Of a stretch of 64,000 nt of DNA, positions 1 to 64,000 are shown piece after piece (within the stretch, counting starts at the first letter, position 1; each line of letters opens with the position of its first letter). Source of the DNA: Acidipropionibacterium thoenii DSM 20276. GTDB lineage: Bacteria; Actinomycetota; Actinomycetes; Propionibacteriales; Propionibacteriaceae. The position numbers were made by a program, and so were the translations under genes. The stretch covers positions 1-64,000 of the forward strand of contig NZ_AUHZ01000007.1 in NCBI RefSeq assembly GCF_000423445.1, read 5' to 3'. Under the pieces are notes generated by a model. That model was not told the origin of the DNA, made no database searches, and saw only the letters and a program-made list of their open reading frames with translations.

Positions 1-914
1 CCTCGGCATCGTCGAGCAAGAGGATTGTGTATGCGACGGTGGATCTGAATGTGCGTGCGGGTGCGGGTACCGGGTATGCCAAGGTGGGTCGGATGGTCAG
101 GGGTGCTTATGTGGGCACTCGGGGTGCGTCGGTCAATGGTTGGACCCCGGTGAACTTCCAGGGCAGGTCGGCGTGGGTCTACTCGTCCCTGATCTCCACC
201 ACCAAGCCCAAGGTGGCGTCCAAGCCGGCGGCATCCACGGCTCCCGGCTCCGGTGGGACGCCTGAGTCCAGCGTGCTCGTCTATGCCACGGTCGATCTGA
301 ATGTGCGTGCGGGTGCGGGTACCGGGTACGCCAAGGTGGGTCGGATGGTCAAGGGCGCTCATGTGGGCACCCGGGGTGCGTCGGTCAATGGTTGGACCCC
401 GGTGAACTTCCAGGGCAGGTCGGCCTGGATCTACTCGTCCCTGATCTCCACCACCAAGCCCAAGGTCTCGGCCTCGACGGGCAGCTCTGCCGGAAACGGC
501 AGCTCCTCCACCCCGCGAAGCTACTCCGCAGTACCTGGCAAGGGGGGCGTCGATCCCTGGGGGTTCTACTGGGGCCAGTGCGTCTCCTACGTGGCCTGGC
601 AGGTGCGCCTCAACACCTCCTACCCGGATTACCAGAATGTCTACAAGGGAGTCCACTTCGGTAACGCCAGCAACTGGGCCTCGGCAGCCCGCAGTCTGGG
701 AATCACGGTGAACACCACGCCGACTGTGGGATCGGTCGCCTGGCGCCAGAGTGGTTCTGCCGGGCACGTGGCCTACGTCACCGCCGTCCATGCCAATGGC
801 ACCATCGACGTCTCCGAGTACAACTTCAAGGTGTCGGAGGGCTACGACACCCGCAGCAACGTCAATTGGCGAAGCGGGGGCTCCAGCGGCTTCGATGCCT
901 TCATCCACTTCTGA
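1..914 (+). CDS. Secreted SH3b-repeat / CHAP-domain cell-wall hydrolase (5' end outside window)
   Basis: The reading frame is open to the window edge (frame begins at base 3), so the start codon and presumably a signal peptide lie upstream. What is visible is a linker, two nearly identical bacterial SH3 (SH3b) repeats each starting YATVDLNVRAG, separated and followed by Ser/Thr/Pro/Gly-rich linkers, then a C-terminal CHAP domain. The CHAP catalytic Cys sits in GQCVSYVAW (codon near 579) and the His in AGHVAYV (codon near 764), followed by the SEYNF motif. CHAP domains are amidases or endopeptidases on peptidoglycan, and SH3b repeats bind the wall, so an exported remodelling hydrolase is inferred. 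The SH3b part uses more GGT/GCG/CGT codons than the rest of the gene. A GTG at 27 is in frame but lies inside the protein, since the same residues precede repeat 2. Confidence 0.85.
   Translation, partial: SASSSKRIVYATVDLNVRAGAGTGYAKVGRMVRGAYVGTRGASVNGWTPVNFQGRSAWVYSSLISTTKPKVASKPAASTAPGSGGTPESSVLVYATVDLNVRAGAGTGYAKVGRMVKGAHVGTRGASVNGWTPVNFQGRSAWIYSSLISTTKPKVSASTGSSAGNGSSSTPRSYSAVPGKGGVDPWGFYWGQCVSYVAWQVRLNTSYPDYQNVYKGVHFGNASNWASAARSLGITVNTTPTVGSVAWRQSGSAGHVAYVTAVHANGTIDVSEYNFKVSEGYDTRSNVNWRSGGSSGFDAFIHF
30..466 (+). repeat. Two tandem SH3b-coding DNA repeats, 185 bp each, period 252 bp
   Basis: Bases 30-214 and 282-466 are the same 185-bp unit with only about nine differences by eye. Most are silent, and only three of 62 encoded residues change (R/K, Y/H, V/I). 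The 67-bp spacers are low-complexity Ser/Thr/Pro/Ala linkers. The residues before repeat 1 resemble those before repeat 2, so more copies may lie upstream of the window. Confidence 0.9.
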
Positions 915-1042
915 GAGGTCCCCACACCGAGGCGCAGGCCCGATGTGCCGCCACTTCACCGCAGCCGTGCTGGACGATGCGATGAGCGACCCGGATCATG
1001 GCCGCCGCAGCCGACGCCACGGTGAGCAGGCGGAACGGGGAC

Positions 1043-2269
1043 TCAGCGAATGGACTCGTCCAGGGTGATGGTGAGGGCCGCAGCGGCCTGGCGTGCGCGC
1101 TGACGGGCCTGATCGATGTCAGCCCCCCGAGCGAGTGCGACGCCGACTCGTCTGCGTCCGGCCACCGAGGGCTTGCCGAACAGGCGCAACTGGGCAGTCG
1201 GCACCGACAGGGCGGCGTCGACACCGGCGAACCGGGGGACGCCGTCGCCCTCGGCCAGCACTGCGCATGAGGCCGCGGCAGGCTCCTCGGGGCCACCGAT
1301 CCGGCGGGCGTCCCCGGCCGACAGCCCCAGAATGGCACGGGCGTGCAGGGCGAACTCGGAGAGATCCTGGGAGATCAGGGTCACCATGCCGGTGTCGTGC
1401 GGGCGAGGGCTGACCTCGGAGAAGAGCACGTGATCGCCGACCACGAACAGTTCGACGCCGAAGAGTCCCCAGCCTCCCAGCGCCTCGGTGATCCGACCGG
1501 CGACATCCCGGGCCTGGTCCAGGGCCGCCTCTGACACGGCGGCGGGTTGCCAGGACTCGCGGTAGTCCCCCTCTACCTGGATGTGGCCGACCGGGTCGAG
1601 GAAGGAGGTACCGCCGGCGTGGCGCACGGTGAGCAGCGTGATCTCGGAGTCGAAGTCAACGAATCCCTCGACGATGCAGCGTCCGCCCCCGGCGCGGCCA
1701 CCGTCCTGGGCGTTGGACCAGGCTGTCTCGACGTCGTCGGGGGAGTGCAGCACCGACTGGCCGTGACCCGATGAGGACATCACCGGCTTGACGACGCAGG
1801 GGAAGCCGAGCAGCCGGGCGGCATCTGCCAGTTCGGACCGGGAGTCGACGAAGCGGTAGGGGGAGGTCGGCAGGCCGAGCTCCTCGGCTGCCAGCCGTCG
1901 GATCCCCTCGCGGTTCATGGTGAGCTGGGTGGCACGGGCGGTCGGCACGATCTGGACTCCGGCCTGCTCCACCTCGGCGAGGACCTGGGTGGCGATGGCC
2001 TCGACCTCCGGGACCACGACATCGGGGCGCTCCTGCCCGATGACATCGCGCAGGGCCTGTGGATCGAGCATGTCGACCACGTGGGCGCGGTGAGCGACCT
2101 GCATGGCCGGGGCGTGCGGGTACCGGTCCACGGCGATCACCTCGGCCCCCAGCCGCTGCAGTTCGATGGCCACTTCCTTGCCCAACTCGCCGGACCCCAG
2201 CAGCATGACGCGGGTGGCGCCGTCGGTGAGAGGGGTACCGAGGGTTCCAGGTGTACGGGTCACGGCCAC
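1043..2269 (-). CDS. purT: Formate-dependent phosphoribosylglycinamide formyltransferase (PurT)
   Basis: ATP-grasp enzyme that formylates GAR with formate and ATP in purine synthesis, the folate-independent alternative to PurN. The protein matches PurT closely throughout: the N-terminal [20 protein letters not shown] nucleotide-binding segment, [21 protein letters not shown], the ATP-grasp stretch [24 protein letters not shown], and the ATP/Mg site [20 protein letters not shown]. The open frame extends back to 2425, but that extra stretch is unlike the family. GTG at 2269 or 2263 gives about 406-408 residues, near the usual 390-400; I chose 2269 but the two cannot be separated. It lies downstream of a tRNA and a HAD gene on the same strand. 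Confidence 0.93.
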
Positions 2270-2495
2270 ATCCAACCACGTCACGGCCCCTGGCAGAGCC
2301 CTTCCCGGACTGGCCCGGGTGCCCCGCACGCCGCGTGAGTCGTCCCATTGCCAGCACCAGCCGACCGGAGCTGAGAGATGACGACGCCGGGATGCTCCCC
2401 GCGATGGACACGGCAGGGCGGTCACCGACTGCAGAGCAGCCGATCGCCGGAATCTCGAAGCGGTGGTGTCATCGGGATGACCCGCGAGTACCGAG

Positions 2496-2569
2496 TGGGG
2501 CGTGTGGGGCTCGAACCCACGACCCAGGGATTATGAGTCCCCTGCTCTGACCGGCTGAGCTAACGCCCC
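2496..2569 (-). tRNA. tRNA with CAT anticodon (elongator Met or Ile2)
   Basis: A complete 74-nt cloverleaf can be folded by hand. It has a seven-pair acceptor stem GGGGCGT/ACGCCCC, a D-arm starting TAGCTCAG, anticodon stem GGGGA/TCCCT around the loop CTCATAA, and a T-arm GTGGG-TTCGAGC-CCCAC, with discriminator A. No CCA is encoded. A CAT anticodon serves elongator Met, initiator Met or, after lysidine modification of C34, Ile2. The paired first acceptor base pair argues against initiator. Met versus Ile2 cannot be settled by eye. It sits 28 bases after the HAD gene on the same strand. Confidence 0.95.
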
Positions 2570-2597
2570 GGGCGGCCCTGGAGCCGCGGGCAGCACT

Positions 2598-3434
2598 CTA
2601 GCGGGTACCCGTTGAGGCCCGCCGATCGGCCAGCAGGGCCGTGATGGTCCGACCCACGGCGCTGTCGTCGTGATCGCCGATGACCTGGTAGCCACGACTC
2701 AGCAGTTGCGGATGTGCGTTGGCCACGGCGTACGGGTGACCGACCAGGTCGAGCATCGAGATGTCGTTGGGCATGTCCCCGAAGGCTGCGGCATCGGCCG
2801 GGTCGACATCCAGGTCGGCGCAGACCCTCGCCAGCGCGGCACCTTTGGAGACGCCGGCTGAGCTGACCTCCAGGATGCCGTCGGGGCCGCTGAATGAGTA
2901 GGTGGTGGTCGCACGGTCACCGATGACCGGTGCCAGCCTGCGATAGAGCTCCTCGCTGGGCACTCCCCAGCCGCGGATGAGCAGTTTCACCACGGATCGT
3001 TGCTGGCCGATCAGGTCGGCCACCGGGGCCACCAGATCGGGGCGGCCCTTCTCGAAAGACCTCTCGAAGCCCTCCTGCAGTCCCCAGTGGCGGGCCTCCT
3101 CGGCGCAGAACAGCGCCGAGGGCAGCACCTGGCAGACGTCGGCGACGATGTCGGTGAGCACCTGGTGATCGATGGCCTGCTGGTGGAGAATCTCGCCGGT
3201 GTGGGAGTCGATGCTGACCGCTCCGTTGAAGGCCAGCACGATGGGGTCGGCATCGGCGAGCTGGCTGAGCACGTCCAGCCAGCGATAGGGCCGGCCGGTG
3301 GCGAAGACGATGTGGACCCCGGCGGCCGCGGCCGCCCGCACGGCTGCAAGGTTGGCGGCCGAGGGGGTCTTGTCGCTGCTCAGGAAGGTCTGGTCCAGGT
3401 CGGAGGCGATCAGTTCGACACTGTGCATGGTCAC
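2598..3434 (-). CDS. Cof-type HAD-superfamily hydrolase
   Basis: Predicted cytosolic phosphatase for small sugar or nucleotide phosphates; substrate unknown. HAD motif I is DLDQTFL near residues 13-17 (nucleophile Asp and acid Asp two residues on). Motif II is FATGRP, a Lys precedes the late motif, and motif IV is GDMPNDISML with the metal-binding acids. Length 278 aa and the large C2-type cap fit the Cof/YbiV group. The GTG at 3434 overlaps the stop of the upstream membrane-protein gene by four bases (GTGA), suggesting coupled translation. ATG at 3428 is an equally possible start and removes only two residues. Confidence 0.85.
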   Translation of the reverse strand: MTMHSVELIASDLDQTFLSSDKTPSAANLAAVRAAAAAGVHIVFATGRPYRWLDVLSQLADADPIVLAFNGAVSIDSHTGEILHQQAIDHQVLTDIVADVCQVLPSALFCAEEARHWGLQEGFERSFEKGRPDLVAPVADLIGQQRSVVKLLIRGWGVPSEELYRRLAPVIGDRATTTYSFSGPDGILEVSSAGVSKGAALARVCADLDVDPADAAAFGDMPNDISMLDLVGHPYAVANAHPQLLSRGYQVIGDHDDSAVGRTITALLADRRASTGTR

Positions 3435-4375
3435 AGCTTGGTGTTGGTGGTCGGCGTGGGAGTGGCGCTGCCGCTGGACCCTGAGCCGCCCGGCGACTGC
3501 ATGGTCGGGGGAGTGCTCTGAGTCGGATTCTGGGGCGAACCCGAATCCGAGGGAGTCGGCGTGGCAGGCTGCGAGCCCGAGGGAGTGGGGGAGGCCGAGT
3601 TCGGGGACGGGGAGCCCGATCCCGAGGATGGCGAGCTCGGGGATCCCGATCCGCCGCCGGATCCGGATGCCGAGGTCGGCACCGGGGGCGGAGGGGGACT
3701 GGGCGGCACATTCTGGAACAGCAGGACCGCGATGAGCAGGCCCAGTGCCGCGATCATCAGGATCAGCAACCAGGCGATCCCGACGCTCGACCAGCCGGCC
3801 CGATCGCCGCGACCGGGCCAGGGCAGCGGCCAGGTCCGCGAGGTCCCGGTGGTGGTGCGATCGGCCCAGTGCAGCCGGTAGCCGGGTCCCGAGGGGTCGC
3901 CGATCTCACTGGTCGTCGACAGGTCCACCGCCTGCAGGATGCGCAGCGCCTCGGCGGGGGCTGCCGGTGTCCCGTCGTTGATGAGCGCCACCCAGGGGGC
4001 CAGCGGGAGCTGTTCGGGACTGTCCGGGTCGTCGTCCTCGGATCTGAACAGATACCCCAGCCGGCCCTGATCCTGTCCCTGTCCGCCGCGCGCCACCACC
4101 GTCTCGGTGTGGAGATGGTTCACCTCTCCGCTCAGTCGGTCGCGGGCGGCCGCGTCGGCAGCAGCGCCCTCGGACAGCAGGATGAGCAGCACCGGGGTGT
4201 TGGCCTCGTCGTGGCCGATGAAGGTCACCCCGGCGGTGGTCGCCAGAAGTCGGGAGTCGAGCCAGAAGTCCCCCACCCGGGGTGGATCGGAGGCCAACAG
4301 CGGGGAGGGCATGGGCGCACCCGGGCCCGTCACGGGTGGGCCACCGGGGGATTGGGCATCTGACATCGCCTCCAT
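3431..4375 (-). CDS. Single-pass membrane protein with Pro/Ser/Gly-rich C-terminal tail, function unknown
   Basis: I do not recognise the family. The 314-residue protein has a roughly 190-residue soluble N-terminal part of mixed composition, one strongly hydrophobic segment (about residues 197-222, GIAWLLILMIAALGLLIAV), and a low-complexity tail of about 90 residues made almost only of Pro, Ser, Gly and Thr. With no signal peptide, the N-terminus is likely cytoplasmic and the tail outside, perhaps spanning the wall. Start at 4375 or at the second ATG, 4366. It is coupled to the HAD gene by a four-base overlap and divergent from the moxR operon. Confidence 0.7.
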   Translation of the reverse strand: MEAMSDAQSPGGPPVTGPGAPMPSPLLASDPPRVGDFWLDSRLLATTAGVTFIGHDEANTPVLLILLSEGAAADAAARDRLSGEVNHLHTETVVARGGQGQDQGRLGYLFRSEDDDPDSPEQLPLAPWVALINDGTPAAPAEALRILQAVDLSTTSEIGDPSGPGYRLHWADRTTTGTSRTWPLPWPGRGDRAGWSSVGIAWLLILMIAALGLLIAVLLFQNVPPSPPPPPVPTSASGSGGGSGSPSSPSSGSGSPSPNSASPTPSGSQPATPTPSDSGSPQNPTQSTPPTMQSPGGSGSSGSATPTPTTNTKL

Positions 4376-4532
4376 CTCATCACATCGGTGGTGAACCCGT
4401 TGAGGTTGTCATGATGCCCTGCCGGGATATCCCGAGGTGGCAGCCCTCGTCACAGCCTGTCGTTAAGGTGGCACGGTATCGTGGCGAGCACCGCGGAACG
4501 GCTCATCGCACGGGTCGAGGCAGGAGCAACGA

Positions 4533-5912
4533 GTGAGCACAGCAGGCATGCAGCCGGGTGGGTACCAGTCATCGGGCCAGCAGGGATCCTGGCCCTCCCC
4601 CCAGGGCCAGCCCCCGCAGCACCCCGGCGACCAGGGGCAGGCACCTCAGCCCCAGTCCGCCCCGCTCCAGCCCGGGCGCTCCCCATCGGCGCAGTCCTAT
4701 CCCGCTCCGACCCGCAGCCAGCCCCCCTCGGTTCCCCAGCATGCTCAGCAGGCTCCCGGACCCTGGCCCGCCCAGCCCGTCACCCCGGCCCAGGCGTCGC
4801 AGCCCGGCCGGCCGGCCCAGCGCAGCGAGATGCAGTTGTCGGGAGGCCAGAACATCGGCACCGGCAATGCCGGGGCCGCGATGACCAATGAACAGGCCGC
4901 CACACTGGTCGGTGAGGCGATCGGCCAGGTGCAGCACGTGATCGTCGGCCAGGAGCACATGGTCGAGCAGATGATGGTCGGCGTGCTCGCCAAGGGTCAC
5001 ATCCTGCTGGAGGGCGTGCCCGGCGTCGCCAAGACGCTGGCCGTGCGCTCCTTCGCCACGGTGCTGGGAGGAGACTTCTCCCGAGTGCAGTTCACCCCCG
5101 ACCTGGTGCCCTCCGACATCGTCGGAACCCGGATCTACTCGGCCTCCAAGGAGAGCTTCGACATCGAGCTCGGCCCGGTCTTCGTCAACTTCGTGCTCGC
5201 CGATGAGATCAACCGCGCTCCCGCCAAGGTGCAGTCGGCGATGCTGGAACTGATGGCCGAGAAGCAGGTGTCGATCGCCGGGCAGACCTTCCCCGCTCCG
5301 GCCCCGTTCAGCGTCTTCGCGACCCAGAACCCGGTCGAGTCGGAGGGCGTCTACCCCCTTCCGGAGGCCCAGCGCGACCGCTTCCTGCTCAAGATCGACG
5401 TGCCCTACCCGCGTGGCAACGAGGAGTTCGAGATCCTGCGCCGGATGAGCGTGCGCACTCCCGAACCCGAGGTGGTGCTCACTCCCGCCAAGGTCATCGA
5501 GCTGCAGGAGATGGCCTCCAATGTCTTCGTCCACAATCTGGTGGCCGAGTACGTGGTGCGTCTGGTGCTGGCCACCCGCACCCCGGCCGACTTCGGGATG
5601 CCGGATCTGGAGTCGGTGATCCAGATCGGTTGCTCCCCGCGTGCCACCCTCGGCCTGGTGGCCGCGGCACGGGCCCTGGCATTGATCCACGGCCGCGACT
5701 ACGTGCTGCCGACCGACGTGCAGGCGGTGGCCAAGGACGTCATGTGCCATCGGCTGGTGCTCGGCTTCGACGCCATCGCCGACAACATCGAGACCTCCCA
5801 GGTCATCGAGCGGATCCTGGCGATGGTGCCCCCGCCCACACCGGTGTGGAATGCCCAGCAGCGTTCCGAGGCCCATCTGTCGCACCGTCACCAGCCCGAG
5901 TACCGCGACTGA
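4533..5912 (+). CDS. MoxR-family AAA+ ATPase with long Pro/Gln-rich N-terminal extension
   Basis: AAA+ chaperone-like ATPase of the MoxR group, which usually works with VWA-domain partners. Residues about 1-115 are low-complexity (Pro, Gln, Ser, Gly). The ATPase core follows, with Walker A GVPGVAKT near residue 160, Walker B VLADEINRAPAKVQ, sensor I ATQNPVE and sensor 2 GCSPRATLGL. Without the extension the length (about 340 aa) is normal for MoxR. The GTG start at 4533 is preceded by AGGAG. First gene of a four-gene operon with DUF58 and two VWA genes, the standard MoxR-DUF58-VWA arrangement. Its client is unknown; envelope or complex maturation is the usual inference. Confidence 0.9.
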   Translation: MSTAGMQPGGYQSSGQQGSWPSPQGQPPQHPGDQGQAPQPQSAPLQPGRSPSAQSYPAPTRSQPPSVPQHAQQAPGPWPAQPVTPAQASQPGRPAQRSEMQLSGGQNIGTGNAGAAMTNEQAATLVGEAIGQVQHVIVGQEHMVEQMMVGVLAKGHILLEGVPGVAKTLAVRSFATVLGGDFSRVQFTPDLVPSDIVGTRIYSASKESFDIELGPVFVNFVLADEINRAPAKVQSAMLELMAEKQVSIAGQTFPAPAPFSVFATQNPVESEGVYPLPEAQRDRFLLKIDVPYPRGNEEFEILRRMSVRTPEPEVVLTPAKVIELQEMASNVFVHNLVAEYVVRLVLATRTPADFGMPDLESVIQIGCSPRATLGLVAAARALALIHGRDYVLPTDVQAVAKDVMCHRLVLGFDAIADNIETSQVIERILAMVPPPTPVWNAQQRSEAHLSHRHQPEYRD

Positions 5913-5920
5913 GGGCGCCG

Positions 5921-7006
5921 ATGACATCGCGTCCCACATTCGGCCCGCCACAGCCATCCTGGTCCCGCTCCACCCCCGAGGTCCGGCAGTCCGGCCAGGC
6001 GGTGGCCGAGACCGTTCTCCACCCGCCGACCGGGGCCACCCTGCCGCTCAGCCAGCTGGCCCCCGAGGCGGCGCTGCGGCGTCTCGAGCTGACCGTGGTG
6101 CGGCGCCTGGAGGGGTTCCTGCACGGCGACCACATCGGCCTGCTGCCCGGGGCCGGCAGCGACATCAATGACGCCCGGCTCTACCAGCCCGGCCAGGACG
6201 ATGTCCGGCGGATGGACTGGGCGGTCACCGCCCGGACCACCGAACCACACGTCCGCGACACCATCGCCGACCGGGAGCTGGAGGTCTGGGCGCTGCTGGA
6301 TGTCACCCCCTCGATGAACTGGGGCACCCAGGGGATGACCAAGCGCGATCTGGGAATCGCCGGGATCGCTACCATCGGCTTCCTGTCCCAGCGGATGGGT
6401 GACCGCTTCGGCGGCCTGGTGATGCGCCAGGACTCGATCCGAAGGATCCCGGCACGCAGTGGGCGGACGGCCCTCTACGCCCTGCTGCGCAGCATGCTCA
6501 CCGAACCCATCGTCCCCGACAATGCTCCTGGGGACATCACCCTGGCGGCGGGCATCGAGCAGCTCAATCGCACCGAGCGGCGTCGCGGGATGAGGGTCGT
6601 GGTGTCGGACTTCCTCACCCCGGGAGACCATGAGCTGGACTCCTCGGTGGCCCCGGACTGGGAGCGGGCGCTGCGCCGGCTGTCGGTGCGCAACCAGGTG
6701 CTGTGCATCGAGGTGATCGACGCCGCCGAGACCGACTTCCCCGACATGGGGGAGATCCTCATCCGGGACCCGGAGAACGACTTCGCCCGCTACGTCAACA
6801 CCTCCGATCCGGCCGCCAAGGAACGGATGGACGCCGCCTCGGCCGCCCAGCGCGCCCGGATCGCCACCGCCATCCGACGTGCCGGAGCCGGCCACATCCA
6901 GCTGCGCACCGACTCGGACTGGGTCACCGACATCGCTCGTTTCGTGCTCGGTTACCGTCGGGTCGCCTCGATGCTCCACCAGCCGCCCCAGGGGGTGGCC
7001 AAGTGA
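5921..7006 (+). CDS. DUF58 domain-containing protein
   Basis: 361-residue partner of the MoxR ATPase. The DUF58 signature is visible as ARLYQPGQDDVRRMDWAVTART near residues 85-106, followed by a VWA-like fold with a MIDAS-like LLDVTPSMNWG motif. No transmembrane segment is evident. ATG at 5921, eight bases after the moxR stop, was chosen over the much longer open frame because the upstream part overlaps moxR. Its end overlaps the next gene by four bases. Function is inferred only from operon type (MoxR/DUF58/VWA, sometimes called Bat-like). Confidence 0.88.
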   Translation: MTSRPTFGPPQPSWSRSTPEVRQSGQAVAETVLHPPTGATLPLSQLAPEAALRRLELTVVRRLEGFLHGDHIGLLPGAGSDINDARLYQPGQDDVRRMDWAVTARTTEPHVRDTIADRELEVWALLDVTPSMNWGTQGMTKRDLGIAGIATIGFLSQRMGDRFGGLVMRQDSIRRIPARSGRTALYALLRSMLTEPIVPDNAPGDITLAAGIEQLNRTERRRGMRVVVSDFLTPGDHELDSSVAPDWERALRRLSVRNQVLCIEVIDAAETDFPDMGEILIRDPENDFARYVNTSDPAAKERMDAASAAQRARIATAIRRAGAGHIQLRTDSDWVTDIARFVLGYRRVASMLHQPPQGVAK

Positions 7007-7986
7007 CCTCCGCGTTGATCCTGCTGGTGCTCGGTCTGCCCCAGGTGATGGAACCGGCACGGCTGTGGGCCCTGCTGGCGATCCCGGCCCTGGTGCTGAT
7101 GTACCTGTGGGCTCTCCAACATCGCAGCCGTTCGGGGATCCGGTTCACCAATACCGGCATCCTGGGAGCGGTACTGCGGCCCCAGTCCCAGTGGAAGCGA
7201 CATGTCGCGGTCGCCATGGCGTTGTGCTCGCTGGCTGCGGTGAGCTTCGCATGGGCCCGTCCGATGGGCATCGAGAGGGTGCCCAGGGAGCGGGCCACCA
7301 TCGTGGTGGCCATCGACAACTCGCTGTCGATGAGCGCCACCGACGTCGACCCCAATCGGTTGGCTGCCGCCAAGACGCAGGCCGCCAGTTTCATCGACAG
7401 CCTGCCGGCAGGGTTCAACGTGTCGGTGGTCACCGTCTCGGCGAACCCGCGGGTGGTGATGCCCGCCTCCACCGATCGGTCCACCACCAAGCGGGCCATC
7501 TCGGCCATCGGGACCGAGCAGGGCACCGCGATCGGTGACGCCATCACGCTGAGTCTGCAGGCCATCAAGCAGGCTCCCGGAGGCGGTGCCCAGGGGCAGG
7601 TCCCAGCGGCCGTCGTGCTGCTGTCCGACGGCGGCAACACCGACGGTTCGGACCCGATGAACGCCGCCAACGCGGCAGCTGCCGCGAAGGTGCCGGTCTA
7701 CACCATCGCCTTCGGCACCCAGACCGGCTTTGTCGACGTCGACGGGGCCCGGGAGCGGGTGGCACCCGATACCAGGCTTCTCGGCCAGATCGCCGAGCGG
7801 ACCAGGGCCAAGGCGTGGACGGCCGAGTCGGCAGGGGATCTCAAGGAGGTCTACCAGGACGTGCACCGCTCGGTCGGGTACGAGGAGGTCAAGAAGGAGA
7901 TCACCTCCCGCTGGGCCTTCTACTCCCTGGGATTCGCGATCGTGGCGGGTCTGGGCGTGGTCTCGATGGCGACGAGGTGGCCGTGA
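7003..7986 (+). CDS. VWA-domain membrane protein (BatA-like), first copy
   Basis: 327 residues. N-terminal hydrophobic segments (about residues 2-12 and 16-32, and another near 65-80) are followed by a von Willebrand A domain with MIDAS motif AIDNSLSMSAT, a TEQGTAIGDAI loop and VVLLSDGGNTDGSD. A C-terminal transmembrane helix lies near residues 305-322. This is the BatA topology: membrane-anchored VWA domain. The GTG start at 7003 overlaps the DUF58 stop (GTGA). Clearly a paralogue of the next gene: shared RATIVVAIDNSLSMSATDVDPNR versus RATVVITMDVSRSMIATDVE, and similar C-termini. Confidence 0.88.
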   Translation: MTSALILLVLGLPQVMEPARLWALLAIPALVLMYLWALQHRSRSGIRFTNTGILGAVLRPQSQWKRHVAVAMALCSLAAVSFAWARPMGIERVPRERATIVVAIDNSLSMSATDVDPNRLAAAKTQAASFIDSLPAGFNVSVVTVSANPRVVMPASTDRSTTKRAISAIGTEQGTAIGDAITLSLQAIKQAPGGGAQGQVPAAVVLLSDGGNTDGSDPMNAANAAAAAKVPVYTIAFGTQTGFVDVDGARERVAPDTRLLGQIAERTRAKAWTAESAGDLKEVYQDVHRSVGYEEVKKEITSRWAFYSLGFAIVAGLGVVSMATRWP

Positions 7987-8987
7987 TGACTGATCTGCTT
8001 GTTCCCCTGACCAGCATGCTGATCGAGCCGACGTTGCTGGTCCAGTTCCAGCGACCGAGCCGGCTGTGGTGGCTGCTGGTGCCGTTGGCGGTGCTGCTGG
8101 GATATGTCGGTCTGAGCGCCCGCCGTACCCCGGTGCGCCGGGCGAGCCGGGTCGACCTGCGCCGGATCCTGCCCCGGGACAAGGCCTGGAAGCGCCACCT
8201 GGCGGTGCTCTGCTCGGTGGCCTCGATGGCCTCCCTGGTGGTCGCCTTCGCCCAGCCGCAGGCCTACCGTGAGGTGCCGCGGGACCGGGCCACCGTGGTC
8301 ATCACGATGGACGTCTCGCGGTCGATGATCGCCACCGATGTGGAACCCTCGCGACTGTCGGCGGCCAAGTCGGCGGCCAGGTCCTTCCTCACCGAGATCC
8401 CCGAGCGGTTCAACGTCGCCCTGGTGAAGTTCGCCGCCAGCGCCCAGCTGGTCGTGCCCCCCACCACCGACCGGGCGGCCGTCTCCAGCGCCATCGAGAA
8501 TCTCGAGGTACTTCCGTCCACCGCCATCGGCGAGGGGATCTACGCCTCACTGGACGCTCTCAAGCTGGCCCCTGATGATCCCTCCCATCCCGGTACCAAG
8601 CCGCCTGCGGCGATCGTGCTGCTGTCTGACGGGGCCACCAACGTCGGGCGTCCCTCCCTGCCGGCGGCTCAGCAGGCCAGGAAGCAGAACGTCCCGATCT
8701 ACACCATCGCCTACGGCACTGCCGGTGGCTACGTCTACGAGCAGGGACGCCGCCAGCCGGTTCCGGTGAACCATCACGAGCTGGCCGCGATCGCCAAGGC
8801 ATCCGGTGGTGAGAAGTTCTCCGCCGAATCACTGGGCGAGCTCACCAATGTCTACAAATCGATCGCCAAGGCGGTGGGCAGCGAGAAGGTCTACACCGAG
8901 GCCACCGACCGCTACGTCGGCTACGGGCTGCTGCTGGCGGTGCTGGCCGGCCTGGGAGTCATCTCACTGGCTGCTCGATGGCCCTGA
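7986..8987 (+). CDS. VWA-domain membrane protein (BatA-like), second copy
   Basis: 333 residues with the same plan as its upstream neighbour: N-terminal hydrophobic helices, a VWA domain with MIDAS MDVSRSMIAT, the STAIGEGIYASLDAL loop and IVLLSDGATNVG, then a C-terminal helix. ATG at 7986 overlaps the preceding stop by one base; a GTG one codon upstream is also possible. The two copies probably arose by tandem duplication and form the metal-binding partners of the MoxR ATPase. Last gene of the operon, ending 92 bases before yggS. Confidence 0.88.
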   Translation: MTDLLVPLTSMLIEPTLLVQFQRPSRLWWLLVPLAVLLGYVGLSARRTPVRRASRVDLRRILPRDKAWKRHLAVLCSVASMASLVVAFAQPQAYREVPRDRATVVITMDVSRSMIATDVEPSRLSAAKSAARSFLTEIPERFNVALVKFAASAQLVVPPTTDRAAVSSAIENLEVLPSTAIGEGIYASLDALKLAPDDPSHPGTKPPAAIVLLSDGATNVGRPSLPAAQQARKQNVPIYTIAYGTAGGYVYEQGRRQPVPVNHHELAAIAKASGGEKFSAESLGELTNVYKSIAKAVGSEKVYTEATDRYVGYGLLLAVLAGLGVISLAARWP

Positions 8988-9079
8988 TCGGAGGGGTGGA
9001 CCTGCGCCGGCGGTGGGACCTCGACGGTGGCGGCGCCGGGCAGGACCCGGCCGGGGCCGGTTGTGGTTGAGTTGAGGCC

Positions 9080-9784
9080 ATGACCTCCATCGCTGAGAAC
9101 CTGGCCGCCGTGCGATCCCGGATCGACGCCGCCTGCCGGCGGGCCGGGCGCGATCCCTCCGAGGTGAGTCTGCTTCCGGTCAGCAAGACCCACCCCTCTG
9201 ATGCGGTGCTGCAGGCCGTGGCGGCCGGATACTCCCGGTTCGGGGAGAACCGGGTCCGGGAGGCGGTCGGCAAGTGGCAGGAGCTGCACGAGGCCCATCC
9301 GGAGATCGGCTGGGTGATCATCGGCCACCTGCAGACCAACAAGGCACGCGACGTGGCCCGGTTCGCCACCGAGGTCTCCAGCCTCGACTCCCTCAAACTG
9401 GCCCGTGAACTGGCCAGGAGACTGGACCACGAGGGGCGGCGTCTCGACGTTCTCATCGAGGTCAACTCCTCGGGTGAGCCGCAGAAGTCCGGGATTGCTC
9501 CCGAGGAGGCGCCCGAACTGGCCCGCCAGCTGTCGACCTTCGACACCCTCAATGTCAAGGGTCTGATGACCGTGGCGGTGAACTCGCCGGATCGCAGCCA
9601 GGTGGCCGGCTGCTTCCAACGGATGCAGGATCTGCAGGCCAGGCTGCGCCAGGAGGCCGGCGGGACCAGCCCCTGGAATGAGTTGTCGATGGGGATGTCA
9701 GGAGACTTCGAGGAGGCCATCGCCCACGGCGCGACGGTGGTCCGGGTGGGCACAGCGATCTTCGGCGCCCGCGACTACCGGTAG
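9080..9784 (+). CDS. YggS-family pyridoxal-phosphate homeostasis protein
   Basis: 234-residue single-domain alanine-racemase-fold protein that binds PLP and affects vitamin B6 and amino-acid homeostasis; no racemase activity is expected. The PLP lysine is in LLPVSKTHP. Other family signatures are FGENRVREAV, WVIIGHLQTNKAR, LIEVNSSGEPQKSG, GLMTVAV and the phosphate-binding end LSMGMSGDFEEAIAHGATVVRVGTAIFG. In many Gram-positives this gene lies near division genes, but here it follows the moxR operon. Confidence 0.93.
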   Translation: MTSIAENLAAVRSRIDAACRRAGRDPSEVSLLPVSKTHPSDAVLQAVAAGYSRFGENRVREAVGKWQELHEAHPEIGWVIIGHLQTNKARDVARFATEVSSLDSLKLARELARRLDHEGRRLDVLIEVNSSGEPQKSGIAPEEAPELARQLSTFDTLNVKGLMTVAVNSPDRSQVAGCFQRMQDLQARLRQEAGGTSPWNELSMGMSGDFEEAIAHGATVVRVGTAIFGARDYR

Positions 9785-9906
9785 ATTCCCGGCCGACTCG
9801 CCGTGGGGGCTTGAAGGCCACGGCGGCGACGGGGCACACTGGGGCTTGTTCGTCCTACCGGATGCCATTTGCTGGGGAAGGCACGTGGATCAAGGGGAGG
9901 ACGGCC

Positions 9907-10431
9907 GTGAACAATTTCTCACACGTTGCGAGTGGGATGCTCTTCATCCACTCGGCACCGACGGCGCTGCGCAGCCACATCGAGTGGTCGGCGGCCGCCG
10001 CCGTCAGCCTGCCTGGAGCACTCGCCTGGGAGCACCAGCCGGTCGAGGCCGGCTCGTGGTGCCTGGAGACATCCTGGCGAGGTGAGCGTGCCAGGGCCAC
10101 CGAACTGGTCTCCACGCTGGCCAGCTGGGGACGGGTGCGTTTCGAGCTCACCATTGATGCCGCCGCCGAGGGGCTCGACGCCGGTCTGGGTCATCGCTGG
10201 AGCGTCACCCCGTCGCTCGGGGTCTTCTCCGCGGACACCAGTGCGATCGGTGATGTGATGATTGACGAGAACCGGCTGCGACGTGCGATGGTCGAGGCAC
10301 GCCGTGAGGGCACCGATCTGCAGGCCGAGATGGCCGATCTGCTGGGGGAGCCCTGGGATGTGGAGCTGGAGGCCTATCGAGCCCGGGACCCCGAGCTGGA
10401 CGTCAGCTGGCTGTCGAGCCAGGTGGGGTGA
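9907..10431 (+). CDS. DUF3145 family protein
   Basis: Actinobacteria-restricted family of unknown function. Family features seen: the GMLFIHSAPTALRSHIEWS start, WCLETSWRGE, LASWGRVRFELT, the middle SVTPSLGVFSADTSAIGDVMI, and ENRLRRAMVEAR. GTG at 9907 (174 aa) has a good ribosome site (GGGGAGG, seven bases before) and begins just before the conserved region; the open frame back to 9811 adds unrelated residues. It faces the end of fabF across a perfect palindrome. In Streptomyces a DUF3145 gene also lies just beyond fabF, so a link to fatty-acid synthesis is plausible but unproven. Confidence 0.85.
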   Translation: MNNFSHVASGMLFIHSAPTALRSHIEWSAAAAVSLPGALAWEHQPVEAGSWCLETSWRGERARATELVSTLASWGRVRFELTIDAAAEGLDAGLGHRWSVTPSLGVFSADTSAIGDVMIDENRLRRAMVEARREGTDLQAEMADLLGEPWDVELEAYRARDPELDVSWLSSQVG

Positions 10432-10433
10432 GC

Positions 10434-10463
10434 CCCGGTCATCGCGGCGCCGCGATGACCGGG
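10434..10463. terminator. Perfect 30-bp palindrome between convergent genes, likely bidirectional terminator
   Basis: CCCGGTCATCGCGGC (10434-10448) is followed directly by its exact reverse complement (10449-10463). It begins three bases after the DUF3145 stop and ends eight bases from the fabF stop on the other strand. There is no T tract, so it would be a hairpin-only or Rho-assisted terminator. Confidence 0.75.
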
Positions 10464-10471
10464 CGGCCGGA

Positions 10472-11746
10472 TCAGCGGGTCGCGTTGGCGTTGGTGAACG
10501 CCAGGGTGACGTTGTGTCCGCCGAACCCGAAGGAGTTGTTGAGGGCTGCAAGATCCCCGTCGGGCAGCGCGGTGGTCTTGCGCACCACGTTGATCGGAAG
10601 GTCCTCCTCGAGATGCTCGATGTTGATGGTGCCGGGCACCTGGCGCCTGAGCAGCGCCATCACCGAGGCGAAGGTCTCCAGGGCCCCGGCGCCACCCAGC
10701 AGGTGGCCGGTCATCGACTTGGTGCCGTTGACCAGCACCTGGTCTGCGGCGGCGCCCAGAGTGGTGCGGATCGAGTGGGCCTCGGCAAGGTCTCCCTGCG
10801 GGGTCGAGGTGGCGTGGGCATTGACATGGTTGATGTCGGTCGGCGACAGGTCGGCGGCCACCAACGCCTTGTGCATCGCCGAGGCCTGCCCGGCACCGGT
10901 CGGGTCGGGCTGGACCAGGTCGTGGGAGTCCGCCGAGATGCCGGCTCCGGCCAGCGTCCCGTAGATCCTCGCGCCGCGCGCCCGGGCGTGCTCGATGGTC
11001 TCGATGACCAGCACCGCGGCACCCTCGCCCAGCACGAAGCCGTCGCGATCGGCGTCCCACGGCCGTGACGCGTGCTCGGGGTCGTCATTGCGCTTGGACA
11101 GTGCCTGCATCTGGGAGAAGGCGGCCACCGGCAGCGGGTGGATGACCGCCTCGGTGCCCCCGACCACCGCGATGTCGGCCCGACCCAGGTGGATCTGGTC
11201 CAGGCCCAGCGAGATGGCCTCCGAGGAGGAGGCGCAGGCCGAGACCGGGGTGTGGACCCCGGCCTTGGCGTTGACCAGCAGTCCGACGTTGGCGGCCGGA
11301 GCGTTGGCCATCAGCATCGGGATGGTGAAGGGGCTGACCCGTCGGAAACCGCGGTCCTTCTGGATGTCCCACTGGCCCAGCAGGGAGTGCAGACCGCCGA
11401 TCCCGGTGGCGCAGCACACCACCAGCCGCTCCGGGTCGATGCCGTTGTCGACCGGCTCGCCGTCGGCGTCATGCGGCAGCTCCAGGCCGGCATCGGCCCA
11501 GGCCTCCTCGGCCGCGACGATCGCCAGCTGGGAGCTGCGGTCCATCCGGCGGGCCTTGGGGTGAGGGATGTGATTGGTGGGATCGTCCACCGCCTCGGCG
11601 GCGAAGTGCACCGGAAGGTCGGCCGCCCAGTCCTCGGTGAGGGTGTGGACGCCGTTGCGGCCGGCCACCAGCCCCTCCCAGGTGGTGGGGGCGTCGCCGC
11701 CGAGCGGGGTGGTGGCTCCGAAGCCGGTGATGACGACGTCACTCAT
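10472..11746 (-). CDS. fabF: 3-oxoacyl-[ACP] synthase II (FabF)
   Basis: Elongating condensing enzyme of type II fatty-acid synthesis: decarboxylates malonyl-ACP and joins it to acyl-ACP. 424 residues, normal length. The catalytic triad is visible: Cys in SACASSSEA, His in VNAHATSTPQGD and His in KSMTGHLLGGAGALE, with the C-terminal NNSFGFGGHNVTLAF. Starts with ATG at 11746 after an AGGAGA site. Last gene of the fabD-fabH-acpP-fabF operon, 89 bases after acpP. Confidence 0.95.
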   Translation of the reverse strand: MSDVVITGFGATTPLGGDAPTTWEGLVAGRNGVHTLTEDWAADLPVHFAAEAVDDPTNHIPHPKARRMDRSSQLAIVAAEEAWADAGLELPHDADGEPVDNGIDPERLVVCCATGIGGLHSLLGQWDIQKDRGFRRVSPFTIPMLMANAPAANVGLLVNAKAGVHTPVSACASSSEAISLGLDQIHLGRADIAVVGGTEAVIHPLPVAAFSQMQALSKRNDDPEHASRPWDADRDGFVLGEGAAVLVIETIEHARARGARIYGTLAGAGISADSHDLVQPDPTGAGQASAMHKALVAADLSPTDINHVNAHATSTPQGDLAEAHSIRTTLGAAADQVLVNGTKSMTGHLLGGAGALETFASVMALLRRQVPGTINIEHLEEDLPINVVRKTTALPDGDLAALNNSFGFGGHNVTLAFTNANATR

Positions 11747-11835
11747 GTATCTCTCCTGATGGTGAATCGGGCCTGATGATGCGGTGGGCCCGGGACCGGA
11801 CGGGCCGGGAGGAACTGAGCCGGATGGTCTGGGGC

Positions 11836-12081
11836 TCAGGCCTGTGCGGCGTTGATGAAGTCGATGGCGTCGCCGACGGTCTTCAGGTCCTTGGACTTGT
11901 CGTCGGGGATCTCGATGCCGAACCTCTCCTCGCAGGCGTAGACGATCTCGACCATCGACAGGGAGTCGACGTCCAGGTCGTCGATGAAGGACTTCTCGGG
12001 GGTCACCTCGGCCTGGTCGACGCCGGTGATGTCGTTGACGATGTCGGCGATGTCGGCGAGGGTCTTGGTGTTGTCAGCCAT
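11836..12081 (-). CDS. acpP: Acyl carrier protein
   Basis: 81-residue acidic carrier protein. The phosphopantetheine Ser is in DDLDVDSLSMVEI, near residue 40, followed by the usual helix with EERFGIEIPDD and a C-terminal VGDAIDFI. ATG at 12081 has a GGAA-containing site upstream; the open frame continues upstream only as the overlap with fabH. It sits between fabH (67 bases) and fabF, so it is the carrier for the fatty-acid synthase encoded around it. Confidence 0.95.
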   Translation of the reverse strand: MADNTKTLADIADIVNDITGVDQAEVTPEKSFIDDLDVDSLSMVEIVYACEERFGIEIPDDKSKDLKTVGDAIDFINAAQA

Positions 12082-12149
12082 GATGGGATTCCTTTTCCGG
12101 TGAGCGGGTATTTCTGAATGGATTGAGTGGGAAGTAGGGGGACTGAACC

Positions 12150-13163
12150 TCAGGGGATGACGATGACCTGGCCGGCGAAGACCAGCCCGGCACCGAATCC
12201 GATGATGAGGGCCAGATCGCCGCTGTGGATCTCGCCGCGGTCCAGCATCCGGTCGATGGCGATCGGGATGGAGGCTGCCGAGGTGTTCCCCATGTCGGCG
12301 ATGTCGCGGCACACGGTGACCGAGTCGGGCAGCTTGAGGTGGCGCACCAGGGCGTCGGTGATGCGGTCATTGGCCTGATGGGGGATGAAGACGTCCAGAT
12401 CGGCCGGGCTGATCCCGGCCCTGGCGATGGCCTCGGAGGCCTTGGCGGTGACCGTGGTCATCGCCCACTTGTAGACCGCGCGGCCATCCATCGCGATGAG
12501 CGGATGGTTCAGCTCGGGGTGGGAGGCCACCTCGGTCCAGTCCTCGATCTCGATGGTCTCGACCTTGTCGGAGGCCGTTCCCCAGACCGCCGGGCCGACG
12601 CCGACGGTCGAGGAGGGACCGACCACGGCAGCCCCGGCTCCGTCGGAGAAGAGGAAGGCGGTGCCGCGGTCGGCGAGGTTGATCATCTCCGACAACTTCT
12701 CGACGCCGATCACCAGCACCCGCGTGGCCGCACCGCTGCGGATCAGCGAGTCGGCCAGCGTCAGGGAGTAGCAGAAACCGGCGCAGGCTGCGTTGACGTC
12801 GAAGGCCGCTGCGCTGAAGGCACCCAGATCATGGGCCACATAGGCGGCCAACGAGGGGGAGGGGCGGTGGTGGGAGACGGTCGCGCAGATCACCGCGTCG
12901 ACCTGGTCGCCGGTCAGATCCAGCTTCGTCAGAGCCCTGCGGCCGGCTTCTGCGGCCATCGAGCGCGGCGTCTCCTCGGCGGTGGCCCACCGTCGCGAGG
13001 TGATGCCGGTGCGCTGCTCGATCCACTCCGGTGTGGAGTCGATCATGGTGCACATCTCCTGGTTGGAGACGACACGGGAACCACGCACATGGCCGGTGGC
13101 CAGGATGGTGGAGCTGGCGGCCCCCTGCTCCTGGCTGATTGCTGGACGGGTGGACGACGTCAT
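12150..13163 (-). CDS. fabH: 3-oxoacyl-[ACP] synthase III (FabH)
   Basis: Initiating condensing enzyme, joining an acyl-CoA primer to malonyl-ACP. 337 residues. Catalytic Cys in [14 protein letters not shown], His in [11 protein letters not shown] and Asn in [11 protein letters not shown], with the end [11 protein letters not shown]. It sets primer choice (straight or branched), which cannot be read from sequence alone; propionibacteria make mainly branched and odd-chain acids, so a branched or propionyl primer is an inference. ATG at 13163 overlaps the fabD stop by one base (TGATG). The frame is open upstream through fabD, but this ATG fits the family. Confidence 0.95.
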
Positions 13164-14098
13164 CAGACCTCCGCGGTCTTGGTTGAGTGCTTCTCGACGA
13201 ATGCCCGGGCATCGGCGAGCTGATCGGGTGTGTTGAGGTTGAACAACTCGACACCCTTGAGATTGCGTTTGGCGATACCGGTGAGGGTTCCCGCCGGAGT
13301 CAGCTCCATGATCCCGGTGACGCCGCGCTCGGCCATCGTGGCCATGCACAGGTCCCAGCGCACCGGATGAGCGACCTGGTGGACCAGCCGGTCGGCGAAG
13401 GCGCGGCCCTCGGTGACCACCTCGCCATCCAGGTCCGACAACAGGGCAGTGCTGGGGGTGCCGGTCGGCATCGCGGCGGCGACCTCGGCCAGGTGGCGCA
13501 CCGCAGGCTCCATGTGGGCGGTGTGGAAGGCTCCGGCCACCGACAGCGGGAACAGCCGGGTGCGGGCCGGCGGGCGCTCGGCGAAGGCGGCCAGTTGCTC
13601 GACCGTGCCGCCGGCGACGATCTGTCCCTTGCCGTTGTAGTTGGCGGGGGTGAGTCCGGCGGCGTCGATGGCCGCCAGCACATCCTCCTGCACACCACCG
13701 ATGACAGCAGTCATCGAGGTGCTGGTGAGGGCGGCGGCCTCGGCCATCGCCCGACCGCGCTCGCGAACCAGCACCATCGCCGCCTCGGGGGAGAAGGCCC
13801 CAGCCCCGGCCCCGGCGGCGATCTCGCCGACCGAGTGGCCGGCCAGCAGGTCGGCGCGGGAGAACAGGTCCTCGGCGACCGCCCAGCCGGTGGCCAGCGA
13901 GGAGGCGACCAGCAGCGGCTGGGCCACCGCGGTGTCCTTGATGGTGGCCTGGTCGGAGACCGTGCCGTGGGCCGACAGATCGATGTCGGCAACGGCCGAC
14001 AGCCACGCCAGATGGGCAGCGAAGGAGGAGTCCTCCAGCCAGGCGGACAGCAGCCCGGGTTTCTGAGCACCCTGGCCGGGCGCGACGATTGCTAGCAC
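13163..14098 (-). CDS. fabD: Malonyl-CoA:ACP transacylase (FabD)
   Basis: Transfers malonyl from CoA to ACP. 311 residues from a GTG at 14098, chosen because the conserved start [14 protein letters not shown] follows immediately and GGGG lies just upstream; the longer frame from 14194 adds non-family sequence. Active Ser in [10 protein letters not shown] near residue 90, and His in GAFHTAHME. First gene of the fab operon. The 168 bases upstream hold a terminator-like hairpin for the preceding gene and should contain the operon promoter, where FasR would be expected to bind by analogy with Streptomyces. Confidence 0.93.
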
Positions 14099-14176
14099 AT
14101 CCCCACTCTTGCCGATCGGCGCGGACGGCGCGAGGGCCACGGGCACGAAATACCGCCGAGGTGATTTGTGGGGATC

Positions 14177-14221
14177 CGACAACAGCCGCCGCACCGGCCC
14201 CGCTCCCGGGGCCCGTTGTCG
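14177..14221 (-). terminator. Stem-loop between the ketopantoate-reductase-like gene and fabD
   Basis: The inner stem GGCCCCG (14196-14202) and CGGGGCC (14207-14213) has a four-base loop and is flanked by outer arms CGACAAC (14177-14183) and GTTGTCG (14215-14221). It lies 46 bases beyond the stop of the upstream gene and before the fabD start, so a terminator or attenuator is likely. There is no T tract. Confidence 0.5.
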
Positions 14222-14266
14222 CCCGCTGCCCGCCGGGGTTCCCGGCTGGCCGGCGGTGCGAGCACC

Positions 14267-15184
14267 TCAGGCTGCGGCGTCGCGTTCGGCACGCACCCTC
14301 AGGGTCTCGGCGATGACATCGCATACCGGGGTGTCGACGCCGACCTCGTCGCCGAGGCCCGGCAGTGCCCCCATCTGGGCCTCCAGCTCGCTGGGGCGTC
14401 CTGCGGTGATGTCGCGCTGGAAGGATGTCGTGGAGGCCGGGTCCTGACTGCTCAGGAAGGCCAGCGTCTGGTCGACGATGTCGCCGGGGAAGTCGGCGCC
14501 GTGAGCCCGTCCCACCGCCACGGCCTCCTGTATGCAGCGCCGGAAGATCGCCAGATGGCGGCCGAGGAGTTCGCCCAGCGGTGCATCCAGCAGGGCGCCA
14601 ACGGCCCCCTCGGGGACCACGTGGATCACCTTGGTCCACAGTGCGGTCCAGATGTCGCCGGTGTCGACGGTGTCCACCCCGGCGTCCCGCAGGGCCTGTC
14701 GGAATGCCGTCAGGGTGGGTGTGATGCTGTTGTCCCAGGTGCCCACCACCAGGCTCTGGGGGCCGCCCATCAGGTCGATGACGCCCGGCTCGGCGATCTT
14801 CGTCCAGACCCGGCACAGACCGGGGCCGACATGCTCCCGGCCGATCGCGTCGGCCAGCACGAAGGGCGCCTGCAGACCGTTCTGGGTGGTGACGACCAGG
14901 GTGTCGGGGCCCACCAGGGCCGGCAGATAGCTGGCGGCGGCGTCGGCGACCTGGAAGGTCTTGGTGCACATCAGCACGACGTCGACCGGGCCCACCTCGG
15001 TGGGGTCGTCGGTGGCCTGGACCGCGAGGGTGAGGTCCTCGGTCCCGGTCACCCGCAGGCCGTTGGTGGTGAGGGCGGAGAGGGTGGCACCCCGGGCGAT
15101 GAAGACGACGTCCTGACCGGATGCCGCCAGTCGGGCACCGTAGAACCCTCCGATGGCGCCTGCTCCGATGACTGCGATGCGCAT
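14267..15184 (-). CDS. 2-dehydropantoate 2-reductase family protein
   Basis: NADPH-dependent reductase family whose best-known member (PanE/ApbA) makes pantoate for CoA and ACP prosthetic groups. 305 residues. The Rossmann start is [21 protein letters not shown]; later come TTQNGLQ and the lysine in LWTKVIHVV. The PanE motif after that lysine (N-x-x-x-NPL in E. coli) is not present: here it reads [13 protein letters not shown], so activity on ketopantoate is not certain. ATG at 15184 overlaps the stop of the NifX-like gene by one base. Lying between fasR and the fab operon, it may supply phosphopantetheine precursor. Confidence 0.8.
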
Positions 15185-15537
15185 CACTGCTGATCCTTCC
15201 CACCCGCGGCGATGACCGCGGCACTGACCGAAGCCCGCGCGTCCGTGCGAGTGGCCGGCAGCATCGGCAGACCCATCGACGTCAGTGTCCGTTGCATGCC
15301 GGCACCGACGTGGGTGGCGACCACCGCGTCGACTCCGTGGTCACGCAGGAAGGTGACGATCCTGGCGTGGTGGGAGCCCTCACTGCCCAGGTCGTGCAGC
15401 CGGTCCCAGTCCACCTGGAAGGTGTCCCACTGCTGGATCGTGCCATCGTCGTCCACCTGGGCGACGGCCACCATCGGGGCCTTGCCGAATCGTGGTTCCA
15501 CTGTGGCGTCCGGGCGGACCGGGATCATGAGGTTCAT
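15184..15537 (-). CDS. NifX / NifB-C-terminal-like iron-molybdenum cofactor-binding family protein
   Basis: 117-residue single-domain protein of the dinitrogenase Fe-Mo cofactor-binding family. It starts with [20 protein letters not shown], where the SPHFG-like segment is degenerate, and contains [32 protein letters not shown], the conserved HGVD...GxGMQ core. Stand-alone members occur in many bacteria that do not fix nitrogen, and their role is unclear. There is no nif context here. It is translationally coupled (TGATG) to the reductase gene and follows fasR by nine bases, so all three are probably one transcript. Confidence 0.75.
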
Positions 15538-15546
15538 GACGCCAGC

Positions 15547-16827
15547 CTATTTCCCCCGGTCGATCTCCCGCTGTGGCTGGTGCTCATCGGCCCGGTTGCC
15601 GTGGTGGCTGTGACCCGAGCTCTCAGGACGGCCCGCCGCGCCCTGACCGGCCAACCGCCCCAGGGTGATCGCCAGGTGGAGCAGATAGGCCTCCCGCGGG
15701 GTCGAGGGGGAGTATCCGGAGACGTCCTGGACCCGCTTGAGCCGGTACCGGACGGTGTTGGGGTGGATGTACATCGCCCGGCCGGTGCCCTCGACCGAGC
15801 AGCCGTGGTCCAGGAAGGAGACGGTGGTGTCCAGCAGATCGCCGGTGGCATCGGCCAGCGGACGGTAGACCTGCTCGACGAGCCATGAGATCGCCTCCTG
15901 GTCTCCCGACAACGCCCGCTCGGGCAGCAGATCCATCGCCGAGAGCACGGCCGGACCCTCCGGCCAGGCCGGTGCGGCGGCAGCACCGGAGAGGGCGGCT
16001 CGCGCCGAGGAGGGGGCATCGACCATGTCCTGGACCACCGGGCCCACCACCACGGCGCCCTGGCCCAGATGTTCGGCCATCGATCCGGCTGCCGCCAGGG
16101 CGGCGGCGTCATCGGCCACCGCATCCCCCGACAGCACCGCGACGACCTTGTCGCTCTGCACCGCCGCCAGAACCGACAACCCCAGTCGCTCGCCGGCATG
16201 CCGCAGGGTCGCCAGGGACTGGGACCTCCGGTAGGGGCCCACCAGCACGCACAGTCTGCTGCCGGGCCGCCAGCCCAGCGTGGAGGCCCGGGAGATCAGC
16301 TGGCCGGCGTCGGTGTCGGCCCGCACGATGGCGTCGACCACCAGGGACTCCAGCCGCTCGTCCCAGGTGCCGCGCTGTTCGGCGGCCCTGGCGTAGACCT
16401 CGGCGGCGGCGAAGGCCACCTCCCGGGAGTAGTGCACGATCGCCTCGGCGAGTACCTGGCGATCCCCGCGCGGCATCGCGGAGATCTGCTCCTCGACCAC
16501 GTCGATGGTGGTGCGCACCAGGTCGACGGTCTGGTGCAGGGAGATCTTACGGGTCATCGAGCGCGGAGCCACGTCGAAGACGTCGGTGGGCGAGTACGGC
16601 TCGGCCTCGTCGTCGGCGAACCATCGGACGAAACCGTCGATGCCGCTGCGCGCCACGATTGAGATCCAGGAACGGTCATCGGCCGACAGGGCGCGGAACC
16701 AGGAGTGTCGGGCCGTCATCTCGGTGAGCGTCGCGGTGGTCATCGTCGAGGTGCGCGAGGCCAGCCTCTTGGCCATGGCCCGTCGGGTACGGTCGGAGGC
16801 GACGATGGTCCGCCCGGTACTAGACAT
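15547..16827 (-). CDS. fasR: PucR/CdaR-type helix-turn-helix regulator of fatty-acid synthesis (FasR-like)
   Basis: 426-residue transcription regulator. The N-terminal region carries the FasR hallmark (SWFRALSADDRSWISIVARSG followed by FVRWF) and the C-terminal PucR-type HTH reads AMYIHPNTVRYRLKRVQDVSGY with the LLHLAITLGRLAG end. In Streptomyces FasR lies directly upstream of fabD and activates the fab operon; here two genes intervene. ATG at 16827 is preceded by AGGG at normal distance; an in-frame ATG at 16884 lacks spacing to its Shine-Dalgarno. Divergent from aceE across about 200 bases. A FasR function is inferred from family and synteny. Confidence 0.85.
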   Translation of the reverse strand: MSSTGRTIVASDRTRRAMAKRLASRTSTMTTATLTEMTARHSWFRALSADDRSWISIVARSGIDGFVRWFADDEAEPYSPTDVFDVAPRSMTRKISLHQTVDLVRTTIDVVEEQISAMPRGDRQVLAEAIVHYSREVAFAAAEVYARAAEQRGTWDERLESLVVDAIVRADTDAGQLISRASTLGWRPGSRLCVLVGPYRRSQSLATLRHAGERLGLSVLAAVQSDKVVAVLSGDAVADDAAALAAAGSMAEHLGQGAVVVGPVVQDMVDAPSSARAALSGAAAAPAWPEGPAVLSAMDLLPERALSGDQEAISWLVEQVYRPLADATGDLLDTTVSFLDHGCSVEGTGRAMYIHPNTVRYRLKRVQDVSGYSPSTPREAYLLHLAITLGRLAGQGAAGRPESSGHSHHGNRADEHQPQREIDRGK

Positions 16828-17024
16828 GCCAGCCCTACGGGCCTCCTCGTTGGCGTGCGAACTCCGTGGTGCCACGGGCATCTCCCATCTGCTGTCGGCT
16901 TCGAGCCTAGCGAGAACATTCGCACCGGGGCCGTGAATTCTGTGGCGTTCAGGTCCACAATGTCTGATGTCATGCCGACCGGAGACCACGGTCCCGCGTC
17001 ACCGTCGATGAGAAAGGACCCGGC

Positions 17025-19778
17025 GTGATCCCACGCGAAGAACCCGGCCCTGTGCTGAACGGCCTGCCCACCACCCTGCCCGACATCGATCCCGAGGAGA
17101 CCCGGGAGTGGCTCGACTCGCTGGACGCGATGGTCGAGGCCACCGGTGAGAACCGCGCCCGCACGGTGCTGCTGAAGATGCTGGAGCATGCCCGAAGCCG
17201 CAGCAAACTCGATGTCTCCGCGTTGACCTCCACCGACTACATCAACACCATCTCCGCCGCCGATGAGGCACCTTTCCCCGGCGACGAGAGGCTCGAGCAC
17301 CAGATCCGTCGACTGCTGCGCTGGAATGCCGCGATCACCGTCCAGCGGGCTCAGCGTCCGGGCATCGGGGTCGGCGGCCACATCTCCACCTACGCGTCCG
17401 CCGTCACCCTCTACGAGGTCGGCATGAACCACTTCTGGCGCGGCCAGGACGCCCCCGGCGGCGGGGACCAGGTCTTCTTCCAGGGTCATGCCGCGCCGGG
17501 AATGTACGCCCGGGCCTTCCTGGAGGGCAGGCTGAGCGAGGCCGACCTCGACGGTTTCCGTCAGGAGAAGTCGGCGGCCCCGCACGGGCTGCCCTCCTAC
17601 CCCCACCCCAGGATGTTGCCGACGTTCTGGCAGTTCCCCACCGTCTCGATGGGGCTCGGCCCGATGGACGCCATCTACCAGGCATCCTTCAACAAGTACC
17701 TGACCAACCGAGGCGTCAAGGACTGCTCCGACCAGCACGTCTGGGCCTTCCTCGGCGACGGCGAGATGGACGAGCCGGAGTCCCGCGGATTCCTCCAGGT
17801 CGCCGCCAATGAGCAGCTGGACAACCTGACCTTCGTCATCAACTGCAATCTGCAGCGCCTCGACGGCCCGGTGCGCGGCAACGGCAAGATCGTCCAGGAG
17901 CTGGAGTCCACCTTCCGCGGTGCCGGTTGGAATGTCATCAAGGTGATCTGGGGGTCCGGTTGGGATCCGCTGCTGGACGCCGACTCCGAGGGCGCCCTGG
18001 TCGATCTGATGAACAACACCCGCGACGGCGACTACCAGACGTTCAAGGCCAATGACGGCGACTACGTCCGCCGGGAGTTCTTCGGCCGGGACCCGCGCAC
18101 CGAGGCGATGGTCAAGCAGTGGTCCGATGACAAGATCTGGGGGCTGCGGCGCGGTGGCCACGACTACCGCAAGATGTACACCGCCTACAAGGCGGCCGTG
18201 GACACCAAGGGAGCGCCCACGGTGGTTCTGGCCTGCACCATCAAGGGCTACGACCTCGGCTCCCACTTCGCCGGTCGCAATGCCACCCATCAGATGAAGA
18301 AGCTGACCGTCGAGGATCTCAAGGCCTTCCGCGACCGGCTCGACATCCCGATCCCCGATTCTGCGCTGGAGAATGATCCCTACCGGGCCCCCTACTTCAA
18401 CCCCGGCCCCGGAGACGAGCGGATCGACTATCTGCTGGAGAGGCGTCGTGCGCTCGGCGGTTTCGTGCCCGAGCGGCGCAGCGCGCACAAGGCCCTGCCG
18501 CTGCCGGCGGCAAGCCGCTACGACGGCGTCAAGAGGGGCTCGGGAAAGCAGCAGGTGGCCACCACGATGGCCTTCGTGCGGCTGCTGAAGGACCTGATGC
18601 GAGACAAGGACTTCGCCCCCCGGGTGGTGCCGATCATCCCCGATGAGGCGCGCACCTTCGGGATGGACTCGTTCTTCCCGACCATCAAGATCTACAACCC
18701 GCACGGCCAGAACTACACCCCGGTCGACCACGAGCTGATGCTCAGTTACCGGGAGGCCCGTAACGGTCAGATCCTCCACACCGGGATCAACGAGGCCGGT
18801 TCCGCGGCCGCCTTCATGGCCGCCGGCAGCGCCTACTCCACCCAGGGCGTGGCGATGGTGCCGGTCTACATGTTCTACTCGATGTTCGGCTTCCAGCGCA
18901 CCGGCGACTCCTTCTGGGCCGCCGGGGACCAGTTGGTCCGCGGGTTCATCCTCGGTGCCACCGCCGGCCGCACCACTCTGACCGGCGAGGGCACCCAGCA
19001 CATGGACGGCCAGTCCCCGGTGCTGGCCGCCACCAACCCTGCGGTGGTGAGCTACGACCCGGCCTACTCCTATGAGATCGCCCACATCGTGGAGTCCGGA
19101 CTGAACCGGATGTACGGCCCGGCAGACGAATCGGTGATCTACTACCTCACCGTCTACAACGAGCCGATCGTCCAGCCCGCCGAACCCGAGGATGTGGACG
19201 CCGAGGGGATCGTCAAGGGGATGCATCTGGTGCACCCCGGCTCCTTCGAGGGGGTCAACTCCGACGCCAGGCGGGCTCAGATCCTGGCCTCGGGGGTGGC
19301 GGTGCCGTGGGCCCTGGAGGCCCAGGAGCTGCTCAAGTCCGACTTCGGGATCGTCGCCGATGTCTGGAGCGTCACCTCCTGGACCGAGCTGCGCCGGGAT
19401 GCGATGGCGGCCGACGAGCAGGCCTTCCTGCACCCCGAGAAGGGCTCTCGCACCCCCTACCTGGTCTCTCGGCTGGCCGATGCCCCTGGCCCGGTGGTCG
19501 CTGTCAGCGATTACATGCGTCAGGTCCCCGATCAGATCGCCCAGTGGGTGCCAGGCGACTACGGCTCCCTCGGGGCCGACGGGTTCGGCTTCTCCGACAC
19601 CAGGGCCGCCGCCCGCAGGTTCTTCCACATCGACGGGCCCTCCATCGCGGTGAAGGTGCTCCAGATGCTGGCGGCCCGCAACGAGGTGCCCGCCGAGTGG
19701 GCCCGGGATGCCGCGCAGAAGTACGACCTGCTCGACGTCACCGCAGGTGCCTCGGGCAATGCCGGAGGGGACGCCTGA
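17025..19778 (+). CDS. aceE: Pyruvate dehydrogenase E1 component, homodimeric type
   Basis: Thiamine-diphosphate enzyme that decarboxylates pyruvate and passes acetyl to the E2 lipoyl group, feeding acetyl-CoA to the TCA cycle and to the divergent fatty-acid genes. 917 residues, normal for the homodimeric AceE. ThDP motif [12 protein letters not shown] and downstream [12 protein letters not shown]; the N-terminal domain has [23 protein letters not shown], and the transketolase-like middle has [18 protein letters not shown] at 17025 follows AGAAAGGA. The promoter is in the short region shared with fasR. Confidence 0.95.
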
Positions 19779-19922
19779 GAGAGGCCGACGGGGCGCCCCT
19801 CCGGTAGGCGTGATCTACTGGACGGGCCCCCGCCTTGGCCCCGGAGGCCATGATCTGGCAGGCTGAGGGTCACAGTGTTACGCCGCTACGGCGGCGAGAG
19901 GATCGGGGAGCTGAGGAAAGTC

Positions 19923-20327
19923 GTGGAAACCGCTACTGACTTCGACAAACTCGGGTTGCATCGCGGTCAGGTCGTCCAGGAACTGGGCTGGGACGACGAT
20001 GCCGACGAGAACCTGCGCCAGCAGGTGATGGATACCGTCGACGGCGATCTCATCGAGGACGCCGACGACGCCGTGGACGTGGTCTGGCTGTGGCTGCGTG
20101 GAGACGACGGTGACGTCGCCGACGGCTTGGTGGACGCCATTCGCGACCTGTCAGATGACGGCTTCGTGATCCTGCTCACCCCCAAGGTCGGCCGACCCGG
20201 AACGGTGGATCCCTCCGACCTGTCGGAGGGGGCGGCCACCGCCGGCATGGTGCTCACCTCCACCCACAACGTCTCCGACGACTGGCAGGCCCACAAGGTG
20301 GTCCGGCCGAAGGGTTCCCGCCGCTGA
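19923..20327 (+). CDS. DUF3052 family protein
   Basis: Small acidic actinobacterial protein of unknown function, 134 residues from the GTG at 19923, which has GAGGAAA at good distance. An upstream GTG at 19875 in the same frame is possible but less likely. Features: KLGLHRGQVVQELGWDDDADE near the start, VDVVWLWLRGDDGDVADGLVDA, and FVILLTPKVGRPGTVDPSDLSEGAATAGM. DUF3052 commonly neighbours aceE in actinobacteria, as here, which suggests a link with pyruvate dehydrogenase or lipid supply. Confidence 0.82.
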   Translation: METATDFDKLGLHRGQVVQELGWDDDADENLRQQVMDTVDGDLIEDADDAVDVVWLWLRGDDGDVADGLVDAIRDLSDDGFVILLTPKVGRPGTVDPSDLSEGAATAGMVLTSTHNVSDDWQAHKVVRPKGSRR

Positions 20328-20399
20328 GACGGGGCGGACACCCTGGTCGACCGGCTGCCGCCCGTGTCCCATTCCAGCTGTCAGCGGTGGCGGGATGTA

Positions 20400-20405
20400 T
20401 AGGCT
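20400..20405 (+). promoter_or_regulatory. -10 element TAGGCT six bases before the aldo/keto reductase ATG (leaderless promoter)
   Basis: TAGGCT fits the actinobacterial TAnnnT -10 pattern and ends six bases before the ATG at 20412, so transcription would start at or near the A of the start codon. There is no room for a ribosome site between promoter and start. Confidence 0.55.
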
Positions 20406-20411
20406 GGAGCC

Positions 20412-21419
20412 ATGTCCCTCAGCAGCTACGTCGCCGCCCCAGACCGCTACCACCAGATGAGCTACCGGCGGTGCGGTGCCTCGGGGCTGATGCTCCCAGA
20501 GGTGTCATTGGGACTGTGGCAGAACTTCGGCGACCTGCATCCTGGCGGCACCCAGCGCGCCGTGCTGCGCGAGGCCTTCGATCGCGGGGTGACCCATTTC
20601 GACCTGGCCAACAACTACGGACCTCCCTACGGGCAGGCCGAACTGAACTTCGGCCGGATCTTCGCCGCCGATTTCAAGCCCTATCGTGACGAGCTCATCA
20701 TCTCCTCGAAGGCCGGCTATGACATGTGGCCCGGGCCCTATGGCGAGGGTGGATCGAGGAAGTACCTCATCGCCTCGTGCGACCAGTCGCTGAAACGGAT
20801 GGGGCTGGACTACGTCGACATCTTCTACTCCCACCGGTTCGATCCCGACACCCCGCTGGAGGAGACCATCGGGGCCCTGGACCAGATCGTGCGCTCGGGC
20901 CGGGCGCTGTACGCCGGGATCTCCTCCTACGACCCGGAGCAGACCACGAGGGCGGCTGCCATCGCCGATCGGCTCGGGACCCCGATCCTGATCCACCAGC
21001 CGCGCTACAACATGTTCGACCGCTGGATCGAGGACGGCCTGGTCGACACCTGCGAGCAGCAGGGGATGGGCATCATCTGCTTCTCCCCGCTGGCCCAGGG
21101 ACTGCTCACCTCCAAGTACCTGCACGGTATCCCGGAGGGATCACGGGCCGGGATGGGATCGCGCTCGCTGGCCCCCGACCAGATCGACCGCTCCACCCTG
21201 GAGACCGTCGCCGCCCTCACCGAGGTCGCCAAGGACCGCGACCAGACCCTGGCGCAGATGGCGATCGCCTGGATCCTGCGCGATCCGAGGATCACCAGTG
21301 TGCTGGTCGGCGCCTCCTCGATCACCCAGCTGGACTCCGATATCGACGCCCTCAACACGAACCCGTTCACCGAGGAGGAGCTCGTGCGCATCGAGACCGT
21401 GCTGGCCGAACGCCGCTGA
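20412..21419 (+). CDS. Aldo/keto reductase (YghZ / Kvbeta-like group)
   Basis: 335-residue NADPH-dependent TIM-barrel oxidoreductase acting on small aldehydes; the YghZ group reduces L-glyceraldehyde 3-phosphate and methylglyoxal. Catalytic Asp-Tyr-Lys-His are seen in THFDLANNYGPPYGQAE, IISSKAGYDMWPG and DIFYSHRFDPDTPLEETIGALD. Cofactor-binding end: DPRITSVLVGASSITQLDSDI. The segment MWPGPYGEGGSRKYL matches YghZ-type proteins. Monocistronic, with a leaderless-type promoter. Confidence 0.88.
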   Translation: MSLSSYVAAPDRYHQMSYRRCGASGLMLPEVSLGLWQNFGDLHPGGTQRAVLREAFDRGVTHFDLANNYGPPYGQAELNFGRIFAADFKPYRDELIISSKAGYDMWPGPYGEGGSRKYLIASCDQSLKRMGLDYVDIFYSHRFDPDTPLEETIGALDQIVRSGRALYAGISSYDPEQTTRAAAIADRLGTPILIHQPRYNMFDRWIEDGLVDTCEQQGMGIICFSPLAQGLLTSKYLHGIPEGSRAGMGSRSLAPDQIDRSTLETVAALTEVAKDRDQTLAQMAIAWILRDPRITSVLVGASSITQLDSDIDALNTNPFTEEELVRIETVLAERR

Positions 21420-21506
21420 CATTCCAGGGGACCGGCCCGACGGCGCGACGCCCGGGCCAGATCCCCATCGTCTATCCACTCATTGACCTATTCAGGAGAT
21501 ATCCCC

Positions 21507-21968
21507 ATGGGAGCCATCAAGACTCAGCTGAAGTCCGACCTGGTCGCGGCCATGAAGGCCCACGACGAGGTCGGCAAGGCCACCATCAGGATGGCGGTCT
21601 CCGCCATCCAATCCGCCGAGGTTGCCGGTGACCAGGCTCGCGAGCTGTCGGCCGACGAGGAGCTGGCCGTGCTCGCCAAGCAGGTCTCGAGTCGACGGGA
21701 CTCGGCCGCCGCCTACCGTGAGGGAGGACGCGAGGAGCTGGCCGCCAACGAGGAGGCCGAGATCGCGGTGCTCGAGAAGTACCTGCCCGCCGAGCTCACC
21801 GTCGAGGAGGTCACCGCCATCGTCACCGAGGAGGTGGCCGCGGCGGCCGGCGGTGCCGAGCCCACCATGAAGCTGATGGGTCCGGTGATGAAGGCCGTCC
21901 AGGCTCGCACCAAGGGCCGCTTCGACGGCAAGGAGACCTCGAGGATCGTGAGGTCCGCACTGAGCTGA
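21507..21968 (+). CDS. GatB/YqeY domain-containing protein
   Basis: 153-residue soluble YqeY-type protein related to the tail domain of the GatB amidotransferase subunit; such tail domains bind tRNA, but the role of stand-alone YqeY is not settled. Family features: LKSDLVAAMKAHDEV, the YREGGREELAANEEAEIAVLEKYLPAEL segment, and MKAVQARTKGRFDGKETSRIV at the end. ATG at 21507 has CAGGAGA six bases upstream; the open frame back to 21483 adds eight non-conserved residues. Confidence 0.88.
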   Translation: MGAIKTQLKSDLVAAMKAHDEVGKATIRMAVSAIQSAEVAGDQARELSADEELAVLAKQVSSRRDSAAAYREGGREELAANEEAEIAVLEKYLPAELTVEEVTAIVTEEVAAAAGGAEPTMKLMGPVMKAVQARTKGRFDGKETSRIVRSALS

Positions 21969-22056
21969 CAGCCGGCCACCCGCAGGGCCGCTCCCCGATC
22001 TGTCGGGATCCGGCAGTCTGGAGAGGCTCGCGGTGCGGTCGTGCTAGGGTGCGGTC

Positions 22057-22205
22057 AACGTCCTTTAAAGGTCGATCCAGCGAGGTCGGCAAGGTCGTCA
22101 GCACAGTGGCAGTCCAGGTTCCAGCACGGCACGTGATGGCTCCTGCCCGCTCGATGCTCCGCCTTCCGCACACGGTGAATCACCTTGTGGGAAGGCTTTT
22201 TTGCG
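22057..22205 (+). promoter_or_regulatory. pyr operon leader with PyrR-binding site (attenuation control)
   Basis: The leader contains GATCCAGCGAGGTC at 22074-22087, which fits the PyrR RNA-binding consensus ARUCCNGNGAGGYU except at the first and last bases. It follows the palindrome CCTTTAAAGG (22062-22071), and an intrinsic terminator ends 20 bases before pyrR. A candidate -10, TAGGGT at 22045-22050, sets the start near 22057. PyrR with UMP bound would favour the terminator; without it, read-through into the whole operon. Confidence 0.8.
22161..22202 (+). terminator. Intrinsic terminator of the pyr attenuator
   Basis: GCCTTCC (22161-22167) pairs with GGAAGGC (22190-22196). Inside it CAC pairs with GTG and GGTG with CACC around the loop AAT, and six T residues follow. 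It ends 20 bases before the pyrR start. This is the only hairpin I found in the window that is followed by a clear T tract. Confidence 0.88.
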
Positions 22206-22221
22206 TCGAGGAGGGAACCTG

Positions 22222-22806
22222 ATGGCTGTCCGGCAGAGCCCCGATGAGGTGCCCGTGATGGACGCCGACGCGATGCGCAGGGCCCTGACCCGGATCTGCT
22301 ACGAGATCGTCGAGCGCAACCGCGGCGCCGAACGGCTGCTGTTGGCCGGGGTCTGCACCAGGGGAGCCCAGCTGGCCGCCCGGATGGCCGAGCGGCTGAC
22401 CCAGGTGGAGAAGGTCGCGGTGCCAGCCGTGGACCTGGATGTCCGGGCCTACCGAGACGACCTCAGCGATGAGCGGCTGGAGGCCCGGTTCCCCGCCCCC
22501 GGCTCCGGGTCGGCCGCCAATCCCGACCTGCCCGCCGATCTTTCGGGGCTCACCGTCGTCATCGTTGACGACGTGCTCTACACCGGTCGCACCACCCGGG
22601 CCGCGATGGACGCCGTGATGGCTGCCGGGCGCCCGGCAGCTGTCCAGCTGGCCGTGCTGGTCGACCGCGGCCACCGGGAGCTTCCGATCAGGGCCGATTT
22701 CGTCGGGAAGAACCTGCCCACCTCGGCCGAGGAGCAGGTGTTGGTCAGTGTCATCGAGGTGGACGGCCGCGACGAGGTGGCCATCAGAAAGGCGGAGCGC
22801 AGGTGA
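22222..22806 (+). CDS. pyrR: PyrR bifunctional pyr-operon regulator / uracil phosphoribosyltransferase
   Basis: RNA-binding attenuation protein related to phosphoribosyltransferases; many members also make UMP from uracil and PRPP. 194 residues from ATG 22222, with GAGGAGGGA upstream. PRPP loop VVIVDDVLYTGRTTRAAMDA; other signatures GVCTRGAQLA, DLDVRAYRDD and LAVLVDRGHRELPIRADFVGKNLPTS. First gene of the pyr operon and directly behind a leader carrying its own target. Its stop overlaps the pyrC GTG by four bases. Confidence 0.95.
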   Translation: MAVRQSPDEVPVMDADAMRRALTRICYEIVERNRGAERLLLAGVCTRGAQLAARMAERLTQVEKVAVPAVDLDVRAYRDDLSDERLEARFPAPGSGSAANPDLPADLSGLTVVIVDDVLYTGRTTRAAMDAVMAAGRPAAVQLAVLVDRGHRELPIRADFVGKNLPTSAEEQVLVSVIEVDGRDEVAIRKAERR

Positions 22807-24140
22807 GCAGTCGAGTCCTTCTGGACAATCTGGTGATGCTGGAGGGCGGGACCCCGGTGCCCTGCCAGCTGTTGGTGGCCGACGGCCGGGTGGAGGCCGT
22901 CTCCCGGCACCGGCGCAGCGCCCTGGACGGCGTCGAGGCCACCCGGATCGACCTCGGCGGAGCCCTGCTCACCCCCGGCCTGGTGGATCTCCACGACCAC
23001 CTGCGCGAACCCGGCCAGGAGGACAAGGAGACCATCGCCTCCGGTACCGCCGCGGCCGCCCGGGGCGGCTGGACCACCGTGTGCGCAATGCCGAACACCA
23101 GCCCCGATCCCTACAGCCCGGGGCTGATGGACGAACTGATGCAGCGCATCGCCAGGTCCGCCGAGGTCAAGGTGCTGCCCTACGCGCCGATCACGGTGGG
23201 CCTGACCAGCGAGGAACTGGTCGACGCCGATGCCCTGATCGCCGCCGGCGCGGTGGCCTTCTCCAATGACGGCAAGGGGGTGCAGAGCGCCGCGGTGATG
23301 TACGACGCGATGCGGTCGGCCGCCCGGCACGGCCGACCGGTGGTCGCCCACGCTGAGGACAACTCGCTGGTGCGCGGCGGGGTCATCAATGACGGCGCCA
23401 AGGCACGCGAACTGCACCTTCCCGGCACCACGGGGCTGGCCGAGACCGTCCAGGTGGTCCGGGACCTGGCGATCGCCGAGGTCACCGGCGCCCACTACCA
23501 TCTGTGTCACGCCTCCACCGAGCAGTCCATCCGGGCCCTGCGCAGAGCTCAACGAGACGGCGTCAACGCCAGCGGCGAGGCCGCCCCGCACCACCTGCTG
23601 CTGGCCGATGCCGATATCCCCGATGACGACGGGTTCTACAAGATGAACCCGCCGCTGCGCACCCGCCAGGACATCGACGCGATGATCGAGGGACTGTGCG
23701 ACGGGACGTTGTGCGCGATCGCCACCGACAACGCCCCACACACCGCCCAGGAGAAGGACTGCTCCTTCCGCGACGCCGCCTTCGGGGTCATCACCAATGA
23801 GCACACCTTCGCGCTGCTGTACTCGGCCCTCGTGCTGGCCGGCCGGTTCCGCCTCGATCAGCTGGTGCACTGGCTGACGGCCGGCCCGGCGGAGGCCTAC
23901 CAGCTCGGCGACGCCGGGCACATCAGAGTCGGCGGGCCCGCCGACCTGGCCGCCTTCGATCTGGACCGTGAGGTCACCATCGACCCCGAGCATTTCGCCG
24001 GCAAGGGCCGCAACACCCCCTTCGCAGGACGTCGGGTACTCGGCGACTGCGTCCTCACCATGGTCGACGGGCGCATCGTCCACCGCGCCGACCACATCAT
24101 CAGCCACCCAGACACCACCGTCCGGAAGGACCAGGCATGA
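22803..24140 (+). CDS. pyrC: Dihydroorotase
   Basis: Zinc amidohydrolase closing carbamoyl-aspartate to dihydroorotate, step three of UMP synthesis. 445 residues, class I type. Metal motif DLHDHLREPGQEDKET near residue 60 (the D-x-H-x-H-x-R signature), AMPNTSPDP, the second-site His in VVAHAEDN and HLCHASTEQS, and the catalytic Asp in ATDNAPHTAQEKD. The GTG start overlaps the pyrR stop (GTGA). The gene that usually separates pyrR from pyrC in actinobacteria, pyrB, is not here. Confidence 0.95.
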   Translation: MSSRVLLDNLVMLEGGTPVPCQLLVADGRVEAVSRHRRSALDGVEATRIDLGGALLTPGLVDLHDHLREPGQEDKETIASGTAAAARGGWTTVCAMPNTSPDPYSPGLMDELMQRIARSAEVKVLPYAPITVGLTSEELVDADALIAAGAVAFSNDGKGVQSAAVMYDAMRSAARHGRPVVAHAEDNSLVRGGVINDGAKARELHLPGTTGLAETVQVVRDLAIAEVTGAHYHLCHASTEQSIRALRRAQRDGVNASGEAAPHHLLLADADIPDDDGFYKMNPPLRTRQDIDAMIEGLCDGTLCAIATDNAPHTAQEKDCSFRDAAFGVITNEHTFALLYSALVLAGRFRLDQLVHWLTAGPAEAYQLGDAGHIRVGGPADLAAFDLDREVTIDPEHFAGKGRNTPFAGRRVLGDCVLTMVDGRIVHRADHIISHPDTTVRKDQA

Positions 24141-25393
24141 CCACCCGAACACTGCTACTCGCCGATGGCACCAGCTACACCGGGGAGGCCTTCGGCGCCC
24201 AGTCCGGGGTGACTGCCGAAGTGGTCTTCACCACCGGGATGACCGGCTACCAGGAGACCCTCACCGATCAGTCCTACAACGGTCAGATCGTCACCTTCTC
24301 CTACCCGCTGATCGGCAACACCGGGATCAATCGCGACGACATGGAGAGCCTCTTCCCGACCACCGCCGGGGTGATCTGCCGTGAGGTCCCGCGGTTGGCC
24401 TCCAACTGGCGCAACCGGGTGAGCCTGGACGCCTTCCTCAAGCTCCACCACATCCCGGGGCTGGCCGGCATCGACACCCGCTCCCTGGTGCGCCGGCTGC
24501 GCACCGAGGGCGTCATGAAGGGGGCCCTGCTGGGACCTGAGGCCGATCTGGAGGTCGAGCTGGAGAAGCTGCGAGCCACCGAGCTGCCCACCGACCAGGT
24601 CGCCCAGGTCTCCACCCGGACCGCCTATCCCAGCCCGCTGGGCGGCTACTCGGTGGTGCTCTTCGACTTCGGCCTCAAGCACTCGATCCTGCGAGAGCTC
24701 GCCAAGCGCGGATGCGCGGTCACCGTGGTGCCCTACACCATCACCGCCGAGCGGGTCCGCGCGCTGGCCCCCGACGGGATCATGCTGTCCAACGGGCCCG
24801 GTGACCCCAAGAGCCTGAACGGGGTGGGCCAGGTGATCGCCGAACTCCAGGAGGAGTTCCCGATCTTCGGGATCTGTCTGGGTCACCAGCTGCTGTGCCT
24901 GGCCAACGGTGCCGACACCTACAAGCTGGCATTCGGACACCGCGGCTTCAATCATCCCGTCAAGGATCTGCGCACCGGTCGGATCGACTTCACCAGCCAG
25001 AACCACGGCTTCGCGGTGGACCCCGAGTCGATCACCGGCACCGAGCTGGAGATCACCCAGGTCGAGCTCAACGACGGCACCGTCGAGGGTGTGGTCCACA
25101 AGCGGCTGCCCTCGATGTCGGTGCAGTACCACCCCGACGCGGCCGCCGGGCCCCACGACGCCGCCCATCTCTTCGACGACTTCATCGCACTGATGGATGC
25201 CCGCCGCAGGGCCCAACCGGCCCAGCGCGACATGTCCCACCCGGTGCTGGCCAGAGGCGCGGTGACCCGGGCCGTGATGCCGGCCAGCGCCCTGGAGCCG
25301 GCCGCCGAGCTGGTTGCCGCCACCACCCCGAGGAGCGGCCGTGCCCAGAAGAGCGGCACGGCCCAGAACACCACGATCAAGGGAAACAACTGA
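24137..25393 (+). CDS. carA: Carbamoyl-phosphate synthase small (glutaminase) subunit
   Basis: Class I glutamine amidotransferase that releases ammonia for CarB. 418 residues, slightly longer than the usual 370-390 because of an Ala/Arg/Thr-rich C-terminal tail after about residue 355. N-terminal domain [16 protein letters not shown] and [20 protein letters not shown]. Catalytic Cys in [10 protein letters not shown], and His/Glu near [17 protein letters not shown] overlaps the pyrC stop by four bases, and its own stop overlaps carB by one. Confidence 0.95.
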
Positions 25394-28300
25394 TGCCACG
25401 TCGTAGTGACCTTCACCGGATCCTCGTCATCGGATCCGGACCGATCATCATCGGGCAGGCGGCGGAGTTCGACTACGCCGGCACCCAGGCCTGCCTGGCC
25501 CTGAAGGAGGAGGGTTACGAGGTCATCCTCGTCAACTCCAACCCGGCCACCATCATGACCGACCGGGAGATCGCCGACCGGGTCTACATCGAGCCGATCA
25601 CCCTCGAGTTCGTCTCCCAGATCCTGCGCCGGGAGCGCCCCGACGCCATCGTCCCCACCCTGGGCGGACAGACCGGTCTCAACATGGCGGCCCAACTGGC
25701 CCGCTCCGGGATCCTCGACGAGCTGGGCATCGAACTGCTGGGCACCGGCCTGGACGCCATCCAGAAGGCCGAGGACCGCGACCTGTTCAAGCAGCTGATG
25801 GACCAGCTCGGCCAGCCGGTGCCCGAGTCCGAGATCGTCCACACCGTGGTCGAGGCCGTTGAGGTGGGCACCCGGATCGGTTACCCGCTCATCGTGCGCC
25901 CGGCCTACACCCTGGGCGGCACCGGCGGCGGGATCTGCAGCGACGAGGGCGAACTGGTCCGCATCGTCGGCAAGGGCCTGGAGCTCTCACCGATCACCGA
26001 GTGCCTGGTCGAGCAGTCGATCGCCGGGTACAAGGAGATCGAGTACGAGATGATGCGTGACTCCGCGGACAACACCATGGTGGTCTGCAATATGGAGAAC
26101 TTCGACCCGGTCGGGGTCCACACCGGTGACTCCATCGTCTTCGCTCCCACCCAGACCCTGACCGACCACGAGCACGAGATGCTGCGCGACGCCTCCATCA
26201 CCATCGTCCGGGCGCTGGGGATCGAGGGCGGTTGCAATGTCCAGCTGGCTCTGGACCCCGACTCCTTCGGCTACTACGTCATCGAGGTCAACCCGCGCGT
26301 CTCCCGGTCCTCGGCGCTGGCCTCCAAGGCCACCGGATATCCGATCGCCAAGATCGCCGCCAAGATCGCCGTCGGCCTCACTCTCGACGAGATCCGCAAT
26401 CCCGTGACCGGCACCACCTGGTCCATGTTCGAGCCGATGCTGGACTACGTCGTCGCCAAGATCCCGCGCTGGCCCTTCGACAAGTTCGCTCGCGCCGACC
26501 GGCGGCTGGGAACCCAGATGAAGGCCACCGGTGAGGTGATGTCGATCGGGCGGACCATCGAGGAGTCGCTGCTCAAGGCGGTCCGCTCCCTGGAGATCGG
26601 CGCCGATCACATCTCCGACTCCTCGGTGGCCAACCTGCCCGACGACGTCCTGGAGGAGCGGCTGCTGCACGCCCGTGACGACCGGCTGTTCTGCCTGGCG
26701 GAGTCGATCCGGCGGGGACGCACCATCGCCGAGCTGCATGAGCAGACCCGTATCGACCTGTTCTTCCTCGACAAGATCGCTCATATCCTGGAGATCGAGG
26801 AGCGGCTGAGGGTCACCCCCGGTGACACCGAGTCACTGTGGATCGCCAAACGCAACGGCTTCTCGGACTCCGCGATCGCCCGGCTGTGGGGTCGCACCGC
26901 CGACCAGGTGCGCACCCTCCGGTTGGCCGCCGGGTTCCGGCCGGTGTACAAGATGGTCGACACCTGCGCCGGCGAGTTCGCCTCCGAGACGCCCTACTTC
27001 TACTCCAGCTACGAGGTGGAGAACGAGTCGATCCGATCTGAGCGTCCCAGCATTCTGGTGCTGGGTTCCGGCCCGATCCGGATCGGCCAGGGCATCGAGT
27101 TCGACTACGCCACGGTGCACTCGGTGCAGGCCATCCAGCAGGTCGGCCATGAGGCCATCATCATGAACTCCAACCCGGAGACGGTCTCCACCGACTTCTC
27201 CATCTCCGACAAGCTGTACTTCCAGCCGCTGACCGTCGAGGACGTCCTGGACGTCATCGAGCTGGAGCAGCCCGAAGGCGTCATCGTCCAGTTCGGCGGC
27301 CAGACCGCGATCAACCTGGCCGGCTCGTTGGCCGCCCACGGGGTGAGGATCCTCGGCACCCAGCTGGAGGATCTGGACCGCGCGGAGGACCGCGAGGGAT
27401 TCGAGAAACTGCTGCAGAGTCTGGACATCCCGCAGGCTCCCGGCGGGATGGCCCACAATCCGGCCGAGGCCCTGGAGGTCGCCAGTGGGCTGGGCTACCC
27501 GGTGCTGGTGCGCCCCTCCTATGTCATCGGCGGGCGGGCGATGGCCATCGTCAACGCCCCCCACGAGCTCGAGAAGTACATGCGCGAGGCGGTCCACGTC
27601 AGCCCCGACCGCCCGATCCTCATCGACCGTTATCTGGAGGGGGTGGAGTGCGAGGTCGACGCCATCTGCGACGGCGCCCAGGTCCTCATTCCCGGCATCA
27701 TGGAACACATCGAGCGGGCGGGGGTGCACTCGGGGGACTCGATGGCGGTCTACCCCCCGCAACGGATGAGCGAGCAGGTCAAGCAACGGATCATCGAGGT
27801 GACGACGAAGCTGGCCCTGGGCCTGAACACCAGGGGGATCCTCAATATCCAGTTCGTCGTGATGGACGAGGTGGTCTACGTCATCGAGGCCAACCCGCGG
27901 GCCTCCCGCACGGTGCCCTTCCTGTCCAAGGTGACCGGGGTCTCGATGGCGCAGATCGCCACCCGGGTGATCCTCGGCGAGACCCTCGAGAGCCTGGGCC
28001 TGGAACCCGGCCTGATGCCCGAGTCCACGAGGATCCATGTGAAGTCCCCGGTGTTCAGCTTCTCCAAGCTCGACCTGGTCGACTCCCACCTGGGCCCGGA
28101 GATGAAGTCCACCGGAGAGGTGATGGGATCCGACGACACCGTCGCCAAGGCCCTCTACAAAGCCTTCGAGGCCGCCGGGCTGCATGTCCCGGATTACGGG
28201 AAGGTGCTGTTCACCGTCGCCGACGATGCCAAGGCCGAGGCCCTCACACTGGCCCGTCGGTTCGACCGGATCGGCTTCCAACTGGTCGGTACCAAGGGCA

Positions 28301-28581
28301 CCGCGCAGTACTTCCGCGACGCCGGACTCAACATCGATGTCGCCCACAAGATCGGCTCGACCGAGGACGGCTCCACCGAGTCGGTGCTGGACCTGATCGG
28401 GCGCAACGGCTGCGACGCCGTGATCAACGTGATGACCAACGGTCAGGAGACCATCATCGATGGCAAGCAGATCCGCCGGGCGGCGATCGGCCGCGGCATT
28501 CCGCTGTTCACCTCTCTGGACACCGCCAGCGCGATCTGCCAGGTGATGGAGTCGCGGGCCTTCTCCACCGAGGTCATCTGA
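25393..28581 (+). CDS. carB: Carbamoyl-phosphate synthase large subunit
   Basis: Makes carbamoyl phosphate from bicarbonate, ammonia and two ATP, for pyrimidines and arginine. 1062 residues, standard length. It has two homologous ATP-grasp halves: first [21 protein letters not shown] and [12 protein letters not shown], second [20 protein letters not shown] and [11 protein letters not shown]. The allosteric MGS-like domain at the end ([25 protein letters not shown]) binds effectors such as UMP. ATG at 25393 overlaps the carA stop (TGATG); the frame is open upstream only through carA. pyrK starts three bases after its stop. Confidence 0.96.
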
Positions 28582-28584
28582 GAG

Positions 28585-30454
<1,870 letters not shown>

Positions 30455-30455
<1 letters not shown>

Positions 30456-31165
30456 TGGACACCTCTCGTCCGATCATCGCCCTGGACCTGCCCAGCGCGG
30501 ACCAGGCGCTGGCCCTGGTCTCCCGGTTCGGCGACGAACCGTTGTTCGTCAAGGTCGGCATGGAGTTGTTCTACGCCTCCGGGCCGGGCATCGTCACGGC
30601 CCTCAAAAAAGCCGGCCATGACGTCTTCTGCGATCTGAAACTCCATGACATCCCCACTACCGTCAAACGTGCGGCCGCCAGCCTGGCCGGCCTCGGCGCC
30701 GACCTGCTCACCGTCCACGCGGCCGGCGGCAGAGCCATGATGGAGGCCGCCCTGGAGGGATTGTCGGGGGCGGCCAACGACCCGGCAGTGGTGGCCATCA
30801 CGCAGCTCACCTCGACCTCCGAGGAGGCGATGCACGCCGAGCAACTCATCGAGGCCCCGCTGGCCGAGTCGGTCGTCCACTACGCCCGACTGGCCCAGTC
30901 GGCCGGACTGGCCGGGGTGGTCTGCTCGGCATGGGAGGCCGCCGGTATCGGCGAGGCCACCGGAGACTCCTTCCTGAGGGTGACTCCTGGGATCCGGCCG
31001 GCGGGCGCTGCGGTCGGCGACCAGGCACGGGTCGCCACCCCCGAGAGGGCCTCGGCAATGGGGTCCTCGGCCATCGTGGTGGGACGCCCCATCACCCGGG
31101 CCGATGATCCGGTGGCCGCCTATCACGCCATCAAGGAGGCCTGGAACTCGGGCCGTGCGGCCTGA
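30455..31165 (+). CDS. pyrF: Orotidine 5'-phosphate decarboxylase (type 1)
   Basis: Last step of UMP synthesis. 236 residues. The active-site motif [12 protein letters not shown] (the D-x-K-x-x-D pattern) is near residue 58, with [13 protein letters not shown] at the start, LTVHAAGG, and the phosphate-binding loop VTPGIRPAG with the final [15 protein letters not shown]. This is the short type 1 form; many actinobacteria such as mycobacteria carry the longer type 2. ATG at 30455 overlaps the pyrD stop (TGATG). Confidence 0.95.
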
Positions 31166-31270
31166 TCCGCACCGCCTCCGGATCCCGACGAATCCCTCCT
31201 CGGCACGGCGCAGCACCGGCCTGCCGAAGCCCTGCCCACCATCCTCACCATCTCGAAACCAGGAGTTCCC

Positions 31271-31921
31271 ATGACCATCTCCAATCACGCCCTGGCCCGC
31301 ACTGTCGCCGAGGGGTTGTTGTCTGTCGGTGCCGTGTCGCTGTCGCCTGACGACCCCTTCACCTGGGCCTCGGGGATGCACTCGCCGATCTACTGCGACA
31401 ACCGGGTGACGCTGTCGGACCCGGCAGTGCGGTCACTGATCGCCGGCGGTCTGGCCACCCTGGCGGCCGAGAACTTCCCGCAGGCCGATGTGGTGGCCGG
31501 TACCGCCACCGCCGGTATCGCCCACGCCGCGCTGGCCGCAGACCGTCTCGGCAAGCCGATGGTCTATGTCCGTTCGGCACCCAAGGACCATGGCAAGGGC
31601 AACCAGATCGAGGGCCGGCTGGCGGCAGGCTCGACGGTGGTGATGGTCGAGGACCTCATCTCCACCGGCGGATCGGTGCTGGACGCCGCCGCCGCGGTGG
31701 AGCGCGAGGGAGGCCGGGTGCTGGGCGTCCTGGCGATCTTCTGCTACGAACTGGAGAAGGGCAGGCAGAACTTCGAGAAGGCGGGCCTGCCGCTGTACAC
31801 CCTGTCGAACTACCCGACCCTGGTGGAGGTCGCCGCCTCCTCCGGGGCGATCAGTGCCGCCCAGCAGGCCGCGCTGTCGACCTGGTCCTCTGATCCCCAG
31901 GCCTGGTCCGAGGCCCACTGA
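31271..31921 (+). CDS. pyrE: Orotate phosphoribosyltransferase
   Basis: Joins orotate to PRPP to give OMP. 216 residues. PRPP-binding motif VVMVEDLISTGGSVLDAA, flexible loop RSAPKDHGKGNQIEG and the start region LSPDDPFTWASGMHSPIYCDNR. ATG at 31271 has AGGAG upstream. It is the only pyr gene not overlapped with its neighbour: 105 bases separate it from pyrF, so it may have an extra promoter or simply be the operon end. Confidence 0.95.
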   Translation: MTISNHALARTVAEGLLSVGAVSLSPDDPFTWASGMHSPIYCDNRVTLSDPAVRSLIAGGLATLAAENFPQADVVAGTATAGIAHAALAADRLGKPMVYVRSAPKDHGKGNQIEGRLAAGSTVVMVEDLISTGGSVLDAAAAVEREGGRVLGVLAIFCYELEKGRQNFEKAGLPLYTLSNYPTLVEVAASSGAISAAQQAALSTWSSDPQAWSEAH

Positions 31922-31972
31922 GCTGGTCTGCGGGGATCTGCGCAGCCGAGCTCCTCGGAGTTCCTCATCACC

Positions 31973-32785
31973 TCACACCCACCGCCGGGCGATCTCCAGG
32001 GTCTGGGCGACATAGCCCCTGCCGAACAGCTTGCAGTGGATCATCAGCATGTGAAGCTCATGCAGGCCGATCCTCTCCCGCCAGCCCTCGTCCAGGGACG
32101 ACTCCTCGTCGTAGGCCGACCAGATGCTCTCGCGATGCGGGGCCCCGAAGACCGCCAACGCCGCCAGATCCTCCTCGGCATGTCCGCCCTGGGCGGCCGG
32201 GTCGATCAACACCGCTCCTGATTCGGTCCACATGATGTTGCCGGTCCACAGGTCGCCATGGGTGCGCGCCGCCCAGCCGGAGGCCCCCTCGGGAGCTGAG
32301 CTGCGCACCAGCGCGGGCTGTTGGTGGTCATAGACCCCCGAGGACAGCTTGTCGCACAGCCTCACCAGCACCTTCCGCTCCTCGGCGGTGAAGGCCTCGG
32401 CATCCAGATACGGGGCGATCCGGAACCTGGCATAGAAGTCTCCCCATGATGTCGTCGAGTCGTCCGGGGTGGCCGGCAGGGCGAGCGGCGCCAGCCCGAT
32501 CCAGCCATTGCCCTGCCACCCCAGTCCGGCGGGCGCCGGCGGGGGAGCGCCCAGGTGCGAGGCCCCGGCGGCGTGAGTGTGCGCCAGCCGACGTCCGAGA
32601 TCCTCGGCGGCCGAGGCGGTGGGCCGCACCTCGCCGAGCTGTGGTTCCTGCAGCCATCCGTCGCCATGGGAGAGCACCGGGACCACCGCTGCGGAGTCTG
32701 CACCGGCGTCGGCCAGCCAGTTCAGGCCGGCCACCTCGTAGTCGATGGCGCCGGGGCGTTGGTCGGACTTGCGGAAGACATCCAT
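31973..32785 (-). CDS. Fructosamine kinase family protein
   Basis: Kinase-fold enzyme of the fructosamine/ribulosamine 3-kinase group, which phosphorylates sugar-lysine adducts so that they fall off proteins (deglycation repair). 270 residues. Catalytic loop THGDLWTGNIMW and metal site VLIDPAAQGGHAEEDLA; also WQGNGWIGLAPL and FYARFRIAPYLD. ATG at 32785 was chosen because a -10-like TACGGT lies seven bases upstream; a GTG at 32794 overlaps that element. Divergent from rimO with only 45 bases between starts. Confidence 0.85.
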   Translation of the reverse strand: MDVFRKSDQRPGAIDYEVAGLNWLADAGADSAAVVPVLSHGDGWLQEPQLGEVRPTASAAEDLGRRLAHTHAAGASHLGAPPPAPAGLGWQGNGWIGLAPLALPATPDDSTTSWGDFYARFRIAPYLDAEAFTAEERKVLVRLCDKLSSGVYDHQQPALVRSSAPEGASGWAARTHGDLWTGNIMWTESGAVLIDPAAQGGHAEEDLAALAVFGAPHRESIWSAYDEESSLDEGWRERIGLHELHMLMIHCKLFGRGYVAQTLEIARRWV

Positions 32786-32792
32786 GCCGCCC

Positions 32793-32798
32793 ACCGTA
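32793..32798 (-). promoter_or_regulatory. -10 element TACGGT seven bases before the fructosamine-kinase ATG
   Basis: On the minus strand TACGGT (TAnnnT pattern) ends seven bases before ATG 32785. This fits a leaderless transcript and helps decide the start over the upstream GTG at 32794. Confidence 0.45.
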
Positions 32799-32830
32799 GA
32801 CTTGCCGAGGTTACCTACTGCAGGAGATTC

Positions 32831-34270
32831 ATGTCAGACCACCTGATGACCGTCCATCTCGTCTCGATGGGGTGCGCCCGAAACGAGGTGGACTCCGAGG
32901 AGTTGGCCGCCCGCCTGGAGGCAGGCGGTTTCCAGCTGGTGGAGGACGCCGATCAGGCCGAGACGGTGGTGGTCAACACCTGCGGATTCATCGAGCAGGC
33001 CAAGAAGGACTCGGTCGACACCCTGCTGGCGGCCTCCGACCTGAAGTCCGGCGGCACCACCAAGTCGGTGGTCGCGGTGGGCTGCATGGCAGAGCGCTAC
33101 GGCAGGGAACTGGCCCAGGCTCTTCCAGAGGCCGACGCGGTGCTCGGCTTCGACGACTACCAGGACATCTCCGATCGGCTCCAGACGATCCTCTCCGGCG
33201 GGTCGATCGAGGCCCGCGTCCCCCAGGACAGGCGCACCCTGCTGCCGCTGACTCCGGTCGACCGGCCCGACGCCGCGTCCGGGGTCTCGGTGCCCGGGAT
33301 CCGCACCTCTCCCGATCTGCCGGCCGGTATCACCCCCTCCTCGGGGCCGCGAGCCGCGACCCGGCGTCGGCTCTCGTCCAGCCCCAGCGCACCGTTGAAG
33401 ATCGCCTCCGGCTGCGACCGGCGGTGCGCCTTCTGCGCCATCCCGAGCTTCCGCGGCTCCTACCTGTCGCGACCCATCGACCAGATCGTCGAGGAGGGGC
33501 GCTGGCTGGTCGGTCACGGCGTCAAGGAGCTCTTCCTGGTCTCCGAGAACTCGTCCTCCTATGGCAAGGACCTGGGCGATCTGCGCCACATGGAGAAGCT
33601 GCTGGGCGAGCTCGACCGGATCGAGGGGCTGGAGTGGATCCGGATCTCCTATCTGCAGCCCGCCGAGCTGCGCCCCTCCCTGGTCGACGTGATGCTGTCG
33701 ACCGACAAGGTGGTGCCCTACTTCGACCTGTCCTTCCAGCACGCCGCCGGTCCGCTGCTGAGGCGGATGCGCCGGTTCGGGGATGCCGACTCCTTCCTGG
33801 GCATCATCGACGGCATCCGGCAGCGCTGCCCCGGTGCCGGCTTCCGGTCCAACTTCATCACCGGATTCCCCGGTGAGACCGAGGCCGACGTCGAGGTCCT
33901 GGCCGACTTCCTGCAACGCGCCCGGCTGGATGTGGCCGGCATCTTCGCCTACTCCGATGAGGAGGGCACCGAGGGGGCCTCGCTGGAGGGGCACCTCGAC
34001 GACGACGTCATCGCCGAGCGCCGTGACCGGCTCGCTGATCTGGTCGACGAGCTGGTCAGCCAGCGGGCCGAGGACCGGATCGGGGAGCAGGCCAGGGTGC
34101 TCGTCGAGGAGGCGGGTCCCGATGCCGTGATCGGCCGGGCCCCGCACCAGGGACCGGAGGTCGACGGCACGGTGATGCTGCCCGCCGACTGCGGCCTGCG
34201 GCCCGGCGAGATGGCCGAGGTCGCCTTTGTGGGCAGTGAGGGCGCCGACCTGCTCGGGGAGTTGAGATGA
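32831..34270 (+). CDS. rimO: Ribosomal protein S12 methylthiotransferase RimO
   Basis: Radical-SAM enzyme adding a methylthio group to a conserved Asp of ribosomal protein S12. 479 residues. The N-terminal UPF0004 domain has the first cluster cysteines in VSMGCARNEVDSEE, VNTCGFIEQAK and AVGCMAE. The radical-SAM Cys triad is in GCDRRCAFCAIP near residue 195. The C-terminal TRAM domain ends the protein. Between the first two domains lies a Pro/Ser/Arg-rich stretch of about 45 residues, also typical of actinobacterial RimO. ATG 32831 follows CAGGAG; the frame is open upstream but overlaps the divergent gene. Confidence 0.93.
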   Translation: MSDHLMTVHLVSMGCARNEVDSEELAARLEAGGFQLVEDADQAETVVVNTCGFIEQAKKDSVDTLLAASDLKSGGTTKSVVAVGCMAERYGRELAQALPEADAVLGFDDYQDISDRLQTILSGGSIEARVPQDRRTLLPLTPVDRPDAASGVSVPGIRTSPDLPAGITPSSGPRAATRRRLSSSPSAPLKIASGCDRRCAFCAIPSFRGSYLSRPIDQIVEEGRWLVGHGVKELFLVSENSSSYGKDLGDLRHMEKLLGELDRIEGLEWIRISYLQPAELRPSLVDVMLSTDKVVPYFDLSFQHAAGPLLRRMRRFGDADSFLGIIDGIRQRCPGAGFRSNFITGFPGETEADVEVLADFLQRARLDVAGIFAYSDEEGTEGASLEGHLDDDVIAERRDRLADLVDELVSQRAEDRIGEQARVLVEEAGPDAVIGRAPHQGPEVDGTVMLPADCGLRPGEMAEVAFVGSEGADLLGELR

Positions 34271-34346
34271 CGCGGGCCGCCGCGACCGCGATACTGGGCA
34301 CAGACCGTCCCGGCCCGGGACAGGTCATCCTCCCAGGAGCCCCCAG

Positions 34347-34967
34347 ATGAGCGATCGTCCGAGCAATTTCAACGTCCCGAATGCGCTCACAGTCCTCCGC
34401 CTGGTGGCGGTACCGCTGTTCGGATGGATGCTGCTGTCCCACCCGGTGGACGCCACCTGGCGCAGCTGGACGACGGTGGTCTTCGTGCTCGCCATCCTCA
34501 CCGACTTCATCGACGGCAAGATCGCCCGGCACTACAACCTCATCACCGACTTCGGCAAGATCTGGGACTCGGTGGCCGACAAGGCGCTGACCGGGATGGC
34601 CTTCATCGGCCTGTCGATCATCGGCGAACTGCCCTGGTGGATCAGCGGCCTGATCCTGATCCGCGAGTGGGGGATCACGCTGATGCGGGTCTTCATGCTC
34701 AAGTACGAGGTGATGGCCGCCAACAAGGGCGGCAAGTACAAGACCGCCATCCAGTCCCTGGCCATCACGTTGTGGTGCATCGGTCTGTGGCGTACCCCGA
34801 CATGGTTCGACGTCGTTGCCTGGGTGGCGATGTACGCGGCCCTCGCGCTCACCGTGATCACCGGGGTGATGTACATCATCGACGCCGTGCGGATCCGCCG
34901 TGCCGCGCTGGTTGCAGGTGAGGGGCACGACGCCGGCCAGCACCGCAGAGATGCCGATGAGTCCTGA
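34347..34967 (+). CDS. pgsA: CDP-diacylglycerol-glycerol-3-phosphate 3-phosphatidyltransferase
   Basis: Integral membrane enzyme making phosphatidylglycerol phosphate. 206 residues with about four to six hydrophobic helices. The CDP-alcohol phosphotransferase signature is complete: D-FI-DG-KI-AR, then G-KIW-D-SVA-D, at about residues 52-78. The starting NVPNALTVLRLVAVPLF is typical of PgsA. Located between rimO and cinA as in most actinobacteria; its end overlaps the start of cinA. Confidence 0.93.
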   Translation: MSDRPSNFNVPNALTVLRLVAVPLFGWMLLSHPVDATWRSWTTVVFVLAILTDFIDGKIARHYNLITDFGKIWDSVADKALTGMAFIGLSIIGELPWWISGLILIREWGITLMRVFMLKYEVMAANKGGKYKTAIQSLAITLWCIGLWRTPTWFDVVAWVAMYAALALTVITGVMYIIDAVRIRRAALVAGEGHDAGQHRRDADES

Positions 34968-35448
34968 TCCGCTGGCCGCCCGGCTGATCGCCGAACTGAT
35001 CCGGGCCGGTTCGACGGTGGCGACCTGCGAGTCCCTCACCGGAGGGCTGGTCGGTGCCACCCTCACCGAGGTTCCCGGCTCCTCCGCGGCCTACCGGGGA
35101 GGCCTGGTCACTTACGCCTCCGACCTCAAGACCAGCCTGGCCGGGGTGGACGCCGAGTGGATCGCCCAGCACGGGGTGATCAATGCCCCCACCGCCCAGA
35201 TGATGGCTCTTGGCTGCGCCCGGGTCTGTGATGCCTCGATAGGACTGGCCTGCACCGGGGTGGCCGGCCCGGATCCCCAGGACGGGGAGTCTGCCGGGAC
35301 GGTGTATATCTGCGCGGCCCTGCGCGATCGCGGCGATCAGGCGAGACCGGAACGGCTGAGGCTCAGCGGTGACCGCGAGGAGATCCGCCACCAGACCGTT
35401 GCATCGCTGTTTCGCTCGGCGCTGAGACTCATCGACCGACTGTCCTGA
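34951..35448 (+). CDS. CinA C-terminal-domain protein (nicotinamide-nucleotide amidase type, PncC)
   Basis: 165-residue stand-alone CinA/PncC domain; members deamidate NMN to recycle pyridine nucleotides. Features: [34 protein letters not shown], with the catalytic Ser region ESLTGG, and [21 protein letters not shown]. The start overlaps pgsA; ATG 34951 or 34957 both fit and differ by two residues. Position between pgsA and clgR follows the usual actinobacterial order. Confidence 0.9.
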
Positions 35449-35549
35449 GACCTGGATGTGAGACTTTCGCCATCAGCTGGAATGAAACCCTCCGGGCACG
35501 TGTTGTCACCTCCGAGATCGGCAATGGGGATCAACAACGAGGAGACATC

Positions 35550-35825
35550 ATGAAGGTTGCCCTGCTTCGAGAAATGCTCGGTGAGGCGCTGCGTGAGCAG
35601 AGGTTCGCCCAAGGGCGAACACTACGTGAGGTGTCATCGGGAGCGAGGGTCTCGCTGGGCTACCTCTCAGAGGTGGAGCGAGGCCAGAAGGAAGCTTCCA
35701 GCGAACTGATACTGGCGATCTGCACGGCCCTGGAGCTTCCCCAGTCCGAGCTGATGAGGATGGTCAGCGAGAAACTGCTGAAGGCCGAGACCAAGGCTGA
35801 GCGTCAGGTCACTGCCGCCGCCTGA
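35550..35825 (+). CDS. clgR: ClgR-type XRE-family transcription regulator
   Basis: Short helix-turn-helix activator of clp protease and related genes in actinobacteria, itself degraded by Clp. 91 residues. The HTH segment [34 protein letters not shown] is almost the family consensus. The C-terminus ends in AA (VTAAA), consistent with Clp-type turnover signals. ATG 35550 with GAGGAG upstream. Downstream of cinA; the 101-base gap likely holds its promoter. An inverted repeat lies inside its 5' coding part. Confidence 0.9.
35603..35620. repeat. Inverted repeat GTTCGCCC-AA-GGGCGAAC inside the clgR 5' coding region
   Basis: Eight-base perfect arms with a two-base centre at codons about 18-24 of clgR. 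It resembles the GTTCGC/GCGAAC halves of ClgR boxes, but the inner CGC...GCG spacing is six instead of the five I recall for the consensus. It could be an intragenic operator or coincidence with the coding sequence. Confidence 0.4.
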
Positions 35826-35860
35826 GCACCGCAGCGGCCCGGGTCCGGCCGCTGGTGGGC

Positions 35861-36685
35861 TCAGTCCTCGGGGGCATCGTCACCCGGGGTGTGAACGAGT
35901 TTGACCTGGACACCCAGAGCCCGGATCCTCTCGACCTCCACGGGATCGGCGGTGTCGTCGGTGACGACCAGATCGATGTCGGCGACGTCGGCCAGCCGGG
36001 CGAGGGTCACCTTGCCGATCTTGGAGCCGTCCACCACTGCGATGATCCGCGAGGCCCGCTCCAGCATGGTGTGATTGGTGGCGGCCTCGATGTCGTCATG
36101 GGTGGTCAGGCCGCCCTGAACAGAGAGTCCGTCGCAGCCGACGATCGCGGTGCCGACATTGATCTGCTTGAAGGTGGCCTCTGCCAGCGAGCCGACCAGC
36201 TCCAGTGAGCTGGGGCGCAGCACTCCGCCGGCGATGAGCACCCGCTGCTGGCCCTGATGGGCAGCCTCCAGGGCGATCCCGACCGAGTTCGTGACGATCG
36301 TGAGATCGCGACGATGATGCAGTGCGCGCAGCACCTCGGCAGTGGTGGTCCCCCCGGTCAGCGAGATGGCGTGCTTGCCCAGCGGCAGTTCGCTCACCGC
36401 GGCTCGGGCGATGGCCGCTTTCGCCGGACGGTGACGCCCGTCGCGCAGATTGACCGGCAGCTCGGCACCGACCCCCGCGCTTCGCGCTCCGCCATGAGTG
36501 CGGATGAGCAGCCCCTGGTCGGCAAGTGCCGCCACATCGCGTCGGATGGTGGCCGCGCTGGCTCCCAGCAGGTCGGCCAACTCGCGCAGCTGAATCTCGT
36601 CACGATCACGCAGAATGGCCAGTAGGGCGACCATCCGCTCGCTGCGGTGTGTCGAAGTGACCGCCTCAGTGGCGGGAAAGGACAT
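35861..36685 (-). CDS. DeoR-family transcription regulator
   Basis: 274-residue sugar-metabolism-type repressor. N-terminal DeoR HTH: ERMVALLAILRDRDEIQLRELADLLGASAATIRRDVAALADQGLLIRTHGGA. C-terminal sugar-phosphate sensor domain: ISLTGGTTTAEVLRAL, VTNSVGIALEAA, GGVLRPSSLELVG, VDGSKIGK. ATG 36685 has GGAGGAG upstream; the frame is open to 36733 but without a ribosome site. Its target is unknown, since no sugar transport or kinase gene adjoins it. It interrupts the usual clgR-DUF3046-recA order, which suggests a lineage-specific insertion. Confidence 0.9.
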   Translation of the reverse strand: MSFPATEAVTSTHRSERMVALLAILRDRDEIQLRELADLLGASAATIRRDVAALADQGLLIRTHGGARSAGVGAELPVNLRDGRHRPAKAAIARAAVSELPLGKHAISLTGGTTTAEVLRALHHRRDLTIVTNSVGIALEAAHQGQQRVLIAGGVLRPSSLELVGSLAEATFKQINVGTAIVGCDGLSVQGGLTTHDDIEAATNHTMLERASRIIAVVDGSKIGKVTLARLADVADIDLVVTDDTADPVEVERIRALGVQVKLVHTPGDDAPED

Positions 36686-36732
36686 CTCGCAACTCCTCCC
36701 TGGCGCTGGTGTCGCACCCGAGTCGAGGGGCA

Positions 36733-36748
36733 CGTGACCTGGATCACT
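36733..36748. promoter_or_regulatory. CRP/GlxR-like site CGTGACCTGGATCACT upstream of the deoR-type gene
   Basis: It matches eight of the ten fixed positions of TGTGA-N6-TCACA and lies 48 bases upstream of the DeoR-type start in the divergent region shared with the DUF3046 gene. Suggestive of catabolite-type control, but short motifs like this occur by chance. Confidence 0.35.
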
Positions 36749-36936
36749 CGATCAGTTCCCTGTGGTGCTGTTCACCTGGTGAGCGCTCACTCAGTCGGGA
36801 TGATCATAGTTGATCATCGGGTGCGCGATGCGGCGGCCGAACCGGAGCAGATCACCGGTTGGCTGCGCCGGCTCGTCACTGCACGGGAGGTCCGAGTGCG
36901 TGCTGGCTCCGTTGCCCCTTGGTTCGGCAGGGCTCA

Positions 36937-36942
36937 TAGGCT
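36937..36942 (+). promoter_or_regulatory. -10 element TAGGCT six bases before the DUF3046 start
   Basis: TAGGCT ends six bases before GTG 36949 and the intervening bases are GGCGAG. The layout matches other candidate leaderless genes in this window. Confidence 0.5.
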
Positions 36943-36948
36943 GGCGAG

Positions 36949-37143
36949 GTGCGCGAGACGGAACTGTGGAGACGGCTGGAGTCCCAGCTCGGTGAGGATT
37001 ACGTCCGGTCCTGGGCGTCATCCCAGGTGATGGCCGACCTCGGGGGCCGGACGGTGACCGAGGCGCTGGACGATGGACTGGAGATCAAGAGCATCTGGCG
37101 GGCTTGCTGGGCCTTCCTGGAACTTCCCGATCGGGAGCGCTGA
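36949..37143 (+). CDS. DUF3046 family protein
   Basis: 64-residue actinobacterial protein of unknown function, nearly always located just upstream of recA, as here. The family pattern is clear: ETELWRRLESQLGEDYVRSWASSQVMADLGGRTVTEALDDG followed by the K-x-VWRAVC-like IKSIWRACWAFLELP. GTG start at 36949. It may serve the RecA/RecX system, but this rests only on synteny. Confidence 0.85.
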   Translation: MRETELWRRLESQLGEDYVRSWASSQVMADLGGRTVTEALDDGLEIKSIWRACWAFLELPDRER

Positions 37144-37163
37144 GAGCCCCCTGGCGGGCTCAG

Positions 37164-37205
37164 TTGTCCACAGGGCGGAGTCTCACTGTGGCGGTGTTGT
37201 CCACA
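37164..37205 (+). promoter_or_regulatory. Two DnaA boxes (TTGTCCACA) in direct orientation upstream of recA
   Basis: TTGTCCACA occurs at 37164-37172 and again at 37197-37205. These are exact matches to the 9-mer DnaA box of high-GC actinobacteria, on the same strand and 33 bases apart (three helical turns). They lie 23 bases upstream of the recA RecA-NDp promoter. Confidence 0.6.
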
Positions 37206-37227
37206 GCGGGCAGCTGGAATCTGAAAA

Positions 37228-37250
37228 TTGTCGGTGCCCGCCCCTACAGT
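37228..37250 (+). promoter_or_regulatory. RecA-NDp (PafBC-dependent type) promoter of recA
   Basis: TTGTCGGTG at 37228-37236, then exactly eight bases, then TACAGT at 37245-37250. This fits the TTGTCRGTG-N8-TAnnnT promoter described for LexA-independent DNA-damage genes in mycobacteria and relatives, at every fixed position. I see no LexA box (GAAC-N4-GTTC) near recA. Confidence 0.8.
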
Positions 37251-37340
37251 TCACCATGACAGACCCGGCCGTCCGGCCGGGACCAGCGGAGCCCGGCCAC
37301 GTGGACTGGAGCAGGGCCCATGGATGAGGAGACCACAGCC

Positions 37341-38392
<1,052 letters not shown>

Positions 38393-38396
<4 letters not shown>

Positions 38397-38923
38397 CCCG
38401 GCGGGGGGCTCGCAAGCCGGCCGAGGACCGCCCCGAACGCAGCCCCGAGCAGTGGCACGAGTTCGCACGTGAGGCAGTGCTGCGACGCCTCGACGTGCGA
38501 GCGAGGACCCGCCACGAGCTGGCCACCGCACTGCGTGACAAGGAGGTCCCCGAGGAGATCGCCACCGCTGTGCTCGAGCGATTCGCCGAGCTCGGCCTGA
38601 TCGACGACGCCGACTTCGCCGAGCAGTGGGTGCGCTCGCGGCATGAGTCACGGGGCCTGTCGCGGCGTGCCCTGAGCCAGGAGCTCAGACTCAAGGGGGT
38701 CGACCAGAGGATCATCGCCGAGGCTGTCGCCGAGGTCTCCGACGATGATGAGCTCGACGCCGCCACCCAGCTCGCCGTCGGCCGGCTGCGATCCGGTCAG
38801 GGGGTCGAGAAGGTGCGTCTGGACCGCCGGGTGCTGTCGGCCCTGGCCCGCAAGGGCTACGGACCCGAGGTCTGCTGGGAGGCCCTGCGCCGAGCTCGAG
38901 GTGAGCTCGGCGAGCAGGAGTAG
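38393..38923 (+). CDS. recX: Regulatory protein RecX, probable CTG start
   Basis: Inhibitor or modulator of RecA filaments. Family features: [59 protein letters not shown] and the third repeat [14 protein letters not shown]. The first ATG/GTG in frame is GTG 38477 (148 aa), but that cuts off the conserved helix [10 protein letters not shown]. No ATG, GTG or TTG lies in frame upstream nearby, whereas CTG 38393 follows GGGGAGG (38379-38385) by seven bases, overlaps the recA stop (CTGA) and gives 176 residues, close to the mycobacterial RecX length of about 174. I therefore infer a CTG start coupled to recA. Confidence 0.85.
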
Positions 38924-39049
38924 CCGCCGCCGGCTCCCGGCCAGGGGAGCCGCGGGCAGGGGCCCGGGCGGGGGGCACGGACGGTGTGGCAGGCTTGGCG
39001 GGAACTGGGGCACGACGTCTCGGCAGAACCGATGGATGAGGGGAATCCA

Positions 39050-40594
39050 ATGATGCAGTCCCTCGATGTGGCGGCCCTGCCAGCACTGATGGTTCTGATC
39101 TCTGTCTGGCCGGTTCTCACCGTGGTGCTGGCGGTGGCGCTGGTGGTGTCCGGCGCCGGCGGTATCTGGTCCAGGCGTCGAGCGGGCGAACAACTGAGGG
39201 ATTCCCGCCGGGAACTCGACGACTCCCGGCAGGATCTCGACCGGCAGCGCGACCGGCTGGAGAATGACCTGAGCCGACGACGCGACGAGCTGGAGACAGA
39301 TCTGCGGGCCAGGCGGGACCGGCTCGAGGCGGAGTACCAGCAGCGTTCCCGGGCCATCGAGGAGGCCGACAGGCTCCGGCGGGCCGAACTTGCCGCCCAT
39401 CAGCAGGAGGCCAGCCGGGCTGCTGAACGGGCCGGCTCCGAACTCGCCCGGATCTCCGGGTTGACCGCCGACCGGGCCCGTCAGGAGTTGCTGGAGCGGG
39501 CCGAGGCGAGTTCGCGGGCCGAGGCTGAGGAGCTGGCCAGCAGGATCGAGGCCCAGGCCCGCCAGGGCGCCGAGAACTCCGCCCGGCGGGTGGTGGTCAC
39601 CGCCATCCAGAGGTGCGCCGGTGAGATCACCGCAGATTCCGTGGTCGCCACGGTGGACCTGCCCTCCGATGACATGAAGGGGCGGATCATCGGCCGAGAG
39701 GGTCGCAACATCCGCACCATCGAACAGGTCACCGGCACCACCGTGATCATCGACGACACGCCGGGCATCGTGCTGATCAGTTGTTTCGATCCGGTGCGCC
39801 GGGAGGTGGCCCGGCTCACCCTCGCCGATCTGGTCGGCGATGGCCGCATCCACCCCAGCCGGATCGAACAGGCCCACGACAGGGCGGTCTCCAGGATCGA
39901 GCAGATCTGCCTTGAGTCGGCCGACGAGGCGCTGCGCGCATTGTCCATCACCGATATGGCCTCGGGACTGCGCCCCATCCTCGGTTCGCTGCGGTTCCGG
40001 ACCTCCTACGGCCAGGACGTGCTGGCCCACAGCGTGGAGTGCGGTCAGCTGGCGGGGCTGATGGCCGCCGATCTGGGTGCCGATGTCGACACCTGCCGAC
40101 GGGCCGGTCTGTTGCACGACATCGGCAAGTCGCTGACCCCCCGGGTGACCGGCTCCCATGCCGCAGTGGGTGCCGAGTTGGCGCGGCGTCAAGGGGAGTC
40201 CCAGGCGGTGGTGCACGCCATCGCCGCCCACCACAACGAGCTCGAGCCCACCACCGTCGTGGACTTCCTCATCCAGGCTGCCGACGCGATATCGGCCTCC
40301 CGGCCCGGGGCCCGCAGGACCTCACTGGAGTCCCACATCGAGCGTCTGGAGGAGCTCGAGGAGTTGGCATCCGGGCATCCCGGAGTGGCGCGGGCCTTCG
40401 CCGTCCAGGCCGGTCGTGACCTGCGGGTGATGGTCGAGCCCGAGGAGGTTGACGACGCCGCCACCCGGGTGCTGGCCCGCCAGATCGCCTCCGAGGTGGG
40501 TGAGCGTGTTGCGGTACCCGGCCAGGTCAAGGTGACCGTCATTCGTGAGACCAGGGCGGTGGCGGTCACCGGTCAGTCCGACTCGGTGGACTAA
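39050..40594 (+). CDS. rny: Ribonuclease Y
   Basis: Membrane-anchored endoribonuclease that starts mRNA decay. 514 residues from ATG 39050 (GAGGGG seven bases before). Domains in order: N-terminal transmembrane segment (about residues 10-38), a long Arg/Glu/Asp coiled coil (about 45-165), a KH RNA-binding domain with GRIIGREGRNIRTIEQVTG, and an HD domain with AGLLHDIGKSLT as metal site and SHAAVGAELARR. In many actinobacteria this gene lies between recX and miaB, as here. Confidence 0.93.
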   Translation: MMQSLDVAALPALMVLISVWPVLTVVLAVALVVSGAGGIWSRRRAGEQLRDSRRELDDSRQDLDRQRDRLENDLSRRRDELETDLRARRDRLEAEYQQRSRAIEEADRLRRAELAAHQQEASRAAERAGSELARISGLTADRARQELLERAEASSRAEAEELASRIEAQARQGAENSARRVVVTAIQRCAGEITADSVVATVDLPSDDMKGRIIGREGRNIRTIEQVTGTTVIIDDTPGIVLISCFDPVRREVARLTLADLVGDGRIHPSRIEQAHDRAVSRIEQICLESADEALRALSITDMASGLRPILGSLRFRTSYGQDVLAHSVECGQLAGLMAADLGADVDTCRRAGLLHDIGKSLTPRVTGSHAAVGAELARRQGESQAVVHAIAAHHNELEPTTVVDFLIQAADAISASRPGARRTSLESHIERLEELEELASGHPGVARAFAVQAGRDLRVMVEPEEVDDAATRVLARQIASEVGERVAVPGQVKVTVIRETRAVAVTGQSDSVD

Positions 40595-40649
40595 GCAGCA
40601 GCCCGCTGGCCCCGCACTCCGTGAGGCGGGCCCGGGAGGTGCCGGGTGC

Positions 40650-41579
40650 TCAGATGCTGACTCCCCACTCGAAGTGGGCACTGTCCCCAGGTTCCAGGCG
40701 CAGCATCGAGTCGTGGGTGGGGCCCTCGTTGAAGGCATCCGGGCCGCAGCTCATCGGCTCCACGGCCATCGCTGTGCGGTACCAGGGTGTGAAGATCTGT
40801 GACCAGGGCAGGCCTGGACCGGCCCACAGCAGGCGATGGTGACGACCGGCCCGTACCTCGACCTGCCATCGCCGGCCCGCCACGGGGGAGTCGGTGAATG
40901 CGGTGTCGAGAGACCGACTGCCGAACTCCTGCTCCCCGTGCAGCTGGGCCGGTGTCCCCTCCACCGGCCTCAGCGCCACCGGAAGCAGTCGCTCATCGAC
41001 CTCCAGGTAGGTCGCGAACCCGGCGGAGACGCTCCACTGGTCGATCGGGATGCCGGCCATCACCAGATAGGGGTGGGCGGCGTAGCCCAACGGCACCGGG
41101 GTGGCACCGACATTGAGCGCCGAGACCTCGACGCGAAGCCCCTCCAGGCTGAGGTGATGGCTGAGGGTGAACCGAACCGATCCCGGCCAGCCCGGCTGAT
41201 CGAGCAGCAGCAGCGACTGGGTGATGCTGTCGGTGGTGAGTTCCGCCAGATTCCAGGCCAGCCACCGGGTGAGTCCGTGGATCGCATTGTGGTGGTTCTG
41301 CTCGTTGATCGCCAGCTGCCGGAGGTCGCCGTCGAAGAGATAGCGGCCGTCGCGGATTCGATTGGGCCAGGGCAGCAGATGTTGGCCGCGGGCCCCTTCC
41401 GGCGACTCCTCGGCGCCGAAGGACAGCAGCAGATCCTCCCCATCGAAGGTGAGACTGCGCAGGGTCGCCCCCTGCTCGCAGATGACGGCCCGGTAGCCGC
41501 CCGAGGTGATCTCGTGTTGTCGGCCGGTGGGGTGCACGGCGTCGGTCACGGATTCGGCCATTGAGTCCATGACCATCAC
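40650..41579 (-). CDS. Aldose 1-epimerase family protein
   Basis: Galactose-mutarotase-like enzyme interconverting sugar anomers. About 306-309 residues (ATG 41579 or 41570). Active-site residues: His in NHHNAIHGLTR, His in GYAAHPYLVM and Glu in AMAVEPMSCGPDAFN; also LLPWPNRIRDGRY and the substrate Asp in SLDTAFTD. The GalM-type core is intact, but substrate is not predictable. It points against both neighbours (rny and miaB), so it is a single-gene insertion into the core block. Confidence 0.85.
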   Translation of the reverse strand: MMVMDSMAESVTDAVHPTGRQHEITSGGYRAVICEQGATLRSLTFDGEDLLLSFGAEESPEGARGQHLLPWPNRIRDGRYLFDGDLRQLAINEQNHHNAIHGLTRWLAWNLAELTTDSITQSLLLLDQPGWPGSVRFTLSHHLSLEGLRVEVSALNVGATPVPLGYAAHPYLVMAGIPIDQWSVSAGFATYLEVDERLLPVALRPVEGTPAQLHGEQEFGSRSLDTAFTDSPVAGRRWQVEVRAGRHHRLLWAGPGLPWSQIFTPWYRTAMAVEPMSCGPDAFNEGPTHDSMLRLEPGDSAHFEWGVSI

Positions 41580-41683
41580 TCTAGAGGGAAGTGGCGTCGT
41601 CGAGATGGCCCGACGCTGCGAACCTGCCGGGCACCCGGGAACGGGGGTGTCCGGGACGATGGGACGAGGTGGCGGTGGACAGG

Positions 41684-41689
41684 TACAGT
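41684..41689 (+). promoter_or_regulatory. -10 element TACAGT nine bases before the miaB ATG
   Basis: TACAGT fits TAnnnT and ends nine bases before ATG 41699. No AGGAG-type site is present between them. Confidence 0.4.
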
Positions 41690-41698
41690 GTGGGCGCT

Positions 41699-43201
41699 AT
41701 GACCCAGACAGATTCCCCCAGCCACCGGCGGCCCACCTACCGGGTCGTCACCTACGGGTGCCAGATGAATGTCCACGACTCCGAGCGGATCGCCGGACTC
41801 ATGGAGTCGGCGGGCTACGTCCCCGATCCGCGAACCGGAAGCCTGGAACCGGCCGACGTCGTCGTCTTCAACACCTGCGCGGTCCGTGAGAACGCCGACA
41901 ACCGGCTCTACGGAACACTGGGACACATGGCCTCGGTCAAGGCCGCCAATCCCGGGATGCGGCTGGCGGTCGGCGGCTGCATGGCTCAGAAGGACAAGCA
42001 GTTGGTCGCCGAGCGCGCCCCCTGGGTCGATGTCGTCTTCGGCACCCACAATCTCGGTTCGCTGCCAGCGCTGCTGGCTCGCTCCCGGGCGCTGGAGGAG
42101 GCCCAGGTCGAGATCAAGGAGTCCCTCCAGACCTTCCCCAGCGACCTGCCGACCCACCGCGAGTCGGCCTACTCGGCGTGGGTGTCCATCTCGGTCGGGT
42201 GCAACAACACCTGCACCTTCTGCATCGTGCCGCAGTTGCGCGGCAAGGAGACCGACCGGCGTCCGGCAGACATCCTGGCCGAGATCCGCGCCCTGGTCGA
42301 CGAGGGGGTTCAGGAGATCACTCTGCTGGGCCAGAACGTCAACTCCTACGGAGTCCAGTTCGGCGACCGGGGCGCCTTCGCCAAGCTGCTGCGGGCCTGC
42401 GGGCGGATCGACGGGCTGGAGCGGGTGAGGTTCACCTCTCCGCACCCCGCCGCCTTCACCGACGACGTCATCGAGGCGATGGCCGAGACGCCGAATGTGA
42501 TGCCCAGTCTCCACATGCCCCTGCAGTCCGGCTCGGACAAGGTGCTGCGCGAGATGCGGCGCTCCTACCGCAGCACGAGGTTCCTGGGGATCCTCGACCG
42601 GGTCCGCGCCGCGATGCCTCAGGCGGCCATCACCACCGACATCATCGTCGGCTTCCCCGGCGAGACCGAGGCCGACTTCGCCGAGACGATGAGAGTCGTC
42701 GAACAGGCGCGGTTCTCGGCCGCCTACACCTTCGAGTACTCGATCCGGCCGGGCACACCAGCCGGTGAGATGACCAACCAGGTGCCCGCGCAGGTCGTCC
42801 AGGAGCGTTACGAGCGCCTGGTGGCCCTGGTCGATGAGATCTCCTGGCAGGAGAACCGCAAGCTGGAGGGCAGCACCGCCGAGGTGATGTTCTCGGCCGG
42901 GGAGGGTCGTAAGGACCGCGCCACCCACCGGGTCACCGGACGGGGTCGGGACAACCGGTTGATCCATGTCGGGTTGGCCCCGGGCCAGCAGCGGCCACGG
43001 CCCGGTGACATCGGCACCGTCAGGATCGGACGGGGCGCCCCCCACCACCTGATGGCCGACGGCGGTCTCATCGATCTGCGTCGTACCCGTGGCGGAGATG
43101 CCTGGCAGGCCAGGCATCAGGCCCCCGATCCGGTCAGCTCGCCGGCCGCTGCCGGTGCGGTCACCCTGGGAATGCCGGGGATCGGAGCCCCGAGGGACTG
43201 A
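41699..43201 (+). CDS. miaB: tRNA-2-methylthio-N6-isopentenyladenosine synthase MiaB
   Basis: Radical-SAM methylthiotransferase completing ms2i6A37 on tRNAs reading UNN codons, after MiaA, which is encoded just downstream. 500 residues. UPF0004 domain cysteines in [29 protein letters not shown] and VGGCMAQKD; radical-SAM triad [11 protein letters not shown] near residue 165; [14 protein letters not shown] and the TRAM domain at the end. ATG 41699; the open frame upstream is not conserved. Ends before a strong hairpin. Confidence 0.95.
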
Positions 43202-43222
43202 GCCCGATCCGGCCGGGTATGA

Positions 43223-43257
43223 CAGAGGGGCGACAGCGATGTGCTGTCGCCCCTCTG
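43223..43257. terminator. Strong stem-loop after miaB, likely bidirectional terminator
   Basis: CAGAGGGGCGACAGC (43223-43237) pairs perfectly with GCTGTCGCCCCTCTG (43243-43257) around the loop GATGT: 15 base pairs. It lies between the convergent ends of miaB and the small minus-strand gene. No T tract follows. Confidence 0.85.
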
Positions 43258-43341
43258 CCGTGTCAACGGGCGGGCCTCCACCGAAGCGGAACCGCCGGAA
43301 GACACCTCGTGAGATCAGGGAACCGTGGACGGAGCGGAAAC

Positions 43342-43542
43342 TCAGAGGTTTCCGGTCTGCTTCTTCACAGCGTCCTGGGCTGCATCGACCTGACTGGCGA
43401 ACTTGCCACCGGTGACTGAGTCAACCTTGTCACCTGCGGTGTCCACTGCCTTGTCGATCTGGTCCTCGTGGCTGTTGACGGCGTCCTTGATCTGATCCTG
43501 ATGTGTGATCACGGCGTCCTTCGCCTTGTCAAAGAGTCCCAT
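43342..43542 (-). CDS. MT0933-like antitoxin family small protein
   Basis: 66-residue charged protein: MGLFDKAKDAVITHQDQIKD, then AVDTAGDKVDSVTGGKFASQVDAAQDAVK. The GLFDKAK start and the D-K-x-TGGKFASQVD core are those of the actinobacterial MT0933/Rv0909-like antitoxin family. The ATG at 43542 has a very strong GGAGGGAGGGG site. No toxin gene adjoins it: both neighbours are tRNA-modification genes on the other strand. It may be an orphan or act in stress; the antitoxin label is a family name only. Confidence 0.75.
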   Translation of the reverse strand: MGLFDKAKDAVITHQDQIKDAVNSHEDQIDKAVDTAGDKVDSVTGGKFASQVDAAQDAVKKQTGNL

Positions 43543-43710
43543 AGGCCCCTCCCTCCTCGGGGATTCACCCCGTTCGGTTGGATACAGTGTCCTCACACTC
43601 GGCCCCGAGGGCAAGAGCAGGACCCCAGATCTCTCAGAAATTGAGACGATTACGAGAGCCGAGGCAGGACAGTGGGCGACGGCACGTCGGTACGGGAGGT
43701 CGCAGGGGCT

Positions 43711-44646
43711 ATGCCTGAGGTGATCGCCATCCTCGGACCGACTGCCAGCGGAAAGTCCCGGCTGGCAGTGGAGCTCGCCCGCCGGCTCAGCGGCGAAGGA
43801 AGGCCGGCTGAGATCGTCAACGCCGACTCGATGCTGGTCTACCGGGGGATGGACATCGGCACCGCCAAACCCGACGCCGGTGAGCTCGAGAGGGTGCGCC
43901 ACCATCTGGTCGACATCCTCGAGGTCACCCAGAGTTCCTCGATAGCCCTCATCCAGAACCTCGCCAGACGAGCGATCGAGGACTGCCTGGCCCGCGGAGT
44001 CGTGCCCCTGGTGGTGGGCGGATCGGCGCTGTACAGCCGGGCGGTCCTCGACGAGCTGGAGATACCTCCCACCGACCCCTCGATCCGGGCCCGGCTGGAG
44101 GACGAGCTGGAGCAGCTCGGTTCCGAGCAGATGCACCGTCGGCTCGCCGAGCTCGACCCGGCGGCAGCGGCGGCCATCCTGCCGGGCAACGGACGGCGCA
44201 TCGTGCGGGCCCTGGAGGTCATCGAACTCACCGGATCCTTCTCGGCGAGGATGCCGCAGGGCCGCTTCCACTACCCGGGCACCCTCGAGATCGGACTGAC
44301 CATGTCGCGAGAGGATCTGGACTCCCGCATCGAGCAGCGGGTCGACCTGATGTGGCGCCGCGGCCTGGTCGCCGAGGTGCGCGGACTGGTCGACCACGGC
44401 CTGCGCGAGGGGCGCACGGCATCGCGGGCGCTGGGCTACCGACAGGTGATGAGCATGCTCGATGGCCGGATCGACGAGCGCCAGGCCCGGCTGGACACCG
44501 TGGTGCGCACTCGCAGGTTCGCCCGCAAACAGCTGATGTGGTACCGCCGCGATCCCAGGATCCGGTGGTTCGAGGCACTGGATGGGTGTCTGGCCGAGAA
44601 GGTGCTGGCCGCGCTGGCCGATGTTGACCAGGACGGCCGACCTTGA
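43711..44646 (+). CDS. miaA: tRNA dimethylallyltransferase MiaA
   Basis: Adds the isopentenyl group to A37 of tRNA, the substrate for MiaB. 311 residues from ATG 43711 (AGGGG upstream). P-loop ILGPTASGKSRLAVELA, VNADSMLVYRGMDIGTAKP, VVGGSALYSRAVLDEL (the GGTGLY-like loop) and the tRNA-binding end ALGYRQVMSMLDG with TRRFARKQLMWYRRDPRI. dapF begins right at its end. Confidence 0.94.
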   Translation: MPEVIAILGPTASGKSRLAVELARRLSGEGRPAEIVNADSMLVYRGMDIGTAKPDAGELERVRHHLVDILEVTQSSSIALIQNLARRAIEDCLARGVVPLVVGGSALYSRAVLDELEIPPTDPSIRARLEDELEQLGSEQMHRRLAELDPAAAAAILPGNGRRIVRALEVIELTGSFSARMPQGRFHYPGTLEIGLTMSREDLDSRIEQRVDLMWRRGLVAEVRGLVDHGLREGRTASRALGYRQVMSMLDGRIDERQARLDTVVRTRRFARKQLMWYRRDPRIRWFEALDGCLAEKVLAALADVDQDGRP

Positions 44647-44678
44647 CCATCGCGGTGGGTCGCGCTGAGATGGGGGGC

Positions 44679-45509
44679 ATGCGGACCATTCAGTTCTCGA
44701 AGGGACAGGGCACCGGCAACGACTTCGTCATCATTCTCGACAGGCCAGGCATGCTCAACCTCTCGGCCGGGCAGGTCCAGTGGTTGTGCGATCGGCGTTT
44801 CGGGGTCGGTGGCGACGGCCTGATGCGCGCCACCCGGGCAGGTGCCATCGAGGACTGGACGGGCGACCCCGACCAGTGGTTCATGGACTACCGCAACGCC
44901 GACGGCTCGATCGCCGAGATGTGCGGCAACGGTCTGAGGGTGTTCGGGGAGTACCTGTCCGAACAGGGCCTGATCACCGGCCACGAGGTCGACGTCGCAA
45001 CCCGCGCCGGCGTCAAGCACGTCGTCGTGCACGGGAACGGGATGGTCACCGCCGACGTCGGCACCGCCGCGGCGCGACCGGACCAGGTGAGTGTGACCCT
45101 GGACGGGCGGCGCTGGCCGGCCACCCCCGTCGACGTCGGCAACCCGCACGCCGTGGTGCTGCTAGGGCCCGAGGACGACCTGGACTCGCTGCCGGTGGAC
45201 AGCCAGCCCGGCTGGGAGCCGGAGGAGGCCTTCAGCCACGGTGTCAATATCGAGTTCGTCGACCTGGTGGAACCCGGTCACGTCCGGATGAGGGTCCACG
45301 AGAGAGGGGTGGGGGAGACGCTGTCATGTGGCACCGGGACGGTCGCGGTGGCTGTCGCGATGACCGGGCACACCGGTCACCAGGGGCCGTGGACCGTCGA
45401 CGTGCCAGGCGGCAGGGTCACCGTCGAGAAGGCCGCAGACCACTACCGGCTCACCGGTCCGGCGGTCATCCAGGTCCGCGGTCAGGTCAACGAGCCCGAT
45501 GTCGGCTGA
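44679..45509 (+). CDS. dapF: Diaminopimelate epimerase
   Basis: Converts LL- to meso-diaminopimelate for peptidoglycan and lysine. 276 residues. The two catalytic cysteines are in AEMCGNGLRVFGEYL and TLSCGTGTVAVAVA; the start FSKGQGTGNDFVII is standard. ATG 44679 fits the family start; the frame opens earlier, with an in-frame TTG at 44643 overlapping miaA. Position between miaA and hflX is the usual actinobacterial order. Some propionibacteria have LL-DAP walls, so active DapF here may serve mainly lysine synthesis. Confidence 0.94.
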   Translation: MRTIQFSKGQGTGNDFVIILDRPGMLNLSAGQVQWLCDRRFGVGGDGLMRATRAGAIEDWTGDPDQWFMDYRNADGSIAEMCGNGLRVFGEYLSEQGLITGHEVDVATRAGVKHVVVHGNGMVTADVGTAAARPDQVSVTLDGRRWPATPVDVGNPHAVVLLGPEDDLDSLPVDSQPGWEPEEAFSHGVNIEFVDLVEPGHVRMRVHERGVGETLSCGTGTVAVAVAMTGHTGHQGPWTVDVPGGRVTVEKAADHYRLTGPAVIQVRGQVNEPDVG

Positions 45510-45595
45510 GCTGGTCGCTGCCCGCGGCCGGTGAGCTGGGAGACCGCCGGCCGGGCCCGGTGTTGGCGAGCCGGGTCAGTCGTGGAAAGCTGTCA

Positions 45596-47100
<1,505 letters not shown>

Positions 47101-47104
<4 letters not shown>

Positions 47105-49152
47105 GCGCGGCGACCCCGGCCGCCGAGGACTCGGATCCGGCCTACCGGCAGCTGCTGGATGCCGCGGTCGCCGGGATCGGCGGGAGTCCCAGAACCGGAC
47201 AGCTGAGGATGGCCGAGGCCCTCGACCGGGCGATCGACGAGAAGATCCACCTGTTGGTGCAGGCCGGCACCGGTACCGGCAAGTCCTTGGGCTATCTGGC
47301 GCCGGCGCTGGCCAGGGCGGTCCGCGACGACGTCACGGTGGTGGTCGCCACCGCCACCCTGGCGCTCCAGGCGCAGCTGGCCCACAAGGACATTCCGGCG
47401 GCGGTCAGGGCCGCCGGGAAGGTCCTGGCGCGTACCCCCCGCACCGCAGTGCTCAAGGGGCGCTCCAACCACGCCTGCCTGCTGAAGGTGCGCGAGGGAG
47501 TCCGGCCGGACCAGGACGCCCTGGTCAGCGGTGGCGAACTGGTGAGCCGTGACGACAGCTCGGCCGGCCGATCCGCCGGCGCGGTGGACTCCGAGTCCCG
47601 GTTGGGGGCCGAGGTGGTGATGCTGCGCGAGTGGGCCGAGGACCAGGCCGGGCGCAGCCTGCTCGGCGACCGCGACGACGCCCCCGATCACTCCCCGAGG
47701 GCCTGGTCGCAGGTATCGGTGCCGGCACGGGAGTGCCTGGGCAACCGCTGCCCCTATGTCGAGGAGTGCCTCTTCGAGAAGGCCAGGGAGAAGGCCCGGC
47801 AGGCCGACCTGATCGTCACCAACCACGCCCTGCTGGCCATCGATGCACTCAACGATGGCAGCGTGCTGCCCGAGCACGAGGTCGTCATCATCGACGAGGC
47901 CCATGAGGTGGTCGACCGGTTCACCGGAGCCGCCTCGGCGCTGCTCACCCCCACCCTGGTCACCGCAGTCGGCAGACGCGCAGCCACCTGGCTCGACGAT
48001 GACCTGGCTGCCGATCTGCTCGGTCAGGCGGACCTGCTGCACGAGGCCCTGGAGGCCACCGAGCCCGGCCGGGTCACCGACCCCGGCGCCGGTCTCATCG
48101 TCGCCGCCCAGAGCCTGCGCGATCTGGCCAGGAGCGCCGTCTCGGCCCTGGGACGCAGTGATGACGGTGAGGAGGCCGGCGGGGACCCCGAGCGTGTCCA
48201 GGCCCAGGGGGCGGTCCGCGAGGTCTTCGAGGTGGCCGAGCGGATCGCCGCGCTGTCGGCCGCCGACGTGGTCTGGATCAGCGAGTCGGAGTACACCGGA
48301 CGCGCCGCCCAGGTGGCACCGCTCAAGGTGGCCGGGCTGCTGAGGTCCAGCGTGCTGGCGGGGGCCACCACCATCCTCACCTCGGCCACCCTCAGGATCG
48401 GCGGGGAGTTCACCTCGGCCGCCCGGGATGTCGGCCTGCAACCGGGCGAACGGGTCGACGACACGCCCGAGATTCTCCAGACCGAGATGGCCTGGCGAGG
48501 CATCGACGTCGGCTCCCCCTTCGACTATCACTCCCAGGGCATCCTCTATGTCGGGCGCGAGCTGCCGAAGCCCAGCCGCGACGGCATCGGCGAGGAGGCC
48601 TTGGAGGACCTGGCCGAACTCGTCTGGGCTGCCGGTGGCCGCACCCTCGGCCTGTTCGCCTCCCAGCGCAACGCGGTGCGCGCCGCCGAGCAGCTGCGCA
48701 AGTCCCTGCCCAGGATCCCGGTGCTGTGCCAGGGGGAGGGGCATCTGGCGGGGCTCACCCGCCAGTTCATCGAGGACCCGGCCACCTGTCTGTTCGGCAC
48801 TCTGTCGCTGTGGCAGGGGGTCGACGTGCCAGGAGACACCTGCCGCCTCGTCATCATCGACAAGATCCCCTTCCCCCGCCCCGATGACCCGCTGATGCAG
48901 GCGCGCAGCCAGGCGGTCGCGCAGGCCGGGGGCAATGGATTCATGACCGTCTCGGCCGGACATGCGGCACTGCTGCTGGCCCAGGGATCCGGACGCCTGA
49001 TCCGACGCGCCGAGGACAGGGGAGTGGTGGCCGTGCTGGATCCCCGTCTGGTGACGGCCCGATACGGCTCCTTCCTGCGTGCCTCGATGCCGCCGTTCTG
49101 GACCACCACCGACCGCGAGGTCGCGATCGGGGCGCTCAGGAGGCTCAGCTGA
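47101..49152 (+). CDS. dinG: DinG/XPD-family ATP-dependent DNA helicase
   Basis: 5'-3' superfamily 2 helicase with an iron-sulfur cluster, resolving R-loops or damage structures. 683 residues. Walker A VQAGTGTGKSLGYLAPAL; cluster cysteines in SNHACLLKVRE and CLGNRCPYVEECLF (C-x4-C-x5-C pattern); DEAH box VIIDEAHEVV; motif VI GSGRLIRRAEDRGVVAVLDPR. GTG overlaps the hflX stop (GTGA), so the two are co-translated. The next actinobacterial neighbour, lexA, is not found beyond it. Confidence 0.92.
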
Positions 49153-49302
49153 GCCCAGCGGTTCGACCCCTTTGTCATCCCTTGGCGGCGGCTCTGCTGG
49201 CGCCGGCCAGGCGTCGAGGAGGCCGAAAAGTGTCAGTCCCCCTCGGTTGGATGGAGTCATGTCCTCGGCGGATGGCCGGGAATCTGACGAAGGAGCACTC
49301 CG

Positions 49303-49653
49303 ATGAGCGTTCAACAGCGTGTGTGGGAGCAGGATCGGGCCGGGCAGCAGACCGGCCAGGTGATCGTGGGCCCGTGGCCGGGGATCGAGGAGATCCTCGA
49401 GGAGTCCGAGCCCGCCGTGATGATCAACCGGCGGGAGTTGGCAGCCGCCGGCCCGGTGACGGCCGGCGCCGGGTCGGCCGGTGTGCTGTCGCCAGCGGCG
49501 CTGCCGCGCCGGGCTCCCGCGGTTCGCCAGGGGCGAATCGACGAGGATCTGGTGTGGAATGTCGTGATGGCTGCTGTGCTGTCGCTGATGGCGTTGGCCA
49601 CAGCGGTGGGGCTGTGGCAGCTCTTCCAGGTCTCCGGCGGCCTGGCAGGCTGA
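49303..49653 (+). CDS. Small membrane protein, function unknown
   Basis: 116 residues; not recognised. The first 80 residues are soluble and hydrophilic (Gln, Glu, Arg), then DEDLVWNVVMAAVLSLMALATAVGLWQLFQV gives one transmembrane helix near residues 84-108. ATG 49303 has GAAGGAG upstream. In many actinobacteria a LysM wall-binding protein sits at this place between lexA and nrdR; no LysM motif can be seen here, but the size and the single helix could be a reduced relative. Confident as a gene because of the ribosome site and codon pattern. Confidence 0.65.
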   Translation: MSVQQRVWEQDRAGQQTGQVIVGPWPGIEEILEESEPAVMINRRELAAAGPVTAGAGSAGVLSPAALPRRAPAVRQGRIDEDLVWNVVMAAVLSLMALATAVGLWQLFQVSGGLAG

Positions 49654-49737
49654 CCGGCCGGTGTGGCCAAGAGGGCGTGGTCGGTGCCTGAGGTGGTGCT
49701 GCGGGGCAGATCCGGCCGAGAGGGAGAATGGCGATTG

Positions 49738-49785
49738 CCACTAGATCTAGTGTCGATCACGACACGCCGAGACTAGACCTAGTGA
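49738..49785. promoter_or_regulatory. Pair of NrdR boxes upstream of nrdR
   Basis: Box 1, CCACTAGATCTAGTGT (49738-49753), contains a perfect 14-base palindrome; box 2 is AGACTAGACCTAGTGA (49770-49785). By eye they match the NrdR consensus acaCwAtATaTwGtgt at 13 and 11 of 16 positions. Their centres are 32 bases apart, the three-turn spacing typical for NrdR. They end 71 bases before the nrdR ATG. Confidence 0.85.
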
Positions 49786-49856
49786 AATTCCGAGGTATTG
49801 TGTGTGCACGCACGAGGTACGTGCAGAGCCTGGGTCCAGGATGAGGAGGTGCCCCG

Positions 49857-50390
49857 ATGAGGTGTCCATTCTGTCAGCACGACGACTCCCGGGTCCTGGA
49901 CTCGAGGGTCTGTGAGGACGGCCTGGCGATCCGTCGGCGTCGGCAGTGCCCGGTGTGCGAGCGCAGATTCACCACCATCGAACGGATGCAGATGGTGATC
50001 GTCAAGAAGGACGGCTCGGAGGAGCCGTTCAGCCGGGAGAAGGTCGTCTCCGGGGTCCGCAAGGCCTGCAAGGGCCGCCCGGTCAGCGACGCCGACCTGG
50101 CCCGCCTGGGCCAGCGGGTCGAGGACGCGCTGCGGGCCGGGGGAAGCTCCGAGATCCCCAGCGATCAGGTCGGCCTGGCCATTCTGCCGCCGCTGCGGGA
50201 ACTCGACCCGATCGCCTACCTGAGGTTCGCCTCGGTCTACCGGCACTACGAGACGATTGACGACTTCATCCTGGAGATCGAGCGGTTGAGGGCCGAGAGC
50301 AGCGACGACCCGTCGGATTCCGGCGGCAGGCCGCTGGCGGCCCAGGTCCCCGGGTCCGGAGGGGACATGGCCAACCAGCCGTTGTTCTGA
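49857..50390 (+). CDS. nrdR: Transcriptional repressor NrdR
   Basis: Zinc-ribbon and ATP-cone repressor of ribonucleotide reductase genes; senses ATP/dATP. 177 residues, longer than the usual 150-155 because of a Ser/Gly-rich tail. Zinc ribbon [17 protein letters not shown] with [13 protein letters not shown], then the ATP-cone [18 protein letters not shown] with KAC and the [19 protein letters not shown] end. ATG 49857 follows AGGAGG. It carries its own operator boxes and precedes nrdJ by 136 bases. Confidence 0.95.
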
Positions 50391-50457
50391 GTCGGCAGGT
50401 CCACAAGCCCGCGGAGCAACGGCGAAGGCCGGATGCGCCGTCATCACAGCACAAGGA

Positions 50458-50473
50458 TGTGACTTCGGTCACA
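50458..50473. promoter_or_regulatory. Perfect CRP/GlxR-type operator TGTGACTTCGGTCACA upstream of nrdJ
   Basis: It matches TGTGA-N6-TCACA at all ten fixed positions and is embedded in a longer inverted repeat GATGTGAC-TTCG-GTCACATC (50456-50475). It is centred 61 bases before the nrdJ start. The TTCG loop would also make a stable RNA hairpin, so an RNA role cannot be excluded. Confidence 0.6.
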
Positions 50474-50526
50474 TCTGATCCACTACCAACCAACAAATCG
50501 TCGTCAGACGAGGTGAGGGAAAGCTC

Positions 50527-53391
50527 ATGACTGAGACCAAGACGGCGTCGCGCAGGGCGACACCGGCCCCCTCGGGCCTGCATGTCCGAAGGGTGTTCAG
50601 CACCGAGGGGGTGCACCCCTACGACGAGGTCAGCTGGCAGCGTCGCGATGTGGTCCAGAAGAACTGGCGCACCGGAGAGGTCGTCTTCGAGCAGCGCGGT
50701 GTCGAGTTCCCCGACTTCTGGAGTGTGAACGCCTCCACCATCGTCACCAACAAGTACTTCCGTGGCGCACTGGGCACCCCGGATCGTGAGGACAGTCTCA
50801 AGACGCTGATCGACCGGGTCGTCAGGAGCTATCTGAGGGCGGGTCAGGACAACGGCTACTTCGCCTCCGCCAAGGACGCCAAGGTCTACTCCGAGGAACT
50901 CACCTGGCTGCTGGTCCACCAGTACTTCAGCTTCAACTCGCCGGTCTGGTTCAACGTCGGCACCACCAGCCCCCAGCAGGTCAGCGCCTGCTTCATCCTG
51001 TCGGTCGATGACTCGATGGAGTCGATCCTCAACTGGTACACCGAGGAAGGTTTCATCTTCAAGGGAGGATCCGGGGCCGGGGTCAACATCTCGAGGATCC
51101 GTTCCTCCAAGGAGCTGCTCTCCTCGGGCGGCACCGCCTCGGGTCCGGTCTCCTTCATGCGTGGCGCCGATGCCTCGGCAGGCACCATCAAGTCCGGCGG
51201 CGCCACCCGCCGAGCGGCCAAGATGGTCGTGCTGGACGTCGACCACCCCGACATCGAGGAGTTCGTCGAGACCAAGGCCCGCGAGGAGGACAAGATCCGC
51301 GCCCTGCGGGATGCCGGTTTCGACATGGAGATCGGTGGCCGCGACATGGCCTCGGTGCAGTACCAGAACGCCAACAACTCGGTGCGCGTCAACGACAAGT
51401 TCATGCACGCGGTCGAGAAGGGGGAGAAGTTCGGGCTGACCTCCCGGATCCACCCCGGACAGGTCATCGAGGAGATCGACGCCCGTCAGCTGTTCGGCAA
51501 GATCGCCAAGGCCGCCTGGGAGTGCGCCGATCCCGGCGTGCAGTACGACGACACCATCAACTCCTGGCACACCGATCCGAACTCGGGGCGGATCAACGCC
51601 TCCAACCCCTGCTCGGAGTACATGAGCCTGGACAACTCCTCGTGCAACCTGGCCAGCCTCAACCTGCTGAAGTTCGTCGGCGAGGATGAGGTCTTCGACG
51701 TCGCCCGGTTCACCCGGGCGGTGGAGATCGTCATCACCGCGATGGACATCTCGATCTGCTTCGCAGACTTTCCCACCACGTCGATCGGCCAGACCACCCG
51801 CGACTACCGCCAGCTCGGCATCGGGTACGCCAACCTGGGCGCCCTGCTGATGGCGATGGGGCTGGGATACGACTCCGAGGGGGGCCGTAACCTGGCTGCC
51901 GCCATCACCTCCCTGATGACCGGGGTGGCCTACCGGCGCAGCGCCGAACTGGCCGCTGTCGTCGGGCCCTACAACGGTTACGCGGCCAATGCCGAGCCTC
52001 ATCAGGCAGTGATGCGCAAGCACCGCGATGCCACCCGGGACGTGCACCCGATGCACACCAATGACACCACGGTGCTGGCGGCCGCCAAGGCGGAGTGGGA
52101 CAAGGTCGTGGAGCTGGGTGCTGAGAACGGCTTCCGCAACGCCCAGGCCTCGGTGCTGGCACCGACCGGGACCATCGGTTTCATGATGGACTGCGACACC
52201 ACCGGTATCGAGCCCGACTTCTCCCTGGTGAAGTTCAAGAAGATGGTCGACGGCTCCTCGATGCAGATCGTCAACCAGACCGTGCCGCGGGCGCTGGCCA
52301 ACCTCGGCTACTCCCAGGCCGACGCGGGGGAGATCGTGGCCTGGATCGCCGAGCACGGCTCGGTGATCGGGGCCCCGCACCTGGACAAGGCCCACTACGA
52401 GGTCTTCGACTGCGCGATGGGTGAGCGGGCGATCGCTCCGATGGGCCACGTCCGAATGATGGCTGCCGTCCAGCCCTTCCTGTCCGGGGCCATCTCCAAG
52501 ACGGTGAACCTGCCCGAGAGCGCCACCGTCGAGGACATCGCCGAGGTCTACCTGCAGGGTTGGAAGCTCGGCCTGAAGGCGGTGGCCGTCTACCGCGACA
52601 ACTGCAAGGTCGGCCAGCCGCTGTCGGTCGAGAAGACCGCGCAGGACAAGACCGAGGCCAAGGCCGAGCCCGAGGTGCGGATCGAGTACCGGCCGCGCCG
52701 TCAACGGCTGCCCAAGTCGCGGGCCGGTCGGACCACCAGCTTCCAGGTCGCCGGGGCCGGCGGTTACCTCACCACCGGTGCCTACCAGGACGGCAGGCTG
52801 GGCGAGATCTTCCTCAAGCTCGGCAAGCAGGGTTCCACCCTGGCCGGGGCGATGGATGCTTTCTCGATCGCCATCTCGATCGGTCTGCAGTACGGGGTGC
52901 CGCTGGAGAGCTTCGTGCAGAAGTTCGCCAATATGAAGTTCGAGCCGGCCGGGATGACCGACGACTCCGACATCCGGATCGCCCAGTCGATCATCGACTA
53001 CATCTTCCGACGGCTCGCCCTGGACTACCTGTCCTTCGACGAGCGGGCGGAGCTGGGCATCTACACCTCGGCCGAACGGGCTCACTACGTGGAGACCGGT
53101 TCCTACCTCTCGGAGGAGGACGAGGCGGAGCTCATCGACTCCGAGAGCCTCAAGGAGACCCCGGCCGACCGGGTCCGGGTGCATGAGGATGGGGCCACCC
53201 AGCCGGGTCTGTTCGACCCGACTCCCTCCCCCGAGCATGTCGGCGGTGCGCACACCAGCGCCGAACTGATGGAGGAGAAGCTGGGTCGTGAGGTCGACGC
53301 CCCGCTGTGCATGACCTGCGGCACCAAGATGCGTCCGTCCGGCTCCTGCTACGTCTGCGAAGGTTGCGGATCCACCAGCGGCTGCAGCTGA
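50527..53391 (+). CDS. nrdJ: Vitamin B12-dependent (class II) ribonucleoside-diphosphate reductase
   Basis: Adenosylcobalamin-dependent enzyme making deoxynucleotides with or without oxygen. 954 residues, normal for actinobacterial NrdJ. Active-site region FNSPVWFNVGTTSPQQVSACFILSV with the first redox Cys, ASNPCSEYMSLDNSSCNLASLNLL with the thiyl and partner residues, and APTGTIGFMMDCDTTGIEP. The C-terminal zinc-like cysteines CMTCGTKM, CYVCEGCG and final SGCS are the shuttle tail. ATG 50527 has GAGGTGAGGGAA upstream. Likely repressed by NrdR, and possibly under a CRP-type regulator. Confidence 0.96.
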   Translation: MTETKTASRRATPAPSGLHVRRVFSTEGVHPYDEVSWQRRDVVQKNWRTGEVVFEQRGVEFPDFWSVNASTIVTNKYFRGALGTPDREDSLKTLIDRVVRSYLRAGQDNGYFASAKDAKVYSEELTWLLVHQYFSFNSPVWFNVGTTSPQQVSACFILSVDDSMESILNWYTEEGFIFKGGSGAGVNISRIRSSKELLSSGGTASGPVSFMRGADASAGTIKSGGATRRAAKMVVLDVDHPDIEEFVETKAREEDKIRALRDAGFDMEIGGRDMASVQYQNANNSVRVNDKFMHAVEKGEKFGLTSRIHPGQVIEEIDARQLFGKIAKAAWECADPGVQYDDTINSWHTDPNSGRINASNPCSEYMSLDNSSCNLASLNLLKFVGEDEVFDVARFTRAVEIVITAMDISICFADFPTTSIGQTTRDYRQLGIGYANLGALLMAMGLGYDSEGGRNLAAAITSLMTGVAYRRSAELAAVVGPYNGYAANAEPHQAVMRKHRDATRDVHPMHTNDTTVLAAAKAEWDKVVELGAENGFRNAQASVLAPTGTIGFMMDCDTTGIEPDFSLVKFKKMVDGSSMQIVNQTVPRALANLGYSQADAGEIVAWIAEHGSVIGAPHLDKAHYEVFDCAMGERAIAPMGHVRMMAAVQPFLSGAISKTVNLPESATVEDIAEVYLQGWKLGLKAVAVYRDNCKVGQPLSVEKTAQDKTEAKAEPEVRIEYRPRRQRLPKSRAGRTTSFQVAGAGGYLTTGAYQDGRLGEIFLKLGKQGSTLAGAMDAFSIAISIGLQYGVPLESFVQKFANMKFEPAGMTDDSDIRIAQSIIDYIFRRLALDYLSFDERAELGIYTSAERAHYVETGSYLSEEDEAELIDSESLKETPADRVRVHEDGATQPGLFDPTPSPEHVGGAHTSAELMEEKLGREVDAPLCMTCGTKMRPSGSCYVCEGCGSTSGCS

Positions 53392-53404
53392 TCTGTGACT
53401 GACC

Positions 53405-53455
53405 GGCCCGGTGCCGGACCATGGCCCCGCTGCGGCCATGATCCGACACCGGGCC
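53405..53455. terminator. Long stem-loop after nrdJ
   Basis: 22-base arms (53405-53426 and 53434-53455) beginning GGCCCGGTG and ending CACCGGGCC are separated by seven bases. Two positions are A/C mismatches in the plus-strand RNA but would be G-U pairs in the opposite strand. It lies 14 bases after the nrdJ stop. No T tract. Confidence 0.75.
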
Positions 53456-53504
53456 ACATGTTCGGGTGAGATCCGGCAGTTGTCCGAACGTCACCCAGGT
53501 GTCG

Positions 53505-53510
53505 TAAGGT
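53505..53510 (+). promoter_or_regulatory. -10 element TAAGGT seven bases before the dcd GTG
   Basis: TAAGGT fits TAnnnT and ends seven bases before GTG 53518, giving a leaderless or nearly leaderless transcript. A TTGTCC lies 19 bases upstream of it as a possible -35, slightly too far. Confidence 0.5.
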
Positions 53511-53517
53511 CGGGACC

Positions 53518-54099
53518 GTGAGCCTTCTGTCAGACCGAGAGATCCGCACCGAGATCGAGGCCGGTCACATCGTCCTGGAGCCCTACGACCCCTCGCTGAT
53601 CCAGCCCTCCAGCATCGACATCTGCCTTGACCGCTACTTCCGGCTGTTCGACAACCACAAGTACCCGATGATCGACCCGGCGCAGAACCAGCCGGAGCTC
53701 ACCCACCAGGTGGAGGAGTCGATCGAGGAGCCCTTCGTGCTGCACCCCGGGGAGTTCGTGCTGGCGGCCACCAAGGAGAAGGTCACCATTCCCGATCACC
53801 TGTCAGCACGGCTCGAGGGCAAGTCCTCGTTGGGTCGGCTGGGCCTGCTCACGCACTCCACCGCCGGCTTCATCGACCCTGGCTTCAGCGGCCACGTCAC
53901 TCTGGAACTGTCCAACGTGGCCACCCTGCCGATTGCACTGTGGCCCGGGATGAAGATCGGCCAGCTGTGCTTCTTCGCGCTGTCCAGCCCGGCCGAGCAC
54001 CCCTACGGATCCGACCCCTCGACCGCCAACAGGTACCAGGGCCAGCGCGGCCCGACCCCCAGCCGTTCCTGGCAGAACTTCTACCGCAGCGCCTTCTGA
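53518..54099 (+). CDS. dcd: dCTP deaminase (possibly bifunctional dCTP deaminase/dUTPase)
   Basis: Converts dCTP to dUTP and, in the actinobacterial bifunctional type, on to dUMP for thymidylate synthesis. 193 residues. Trimer-type active site: [36 protein letters not shown] with the catalytic Glu, then MKIGQLCFF and the C-terminal [13 protein letters not shown]. The sequence is close to the mycobacterial enzyme, which does both reactions; that property is inferred. Follows nrdJ, consistent with a deoxynucleotide cluster. Confidence 0.94.
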
Positions 54100-54103
54100 A
54101 CCG

Positions 54104-55081
54104 ATGGACGAGGCAGCAGACTTCGACTTCGACCTGGACCGCTCCACCGACCAGGCCTGGTCGGGGTTCGCCGAGCGTCTGGCCGAGGTGATCTCTGTCA
54201 TCGATGACGGCGGCGTCCTCACGATCGGGACGCCCGCCACGGGCGAGGACCAGGCCCCCTTCGTCCGGTTCACCCAGCACGAACCGGCCCCCGGCGACCC
54301 CCACCCCGATGCCGCGGTCGGCGAGGCCATGGTGCTCGCCGAGGCCTCCGGCAGCGCCAGCCTGGCCGAGGCCCATCAGCTGTCCGGGGCCCAGCTGGAG
54401 GAGTTGGATGCCCTGGGCTGGCAGTCACCGGCTGCCGACGGCCCCCGGCCCTGCGCCAACTTCTGGGTGGACCGGGGCCAGGACCGCAGCGACGAACTGG
54501 CCGAGCTGGCCGTGCGCACCCTGCGCAGCGTCTTCGGCGTCCAGCACCCGGTCTTCCTGGCCCCCGACCAGCTGGCGGAGATCCTCCAACCGGGCTCCCC
54601 GGCCCCCCACGAGACACCCGCCGGGCCGGTGACGGTGCCGGCCGTGATGCCGCTGAGTCGCAGTCGGCTCGACGAGATGGTCGCGGCCGAACTGACCGAG
54701 ATGTTCGGCCACCCGCCGGTCTGCGACGCCGAGGGGGATTTCGCCATCCGGGTGGGTTCCACGATGGTCTTCATCCGCAGCACCCCCGATGCCGAGGAGT
54801 TGCTGCTGTTCTCGGCCATCGTCCACGACGTCGAGGGCCGGTCCAGGGCCGTCGAGGTGCTCAACGACCTCAATGTGGCCTCCCGCTACGGCCGTTTCGC
54901 CCTGCACCAGGACCGGGTCTTCGTCACCATGTCACTGATGTGCCGGCCCTTCGTGGCCGAACATCTGCGCCAGGGAGTCCGCATCATGTCCGAGCTGGCC
55001 GACGGCATCGATGACGAACTGGCCCGCAAACTTCGGGGCCGGACAACCTTCGAGTCTCCGGACACCGGCAACGCCGGGTGA
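54104..55081 (+). CDS. YbjN / TY-Chap-like domain protein
   Basis: 325 residues, soluble. Two parts are visible. The N-terminal half (to about 165) has FVRFTQHEP, a Gly/Ala/Ser-rich loop and LDALGWQSP. The C-terminal half (about 185-310) has MVAAELTEMFGHPPVCDAEGDFAIRVGSTMVFIRS, FSAIVHDVEGRSRAVEVLNDLNVASRYGRF and MSLMCRPFVAEHLRQGV. The second part fits YbjN-type chaperone-fold domains related to type III chaperones; actinobacterial proteins of this plan have been called TY-Chap. Function unknown. ATG 54104 is four bases after dcd, so they are co-transcribed. Confidence 0.7.
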   Translation: MDEAADFDFDLDRSTDQAWSGFAERLAEVISVIDDGGVLTIGTPATGEDQAPFVRFTQHEPAPGDPHPDAAVGEAMVLAEASGSASLAEAHQLSGAQLEELDALGWQSPAADGPRPCANFWVDRGQDRSDELAELAVRTLRSVFGVQHPVFLAPDQLAEILQPGSPAPHETPAGPVTVPAVMPLSRSRLDEMVAAELTEMFGHPPVCDAEGDFAIRVGSTMVFIRSTPDAEELLLFSAIVHDVEGRSRAVEVLNDLNVASRYGRFALHQDRVFVTMSLMCRPFVAEHLRQGVRIMSELADGIDDELARKLRGRTTFESPDTGNAG

Positions 55082-55112
55082 GATAATGGCGCTGTCCTGC
55101 ACAGCTCATCGG

Positions 55113-55144
55113 GTACACATGGAGGTGTACGTGATAACCGTACA
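55113..55144. repeat. Overlapping inverted repeats upstream of the universal stress protein gene
   Basis: GTACAC-N6-GTGTAC at 55113-55130 overlaps TGTAC-N9-GTACA at 55126-55144, sharing the middle arm. They lie about 60-90 bases before the ATG of the stress-protein gene, a normal operator position. No regulator can be named. Confidence 0.4.
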
Positions 55145-55202
55145 GAGATGACGGGACGCCACCGAGGTTGTTCCGCCGGTACCTCTTCGAAGGAGGATGG
55201 TC

Positions 55203-56087
55203 ATGTCCACAGACACCCCTCGCACCGCATTGGTGATCGCTGGAGTCGACGGCTCCGATGATGGCATTCGCGCGGCGAGATATGCCGCTGGTCAGGCCGA
55301 CGAGTTGGACGCCGACCTGCTCATCCTGCACGCCGTCGATGACGCTGCAGTGGCTGGAGCCTGGGGGGTCGTCTACGACCCCACCGCCCTCCAGCAGGCC
55401 GGCCAGGTCGTCGTCGACGAGGCCCGGGCCCAGGCCATCGATGCCGGTGCCGATGAGTCGCGCACCCACGCTCAGGTGGTGCTCGGAAATCCCGCCGCGG
55501 TGCTGGCCGACCGCAGCCGCCAGGCTGACATGATCGTGGTCGGCAGGCGTGCCGCCAGCGGCCTGGAACGGATGTTCGTCGGGTCCACCTCGGTGGCGGT
55601 GGCCGGTATGTCGGCCTGCCCGGTGGTCGTCATCTCGCGCGCCTCCACTCCCGACCCGGTGGGCGGAAAGCACCAGTTGGCGGTCGCGATCGGACGCCAG
55701 ACCACCGGCACGGCAGCGTTGCGCTACGGCTTCGAGGAGGCCCAGCGGCAGAAGGCCGAACTCGTCGTCGTCACGGTCGCTCCCGCCCTGCCGGCGGGCT
55801 CCGCCGGCGGGTACAAGCTCACCGATGAGGCCAGCCAGGCATTCGTGGCCGAGAACCAGAGCCATGTCGACAGCTTCGTCGATCCCCTCAAGGCCGAGTT
55901 CCCCGACGTCAGCATCACCACCAAGGTGCTTCTCGGTCATCCCGTCGACGAGCTGGTCAAGGTCTCCGAGTCGGTCGATCTGCTGGTCGTCGGGATGAAG
56001 CGTCACCCGATCCTCGGGTGGACCGCCGGGGGAGTGATCCGCGGCGTGATGGCCCACTCCAGGGCGCCACTGGCCATCGTTCACTGA
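55203..56087 (+). CDS. Universal stress protein with two UspA domains
   Basis: 294-residue tandem UspA protein, a form common in actinobacteria and linked to hypoxia or dormancy. Domain 1 (about residues 10-145): VIAGVDGSDDGIRAARYAA, and the ATP-binding end GRRAASGLERMFVGSTSVAVAGMSACPVVV. Domain 2 (about 160-294): VAIGRQTTGTAALRYGFEEA ... VVGMKRHPILGWTAGGVIRGVMAHSRAPLAIVH. The G-2x-G-9x-G-S/T pattern is clearer in domain 1 (GRRAASG). ATG 55203 with AAGGAGG in front; an ATG at 55197 is too close to it. Confidence 0.92.
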   Translation: MSTDTPRTALVIAGVDGSDDGIRAARYAAGQADELDADLLILHAVDDAAVAGAWGVVYDPTALQQAGQVVVDEARAQAIDAGADESRTHAQVVLGNPAAVLADRSRQADMIVVGRRAASGLERMFVGSTSVAVAGMSACPVVVISRASTPDPVGGKHQLAVAIGRQTTGTAALRYGFEEAQRQKAELVVVTVAPALPAGSAGGYKLTDEASQAFVAENQSHVDSFVDPLKAEFPDVSITTKVLLGHPVDELVKVSESVDLLVVGMKRHPILGWTAGGVIRGVMAHSRAPLAIVH

Positions 56088-56153
56088 GGGGGGCCGGGCA
56101 AGAAATCCCCTGATGCGGCCGGCCGTCGGGAGCCTGGCTCGCCGCGTTACCCA

Positions 56154-56159
56154 TAAGCT
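56154..56159 (+). promoter_or_regulatory. -10 element TAAGCT six bases before the DUF1707 gene
   Basis: TAAGCT ends six bases before ATG 56166. Same spacing as at 20400 and 36937, so a leaderless transcript is likely. Confidence 0.5.
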
Positions 56160-56165
56160 GGTGGC

Positions 56166-56801
56166 ATGAGCGATGAGCAGTCCCGGATCCGAGCCGGCTA
56201 CCCGGAGCGAGAGGCGACGTTGTCGCAGCTGGGGGATGCCTTCGCCTCGGGCTACCTCGACCAGCAGGAGTTCGACGATCGCAGTACCGCGGCCACCCGC
56301 GCCCGGTTCCGTCAGGACTTGGTGGGGCTCACCGCGGACCTTCCGCATCAGCTGGCTGCACCCGACCGGGAGCCGGGTGTCCCGGCCACCCGGGTGAGGA
56401 TGGCCCCCGACGATGCCGCCGCCCGCCATGAGAACATCGTCGCGGTCTTCGGCGGTGCCCAGCGCCAGGCGGACTGGATCGCGCCCTCCCGGGGCACCGT
56501 GACGGCTGTCTTCGGAGGGGTCTCACTGGACCTGAGGCAGTGCGTCTGGCCGGCCGACGGACAGATCGAGATCACCTGTTTCGTGGCCTTCGGGGGAGCC
56601 GAGATCAAGGTTCCCGAGGGCGTCCGGGTGGTCAACCAGGTGGTGCCGATCTTCGGAGGGGCCGGCTCGGACGGGCTGCGGCCGGCACGGACCGGCCCGG
56701 TACTGGTGCTCAAGGGAATGGCGGTCTTCGGCGGGATCGGGGTCACCGGCCCCGATGCCGCCGGTCAGTTGGGCAGCCACCGAGCCGGTGCTGCGAGGTG
56801 A
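56166..56801 (+). CDS. DUF1707 / LiaF-like C-terminal domain protein
   Basis: 211 residues. The N-terminal DUF1707 (SHOCT-like) domain: IRAGYPEREATLSQLGDAFASGYLDQQEFDDRSTAATRARFRQDLVGLTADLP. The C-terminal part resembles the LiaF/VraT-type cell-wall-stress domain with repeated AVFGG motifs (VAVFGGAQR, TAVFGGVSLDLR, AFGGAEIKVPEGVRV, PIFGGAGSDG, AVFGGIGV), which form a right-handed beta structure. No membrane helix is seen, unlike LiaF itself. Probably an envelope-stress accessory or regulatory protein; partner unknown. Confidence 0.8.
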   Translation: MSDEQSRIRAGYPEREATLSQLGDAFASGYLDQQEFDDRSTAATRARFRQDLVGLTADLPHQLAAPDREPGVPATRVRMAPDDAAARHENIVAVFGGAQRQADWIAPSRGTVTAVFGGVSLDLRQCVWPADGQIEITCFVAFGGAEIKVPEGVRVVNQVVPIFGGAGSDGLRPARTGPVLVLKGMAVFGGIGVTGPDAAGQLGSHRAGAAR

Positions 56802-56833
56802 ACTGGTCGGAACCGGTGAACCGGACACCCGGG

Positions 56834-56839
56834 TAGGCT
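56834..56839 (+). promoter_or_regulatory. -10 element TAGGCT nine bases before the hrpA ATG
   Basis: TAGGCT ends nine bases before ATG 56849. The intervening GAGAAGG could still act as a weak ribosome site, so leaderless translation is only one possibility. Confidence 0.4.
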
Positions 56840-56848
56840 GAGAAGGTC

Positions 56849-59800
56849 ATGCCAACACACCAGTCAGCCCTGGAGGGCGTGCTGCCCGAGGGTGGCGTCA
56901 TCAGCTTCGACACCGACCTGCCGATCGCTGCCCACGCCGACGAGATCGCCGACCTCATCGCCCACCACCAGGTCGTGGTGGTCGCCGGGGAGACGGGCTC
57001 GGGCAAGACCACCCAGCTACCCAAGATCTGCCTGGCCCTGGGACGCCGTCACATCGCCCACACCCAGCCCCGCCGGATCGCGGCCCGCAGCGTCGCCGAG
57101 CGGATCGCCGATGAGATGGCCGTCGAGATCGGCGACCTGGTCGGCTACCAGGTCCGCTTCACCAAACGCGCCGGCCGTGCCACCGCGCTCACCGTGATGA
57201 CCGATGGGGTACTGCTCGCCGAGATCTCCCACGACCGGCTCCTGCGCGGCCACGACACCATCATCATCGACGAGGCCCACGAGCGCAGCCTCAATATCGA
57301 CTTCCTGCTGGGCTACCTCAAGCAGCTGCTGCCCCGGCGCCCCGACCTCAAGGTGATCATCACCTCGGCCACCATCGACACCGCGCGGTTCTCCGCCCAT
57401 TTCAACGATGCCCCGGTCATCGAGGTCTCCGGACGCAGCTATCCGGTCGAGATCCGCTACCGCCCGCTGGATCCCGCCGAGAACCTGCGGGACACCGACG
57501 AGGATGACGAGATCGACGACCTCGACGAGCAGGCGGACGCCAGCCGGACCGATTCCAGCCGGCCCGCTGCCGCCCGCCGAGGGTCTGCCAGGAACCCGGC
57601 CGGGGGTGGCGGCGCCGTGGCCGCCGCCGGCCCTCCCATCGACCAGGCCACCGGCATCTGCCAGGCCGTCCAGGAGCTGTGCCGCGAGGGGAATGGCGAC
57701 ATCCTGGTCTTCCTCGCCGGGGAGCGCGACATCCGCGACGCCGCCGATGCCCTCACCGACCTCACGGCCCATGACCGCAGGCTGGCCGGTACCGAGATCC
57801 TCCCGCTGTTCGCGCGGTTGTCGGCCGCCGAGCAGCATCGCGTCTTCACCTCCCATCCGGGACGTCGGATCGTGCTGGCCACCAACGTCGCAGAGACCTC
57901 GCTGACGGTGCCGGGGATCCGCTACGTCATCGACCCCGGCACAGCACGGATCTCCCGCTACTTCACGCGCACCCGGGTCCAGCGGCTGCCCATCGAACCG
58001 ATCTCCCAGGCCTCGGCCAATCAGCGCGCCGGACGGTGCGGCCGCGTCGCCCCAGGTATCTGCATACGGCTGTACTCCCAGCAGGACTTCGAGTCGCGCC
58101 CCGAGTTCACCGAGCCCGAGATCCTGCGCACCAACCTGGCCGCTGTGATCCTCCAGATGGCCCAGGCCCGGCTGGGCGCCATCACCGACTTCCCCTTCGT
58201 CGAGCCCCCCGACCACTCCCAGGTCTCCGATGGCATCCGGCTGCTCGACGAACTGGGTGCCCTCAAACCGGGCCATCGCGAGGAACCGCGTCTGACCCGG
58301 ATCGGCCACCAGCTGGCCACCATGCCCGTCGACCCCAGGCTGGGTCGGATGATCCTGGAAGGGGCCCGGCAGCACGCCCTGGCCGAGGTGCTGGTGATCG
58401 TGGCGGCACTGTCGATCCCCGACGTGCGGGAGCGCCCTGCCGACAAGCGTGAACAGGCGGACGCCTTCCACCACCGGTTCCTCACCGAGACCGGTCTGCA
58501 GCGCGCCCTGCACCCCGAGTCGGGGGACCATCAGGAGGTCGGCGGAGCGGTCGATCAGGGTGGCGACATCCTGGCGATCCACCGGCTGTGGCGCTACCTG
58601 CACCAGCAACGCAAGGAGCTGTCCGGCTCGGCCTTCCGGCGGATGTGCCACCGCGAGTTCCTCAACTATCTGCGGGTCCGTGAGTGGCAGGACCTGCACT
58701 CCCAGCTCAAGCAGATCTGCAAGGACCTCAAGCTGGAGCGCACCGCCGGCACCGCTCCGGCCGACCGGATCCTGGTCTCCCTGCTGTCGGGGCTGTTGTC
58801 CCACATCGGACTGGCCGAGGTCGCCGAGAAGTCCCGCAGCACCCGCAGCGCCGGACCCGGCCGTCGCAGGCCTCGGCAGGGGCCGCGGGAGTATCTGGGA
58901 GCTCGCGGCGCGAGGTTCGCCATCAACCCCGGCTCGGCTCTGGCGAAACACCCGCCCGAACTGGTGATGGCCGTCGAACTGGTCGAGACCAGCAGGCTGT
59001 GGGCGCGCACCGTCGCCGGGATCCAGCCCGAATGGGTGGAGGAGGTCGGGGCCCACCTTCTCAAACGGCAGTACTCCGAGCCCCACTGGGCCCAGTCCAG
59101 CGCATCGGTGGTGGCCACCGAGAGGGCCACCCTCTTCGGGGTGCCGGTGTGGGCCGACCGGCCGGTCAACTATGCCCGGATCGACCCGGTGGTGGCCCGC
59201 GAGATCTTCATCCGTTCGGCCCTGGTGGAGCGTGACTGGCGTGCCAATCACGGCTTCCTGGCCCACAACGACCGGGTCCGAGCTCAGGCCGAGGACCTCG
59301 AGGAACGCTCCCGGCAACGCGGCCTGGTCGCCGATGATGACGCGATCTTCGCCTTCTACGACCGCCGGATCCCCTCCGACATCGTCTCGGCCAGCCATTT
59401 CGACGCTTGGTGGAGACATGTCGACGATCGTCACCAACTCGATCTGTCGATCGACGACCTGGTCGATCCGGGTGCAGTGGCCGGTGAGGACTTCCCGGAT
59501 CACTGGCAGGTCGGTGAGCTGTCACTTCCGGTGCGCTACGTCTTCGACCCGGGCGCCGGCCATGACGGGGTCACCGTCACCGTGGCGCTGGCACTGCTGA
59601 ACCAGGTGCCGGCCGAGCCCTTCAGCTGGCAGGTTCCAGGGTTGCGTACCGAACTGGCCACCGAGCTGATCCGCTCGCTGCCCAAGCGGTTGCGCACCCA
59701 GTTGGTGCCGGCCCCCGACCGGGCCCGGCATGCGCTGGCCTGGTTGGCGGAGACCGGCGCGGACGGCAGGCCGCGTGCCCATCATGATCTGGAGTTCACC

Positions 59801-60976
59801 GCCGAACTGGGCCGGGCGCTGGCCGCACTGACCGGTGTGGTGATCGCCGAGTCCGACTGGCATCCGGAGGCGATCCCTGCGCACCTGAGAGTGGGTTTCG
59901 ACGTGGTGGACGCCGAGGGCCGCAGCACCGGCAGGCCCTCCCGGCAGCACCAGCCGCAGAAGCAGCATCCCCACCAGAGCCGGGGCAAGGCTGCCACGCC
60001 ACCTCACGCGGCCGCCTCCCGCGAGATCGCCCATTCCGAGGACCTGGCCGCACTGCGGGTCGATCTGGCCCCGAAGGTGTCGGTGTCGCTGACCCGGGCT
60101 GCTGCCGAGGAGCAGGTGCACGGCGCCACCAGCTGGGTCTTCGGCCACATCGACACGCAGGTGTCCCTGCAGCGCTCCGGGGCCGACGCCCTCGGCTATC
60201 CCTGCCTGGTGGACGAGGGCTCCGCGGTGGGCACCGCGGTGCGTGACTCGGTGGCTGCCCAGACCCGCAGCCACGGCGGCGGTGTCGTCCGCCTGCTGCT
60301 GCTCAACCTCCCCGATCCCACCAGCTGGACGGTGGCCCACCTGTCGAATCGGACCAAACTGGCGCTGGCAGGATCGCCCTACCCCAGCGTCCCCGCGCTG
60401 CTGGCCGATGCTCGCCGGAAGGCGGTCGACTCGCTGGCCCGCCGCCATGCCGGCGATCTCTCGGGGATCCGCGACCAGACGTCCTTCGACGCCCTGGCGC
60501 TGGCAGTGCGACAGGAGGCCGCCGAGGCGATGGCCCAGGTGGTGAGCACCGCGGCCGAGATCCTCACCGGCTGGGGTGCAGCCCGCCAGGCCGTCGCCCG
60601 GCTCCCGCAGGGCCCTGCCCGCACCGACATGACTGGCCAGCTCGCCGACCTGGTCTTCCTCAACTTCATCTCGGCGACCCCCGACCCCTGGTACCAGCGG
60701 ATGGCGAGATGGATGCGCGAGGTGCAGCTGCGCGCCGAGGCCCTGCCCACCAACCCGGTCCGCGATGACCGTGGGATGGCCGAACTCGACCCGCTGCTGG
60801 GGGCCTACGACCGGCTGTGCGCCGCCCAGCCGGCAGGGGCCCTGCCCGCCGACATCGAGGAGATCGGCTTCCTCATCGAGGAGTTGCGCATCCAGCTGTT
60901 CGCCCAGCGCCTGCAGACCCACATCCCGGTCTCGGCCAAGCGGATCCGCAATGCCATCGCGCGGGCCGGTGGCTGA
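56849..60976 (+). CDS. hrpA: ATP-dependent RNA helicase HrpA
   Basis: Large DEAH-box helicase, 1375 residues, near the usual HrpA length of about 1300. Motif I GETGSGKTTQLPK near residue 50, motif II DEAHERSLN, motif III SATIDT, motif V TNVAETSLTVPGIRYVIDPG and motif VI NQRAGRCGR. The helicase-associated domain and the HrpA-specific DUF3418 C-terminal region follow. A low-complexity insert (Ala/Gly/Arg-rich, about residues 225-265) splits the two RecA domains. In other bacteria HrpA rescues stalled ribosomes or processes mRNA. Confidence 0.93.
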   Translation: MPTHQSALEGVLPEGGVISFDTDLPIAAHADEIADLIAHHQVVVVAGETGSGKTTQLPKICLALGRRHIAHTQPRRIAARSVAERIADEMAVEIGDLVGYQVRFTKRAGRATALTVMTDGVLLAEISHDRLLRGHDTIIIDEAHERSLNIDFLLGYLKQLLPRRPDLKVIITSATIDTARFSAHFNDAPVIEVSGRSYPVEIRYRPLDPAENLRDTDEDDEIDDLDEQADASRTDSSRPAAARRGSARNPAGGGGAVAAAGPPIDQATGICQAVQELCREGNGDILVFLAGERDIRDAADALTDLTAHDRRLAGTEILPLFARLSAAEQHRVFTSHPGRRIVLATNVAETSLTVPGIRYVIDPGTARISRYFTRTRVQRLPIEPISQASANQRAGRCGRVAPGICIRLYSQQDFESRPEFTEPEILRTNLAAVILQMAQARLGAITDFPFVEPPDHSQVSDGIRLLDELGALKPGHREEPRLTRIGHQLATMPVDPRLGRMILEGARQHALAEVLVIVAALSIPDVRERPADKREQADAFHHRFLTETGLQRALHPESGDHQEVGGAVDQGGDILAIHRLWRYLHQQRKELSGSAFRRMCHREFLNYLRVREWQDLHSQLKQICKDLKLERTAGTAPADRILVSLLSGLLSHIGLAEVAEKSRSTRSAGPGRRRPRQGPREYLGARGARFAINPGSALAKHPPELVMAVELVETSRLWARTVAGIQPEWVEEVGAHLLKRQYSEPHWAQSSASVVATERATLFGVPVWADRPVNYARIDPVVAREIFIRSALVERDWRANHGFLAHNDRVRAQAEDLEERSRQRGLVADDDAIFAFYDRRIPSDIVSASHFDAWWRHVDDRHQLDLSIDDLVDPGAVAGEDFPDHWQVGELSLPVRYVFDPGAGHDGVTVTVALALLNQVPAEPFSWQVPGLRTELATELIRSLPKRLRTQLVPAPDRARHALAWLAETGADGRPRAHHDLEFTAELGRALAALTGVVIAESDWHPEAIPAHLRVGFDVVDAEGRSTGRPSRQHQPQKQHPHQSRGKAATPPHAAASREIAHSEDLAALRVDLAPKVSVSLTRAAAEEQVHGATSWVFGHIDTQVSLQRSGADALGYPCLVDEGSAVGTAVRDSVAAQTRSHGGGVVRLLLLNLPDPTSWTVAHLSNRTKLALAGSPYPSVPALLADARRKAVDSLARRHAGDLSGIRDQTSFDALALAVRQEAAEAMAQVVSTAAEILTGWGAARQAVARLPQGPARTDMTGQLADLVFLNFISATPDPWYQRMARWMREVQLRAEALPTNPVRDDRGMAELDPLLGAYDRLCAAQPAGALPADIEEIGFLIEELRIQLFAQRLQTHIPVSAKRIRNAIARAGG

Positions 60977-61040
60977 GCCGGCCGGCCCGGCAGGGATCCG
61001 AGCGGCGGCGTCAGAGAGAACTCGGTGACAGACTGGGGGA

Positions 61041-61919
61041 GTGCCGGTATCCACTCATGAACTATTGAGCCTGCTCGACCTGGAGGCTCTCGACCAGGAC
61101 CTGTTCCGCGGCTCCCAGCCGCGCACCACCTGGCAGCGCACCTTCGGCGGACAGGTGTTGGCGCAGTGCCTGGTCGCCGCCTCGCGGACGGTGGAGGGCC
61201 GTCGACTGCACTCCCTGCATGCCAACTTCCTGCGCCCCGGAAGCAACGACTCCCCGATCATCTACGACGTGGAGAGGATGCGAGATGGCAGGACCTTCAG
61301 CACCCGGCTGGTGAGGGCCCGCCAGCACGGCCAGGTGATCTTCTCCTCGAACCTGTCCTTCAAGAGCTCCGAACCCGGACTCGACCACTCCGACCCGATG
61401 CCGCAGAAGCTGCCTCACCCGGAGTCCTGCAGGCCGCTGGTCGACGTCCTGGAGCAGCTGGCCGGCGCGTCGCTGCCGTCCATCTGGCGGGCCGACGCAC
61501 TGGATGTCCGGTACATCGGCCAGCCCGACGCCGATGGGCAACCGACCGGTCCTCGAAGCCATGCCACCCACATGAGGTTGTGGGTGCGCAGCACCGGCAC
61601 CCTTCCGATGGACCCGGTCGTCCACCAGGCGATCCTGGCCTACCTCTCGGACATCAGTCTGTTGGCCGTCGCTGTCATCCCCCATGCCGCGGCACTGCGT
61701 TCGGGGATGGCCGTCGCGCCGGCGTCGGTGGACCATGGGATGTGGTTCCATCGCCCGGCCAGGGCCGACGAGTGGCTGCTCTACGACGAGGTCTCGCCGA
61801 GCGCCTCTGATGCCCTGGGGTTCTCGATGGGCCGACTGATGCAGGGCGGCAAGCTGGTCGCCTCCTGCTCCCAGGAGGGTCTGCTGAGGCTCATCGACCC
61901 GGTGAATCCTCAGGGCTGA
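61041..61919 (+). CDS. tesB: Acyl-CoA thioesterase II (TesB family)
   Basis: Double hot-dog thioesterase releasing free acid from acyl-CoA. 292 residues. First half: LEALDQDLFRGSQPRTTWQRTFGGQVLAQCLVAASRTV and LHSLHANFLRPGSNDSPIIYDVERMRDGRTFSTRLVRARQ. Second half: MRLWVRSTG, VAPASVDHGMWFHRPARADEWLLYD with the catalytic Asp region. GTG start at 61041, preceded by GGGGGA directly (tight spacing). Ends before a hairpin shared with sigB. Confidence 0.92.
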   Translation: MPVSTHELLSLLDLEALDQDLFRGSQPRTTWQRTFGGQVLAQCLVAASRTVEGRRLHSLHANFLRPGSNDSPIIYDVERMRDGRTFSTRLVRARQHGQVIFSSNLSFKSSEPGLDHSDPMPQKLPHPESCRPLVDVLEQLAGASLPSIWRADALDVRYIGQPDADGQPTGPRSHATHMRLWVRSTGTLPMDPVVHQAILAYLSDISLLAVAVIPHAAALRSGMAVAPASVDHGMWFHRPARADEWLLYDEVSPSASDALGFSMGRLMQGGKLVASCSQEGLLRLIDPVNPQG

Positions 61920-61924
61920 CGCAG

Positions 61925-61954
61925 CAGCGCCCCGGCCGGTCGGCCGGGGCGCTG
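61925..61954. terminator. Stem-loop between convergent tesB and sigB-like genes
   Basis: CAGCGCCCCGGCC (61925-61937) pairs exactly with GGCCGGGGCGCTG (61942-61954) around the loop GGTC: 13 base pairs. It begins six bases after the tesB stop and 40 bases from the stop of the minus-strand gene. No T tract. Confidence 0.8.
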
Positions 61955-61993
61955 CGGGTTGCTGCGACTGCCTGCAGGCAGCCGGGCTGGGCC

Positions 61994-62932
61994 TCAGGCG
62001 GCCATCACGGCCTCGTTGCGCTCGCGCATGGTGGCCAGGGCGGCCCGCTCGATCTGGCGGACCCGCTCGGCGGTGATGCCCCAGACCTTGCCGATATCGG
62101 CCAGCTTGGCCTGTCGACCGTCGACCAGCCCGTAGCGGCGGCGCACCACATCGGCCGAGCGCTCGTCGAGGTCATCGAGAAGTCCCTCCAGCCGGCTGCG
62201 GTCCTCGGCGTCCAGCACGATGTCGTCGGGGCCGGGGGCGGTCTCCCGGGCGATCAGGTCGCCGAGGCTGGTGTCCCCGTCCTCCTCCACCGGGGCGTCC
62301 AGGCTGACGTGGTCGCGACCGAATCGGATGAGCTCGACGATCCTCTCCTCGGGCAGGCCGAGCTCATCGGCGATCTCGAAGATCTCGGGTTCGCGGCCCA
62401 GCTGGCGCTCCAGGTTGCGGCGGGCCGCTGAGACCTGGTTGACCTGCTCGGCGACGTGAACCGGGAGCCGGACGATACGGCCCTGCTGGGCGATGCCACG
62501 GCTGATCGCCTGTCGCACCCACCAGGTGGCGTAGGTCGAGAACTTGAACCCCTTGGCGTAGTCGAACTTCTCCACTGCGCGGATCAGTCCGGTGTTGCCC
62601 TCCTGGACCAGGTCGAGCAGCGGCATCTGGGAGCGGCCGTACTTGCGGGCCACCGAGACCACCAGGCGAAGGTTGGCACGGACGAAGTGGGCCATCGCCT
62701 GCTCCCCGTCCTCGGCGATCTCCTGCAGCTCGGCGCGGGTCGCCCTCACCTTGGTCTTGGTGTCCCCGTCGAGAACGGCCTGTGCGAAGACACCGGCCTC
62801 GATACGACGGGCCAGAGCGACCTCCTGGGCGGCGTTGAGCAGGGGGGTTCTCGCGATGCCCTCCAGGTAGAGCCCCACCGCGTCCTTGCCATCGATGCCG
62901 TCTGTGGTGCGAATTCGAGACTTGGTATCCAT
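61994..62932 (-). CDS. sigB: Primary-like RNA polymerase sigma factor (SigB type)
   Basis: 312-residue group 1/2 sigma-70 factor without the long N-terminal extension of SigA. Region 1.2 [22 protein letters not shown], region 2 HFVRANLRLVVSVARKYGRSQMPLLDLVQEGNTGLIRAVEKFDYAKGFKFSTYATWWVRQAI, region 3 LPVHVAEQVNQV, region 4.2 ADIGKVWGITAERVRQIERAAL. All core and -10/-35 contact regions are intact. ATG 62932 with AGGCGGAG in front. Divergent from sigA with a 289-base region between. The SigB role (stress and stationary phase) is by analogy with corynebacteria and mycobacteria. Confidence 0.9.
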   Translation of the reverse strand: MDTKSRIRTTDGIDGKDAVGLYLEGIARTPLLNAAQEVALARRIEAGVFAQAVLDGDTKTKVRATRAELQEIAEDGEQAMAHFVRANLRLVVSVARKYGRSQMPLLDLVQEGNTGLIRAVEKFDYAKGFKFSTYATWWVRQAISRGIAQQGRIVRLPVHVAEQVNQVSAARRNLERQLGREPEIFEIADELGLPEERIVELIRFGRDHVSLDAPVEEDGDTSLGDLIARETAPGPDDIVLDAEDRSRLEGLLDDLDERSADVVRRRYGLVDGRQAKLADIGKVWGITAERVRQIERAALATMRERNEAVMAA

Positions 62933-62974
62933 GTGCTCCGCCTTTCAACGTGATCAGTTCAACGTCAACGCATC

Positions 62975-63005
62975 AATGACAACGCCGTTCGAAGTGGTTG
63001 TCATT
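62975..63005. promoter_or_regulatory. Inverted repeat AATGACAAC-N13-GTTGTCATT in the sigA/sigB divergent region
   Basis: Nine-base perfect arms (62975-62983 and 62997-63005) around a spacer that itself holds the palindrome TTCGAA. It lies 43-73 bases upstream of the sigB start, an operator-like place. The remaining intergenic bases to 63221 show one weak sigA promoter candidate, TTGGTT (63122-63127), a 17-base gap and CACAAT (63145-63150), and no gene. Confidence 0.5.
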
Positions 63006-63221
63006 CCACCGGGAGGTATTGACCCCTGTAGTGGTGGGGCCGGCGGGCGGTATCAGACCGTGGTCGTACTCTGGGAGATGCTCCCTGCCCCCGGCGGAGG
63101 AAGACGACCCTGAGGTCGAGTTTGGTTCCGGGGCGGGCGGGTGCCACAATGGAACTCGGCTCTTGACGGCTCCCGGCTGTTCTGTGCCCTGTGAAGGTTC
63201 TGCCTTGGTGAGAGGATACCC

Positions 63222-64000
63222 GTGACGACTCGTTCCACGTCCAGCGTGACCATGACTGTTGCCGACGAGAAGGCGAAGCCCACGACAACCCCGAAGCGTT
63301 CGGCGGCCAGGGCCACCACGACCCGCAAGACCGCTGCGAAGAAGCCCAGCACCACGGCTGGGGCAGCCGAGACCGGGGCGCAGCAGCCCGCCACCTCGAC
63401 GTCGGCAGCCTCGAAGAAGTCCGGCACCACGAGGACGTCGTCCACCACGAAGAAGTCCAGCCCTGCGAAGAAGGCGGCCGCCACCAAGAAGCCGGCCGCT
63501 GCCAGGAAGTCCTCCACCACCAGAAAGACCACCGGGCGGTCCCGTTCGGCGGCCAAGAAGCAGACCACCATCGCCGAGGCGGCCTCGGGCCATGTCGACG
63601 TCCACGTCGAGCGCGACGGCGATGAGGTGGTGCTCACCGTCGGCGGCAAGAAGCGTTCCCTCGATGACGTCGACGACAGCAAGTACGACCCTCATCAGGC
63701 CGCCAAGGACGAGGCGGAGATCAACAAGGAGACCGAGGGGTTCATCGTCTCCGACACCGACGATGCCGACGAGCCCGAGCAGCAGGTGATGGTGGCCGGC
63801 GCCACCGCCGACCCGGTCAAGGACTACCTCAAGCAGATCGGCAAGGTCGCCCTGCTGAACGCCGCCCAGGAGGTCGACCTGGCCAAGCGCATCGAGGCCG
63901 GCCTGTTCGCCGGCGAGCAGCTCGCCGACCCCGAGGTCAAGGTCCCCGCCTCGAACCTCGAGGACTACGAGTGGATCGCCGGCGACGGCAAGGCCGCCAA
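63222..64000 (+). CDS. sigA: Primary RNA polymerase sigma factor SigA/RpoD (3' end outside window)
   Basis: The GTG at 63222 (GAGAGGA six bases before) opens a frame that runs off the window end, so only about 259 residues are seen. The first 130 residues are Lys/Ala/Ser/Thr-rich with repeated AAKK, STTKKS and ARKSSTT blocks, the basic N-terminal extension typical of actinobacterial HrdB/SigA. A short acidic stretch follows, then region 1.2 [37 protein letters not shown], which parallels the SigB-like start across the divergent promoter. Regions 2-4 are beyond the window. Confidence 0.9.

Follow-up and report, generated by a model that had tools for sequence, protein, structure and literature searches.

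The recA locus and its promoter motif

The window analysed here, the first 64,000 nucleotides of contig NZ_AUHZ01000007.1 of Acidipropionibacterium thoenii DSM 20276 (genome of 2,938,072 bases in 45 contigs), contains recA, a recX-like ORF and then, in order, miaB, miaA, dapF, hflX, a dinG-like gene, a small ORF, nrdR and nrdJ, and the same order was found in L163-L166; all of these names except recA, nrdR and the dinG-like gene were given by eye. The RecA product scored far above the curated RecA cut-off, and the alternative start of the gene (Table 1) aligns with residue 1 of many relatives. In the 86%-complete genome G063 of the same genus, recA lies in two frames (L166, 16033-17084), which reflects either a frameshift or an assembly error.

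Table 1. Features of the window discussed in the text.
Feature	Position	Strand	Remark
TTGTCCACA box 1 (DnaA-box-like, competence-promoter-like)	37164..37172	+	exact copy
TTGTCCACA box 2	37197..37205	+	exact copy; lies three helical turns ahead of the PafBC motif
Predicted PafBC-dependent (RecA-NDp) promoter motif, TTGTCGGTG-N8-TACAGT	37228..37250	+	exact consensus match, kept in the genus
Predicted -10 hexamer TACAGT	37245..37250	+	invariant in the five-genome alignment of the genus
recA	37320..38396	+	TIGR02012 above cut-off; alternative start 37341
recX-like ORF	38477..38923	+	named by position alone
DinG/YoaA-like helicase, left border of the lexA slot	47101..49152	+	best NCBIfam matches YoaA and DinG, below cut-offs
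lexA slot of relatives, here 150 bp without LexA similarity	49153..49302		tblastn negative
nrdR, right marker of the lexA slot	49857..50390	+	TIGR00244 above cut-off

The forward strand at 37228-37250 reads TTGTCGGTG CCCGCCCC TACAGT and fits the RecA-NDp motif TTGTCRGTG-N8-TAnnnT, the first base of which is taken as weak, exactly; 70 bp separate its end from the first recA start. A first-pass annotation of the sequence had claimed that every fixed position is matched with a spacer of exactly eight bases, that the window holds no further copy and that no LexA box lies upstream of recA. All of this was confirmed, as the match is the sole exact one on either strand of the window, none occurred in 100 shuffles, and GAAC-N4-GTTC with up to one mismatch was found nowhere between positions 35606 and 40923. 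The gene is without the upstream operator expected of a LexA/SOS member, and the only two exact LexA palindromes of the window, at 30536 and 55566, were ruled out as operators, both being within ORFs. The finding itself is real: an exact RecA-NDp-type motif stands before recA, and a LexA box does not.

The exact PafBC core was present in the recA promoters of all five genomes of the genus, and in their alignment TGTCGGTG was unchanged throughout, while the flanking sequence had diverged. As expected of a RecA-NDp promoter, the motif stands before a gene of the DNA-damage response and is conserved among relatives. A second exact copy of the full motif in the A. thoenii genome lies at C15:40386-40408, before a metallophosphoesterase gene named SbcD-like by eye. 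There is also an ATG at 37256-37258, 5 bases past the -10 of the recA motif, and each of the five genomes has ATG, GTG or TTG at this place; a leaderless leader ORF from 37256 was set aside, since start codon, frame and stops vary among them.

Loss of lexA in the genus

The five Acidipropionibacterium genomes (genus g1) were compared within 147 genomes of the Propionibacteriaceae (family f1). A Pfam search detected the LexA DNA-binding domain in 140 of the 147, in one of them (G013) only at E 3.6e-4; none of the five genomes of the genus, two of which are single-contig, had it, in comparison to 140 of the other 142 family members, where the two further misses were G062 (59% complete) and G095 (91%). 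In relatives, lexA lies between a dinG-like gene and nrdR, on the strand opposite to recA. Searching this slot by tblastn with family LexA (E up to 1) gave no match in the window or in L163-L166, whereas the same search returned LexA at 53-65% identity in Arachnia (L054), Propionicicella (L055), G053 and G110. The named organisms came from a scan for HflX that gave 80 loci, 20 of which (L053-L071 and L105) were inspected for recA and 7 of which had it. In the neighbouring genus g13, presumably Cutibacterium, the usual slot holds a divergent LexA of 26-28% identity (n=6, L167-L172); the G013 locus (L174) stops short of the slot, and the LexA of that genome was not placed. Judged from these genomes, lexA is deleted in Acidipropionibacterium, its syntenic slot is closed and the flanking genes are retained, and A. 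thoenii thus encodes no LexA under which recA could be an SOS gene. Because lexA is missing across the whole genus, the suggestion of the first-pass annotation that recA is driven mainly by PafBC becomes stronger.

The operators left in the genome were also counted. CGAAC-N4-GTTCG occurs 6 times in A. thoenii, 5-8 times in the genus and 0-30 times in the rest of the family, and such counts alone are no proof of lost SOS control. The R-N-N-Y spacer, which is typical of recA boxes in relatives, was seen in 0 of the 6 A. thoenii sites. For a transfer test of LexA targets, 20 LexA-palindrome loci were fetched from four LexA-positive genomes; 13 of them carried an R-N-N-Y box (14 boxes, 9 inside ORFs), and three of the 6 downstream proteins tested could be named, as ruvC, DUF6504 and DUF2891. 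A parallel to recA is seen in the ruv genes: in LexA-positive G037, ruvC has a LexA box over its start, whereas in A. thoenii the ruvC-ruvA-ruvB stretch lacks a LexA box and carries a PafBC motif ahead of ruvB. A general move of LexA targets to PafBC control was dropped and is not claimed, because the ruv genes alone fit it.

recA promoters across the family

The upstream regions of recA were compared in 61 genomes (A. thoenii and 60 chosen from the other 146, covering 26 of 29 genera), with motifs counted within 330 bp upstream of the gene. The five promoters of the genus contained 0 exact LexA palindromes and 5 exact PafBC cores. In the 49 other LexA-positive genomes outside g13, 45 had the palindrome and 33 had the PafBC motif with up to one mismatch, 14 of these being exact. 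First-order Markov resamples of all 61 regions gave 0.4 LexA palindromes, 0.0 exact PafBC motifs and 0.1 PafBC motifs with up to one mismatch. Where both motifs were present, the LexA box started 77-84 bp ahead of the PafBC motif in 25 of 31 promoters. The simplest history suggested by these counts would be an ancestral double control of recA, of which Acidipropionibacterium lost the LexA half; since the genus kept the PafBC half alone, PafBC is probably the main damage regulator of its recA.

The seven g13 genomes with divergent LexA (G013 included) had 0 LexA palindromes and 0 exact PafBC motifs at recA, and two one-mismatch PafBC motifs at other positions. Their recA motif has decayed even though they encode a PafC homologue, and motif and regulator can therefore part. 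These genomes (G013, G035, G069, G082, G093, G103 and G117) form a group whose recA has neither the usual LexA box nor an intact PafBC motif, and their divergent LexA may read a new operator.

PafB, PafC and the motif in the genus

On the first reading, control by PafBC hung on whether pafB and pafC are in the genome, and both are: A. thoenii has only two WYL-domain matches, which are adjacent. The best PDB match of the second protein was the chain PafC of 7p5x, 9fnd and 9fne, the best matches of the first were the chains called "Transcriptional regulator-like protein" in the same three entries, and both also matched the fused PafBC 6sj9. PMC6789036 gives F42, R44, F46 and R48 as the recognition-helix residues of PafB, and in the alignment to 6sj9 this F-x-R-x-F-x-R pattern is fully retained in A. 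thoenii. A PafC homologue was found in 142 of the 147 family genomes, including five of five in the genus. Inspected by eye, the 12 kb around pafBC showed ORFs resembling tatA and tatC on the downstream side and no ORF resembling pafA on the upstream side.

Further copies of the motif, which the first-pass annotation had proposed to look for, were found. The core TGTCRGTG-N8-TAnnnT occurs 18 times in A. thoenii and 12, 24, 7 and 4 times in the other four genomes, in comparison to 1, 0, 2, 1 and 0 for the reversed pattern in the same five, and many A. thoenii copies precede repair genes, with uvrA, uvrB, ruvB, recR and dnaX among the genes downstream. The range of 4-24 in the genus lies inside that of the 142 other family genomes (0-40), which therefore gives no sign of regulon growth upon LexA loss, and growth of the PafBC regulon after that loss is not supported. 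With only 7 and 4 strict sites in two members, the regulon is not uniform across the genus.

We examined the downstream ORFs of 64 of the 65 sites in the genus (G063 C4:309745 was left out, and the G063 recA site was read in L166), with names given by Pfam, NCBIfam or similarity to a named member, and by eye for clpC, lhr and SbcD. Genes of repair, replication or recombination lay downstream of 29 of the 64: recA 5, ruvB, dnaX and DEDD exonuclease 3 each, uvrA, uvrB, lhr-type helicase, gyrB/parE and RecF-like AAA_21 2 each, and recR, recG, xseA, the SbcD-like gene and a umuDC-linked ORF 1 each. The other sites included rph (2), clpC (1), clpP (1), DUF222 genes (14) and restriction or anti-phage genes (8, including one Swt1-like HEPN without a PADLOC match, with one weak match not counted), and the remainder received no name. 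The site L008 (C2:78063) was rejected as probably due to chance, having no recognisable downstream gene.

Several groups among these sites deserve mention in their own right. A umuD-umuC pair lies at L251:4699-6410 (G000 C17); a PafBC motif stands some 1.1 kb ahead of it, in front of an orphan ORF, and UmuD is the single strong LexA-like match in the A. thoenii genome. The 14 DUF222 genes (one by Pfam, 13 by similarity; L010, L021, L135, L139, L154, L158, L162, L274-L276, L278 and L283-L285) carry a strict PafBC motif 65-252 bp upstream; the related 13E12 genes are LexA targets in mycobacteria. The restriction-modification or anti-phage genes behind PafBC-type motifs were found at L133, L137, L138, L142, L143, L147 and L160, which belong to A. 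acidipropionici and A. virtanenii, and at L272, from G047, where the gene is a type I methyltransferase. G003 and G027 together have 11 strict sites; PADLOC-type genes follow 6 of them (type II and type III methyltransferases, TmtA, MzaC and two PDC-S60 genes, one assigned by similarity), and the Swt1-like HEPN follows 1. Such copies hint that defence may be damage-inducible.

Tandem boxes upstream of the motif

Upstream of the PafBC motif at recA, TTGTCCACA occurs twice in direct orientation, with box 1 and box 2 starting 65 and 32 bp ahead of the motif's TGTC; the window has no other exact copy. The pair was present at recA in all five genomes of the genus, in two of them with one mismatch per box. 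Across the family, a plus-strand box with up to one mismatch was found in 47 of the 61 recA promoters and a minus-strand box in 3, in comparison to a Markov expectation of 3.9 on either strand. Among the 40 promoters having a PafBC motif with up to one mismatch, 28 had a box upstream of it and 12 had none, and the spacing from box to motif was 31-33 bp in 25 of the 28 and 61-63 bp in the remaining 3; as measured on these promoters, the spacings correspond to about three helical turns and to twice that. The spacing at five named loci was similar, with 31 bp in Arachnia, 33 in Propionicicella (a locus also counted as G024), 32 in Pseudoclavibacter, which is of another family, and 30 and 61 bp in two MAG contigs. 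Of 63 distinct motif sites in the genus, only four recA sites and one DUF222 site had a box 20-90 bp upstream, which makes the box a feature of recA and not of PafBC promoters generally.

Box pairs were then counted elsewhere. They occur 2 times in A. thoenii, 5 in G027, 3 in G047, 2 in G063 and 9 in G003; with a looser pattern 9 of 20 other family genomes had pairs and 11 had none, and the reversed pair gave 0 in all genomes searched. By Pfam, similarity or position we sorted 50 pair loci, consisting of 20 of the 21 in the genus and 30 of 35 other places. They comprised Tad-pilus genes (11), DUF559-type nucleases (6, weak Pfam matches), M23 peptidase (5), ssb (4, two being the same place), recA (4), yraN-comM (3, with the boxes in opposite orientation), DUF4192 (2), comEA (1), a phosphoribosyltransferase (1, below the Pfam cut-off and ComF by eye) and dnaA, dnaB and nrdR (1 each), and 10 received no assignment. 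DNA-uptake machinery genes known from competence were downstream of 20 of the 50, a count obtained with a motif that was first seen in an alignment and then used as the query.

In 20 of 47 distinct contexts GANAACT began exactly 46 or 47 bp downstream of where the second box starts, with a start codon a few bases further; it was absent at that distance in the other 27, which include comEA, yraN-comM and recA. The geometry of the pairs, in which the boxes lie about 28-34 bp from each other and the second precedes the -10 region by 46-48 bp, is shared by the recA promoter, whose boxes are 33 bp apart with TACAGT 48 bp after the start of the second; TACAGT takes the place of GANAACT there as the -10 region. 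The tandem boxes look like a competence-type operator that recA shares, and they may be described as a candidate competence or DnaA operator. The TTGTCCACA 9-mer matches the high-GC DnaA box and occurs by dnaA, which makes DnaA the first candidate binder. No published operator for these boxes was found in the open-licence literature, including passages of PMC8467076, nor was any paper there joining "DnaA box" with "recA promoter", and the competence regulon of M. luteus was called unknown in a 2026 paper (PMC12849477).

Proposed explanation and its alternatives

The loss of lexA, the pafBC pair, the motif with its further copies and the conserved boxes can be read from the genome sequences. 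The explanation we favour, with a probability of roughly 0.8, is that the motif is a PafBC-dependent recA promoter, that lexA and its operator at recA were lost, and that PafBC is the main driver; the first and the last of these had been suggested by the first-pass annotation and are supported by the presence of pafBC, the exact core in five of five genomes and the copies before repair genes. We infer from these comparisons that PafBC would bind at recA and that the gene would be induced. In the family, recA would ancestrally have responded to damage through both a PafBC motif near the gene and a LexA operator some 80 bp further upstream; in Acidipropionibacterium, lexA was deleted and the operator disappeared, with the PafBC motif staying exact. 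On damage, the single-stranded DNA that arises would be bound at the WYL domains of PafBC, and PafBC would let housekeeping sigma-A RNA polymerase start recA together with genes of repair, replication and nucleases, with TACAGT as the putative -10 and transcription starting near 37256. The activation mechanism is taken from work in M. smegmatis as given in PMC11804915. By homology to this route, the damage signal would reach recA without RecA filaments and without LexA. The tandem TTGTCCACA boxes, peculiar to recA among the PafBC promoters examined, would add a second input through another factor that binds them, and they show that another regulator may matter as much.

The strongest alternative carries this last point further and takes the factor on the tandem TTGTCCACA boxes, DnaA or a new competence activator, as the main input of recA, leaving PafBC a basal or minor one. 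The excess of plus-strand boxes over expectation and their almost constant spacing to the PafBC motif speak for it, as does the presence of the box in all seven g13 genomes, where neither the LexA box nor an intact PafBC motif is left; yet the box is missing from the plus strand in 14 of the 49 LexA-positive relatives and from 12 of the 40 promoters with a PafBC motif, and that motif is exact throughout Acidipropionibacterium, so that we regard this alternative as unlikely. Much less probable still is a constitutive recA whose sigma-A promoter uses TACAGT as the -10, with the 5' half of the motif being a relic. Such a -10 alone could suffice for the housekeeping polymerase, and the two g13 recA promoters that were read fully (L333 and L335) keep TACAGT with a decayed PafBC half, but TGTCGGTG is invariant between diverging flanks in five genomes, and A. 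thoenii has 17 other core copies, many before repair genes. That a LexA is present but was overlooked, being highly diverged, moved or missing from the assemblies alone, is scarcely credible even with the very divergent LexAs of neighbouring g13 in mind, since the Pfam search detected six of these (E 3e-9 to 1e-6) and none in the genus, two genomes are single-contig, the slot is closed, and a full-length LexA search of the five genomes (E up to 1) returned one strong match, the UmuD-like protein of A. thoenii at E 2e-12, and no match stronger than E 0.012 in the other four.

With control by PafBC as the preferred reading, a wider proposal can be put forward tentatively, as a possibility somewhat short of even odds: a genus without LexA would run its damage response on PafBC, and its recA promoter would join the PafBC regulon with the tandem TTNTCCACA operator, recognised by DnaA or a new activator, of an undescribed competence regulon of the Propionibacteriaceae (comEA, ssb, comM, Tad pilus, DUF559). 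What is new is a PafBC-type recA promoter in a LexA-free genus together with an upstream element that has no description in the open-licence literature, in which we also found no paper on lexA in Acidipropionibacterium. If the proposal is right, the genus would be a natural test of PafBC acting by itself, free of the LexA branch that overlies it in mycobacteria, and the conserved box pair would be a first handle on the switching of competence genes in high-GC Gram-positive bacteria.

Comparison with known systems

The closest known system is the mycobacterial recA P1, the RecA-NDp promoter of PafBC, which has the same motif and spacing and the same pafB-pafC pair, and the motif likewise stands before recA, uvrA, uvrB, ruv and other repair genes. 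One key difference is that mycobacterial recA also has a LexA-controlled P2 (PMC11804915), while A. thoenii has neither the operator nor lexA. Another possible difference is the pair of tandem TTGTCCACA boxes at the A. thoenii gene. The canonical actinobacterial LexA/RecA SOS response, which relatives in the family have, shares recA as its core target, but both the repressor gene and the recA operator are lost in the whole genus Acidipropionibacterium. Among bacteria lacking LexA, Helicobacter pylori, to our knowledge, likewise has none, and A. thoenii differs in having what appears to be the regulon of a WYL-type activator on its repair genes. Finally, the tandem TTGTCCACA boxes resemble those of actinobacterial com promoters as found at the ssb and Tad genes of Propionibacteriaceae, from which the recA promoter of A. 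thoenii is distinguished by its PafBC motif and TACAGT.
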